The notes below the pieces were generated by a model that made no database searches, had not been told where the DNA came from, and saw nothing but the letters and a program-made list of their open reading frames with translations. From positions 1-10,629 of the forward strand of contig JASEGY010000091.1 of NCBI GenBank assembly GCA_030019105.1: 10,629 nt of DNA. The letters are read 5' to 3'. This DNA comes from a bacterium (GTDB lineage: Bacteria > UBA9089 > JASEGY01). The stretch's first letter is position 1. Each line of letters begins with the position of its first letter. Shown one piece after another: positions 1-10,629 of the stretch. The translations under genes were made by a program, and so were the position numbers.

Positions 1-54
1 AAGCCTAAAATCCGAAATATAGCTTGCTTTAGCTTTCGTGTGCCTCATTGTTTA
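1..54. repeat. 54-bp exact repeat, copy 1 (cut by window edge)
   Basis: Bases 1-54 are identical to 3167-3220, in the same orientation. Identity stops sharply after 54 bases on the right; the left limit of this copy lies outside the window. Both copies sit about 70-90 nt beyond the stop codon of a minus-strand gene (mreB here, thiC at 3309). The unit is AT-rich, contains no ORF and shares the word AGCTTGCTTT with the REP-like elements near 4800 and 5050. It is best read as a dispersed intergenic repeat of unknown family. Confidence 0.8.
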
Positions 55-123
55 TTCTTTTACGGACACGCTAAACGGACACGAGTCACGGTTAACCTGA
101 CTGCTGACACCTGAAGGCTTACC

Positions 124-1149
124 TTACCTCTTCCTGCTCCGGCGCAAATATTCCAGTTCATCGAGACAGCGGCCTGTACCTGCGACAACACATTGTAAGG
201 GGTCTTCCGCGATAAAGGTCGGCAATCCTGTTTCCTGAGCAATAAGCTTATCCAGCCCTTTAAGTAATGCGCCGCCACCGGCCATAACTATCCCTTTATC
301 GACAATATCAGCGGCTAATTCAGGTGGAGTCTCCTCCAGGGTCTGAGTGACTACACCGATAATAGCTGAAACAGCTTCCTGCAACGACTCTCTCAATTCC
401 TGAGAAGTAATGGTAAGGGTTCGTGGAAGACCTGTTAAGGCATCCCGTCCTTTTATTTCACAACTTAATTCTTCTTCCAGGGGAAAAGCAGAACCAATCT
501 TTATCTTGGTGTCCTCAGCCGTTCTCTCTCCAATGATTAAAGAATATGTTTTCCTGACATGATTAATAATAGCTTCATCCATTTCATCTCCGCCGGTTCT
601 CAGGGAGTTAGCCACCACCATCCCCCCTAAAGAAATAACTGCTACCTCGGTTGTCCCTCCCCCAATATCGACGATCATATTGCCGGAAGGTTCATGAATT
701 TGAATATTAGCCCCAATAGCTGCGGCCAATGGTTCTTCAATCAAATAAACCTCTCTTGCCCCCGCTTGCACGGCTGAATCCCGCACGGCCTTCCTTTCGA
801 CTTCGGTTATTCCTGAAGGGATACCAATAACAACCCGGGGATGTACAAAAGTTCGCCGGCCATCATGCACCTTGCTGATAAAGTATTTAATCATTTCCTG
901 GGTTACCTCAAAGTTAGCGATAACTCCATCCCGCATGGGTCGAATAGCCACAATATCAGCCGGTGTTCGCCCCAGCATTCGTTTCGCCTCTCCCCCTACG
1001 GCCAGAACAGCATTGGTCTCCTTTTGAACAGCGACCACTGATGGCTCAGAAAGGACAATCCCCTTCCCCCTGACATGGACTAATGTATTGGCTGTTCCCA
1101 GATCAATTCCTATATCCTTGCAAAAAAACCCGTAAAAATAATCGAACAT
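124..1149 (-). CDS. mreB: Rod shape-determining protein MreB (actin-like ATPase)
   Basis: MreB is the bacterial actin homologue. It forms membrane-associated filaments that guide lateral peptidoglycan synthesis by the Rod complex (RodA, PBP2, MreC, MreD, RodZ). The 341-residue product has the normal family length. Visible actin-fold motifs are phosphate-1 [13 protein letters not shown] (about residue 14), phosphate-2 [16 protein letters not shown] (about 162) and the adenosine motif [14 protein letters not shown] (about 287). The MreB-typical stretch [15 protein letters not shown] lies near residue 207. The ATG at 1149 is preceded by GGAGG seven bases upstream, so the start is secure. The TPR gene lies upstream on the same strand, 126 nt away across an inverted repeat. 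The usual mreC/mreD partners would be past the left edge. The C-terminus is intact, and no terminator hairpin is visible before the edge. Confidence 0.97.
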
Positions 1150-1170
1150 AGATAAGCCTCCCTCAATAGA

Positions 1171-1270
1171 GTTAAAAGTTTAAAGTTGAAAGTTCAAAGT
1201 TGAGAATGAATGCCTTGTTCATCGCCACTCTCAACTCTTAACTTTCAACTTTCAACTTTCAACTTTTAAC
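1171..1270. repeat. Inverted repeat of AAAGTTGA/TCAACTTT heptad words
   Basis: The left arm (1171-1205) is a run of degenerate GTTGAAA-type words. The right arm (1229-1270) is its reverse complement, TCAACTTTCAACTTTC-like, with an unrelated loop of about 23 nt. It fills nearly all of the spacer between the TPR gene and mreB, so a transcript crossing it would fold into a long hairpin. It is one of several such spacers in this window, each built from a different word. Confidence 0.8.
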
Positions 1271-1275
1271 TTTTT

Positions 1276-2232
1276 TCACCTGTCCTTCAATTTCCGGCCG
1301 GCTTCCTGATGATGGGGATTGATTTCCAGTACTCTTTTCCATTCCTTCCCGGCCAGAGATAAATGCTCCCCTTTTTCGTAAACCTTTCCTAACCAGTAAT
1401 GAATCTTGGCTTCCTTTTCCAACTTTGGCTTAAGTTCCAGCGCCTGACGATACTGAGCTTCGGCTTCCTCCAGGTGATCTTGAACATAATTAATCCAACC
1501 CAGGGCAATATGCGTATCTATACTGCTTTCTTTATTCAATGCCCTGGCCAGGAGAAGCTCTTTGAAAATCCTGACTGCTTCTTCGTAGTTCCCTCTATCT
1601 TTGCAGGTCCAGGCCAGATTAAATTTAATAGAGGCATCTTTGGGGTCAATGGCTTGTGCTTCTTCATATTCTTTAATCGTCTGATCAAGCCGCATTATCC
1701 TCTCTGTCCCTTTAGTTGACTGGCTCTTCTTATAATATAAATGGCCCAAATAGATATGGACCTCTTTGGTTTTTTCTCCTCCGGCAATAGCGTTTTCCAA
1801 TTGCTGTTGAGCTTCATGGTAGTAATAATTATCACCTAGAAAGTTGCTTTTCTTGAAGTAAAGGATGCCTACCCTGGCCATACATTTGGCCGCAATTGGT
1901 CCGTTCTTAGCCAGGATAATTGCCTTGCGATAGAATTTAATCCCTTCGTCCGCTAACTTCAGTCCCTTCCGCTGGTCCTCCGCAGCCAGAACCTGGTCGT
2001 AGTATGCATCCCCTAATCCGACCAGGGCTTCTACCTTCAAAGGATTATCTTCTAACTCGGCTTCATATTCGGCTATTGTCCGTCGAAAGGCGGCTTCCCT
2101 ATCTCCGGGGGTACAAGCCCTGGAGAGAACAAGAAAAACCAGGATGATAAGGACAAGAATAAGCCCTGCCCGAATAAAGGCGCCCTCATTAAGTTTAAAT
2201 CCGCTTTTACGTCTCTTGTAAACATTCATCAT
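1276..2232 (-). CDS. Membrane-anchored TPR-repeat protein
   Basis: The product has about 318 residues. It starts with a positively charged N-terminus (KRRK) and one hydrophobic segment (AGLILVLIILVFLVLS), then the rest should face the periplasm. About six tetratricopeptide repeats follow; clear ones read ALVGLGDAYYDQ, HIYLGHLYYKK, FNLAWTCKDRGNYEEAVRIF, ALGWINYVQDHLEEAEAQYR and YWLGKVYEKGEHLSLAGKEW. TPRs are protein-binding scaffolds, so the partner cannot be read from sequence. The open frame reaches a TTG at 2268, but the adjacent ATG codons at 2232 and 2229 are likelier because the charged segment and membrane helix follow directly. No strong Shine-Dalgarno decides between them. The Cys after the helix (SRAC) is a poor lipobox, so a membrane anchor is favoured over a lipoprotein. 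The gene lies upstream of mreB and diverges from flgM, so a link to cell shape is possible but only inferred. Confidence 0.85.
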   Translation of the reverse strand: MMNVYKRRKSGFKLNEGAFIRAGLILVLIILVFLVLSRACTPGDREAAFRRTIAEYEAELEDNPLKVEALVGLGDAYYDQVLAAEDQRKGLKLADEGIKFYRKAIILAKNGPIAAKCMARVGILYFKKSNFLGDNYYYHEAQQQLENAIAGGEKTKEVHIYLGHLYYKKSQSTKGTERIMRLDQTIKEYEEAQAIDPKDASIKFNLAWTCKDRGNYEEAVRIFKELLLARALNKESSIDTHIALGWINYVQDHLEEAEAQYRQALELKPKLEKEAKIHYWLGKVYEKGEHLSLAGKEWKRVLEINPHHQEAGRKLKDR

Positions 2233-2286
2233 TAGTATTAAAGTAACACAAAGTCTCCAAAAAAGCAAGTCAAAAATTTCCGTGTA

Positions 2287-2314
2287 TTAAGTTTTTGAAT
2301 TAGATTACCGATAA
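2287..2314 (+). promoter_or_regulatory. Sigma-28 (FliA)-like promoter of flgM
   Basis: TTAAGTTT (2287-2294), a 12-nt spacer and ACCGATAA (2307-2314) match the enterobacterial FliA consensus TAAAGTTT-N11-GCCGATAA at 7 of 8 positions in each box, with one extra spacer base. The site is 208 nt upstream of the flgM-like ATG and points at it, which fits the known sigma-28 control of flgM in Salmonella. An overlapping sigma-70-like reading (TTGAAT-N17-TATTAG, 2295-2323) is also possible. Transcription would begin near 2320 and carry element A in the leader. Confidence 0.55.
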
Positions 2315-2340
2315 ATATATTAGATAATCATTAGATTCTA

Positions 2341-2499
2341 GTACAGATCGGCGGAAGTTCCTGGGTAGTTTCAGCATGGTTCCAGGTTCAGGGTTCCAGG
2401 TTCACGGTTCGAAGAGCGCAAGGCGACCAACCGTGAACCTTGAAGCGGGAACCTGACCACCTGATTAGAAACCCGGGAAGGACTTTTGCCGAGCAGTAC
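2341..2499 (+). other. Element A: long imperfect hairpin in the flgM leader
   Basis: The outer stem GTACAGATCGGC (2341-2352) faces GCCGAGCAGTAC (2488-2499). Inside, GGAAGTTCC faces GGAAGGACTTTT, then GTTTC faces GAAAC, and a terminal part of GTTC/GAAC words closes the hairpin (2378-2458). The basal arms resemble those of element B at 6483-6610: shared GGCG-A/G-AAGTTCCT, GTTTCAGCA, CCTGA, AAACC and GCCGAGC, while the terminal parts are unrelated. It ends 22 nt before the flgM ATG. It matches none of the riboswitch consensus sequences I know. It may be a structured leader RNA or an old MITE with imperfect terminal repeats. Confidence 0.5.
2378..2458. repeat. Inverted repeat of GGTTCACGG/CCGTGAACC words inside element A
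   Basis: The left arm (2378-2409) consists of tandem GGTTCCAGGTTC-type words. The right arm (2429-2458) carries AACCGTGAACC and GGGAACCTGACC. The same words recur at 4938-4974 and near 3274. It forms the variable tip of element A and is absent from element B, so it looks like a later insertion or local expansion. Confidence 0.75.
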
Positions 2500-2521
2500 T
2501 GGATGGATCGAGGTGAGTCCG

Positions 2522-2983
2522 ATGGAATTTGGCATATTAGGAAATTTATTCGCAACCCCTGAAGTACTGTCTAAAGAAAATAAAAAAAATGCAACCGAGG
2601 AATCATCTGTCCCTTTTGACCAGGAGGCAGAGAATATTAGAAAGAGTGAAAATAGATCTGCCGAGTTAAAGAAGACCGCCATGAAGCGAGATTTTGGCCA
2701 GGATCAGGTTACTATTTCCAAAGAAGCCAAACTTGCCTTTGAGTTAGAAAGGATCATTTGTCGGGTTCACGGCGCGCCGGATATCCGATCCGATCGGTTA
2801 GAAGTAGTAAGAGAAAAGATCGCCAATGGTAGTTTGCTTATTCGAGAAGTAAGTGAGGGAATTGCTGAGAAAATAAACGACCGGTTAGCTGGAGACGAGA
2901 TGGATTCAGCCACTCCGGTAGATCTCTCTGAACAAAGGATTCAAAATACAGTTGGCCTTATCGCTAAGTGGTTCGGACTCTGA
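2522..2983 (+). CDS. flgM: FlgM-like anti-sigma-28 factor
   Basis: FlgM binds sigma-28 (FliA) and blocks late flagellar transcription until it is exported through the finished hook-basal body. The C-terminal half fits the FlgM domain: VTISKEAKLAFELERI (about residues 64-79), then DIRSDRLEVVREKIANG (about 88-104) and GIAEKINDRL. At 153 residues it is longer than typical FlgM (about 90-100). The extra length is a charged N-terminus of some 55 residues and a tail ending LIAKWFGL. The open frame extends to a TTG at 2486, but the ATG at 2522 has a strong GAGGTGA five bases upstream and is chosen. It is the only plus-strand gene, it stands between a TPR gene and thiC, and no other flagellar gene is in view. 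The upstream sigma-28-like promoter supports the call. The FlgM domain is recognised by motif only, without a profile search. Confidence 0.8.
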   Translation: MEFGILGNLFATPEVLSKENKKNATEESSVPFDQEAENIRKSENRSAELKKTAMKRDFGQDQVTISKEAKLAFELERIICRVHGAPDIRSDRLEVVREKIANGSLLIREVSEGIAEKINDRLAGDEMDSATPVDLSEQRIQNTVGLIAKWFGL

Positions 2984-3308
2984 CAGTTTCGGTAGCCGTT
3001 CCCGGCTTGAAATTTGAAATTAGAAAGTGGGGCATCGTTTCATTTGGCTTGGAAACGACCAGAGATCGCTTTACACTTTAAAATCAATAGCCTTCATAAA
3101 AGCTAAAGGTAGTGACGCTATCCACACTCAGGAGTTAATCCTTTAGGATTTCATTATGAAAGGCTAAAGCCTAAAATCCGAAATATAGCTTGCTTTAGCT
3201 TTCGTGTGCCTCATTGTTTAAAATTGGACATTCCTACTTTCCAAATTCCAATTTCTAATTTCTAATTTCAGCATTCCGTGAACGGTTACGTTTTCTCTTC
3301 CTCAAACT
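2984..3308. other. Spacer between convergent flgM and thiC, filled with palindromes
   Basis: No ORF is supported in these 325 nt. From left to right it holds a GAAATTTGAAATTAG arm (3008-3025) and a small hairpin TCGTTTC/GAAACGA (3035-3058). A dispersed repeat follows (about 3089-3220) with internal palindromes AATCCTTTAGGATT, TTTCATTATGAAA and GGCTAAAGCC. A TCTAATTTCTAATTTC arm complementary to the first arm closes it (3253-3270). The repeat thus sits as the loop of an AAATTAGAAA-word inverted repeat. No hairpin with a U-tract is seen for either converging gene. Confidence 0.7.
3167..3220. repeat. 54-bp exact repeat, copy 2
   Basis: Identical to bases 1-54. In this copy the sequence to the left is visible and rich in short palindromes (from about 3089), so the full unit is probably around 130 bp. 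It lies 89 nt beyond the thiC stop codon, much as copy 1 lies beyond mreB. No coding potential or transposase remnant is seen in it. Confidence 0.85.
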
Positions 3309-4613
3309 TCACCCCTTTTTGTCCTCACTCAGATAAGGAGAAAAGTAGTGATCAACAATGTTAAGGGCACAACTGTCGCCGCACATAGTACAGGTTTTGG
3401 TGTTGGACGGGGATCGACTGTCTCGAATAGAGGCGGCCTGCTGAGGAAAGAGGCAGACCCTGAATTGTTCCTCCCAATCTAACTTCCGTCTGGCATGACT
3501 CATTCTCCTGTCCCTGTCTCTATCTTTTCGTTTGATCATATCTCCAATGTGGGCGGCTATTTTAGCGGCGGCCAGGCCTACTTTGACATCCTCAGGAGCA
3601 GGTAAGGCCAGGTGTTCCGGGGGGGTAACATAACAGATAAAATCCGCCCCAAAAGCGGACGAAAGAGACGCCCCTACCGCCGCTGAGATATGATCGTATC
3701 CAGCCGCAATATCGGTCGGCAACGGGCCCAACATGTAAAAAGGCGCCCCGCGACTCATTCGCTTCTGGAGGATAACGTTGGCCTCGATCTCATCAATAGG
3801 GATATGCCCCGGACCTTCAACCATCATCTGACAACCCATATCCTGACCAATCTGAGCCAATTCACAGTTTATAATCAATTCCTGGATCTGTGCCCGGTCT
3901 GAAGAATCTTCAACCGCCCCGGCTCGAAGACCATTTCCCAGACTGAGAACCACGTCGTGTTTCCTTAGAATCTCTACCACCCGGTCGAAGTGTTCATAAA
4001 GAGGATTTTCACGATTATTTTCAATCATCCAGGCGCTCATATAGGCCCCACCCCGGCTGACCAATCCGCCGTGGCGATACCCCTGACGCTTTAGCCTCTC
4101 CAGGGTAATCCGATTGATCCCACAATGAATGGCCATAAAGGAAATCCCATCTTCACATTGTTTCTCAATCACCTCAAAGAGATATTCCGGGTCCATCTTT
4201 AGCGCTGACCCTTTTTGTTTAATGGCATACAAAAAAGCCTGATAAAGGGGTACAGACCCAACCGGAAGATTTACCCCAGCCAGAATAGTTTGCCGGATAC
4301 GGTCCAGGTCCCCGCCGGTGGATAACTCCATCAAGGTGTCGGCCCCATTCTCCTCGGCTGTTCTGGCCTTAGCTGCTTCCATATCCGGATCAACGATATC
4401 CGTTGAGGTGCCAATGGAGGCATTTACCTTGGTCCGAAGTCCCCGGCCAATTCCGACTACCTTTGACTTACGGTTAAGATTATTAGGGATGATCAACCGC
4501 CCTTGCGCAATATTTTCTCTAATCTCTTCCACCGGCAGATTTTCATCAACTGCTACTCTTTCCATTTCATCCGAGATATTTCCGTCTCGGGCCAATTCTA
4601 TTTGGGTTGGCAT
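3309..4613 (-). CDS. thiC: Phosphomethylpyrimidine synthase ThiC (radical SAM)
   Basis: ThiC converts aminoimidazole ribotide to HMP phosphate, the pyrimidine half of thiamine, with S-adenosylmethionine and a 4Fe-4S cluster. The product is about 434 residues, the short form lacking the N-terminal extension of E. coli ThiC. Family motifs run in order: GIGRGLRTKVNASIGTS, DTLMELSTGGDLDRIR, FMAIHCGINRITLERL, LSLGNGLRAGAVEDSSDRAQ, MVEGPGHIPIDEIEANV, MLGPLPTDIAAGYDHI and YVTPPEHLALP. The C-terminal cluster motif reads CTMCGDSC, CX2CX3C, one residue tighter than the E. coli-type CX2CX4C. The ATG at 4613 is chosen because GGAGG lies five bases upstream; the frame extends to a TTG at 4631. No other thiamine gene is in view, and no TPP riboswitch core is seen upstream. 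The anaerobic hydroxybenzimidazole synthase BzaF is a ThiC paralogue and cannot be fully excluded. Confidence 0.93.
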   Translation of the reverse strand: MPTQIELARDGNISDEMERVAVDENLPVEEIRENIAQGRLIIPNNLNRKSKVVGIGRGLRTKVNASIGTSTDIVDPDMEAAKARTAEENGADTLMELSTGGDLDRIRQTILAGVNLPVGSVPLYQAFLYAIKQKGSALKMDPEYLFEVIEKQCEDGISFMAIHCGINRITLERLKRQGYRHGGLVSRGGAYMSAWMIENNRENPLYEHFDRVVEILRKHDVVLSLGNGLRAGAVEDSSDRAQIQELIINCELAQIGQDMGCQMMVEGPGHIPIDEIEANVILQKRMSRGAPFYMLGPLPTDIAAGYDHISAAVGASLSSAFGADFICYVTPPEHLALPAPEDVKVGLAAAKIAAHIGDMIKRKDRDRDRRMSHARRKLDWEEQFRVCLFPQQAASIRDSRSPSNTKTCTMCGDSCALNIVDHYFSPYLSEDKKG

Positions 4614-4762
4614 CTTCACCTCCGTAATCAATTATACTCGACACTGTTACAAATTGAGCTTTAATAATGTGTCCAATATCGAATATCGAACAAGGAATAA
4701 TGAATGTCGAAGGAAAAAGGGGAACAAGACCTCATAATTCGAAATTCGTTATTCGATATTCG

Positions 4763-4896
4763 GGCCTTGTCCATCGTTTGGGCCATTGGATCAATTTTGT
4801 AGTGGTCGAGCTTGCTCGACAGGACGGCAGAGCAAGCTCTGCAACTACAACACCCAATTCGGTCAAGCACTATTGGCCCAAACGATGGACAAGGCC
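4763..4896. mobile_element. MITE-like element, 23-bp perfect terminal repeats, 8-bp flanking repeat
   Basis: The terminal arms 4763-4785 and 4874-4896 are perfect 23-bp reverse complements; the outer end reads GGCCTTGTCC and the inner end TTTGGGCCA. The same 8 bases GATATTCG flank both ends (4755-4762 and 4897-4904), as a target-site duplication would. The 134-bp body codes for nothing and holds a REP-like cruciform at its centre. The flanks are themselves CGATATTC-word repeats, so the 8-bp match could be chance. The transposase family is unknown. Confidence 0.6.
4797..4850. repeat. REP/BIME-like cruciform, copy 1
   Basis: An outer stem TTGTAGT/ACTACAA encloses two hairpins, GTCGAGCTTGCTCGAC (4805-4820) and GCAGAGCAAGCTCTGC (4827-4842). 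The same plan recurs at 5034-5094. Such paired palindromes resemble REP/BIME elements, which RAYT transposases mobilise in other bacteria. No RAYT gene is in this window. This copy lies at the centre of the MITE-like palindrome. Confidence 0.75.
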
Positions 4897-5033
4897 GATA
4901 TTCGATATTCAATCCACAAATTATCTTCATCGCTCTCTAACCTTGAACCGTGAACCCCGTAACTGTGAACCTGAGTACGACATTTGGGGATGGTTCACTT
5001 TAGTGTGAAGCTTGCGGGTATGTAGATAACTGT

Positions 5034-5094
5034 TTGTAGTAGCAAAGCTTGCTTTGCTTGAGTAGGATTAGCAGAGCAAGCTCTGCGACTACAA
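5034..5094. repeat. REP/BIME-like cruciform, copy 2
   Basis: It has the same plan as 4797-4850. The outer stem is TTGTAGT/ACTACAA, the first hairpin AGCAAAGCTTGCTTTGCT (5041-5058) and the second GCAGAGCAAGCTCTGC (5071-5086, identical in both copies). The first hairpin differs in sequence from copy 1 yet stays a perfect palindrome, so both arms changed together. It lies about 55 nt beyond the stop of the LCP gene. Confidence 0.75.
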
Positions 5095-5149
5095 GTTGCC
5101 CGGAAGAAATCACAGGAAAAACGATGAAAATGAACCGTCCCGACATTTG

Positions 5150-6355
5150 TTAATTGTCAATAAAGTCCTGTCCAAGGATGACCGTTACATCCACCATGAC
5201 CTTAGGATCGATTTTCTGAATAACTTTTCCCTGTCCTAAGGATTTTGAGATATAGAGGGCATTGTTCGTGCTGCCTACATGATCTATAACTAAGGTATCC
5301 CTGTAGTTAGAACGATCAGCATTTCCTGTTTCAACCACATCGATTTTAGGCTTTTGCCTGAGCCTTTCTCTGACCTTGTCGGCCAATCCATCTGTTCGAC
5401 AACCGTTCAAGATGCGGACCGTAATCACTTTTGAGGGTAAAGCTCTTTGTGCCGGTTTATTTAAGTGTCCCTCTAATTTAGCCGCTATCTTTTGGAATTC
5501 AACCTCGTTAATTAGCCAGTAGTTTCTTCCATTAATATTCTTCCCCTGGCCTGGTATTTCAAAAAAAGCCATATTCTTGTTGGGTGAAAAATTTTTAAAA
5601 TAAGAAGCCAGAGATAATATTTCAGCCACCCCAAGGTTTGTTTTAACATGTCTCCATATCTCTTTAACTAAAGCAGGTGACCTAAAAATGGCCTCAGAAG
5701 AGAAGGCCTTATCCGCCAGAAGTTTTATTAACTCGTTTTTGTGTTCGATCCGGTCGCGGTCGGCACCAGGGGTTGCCCTGAAGCGGGCAAATTGAAGGGC
5801 CTTTTCGCCATCCAGTATTTGGAGGCCGGCGGGAATTCTGATATATAAATCACCGGCTTTATCAATATACTGCATCTCCTGTTCGATTAATATTTCTACC
5901 CCGCCTAACAAATCAACTACATTGATAAAGCCCTGGTAGTCAAGTAATACGTAAAAGGGGACAGTAAAATCTGAGAGACCGCCGTGCTCTAAAATGCCCG
6001 CCACTGTGCTTAAGAGTAAATCTATCCCTCCCCGGGCATAGACGTGATTGATCTTATCATAACGTATCTTCTTGTCATATTTAATTCTTACCCTGGTATC
6101 CCTGGGGATAGGAATGCCCCCAATTTGCTTAGTCTCAGGGTTAAGGCTAAAAAGAATAAGACAGTCGGTTAATCCTTTAGACCCGGTATTATCTATCCCG
6201 ATGAGAAGAATGTTAATTAGTTTGTTTCCCCTGGCCAGCTTTTCTATTTTATTACTCTTGAAATACAAAAATAATAGACCTCCTCCAATGATTAAAAGGA
6301 GGCCAATACCAATTATCCATCCTCGCCGGAAAAAAAATTTTCTTCTTGCCCGCAC
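5150..6355 (-). CDS. LCP (LytR-CpsA-Psr) family protein with LytR_C domain
   Basis: LCP enzymes move lipid-linked glycopolymers onto peptidoglycan or other envelope acceptors on the outer face of the membrane. The 401-residue product has a basic N-terminus (RARRKFFFRR) and one membrane segment (about residues 13-33). The LCP catalytic domain follows (about 45-220) with NILLIGIDN, the Arg motif GIPIPRDTRV, KINHVYARGG and the C-terminal Arg cluster FARFRATPGADRDRIEHK. A LytR_C domain occupies about 308-398 (VRILNGCRTDGLADKV and later VTVILGQDF). The start is GTG at 6355, with GAGGG about 12 bases upstream, somewhat far. In diderms without teichoic acids the substrate is uncertain. LCP genes often sit near nadD in other bacteria, which fits the order here, although 599 nt of repeats separate the two. 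Confidence 0.9.
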   Translation of the reverse strand: MRARRKFFFRRGWIIGIGLLLIIGGGLLFLYFKSNKIEKLARGNKLINILLIGIDNTGSKGLTDCLILFSLNPETKQIGGIPIPRDTRVRIKYDKKIRYDKINHVYARGGIDLLLSTVAGILEHGGLSDFTVPFYVLLDYQGFINVVDLLGGVEILIEQEMQYIDKAGDLYIRIPAGLQILDGEKALQFARFRATPGADRDRIEHKNELIKLLADKAFSSEAIFRSPALVKEIWRHVKTNLGVAEILSLASYFKNFSPNKNMAFFEIPGQGKNINGRNYWLINEVEFQKIAAKLEGHLNKPAQRALPSKVITVRILNGCRTDGLADKVRERLRQKPKIDVVETGNADRSNYRDTLVIDHVGSTNNALYISKSLGQGKVIQKIDPKVMVDVTVILGQDFIDN

Positions 6356-6383
6356 TTTTGCCTGTTTCCCTCTTCAAGTAGTA

Positions 6384-6474
6384 AGAGCCTATCCCAAAAC
6401 CTCTCCCGCGTGACCAGAAACCAGGTTTCTTGAAGAAACCTGGTTTCTATCACCCCGGTTTTGGGATAGGCTCT
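6384..6474. mobile_element. MITE-like palindrome with 18-bp terminal repeats
   Basis: AGAGCCTATCCCAAAACC (6384-6401) is perfectly inverted at 6457-6474. The centre is a second perfect palindrome with 16-bp arms around a single G (6416-6448; arm AGAAACCAGGTTTCTT). If the element begins at GAGCC, the trinucleotide TAA flanks both sides, a possible short target duplication. It is non-coding, 91 bp, lies 29 nt upstream of the LCP start codon and ends 8 nt from element B. It could affect LCP expression by folding in the leader. Confidence 0.65.
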
Positions 6475-6482
6475 AAGTAATC

Positions 6483-6610
6483 CAGCTTGGCGAAAGTTCC
6501 TACCTGGTTTCAGCAGGATTCGAGGATCCAAGGGTAGATTGTGTTAATACCATGGATACCTTGATCCCTACCTGACTCCAAACCGATGAGAAATTTACGC
6601 CGAGCTGTAC
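6483..6610. other. Element B: diverged second copy of the flgM-leader hairpin
   Basis: CAGCTTGGC (6483-6491) pairs fully with GCCGAGCTG (6599-6607), allowing one G-T pair. GAAAGTTCC, GGTTTCAGCAGG, CCTGACTCC and AAACC follow in the same order as in element A. The tip pairs GGATCCAAGGGTA (6533-6545 region excluded from A) with TACCTTGATCC (about 6557-6567). The arms align with those of element A with many substitutions, whereas the tip is unrelated. No gene follows on the plus strand, so unlike A it is not an obvious leader. The strand cannot be decided. Confidence 0.45.
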
Positions 6611-6654
6611 TACCTATATATACTCAGCACGGTCATAAATAGTGATTTTGAATA

Positions 6655-6712
6655 GGTTGTAAGTTGTAGGTTGTAGGTTGTAGAACTAACTTACAACCTA
6701 CAACTTACAACC
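6655..6712. repeat. Perfect 21-bp inverted repeat of GGTTGTA words
   Basis: The left arm (6655-6675) is GGTTGTAAGTTGTAGG followed by TTGTA. The right arm (6692-6712) is its exact reverse complement. The 16-nt loop holds one more GGTTGTAG word. As in other spacers of this window, the arms are short tandem words (7 nt) and the palindrome is perfect even though the words vary. Confidence 0.8.
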
Positions 6713-6725
6713 AAATTACCCTGAG

Positions 6726-6925
6726 TTCAGACCTCGTGCTTTGCCCTCACCAAATCGACAATAAGCCTTTTGGCCACAGGGAGTTGTGTAATAATTGGAC
6801 AGCCGCATCCGTCAATCCCTAATCATTAGACTACTTTATTATCAATCTGTATACTATGCTTGCTTATTGTCAATCAAGACTGTCCAGAAATTGCCCTTAT
6901 TCCAGATATGAAAGCACGAGGTCTG
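6726..6925. repeat. Degenerate inverted repeat downstream of nadD
   Basis: CAGACCTCGTGCTTT at about 6728-6742 is perfectly inverted at about 6911-6925. Two further complementary pairs lie inside: GACAATAAGC/GCTTATTGTC and TGGACAG/CTGTCCA. Their order is not nested, so this is not one simple hairpin and may be the remains of a rearranged mobile element. It contains no confident coding region. Confidence 0.5.
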
Positions 6926-6954
6926 GAGTTATTGAGAAAATACAAAATCGCAGA

Positions 6955-7542
6955 TTATGCCCGCGTTGAGTATAGCTTATGTGCCGTAATATATTCCTCT
7001 ACTTCCGGCGGAACTAAATATTTAATAGATTGCCCCTGTTTGATCCTGTTTCTTATTTCGGTAGAGGAAATATCCAGGCCGGGTATTTTTAAAAAGCGGG
7101 TGTAAGGGAGATAAATTCTATCAATCGTTAAAGCAAAATCCGGCCTGTTAACCACAATAAACCGGCCTAACTCAGGTATTTCTTCAATCTTTTTCCAGGC
7201 AGCGATATCTGAGGCAGCATCGGCTCCCAGGATGAGGAAAATTTGGGCAGATTCCCCCCACTCTAACTTGAGCTCTTCCAGGGTGTCTTTTGAGTAAGAC
7301 TTGCCGCCTCTTTTAATCTCACAGTCAGAGACGAGGAAATAGGGGTTGTCTTTTATGGCTGATTCAACTAAACGGTAGCGGTCCTGCGGGGCAGCCTCCG
7401 GTTCTTCCTTATGGGGAGGGCTGGCTGTGGGGACAAAGATGACCTTTTTTAGCCCGAACTCTTCTCTGGCTCTCTCTGCTGCTAACAGATGCCCATAGTG
7501 GATGGGATCGAATGCCCCACCTAAAATACCAATTCCGATCAC
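6955..7542 (-). CDS. nadD: Nicotinate-nucleotide adenylyltransferase NadD
   Basis: NadD joins nicotinate mononucleotide and ATP to give deamido-NAD, the step before NadE in NAD synthesis, in the cytoplasm. The 195-residue product has normal length. It shows the nucleotidyltransferase signature GGAFDPIHYGHLLAAE (residues 8-23), FVPTASPPHK (about 36-45), the central LILGADAASDIAAWKK and the C-terminal ISSTEIRNRI motif (about 158-167) that binds ATP phosphates. The start is GTG at 7542 and overlaps the TGA of the upstream ompA-like gene (GTGA), which points to translational coupling. The family's usual neighbours rsfS and obg are not seen; the next gene downstream is the LCP gene after a long spacer. 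Confidence 0.95.
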   Translation of the reverse strand: MIGIGILGGAFDPIHYGHLLAAERAREEFGLKKVIFVPTASPPHKEEPEAAPQDRYRLVESAIKDNPYFLVSDCEIKRGGKSYSKDTLEELKLEWGESAQIFLILGADAASDIAAWKKIEEIPELGRFIVVNRPDFALTIDRIYLPYTRFLKIPGLDISSTEIRNRIKQGQSIKYLVPPEVEEYITAHKLYSTRA

Positions 7543-8453
7543 TCCAACTCGACCTCTTTACGAACAAAATCTTCCGGTAAAAGGATGATTTCCACCCGGC
7601 GATTTCTCTCACGACCCTCTCCGGTTTCATTCGAATCAACCGGCCTATATTCAGCATAGCCTGCGGCGCTCAATTGTTCCGGGTTAACCTCGTGGTTGCT
7701 TATCAGATATCTCAGGATAGTTGCCGCCCGAAGTACCGACAACTCCCAATTAGAGGGGAATTGGGCTGTATTTATCGGGATATTATCTGTATGGCCTTCG
7801 ATAAGTAATGGCCGATTTGAGTATCTGTTCGCTATTTCAGCTACCTTGCCTAAAACTTCTCTGGCCTCGGGTTTAATCTGAGTCTTACCGGAATCAAAGA
7901 CAATCTTATTAAGGAGGCTGATAACCAACCCCCTTTTTTCCTGCCTGAGTTCCATCTCAGCCCGGGCCACAAACTCCTGAAACTCTTTCGCAATCTGGAG
8001 ATTCTCATTTTCCAGCTCCCGGCAGGCAGCCAACTGGTCCCCTTTTATCTTAGCCACATCTTTTTCCAGATTTCTCGCTTTGGCAATGAGAATTTTGTTT
8101 GCCTGACTAAGTTCTTCCACTTCTTGACTTAAGGCTTCTTCCCTGGATAAACACTCGTTTCTTCCTTTTGCCAGTTCTTCCGCCTTCCCTTCAATCTCTG
8201 TGATTTGACGGGTTTTACCTTCAACATCCTGCCGGCACATTTCGATATCTTTATTAAGGACAGTTGCCTGCTTTGTCTTTTTATCAAGTTCTTCCTTACA
8301 TCCCTCGATTTCGTCTAATTTATCCGTGACAACCATCTCTTTTTCAGCGATAATTGCTCTGAGCTGTTTCTTAGATGGGCCGCATCCATTCAGGATAAAA
8401 ATAGCCATCCCTAACCCTAAAATTCTTTTTACCCACTTATTTACTGTAATCAT
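7539..8453 (-). CDS. OmpA-family lipoprotein with long coiled coil
   Basis: The 304-residue product begins with a lipoprotein signal peptide (KWVKRILGLGMAIFILNGC). The lipobox is LNGC, so Cys24 would be lipidated, and the +2 residue is Gly, which favours the outer membrane. Residues 27 to about 165 are a charged heptad-rich coiled coil. The C-terminal OmpA/MotB domain (about 175-295) shows IVFDSGKTQIKPEA, the peptidoglycan-binding stretch EGHTDNIPIN, NWELSVLRAA and GRERNRRVEIILLP. It probably ties the outer membrane to peptidoglycan across a long stalk. TDNIPI and NWELS are common in MotB, but the N-terminus is a signal peptide rather than a stator helix. The ATG at 8453 is chosen over TTG 8462 because AAAGGAG lies nine bases upstream. 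Its stop overlaps the nadD start. Confidence 0.92.
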   Translation of the reverse strand: MITVNKWVKRILGLGMAIFILNGCGPSKKQLRAIIAEKEMVVTDKLDEIEGCKEELDKKTKQATVLNKDIEMCRQDVEGKTRQITEIEGKAEELAKGRNECLSREEALSQEVEELSQANKILIAKARNLEKDVAKIKGDQLAACRELENENLQIAKEFQEFVARAEMELRQEKRGLVISLLNKIVFDSGKTQIKPEAREVLGKVAEIANRYSNRPLLIEGHTDNIPINTAQFPSNWELSVLRAATILRYLISNHEVNPEQLSAAGYAEYRPVDSNETGEGRERNRRVEIILLPEDFVRKEVELE

Positions 8454-8524
8454 AAAAACCAACTCCTTTCAAGATACAAGTAAGCGGCGTGATTATCCGC
8501 AGTTCCCGGTAAGGGCAACCCGTC

Positions 8525-8547
8525 GGGGCAAGGCGCTCTCTTGCCCC
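8525..8547. repeat. Perfect hairpin in the ompA-like leader
   Basis: GGGGCAAG (8525-8532) is inverted as CTTGCCCC (8540-8547) around a 7-nt loop. On the minus strand it would lie about 12-35 nt into the transcript from the promoter at 8566-8595. No U-tract follows, so it is not an obvious terminator. Adjacent GGGCAACCC-type sequence suggests another REP-like palindrome. Confidence 0.7.
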
Positions 8548-8565
8548 AATTCTCAATTTGATACC

Positions 8566-8595
8566 AGTATACACCAACTACTCCTCATTTGTCAA
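8566..8595 (-). promoter_or_regulatory. Sigma-70-type promoter of the ompA-like/nadD operon
   Basis: On the minus strand TTGACA (8590-8595), an 18-nt spacer and TATACT (8566-8571) give a perfect -35 box and a -10 box with one mismatch to TATAAT. Transcription would start near 8559, leaving a leader of about 105 nt before the ATG at 8453. It is the best housekeeping promoter in the window. Confidence 0.75.
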
Positions 8596-8622
8596 TCATT
8601 TTTGATGGTACGACAAAAAGTA

Positions 8623-8664
8623 GGTAGCCGTGTCTGTGTCCGTGTCCATTGTCCGTGTCCGTTG
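8623..8664. repeat. Tandem GTGTCCGT words downstream of moxR
   Basis: The stretch repeats GTGTCCGTGTCC-like words with small variations. The complementary word ACGGACACG occurs twice at about 61-83, downstream of mreB, so the word family is shared between distant spacers. It lies directly beyond the moxR stop codon and does not form an obvious terminator. Confidence 0.6.
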
Positions 8665-8679
8665 TAATCTGCAATATCC

Positions 8680-9669
8680 TTATGGAACTTCGACTTCATC
8701 AAATATCTGCTTGATCACATCCTCTGAAGTCATTTCCTCTGCTTCGGCCTCGTAGGTAACAATAATGCGGTGACGCAAGATATCCGGGCCAATAGCCTTG
8801 ACATCTTCCGGCGTGACATATCCTCTTCTTCTTAAAAAGGCATACGCCTTAGCGGCCACGGTCAGATAGATGGTCGCCCGAGGAGAAGCCCCGTAGGCAA
8901 TAAGGGTCTTCAGGTTTGCCAGGTTATAATTTTTCGGTTCGCGGCTGGCAAAGACTAAATCAATAATATAGTCCTTGATCCGTTCATCAATATAGACGGA
9001 GCTAACCACAGACCGGGCCTTTACTATCTCATCGCGTGAAATAACAGGAGCGGCTGAAGGGATCTCTGTCCCGGTCATTCGTTCCAGGATCTTTCGTTCC
9101 TCTTCCTTGCTGGGATAGGTAATCTTCAATTTTAACATAAATCTATCTATCTGGGCTTCGGGTAGAGGGTAGGTCCCTTCCTGTTCAATCGGATTTTGAG
9201 TGGCCAGGACTAAAAAGGGCTCTTCTAACCGGTAGGTTTCATCCCCAATGGTCACCTGCCTTTCTTGCATCGCTTCCAGTAAAGCCGACTGCACCTTGGC
9301 CGGAGCGCGGTTGATTTCATCGGCCAGGATAAGATTAGCAAAAATAGGCCCTTTTTTAATGGTGAATTCTGCCTCTTTGGGATTGTAGATCAGGGTTCCG
9401 AGTAAATCCGCCGGCAGCAAATCAGGGGTAAACTGAAGCCGCCGAAATTTGGCCTGAATACAATCAGCCAGAGTCTTAACCGCCATAGTCTTGGCCAACC
9501 CCGGCACACCTTCTAACAGGATATGGCCATTGGCCAGGACTCCAATCAGAAGCCTTTCCACAATATATCTTTGTCCGACGATCACTTTGCCCATCTCAGC
9601 CATCAGCTTTTCAACAAAGATACTCTCTTTTTCTACCCGTTCATTGATTAAGCTAATATCTTGGTTCAT
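8680..9669 (-). CDS. MoxR-family AAA+ ATPase
   Basis: MoxR ATPases are chaperone-like AAA+ proteins that usually act with vWA-domain and DUF58 proteins to mature enzyme complexes or respond to envelope stress. The product is about 329 residues, the usual size. It has Walker A GVPGLAKT, Walker B LILADEINRAP, the insert LLEAMQERQVTIG, the sensor-1 region ATQNPIEQEGTYPLPEAQ followed by DRFMLKL, and the C-terminal lid with SPRATIYL and EDVKAIGPDILRHRI. The ATG at 9669 is chosen because AAGGA lies ten bases upstream. The frame extends to an ATG at 9717 without a good ribosome site, and that extension overlaps a repeat. The expected downstream DUF58/vWA genes are missing: the next gene is the OmpA-like lipoprotein under its own promoter. 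The substrate is unknown. Confidence 0.95.
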   Translation of the reverse strand: MNQDISLINERVEKESIFVEKLMAEMGKVIVGQRYIVERLLIGVLANGHILLEGVPGLAKTMAVKTLADCIQAKFRRLQFTPDLLPADLLGTLIYNPKEAEFTIKKGPIFANLILADEINRAPAKVQSALLEAMQERQVTIGDETYRLEEPFLVLATQNPIEQEGTYPLPEAQIDRFMLKLKITYPSKEEERKILERMTGTEIPSAAPVISRDEIVKARSVVSSVYIDERIKDYIIDLVFASREPKNYNLANLKTLIAYGASPRATIYLTVAAKAYAFLRRRGYVTPEDVKAIGPDILRHRIIVTYEAEAEEMTSEDVIKQIFDEVEVP

Positions 9670-9694
9670 GCGAATACCATCCTTTTTATCTTTA

Positions 9695-9926
9695 CTTACC
9701 TTCCCTGCGGTGCTCATCCGCTACTACTTTGATTATGAAAATCTAATAGCACACGGATAACACGGATACTACGGATTACCACAGATAAAATCAGTATAAA
9801 TCCGTTAAATCCGTATCATCCGTGTGCTATTAAAAGGAGTAGCTATTCCCACTGATTAGGTGCTTTTCTCTAAATCAAAGTACTAACGGGTGAGTACCTT
9901 CCCTGCGGGGACTCATCTTTTTTATT
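9695..9926. repeat. Nested inverted repeat bounded by direct repeats upstream of moxR
   Basis: TACCTTCCCTGCGG occurs at 9697-9710 and 9895-9908 in direct orientation, each followed closely by CTCATC. Just inside, 9713-9734 and 9873-9894 form a 22-bp inverted repeat with 19 matches (inner end CTTTGATT). Within that, 9745-9777 and 9799-9831 form a 33-bp inverted repeat of CACGGAT words with about 28 matches. The layout suggests an inserted MITE-like element of about 180 bp whose target was duplicated. It separates moxR from the upstream ORFs and overlaps the alternative longer moxR start. Confidence 0.6.
9891..9923 (+). terminator. Terminator-shaped hairpin with T-run, plus strand
   Basis: TGAGT (9891-9895) pairs with ACTCA (9911-9915), with CC/GG and CCC/GGG pairs possible inside. 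Six Ts follow at 9918-9923. This is the shape of an intrinsic terminator for plus-strand transcription, yet no plus-strand gene precedes it. It may be accidental, arising from the direct-repeat sequence, or may mark a small unrecognised plus-strand transcript. Confidence 0.3.
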
Positions 9927-10011
9927 TAACAACCAAAGATTTTTCGGCATTCCCTTGAGACACCTTCCAAACCCGGTAATGACCAACGGCTTCTTTTACT
10001 TTTTGTTTCAC
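9922..10011 (-). CDS. Short 29-residue ORF overlapping the stop of the upstream gene
   Basis: A GTG at 10011 overlaps the TGA of the 177-residue ORF (GTGA) and opens a frame of 29 codons ending in TAA at 9922. The peptide is basic and begins MKQKVKEAVGHYRVWK. The overlap resembles translational coupling, as for nadD and the ompA-like gene. I do not recognise the peptide. It may be a small protein, or the N-terminal remnant of a gene cut by the palindromic element that starts directly downstream. Confidence 0.35.
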   Translation of the reverse strand: MKQKVKEAVGHYRVWKVSQGNAEKSLVVK

Positions 10012-10541
10012 TGACGGACCTCCAATCTTTTGTCCCAGACCATAATGTGGAAATCTTTTTCTTCTAAAGAAACATCAAAATCTAACAGGCTCATTAGCTC
10101 TTCAGCTAATTCCTTTTTCTCCTGATCATTTAAGATAACATCCAGAGAAAAACAGCCGCCGCCACCACTATAAAGTGTGGTTTGATCAAACTCTATCATC
10201 AGGGATGAATCGCCAATGAAATCTTCGATTTTTTTTATTTCCTGAACAAAACAATTCGGGCCGCAATCTATCTGGCCTGAATTACTATCCCTGCCGTAAT
10301 AGATGCTTATTTTTTCATGGCCTAAGTGCATACCCAGAATGACAAGGAAATCCTTTATCCTTTCCTCTGGTATCTCGAAACTCATCCCGGCAGGGGTGGT
10401 CCCGATATAAATTTCCGGCTGAGTCTCCTCTGCCCATTTAATCAATGCCTCTTCAACCACTTCTTCAAATTGTTGCGTCTCCAGGCCAACTATTTTCCAG
10501 CCTATTCTCTCGACCAATCTTTCAGGAATAGTTACTTGCAT
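10008..10541 (-). CDS. Hypothetical protein, 177 residues
   Basis: I do not recognise this family. The ATG at 10541 has AAAGGGGG six bases upstream, a strong ribosome site, so the gene is probably real. The protein is acidic and soluble, without signal peptide or membrane segment. The N-terminus (QVTIPERLVERIGWKIV) has the strand-then-helix look of ribbon-helix-helix DNA-binding proteins, but the rest does not fit a small antitoxin. A mixed alpha/beta body follows with DCGPNCF (two Cys, about residues 92-98), GGGGCFSLDV near residue 126 and a C-terminal VWDKRLEVRQ. It is upstream of moxR on the same strand, separated by a 29-codon ORF and a repeat element. No function can be assigned. Confidence 0.7.
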   Translation of the reverse strand: MQVTIPERLVERIGWKIVGLETQQFEEVVEEALIKWAEETQPEIYIGTTPAGMSFEIPEERIKDFLVILGMHLGHEKISIYYGRDSNSGQIDCGPNCFVQEIKKIEDFIGDSSLMIEFDQTTLYSGGGGCFSLDVILNDQEKKELAEELMSLLDFDVSLEEKDFHIMVWDKRLEVRQ

Positions 10542-10629
10542 ATTTTACCCCCTTTCGGCCATGGTCCACGGTCAATCTATAGCTCTTAAGATAAATATTT
10601 TGGGGTAAGCGAATTCAAGATAGGCTATG

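Follow-up and report, generated by a model that had tools for sequence, protein, structure and literature searches.

Two hairpin elements at flgM and lytR-nadD

In the window, by which we mean the whole 10,629-nt stretch of DNA analyzed here, a long hairpin (element A) lies upstream of flgM, and a second one (element B) occupies the spacer between a lytR-type gene and nadD. The FlgM assignment is confirmed by a Pfam match, and the protein is 72% identical to its counterpart in G001, the sole same-genus genome returned in a comparison set of 61 genomes (G000, which contains the window and has 4.34 Mb in 1053 contigs, plus 60 relatives). Upstream of A lies what we take to be a sigma-28-like promoter; A is placed between promoter and ribosome site, as a sequence-only reading of the window had described. 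The limits of A and B given here follow the ends of the repeat family to which both belong and fall within 1 to 2 nt of those drawn in that reading. The features are as follows.

2287..2314, + strand: presumed sigma-28-like promoter TTAAGTTT-N12-ACCGATAA, conserved with G001
2338..2341, no strand: CTAG, left flank of A, putative target-site duplication, differing from the right flank by one base
2342..2498, no strand: element A, a MITE copy forming a hairpin, downstream of the sigma-28-like promoter and upstream of the flgM ribosome site
2383..2455, no strand: palindromic inner core of A, GGTTCACGGTTC type
2499..2502, no strand: CTGG, right flank of A, putative target-site duplication with one mismatch
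2522..2983, + strand: flgM, anti-sigma-28 factor (PF04316, E = 3.6e-6)
6379..6479, no strand: neighboring unrelated hairpin element, frame Y, with GCCTATCCCAAAACC ends, carrying a 33-nt palindrome that is also the tip of many family copies
6477..6480, no strand: GTAA, left flank of B, no duplication
6481..6609, no strand: element B, older-subfamily copy between the lytR-type gene and nadD
6610..6613, no strand: CTAC, right flank of B, no duplication

The sequence-only reading had offered two explanations, an undescribed structured leader RNA or an old MITE family, and had proposed a comparison with Rfam, a covariance-model search of relatives, a covariation test, and a count of copies near flagellar genes; dispersed copies with flank duplications and no significant covariation were named beforehand as the mark of a plain MITE. 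Its claim that A and B are related is borne out by a two-sequence alignment, in which the blocks GGCG.AAGTTCCT, GTTTCAGCA, CCTGA, AAACC, and GCCGAGC.GTAC follow in the described order, and by the left arms, which share 75% identity over 51 nt. Predicted folds are strong (−75.6 kcal/mol for A, z = −8.2, and −52 kcal/mol for B, z = −6.5, both versus shuffles), which is what any pair of inverted arms would give. The Rfam scan, taken to an E value of 1, returned nothing at either element; its 15 matches were all under gathering scores and were mostly microRNA models on simple hairpins.

Other repeats are present in the window. Further spacer hairpins are found at 9709-9741/9866-9898 (around 9744-9832), 4763-4785/4874-4896 (around 4797-4850), and 3008-3030/3248-3270, two of the three enclosing another hairpin, and the palindrome at 9744-9832 looks, to the eye, similar to the hairpin computed as the inner one in the G001 lytR-nadD spacer. 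The region upstream of thiC (3309-4631, − strand), followed to 4930, also holds hairpin repeats and lacks any TPP riboswitch match with an E value of 1 or lower. Positions 1-54 recur without change at 3167-3220; this 54-nt direct repeat belongs to another dispersed repeat, which can be recognized by eye in further G000 loci, L013 among them.

Family size and distribution

Blast searches against G000 returned 108 matches for A and 48 for B, many of the former covering the inner core alone, which is a separate repeat. A 20-nt end consensus (at most 3 mismatches) found 70 ends in G000, where the reversed pattern found none, and 27 in G001; in the window it has 3 matches, compared with 0 in 200 dinucleotide shuffles. 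Outside the genus we observe eight end matches in five genomes (one or two each) versus nine matches of the reversed control in seven genomes. One outside match, without a partner end, has a single mismatch (G004:C78:49300-49319, locus L105) and lies in a genome from another family of the phylum; it is harder to call chance than the others.

A covariance model trained on 13 aligned copies had hits in just the two genomes of this genus out of 61: 59 in G000 and 26 in G001, part of them to the inner core alone or to another core-carrying hairpin family. Under stricter filters that lose weak matches, it found nothing in the 59 other genomes, G004 included. An exact end-pattern scan of the species-genome collection, from which own and near-identical records may have been left out, also returned no match. 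Within the genomes searched, the family appears to be restricted to this genus.

Insertion signature

Pairing of ends yielded 31 pairs in the fetched G000 loci, of which 30 were kept (73 to 271 nt) and one false 1611-nt pair was dropped, and 16 kept copies in G001 (71 to 386 nt). From G001, five 31-nt pairs that overlapped themselves were dropped, as were L119 and L130, with 7 mismatches at one end, and the longer of the alternative ways to pair the ends of L112 and L116. L112 (1416-1520) and L134 (926-1066) were kept despite one 7-mismatch end each, and copy g1C90 was added from the end check at a transposase locus.

In G000, 14 of 30 copies have identical 4-nt flanks immediately outside TAC...GTA, compared with a re-paired mean of 3.9 and with none of 20000 permutations attaining 14; in G001, 8 of 16 do (re-paired mean 1.7; P = 0.00005). 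The remaining 16 and 8 copies, respectively, have no exact 4-nt identity. At other flank lengths (2, 3, and 5 to 9 nt), identity is seen for no copy in G000 and for at most 2 in G001. All but one of the 22 exact duplications read NTAN (21/22), and both CTAC and GTAG are present as direct repeats flanking copies, which favors duplication over a palindromic recognition motif. The identical flanks are, at the family level, a target-site duplication, of which neither A (CTAG/CTGG) nor B (GTAA/CTAC) has an exact example.

Short elements with terminal inverted repeats (30 and 16 paired copies), a family-level duplication, dispersed copies (70 and 27 ends), and orthologous G001 loci without the element together indicate that A and B very probably belong to one family of non-autonomous DNA transposons (MITEs). 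Covariation on the 13 aligned copies is weak (see below). The label "old" suits B better, as its core aligns with the core of G001 copies, and A less so, its nearest match being in its own genome (G000:C144:1717-1872, 91% identity). Copies would have inserted at TA-centered sites, with cuts at TAC...GTA, by a DDE-type transposase presumably supplied in trans.

Two PF01609 transposase genes each were found in G000 and G001, along with one PF01797 (Y1_Tnp) gene in G000. In this search of two transposase families, family ends bound none of the five loci; an unrelated complete family copy lies about 0.5 kb from one of the G001 genes. We guess at an IS5-type DDE enzyme because the duplication is 4 nt long and TA centered, a likeness to IS5-group insertion sequences, whose target-duplication motif is given as YTAR (PMC10359306). 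In contrast to that group, YTAR describes only 10 of the 22 exact duplications, and the family ends are absent from all four PF01609 genes.

Shared arms and exchangeable cores

Each copy is a pair of ~36-nt inverted arms, beginning TACAGCTCGGCGGAAGTTCC (consensus), that flank an exchangeable and usually palindromic core, complete copies being mostly 70 to 200 nt. The arms are common to the copies and the cores differ, in keeping with the earlier observation that the tips of A and B are unrelated. Core types comprise a 33-nt palindrome (AGAAACCAGGTTTYTTSAARAAACCTGGTTTCT), GGTTCACGGTTC-type hairpins (as in A), the core common to B and G001 copies, an CTTCCCGAAAGCTTCAAGCTTTCGGGAAGG type, and an CCCACGCTCTGCGTGGG type. 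Within the A subfamily (8 copies), the core loop is found both ways round relative to the arms; the GGTTCACGGTTC-type core of A recurs in other copies in either direction and has many further core-only matches.

The 33-nt palindrome has 180 sites in G000. Its copy in the window (AGAAACCAGGTTTCTTGAAGAAACCTGGTTTCT, 6417-6449) lies in frame Y, and the palindrome is found as the tip in five outer hairpins defined by motif; furthermore, two chimeric elements with this core carry arms from different families. In one test, 8 of 29 passed a threshold that same-frame flanks had inflated. These modular tips, in which unrelated palindromic cores sit at the hairpin apex, are the unusual part of the system and worth following. 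New cores may have come in by nested insertion, or else copies with a common core may have recombined. Tentatively, and with the odds somewhat against it, the short palindromes of this genus could be a pool of exchangeable cassettes, entering unrelated hairpin MITEs at the apex by insertion or through recombination there and giving rise to nested hairpins and mixed-arm chimeras, with the tip a preferred target or exchange point and not a random landing site.

Orthologous sites in the congener

Upstream of flgM, G001 has kept the promoter (TTAAGTTT-N12-ACCGATAA) and the GAGGTGAGT ribosome site, and A is absent from the leader. Its place is taken by another hairpin (arms at 1194-1222 and 1394-1422 of L120) with a smaller hairpin inside and with GTGAGAAT on either side (1180-1187 and 1429-1436). 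These borders are only suggestive of an insertion because the 8-nt repeat is one of four families of 8- to 10-nt direct repeats in that stretch; the leader of the congener may have been hit independently by a different hairpin repeat (L120:1180-1436). B is likewise absent from the G001 lytR-nadD spacer, where one hairpin is computed to lie within another and a third is seen between them by eye. Both G001 spacers contain other repeats, so neither offers a clean single-copy empty site, and on two genomes A and B are not shown to be ancestral at their sites.

With respect to the remaining copies, a search for the empty site of a well-duplicated one (C111) found none, its flanks not being conserved in G001. 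Of the 30 G000 copies, all but A and B had their flanks compared with part of the fetched G001 loci, and three of these 28 matched (C251, C1053, and C437). The relative of C437 is without the element but diverges beyond the gene, and that of C1053 has an element ~35 nt past the gene. In both genomes a copy is found just downstream of a related epimerase-type gene (L071 near 1501 and L109 near 1585), with differing cores; one old insertion common to both genomes would account for this, as would two separate ones.

Gene context

Relative to mechanical open reading frames (ORFs) no shorter than 100 aa, the 30 G000 copies comprise 14 flanked by tandem ORFs, 3 by convergent and 3 by divergent ones, 7 that overlap an ORF, and 3 that have no neighbor. 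The corresponding counts for the 16 G001 copies are 5 tandem, 1 convergent, 2 divergent, 5 overlapping, and 3 without neighbor. A start codon faces a copy within 400 nt in 39 ORFs, 30 of which were scanned, with 23 giving Pfam matches at E up to 1e-6; the nine outside that scan are the FlgM, TPR, and LytR-type proteins of the window and six short ones. The scanned facing genes are unrelated to each other and include those for FtsZ, RNA polymerase alpha, IF-2, a class II (D, K, N) tRNA synthetase, radical SAM proteins, and asparagine synthase. None of the 30 scanned ORFs is a recognized flagellar gene, barring an FlgD Ig-like domain in a lamin-tail-domain protein.

Leader RNA, co-option, and REP-like alternatives

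We weighed the MITE reading against the proposal that A is an undescribed structured leader RNA controlling flgM, with B a second member of the RNA family. The position of A between promoter and ribosome site and its very stable fold (z = −8.2) would suit such an RNA, as would the outer stem, which is held in A and B with different bases. Among the 13 aligned copies (12 distinct), moreover, 99% of cells pair, versus at most 61% with partners slid, and one tip pair is double-changed in 2 sequences, so that the count of double-changed cells, all of them at this pair, is reached by only 7 of 500 shuffles. Selected pairing should, however, make arms match better within a copy than across copies. 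This is not observed when arms are oriented, with orientation fitted to arm similarity: in G000, 24.13 of 34 positions pair within and 23.96 between copies (P = 0.28; 0.55 with G-U pairs), and in G001, 21.38 and 20.70 (P = 0.07; 0.14 with G-U pairs). The oriented test was used in place of the unoriented one because the copies have two arm types; the latter gave 24.7 within versus 25.6 between of 36 in G000 (P = 0.98) and 21.9 versus 22.7 in G001 (P = 0.88), with g1C3 (71 nt) too short to enter. The compensatory outer-stem changes between A and B stand, but across the family the arms of a copy pair no better than re-paired controls. Covariation is weak as well: double-sided changes affect 1 of 32 pairs, 45 of 500 shuffles attain the covariation score, and 489 of 500 attain the number of further pair types. 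Together with the missing A in the G001 leader, the unrelated facing genes (23 of the 30 scanned matching Pfam), and the empty Rfam result, this makes the leader RNA exceedingly improbable. In general terms, a conserved position with covarying pairs, as expected of a conserved structured RNA, was not found, in a comparison whose power is limited by there being two carrier genomes.

REP/REPIN systems with RAYTs consist of short palindromes with a GTAG tag at one end and a Y1 transposase in the genome. That the elements here are REP/REPIN-like palindromes moved by such an enzyme, instead of DDE-type MITEs, would agree with their being palindromic, often intergenic, and multi-copy, with GTAG at some ends, and with the one Y1_Tnp gene in G000. 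GTAG and CTAC are, however, direct and not inverted flanks, the arms are ~36 nt with 4-nt duplications, and G001 carries the family with no Y1_Tnp match, so we regard this origin as very unlikely. A further alternative starts from the MITE reading and adds that A was co-opted after insertion, its hairpin now tuning flgM mRNA stability, attenuation, or translation. A ends 23 nt upstream of the flgM start codon, within the presumed transcript, and bacterial MITEs are reported to change expression when transcribed (PMC3049150). In a single predicted fold of 2321-2560, the presumed A-containing leader, A forms one long hairpin that brings 2323-2336 beside the ribosome site, which pairs with this leader sequence upstream of A (unpaired probability 0.11 to 0.35 at 2512-2518). 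Since the ribosome site is mostly paired in this fold, an effect of A on flgM translation is possible. Against co-option, A is carried by one of the two genomes compared, the supporting fold is one prediction on a presumed transcript, and the right end of A shows divergence equal to that of other copies. We consider co-option rather unlikely and the position of A at flgM most likely incidental: by insertion, A would have put a strong hairpin into the presumed flgM 5' leader and would not be part of an ancestral flgM control element.

Relation to known systems and implications

We conclude that these are copies of a real and new family within a known kind, the MITEs, and that the family bears a clear insertion signature; its sequence has no match in Rfam or in the species-genome collection (near-identical records possibly left out). 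Correia/NEMIS, RUP, and ERIC MITEs are likewise ~100 to 200 nt long, with inverted ends, TA at the termini, and stem-loop transcripts, primarily intergenic and non-autonomous (PMC2229807, PMC3049150); the family here shares the length, inverted ends, terminal TA, primarily intergenic placement, and non-autonomy. Judged by these descriptions, it is set apart by the 4-nt NTAN duplication, by cores exchanged with unrelated outer hairpins, and by a source insertion sequence not having been found. Compared with pneumococcal BOX, RUP, and SPRITE elements, what is nested here is a palindrome, found at the tips of several hairpin frames unrelated to one another, a recurrent placement that the consulted portions of those accounts do not describe. 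As candidates for mobile units that choose a palindrome as a target, the cores recall insertion sequences such as IS1397 and ISPsy8, which target REP palindromes (PMC1525189); there, full insertion sequences enter REPs, whereas here short palindromes occupy the tips of MITE hairpins.

These results remove a false flagellar-riboregulator candidate and describe, for this genus, a MITE family with a 4-nt TA-centered duplication. In addition, the presence of one 33-nt core in five hairpin families and two chimeras makes it a testable question whether hairpin tips attract small palindromes, with a bearing on how intergenic hairpin repeats diversify and on how spurious "structured RNAs" originate.
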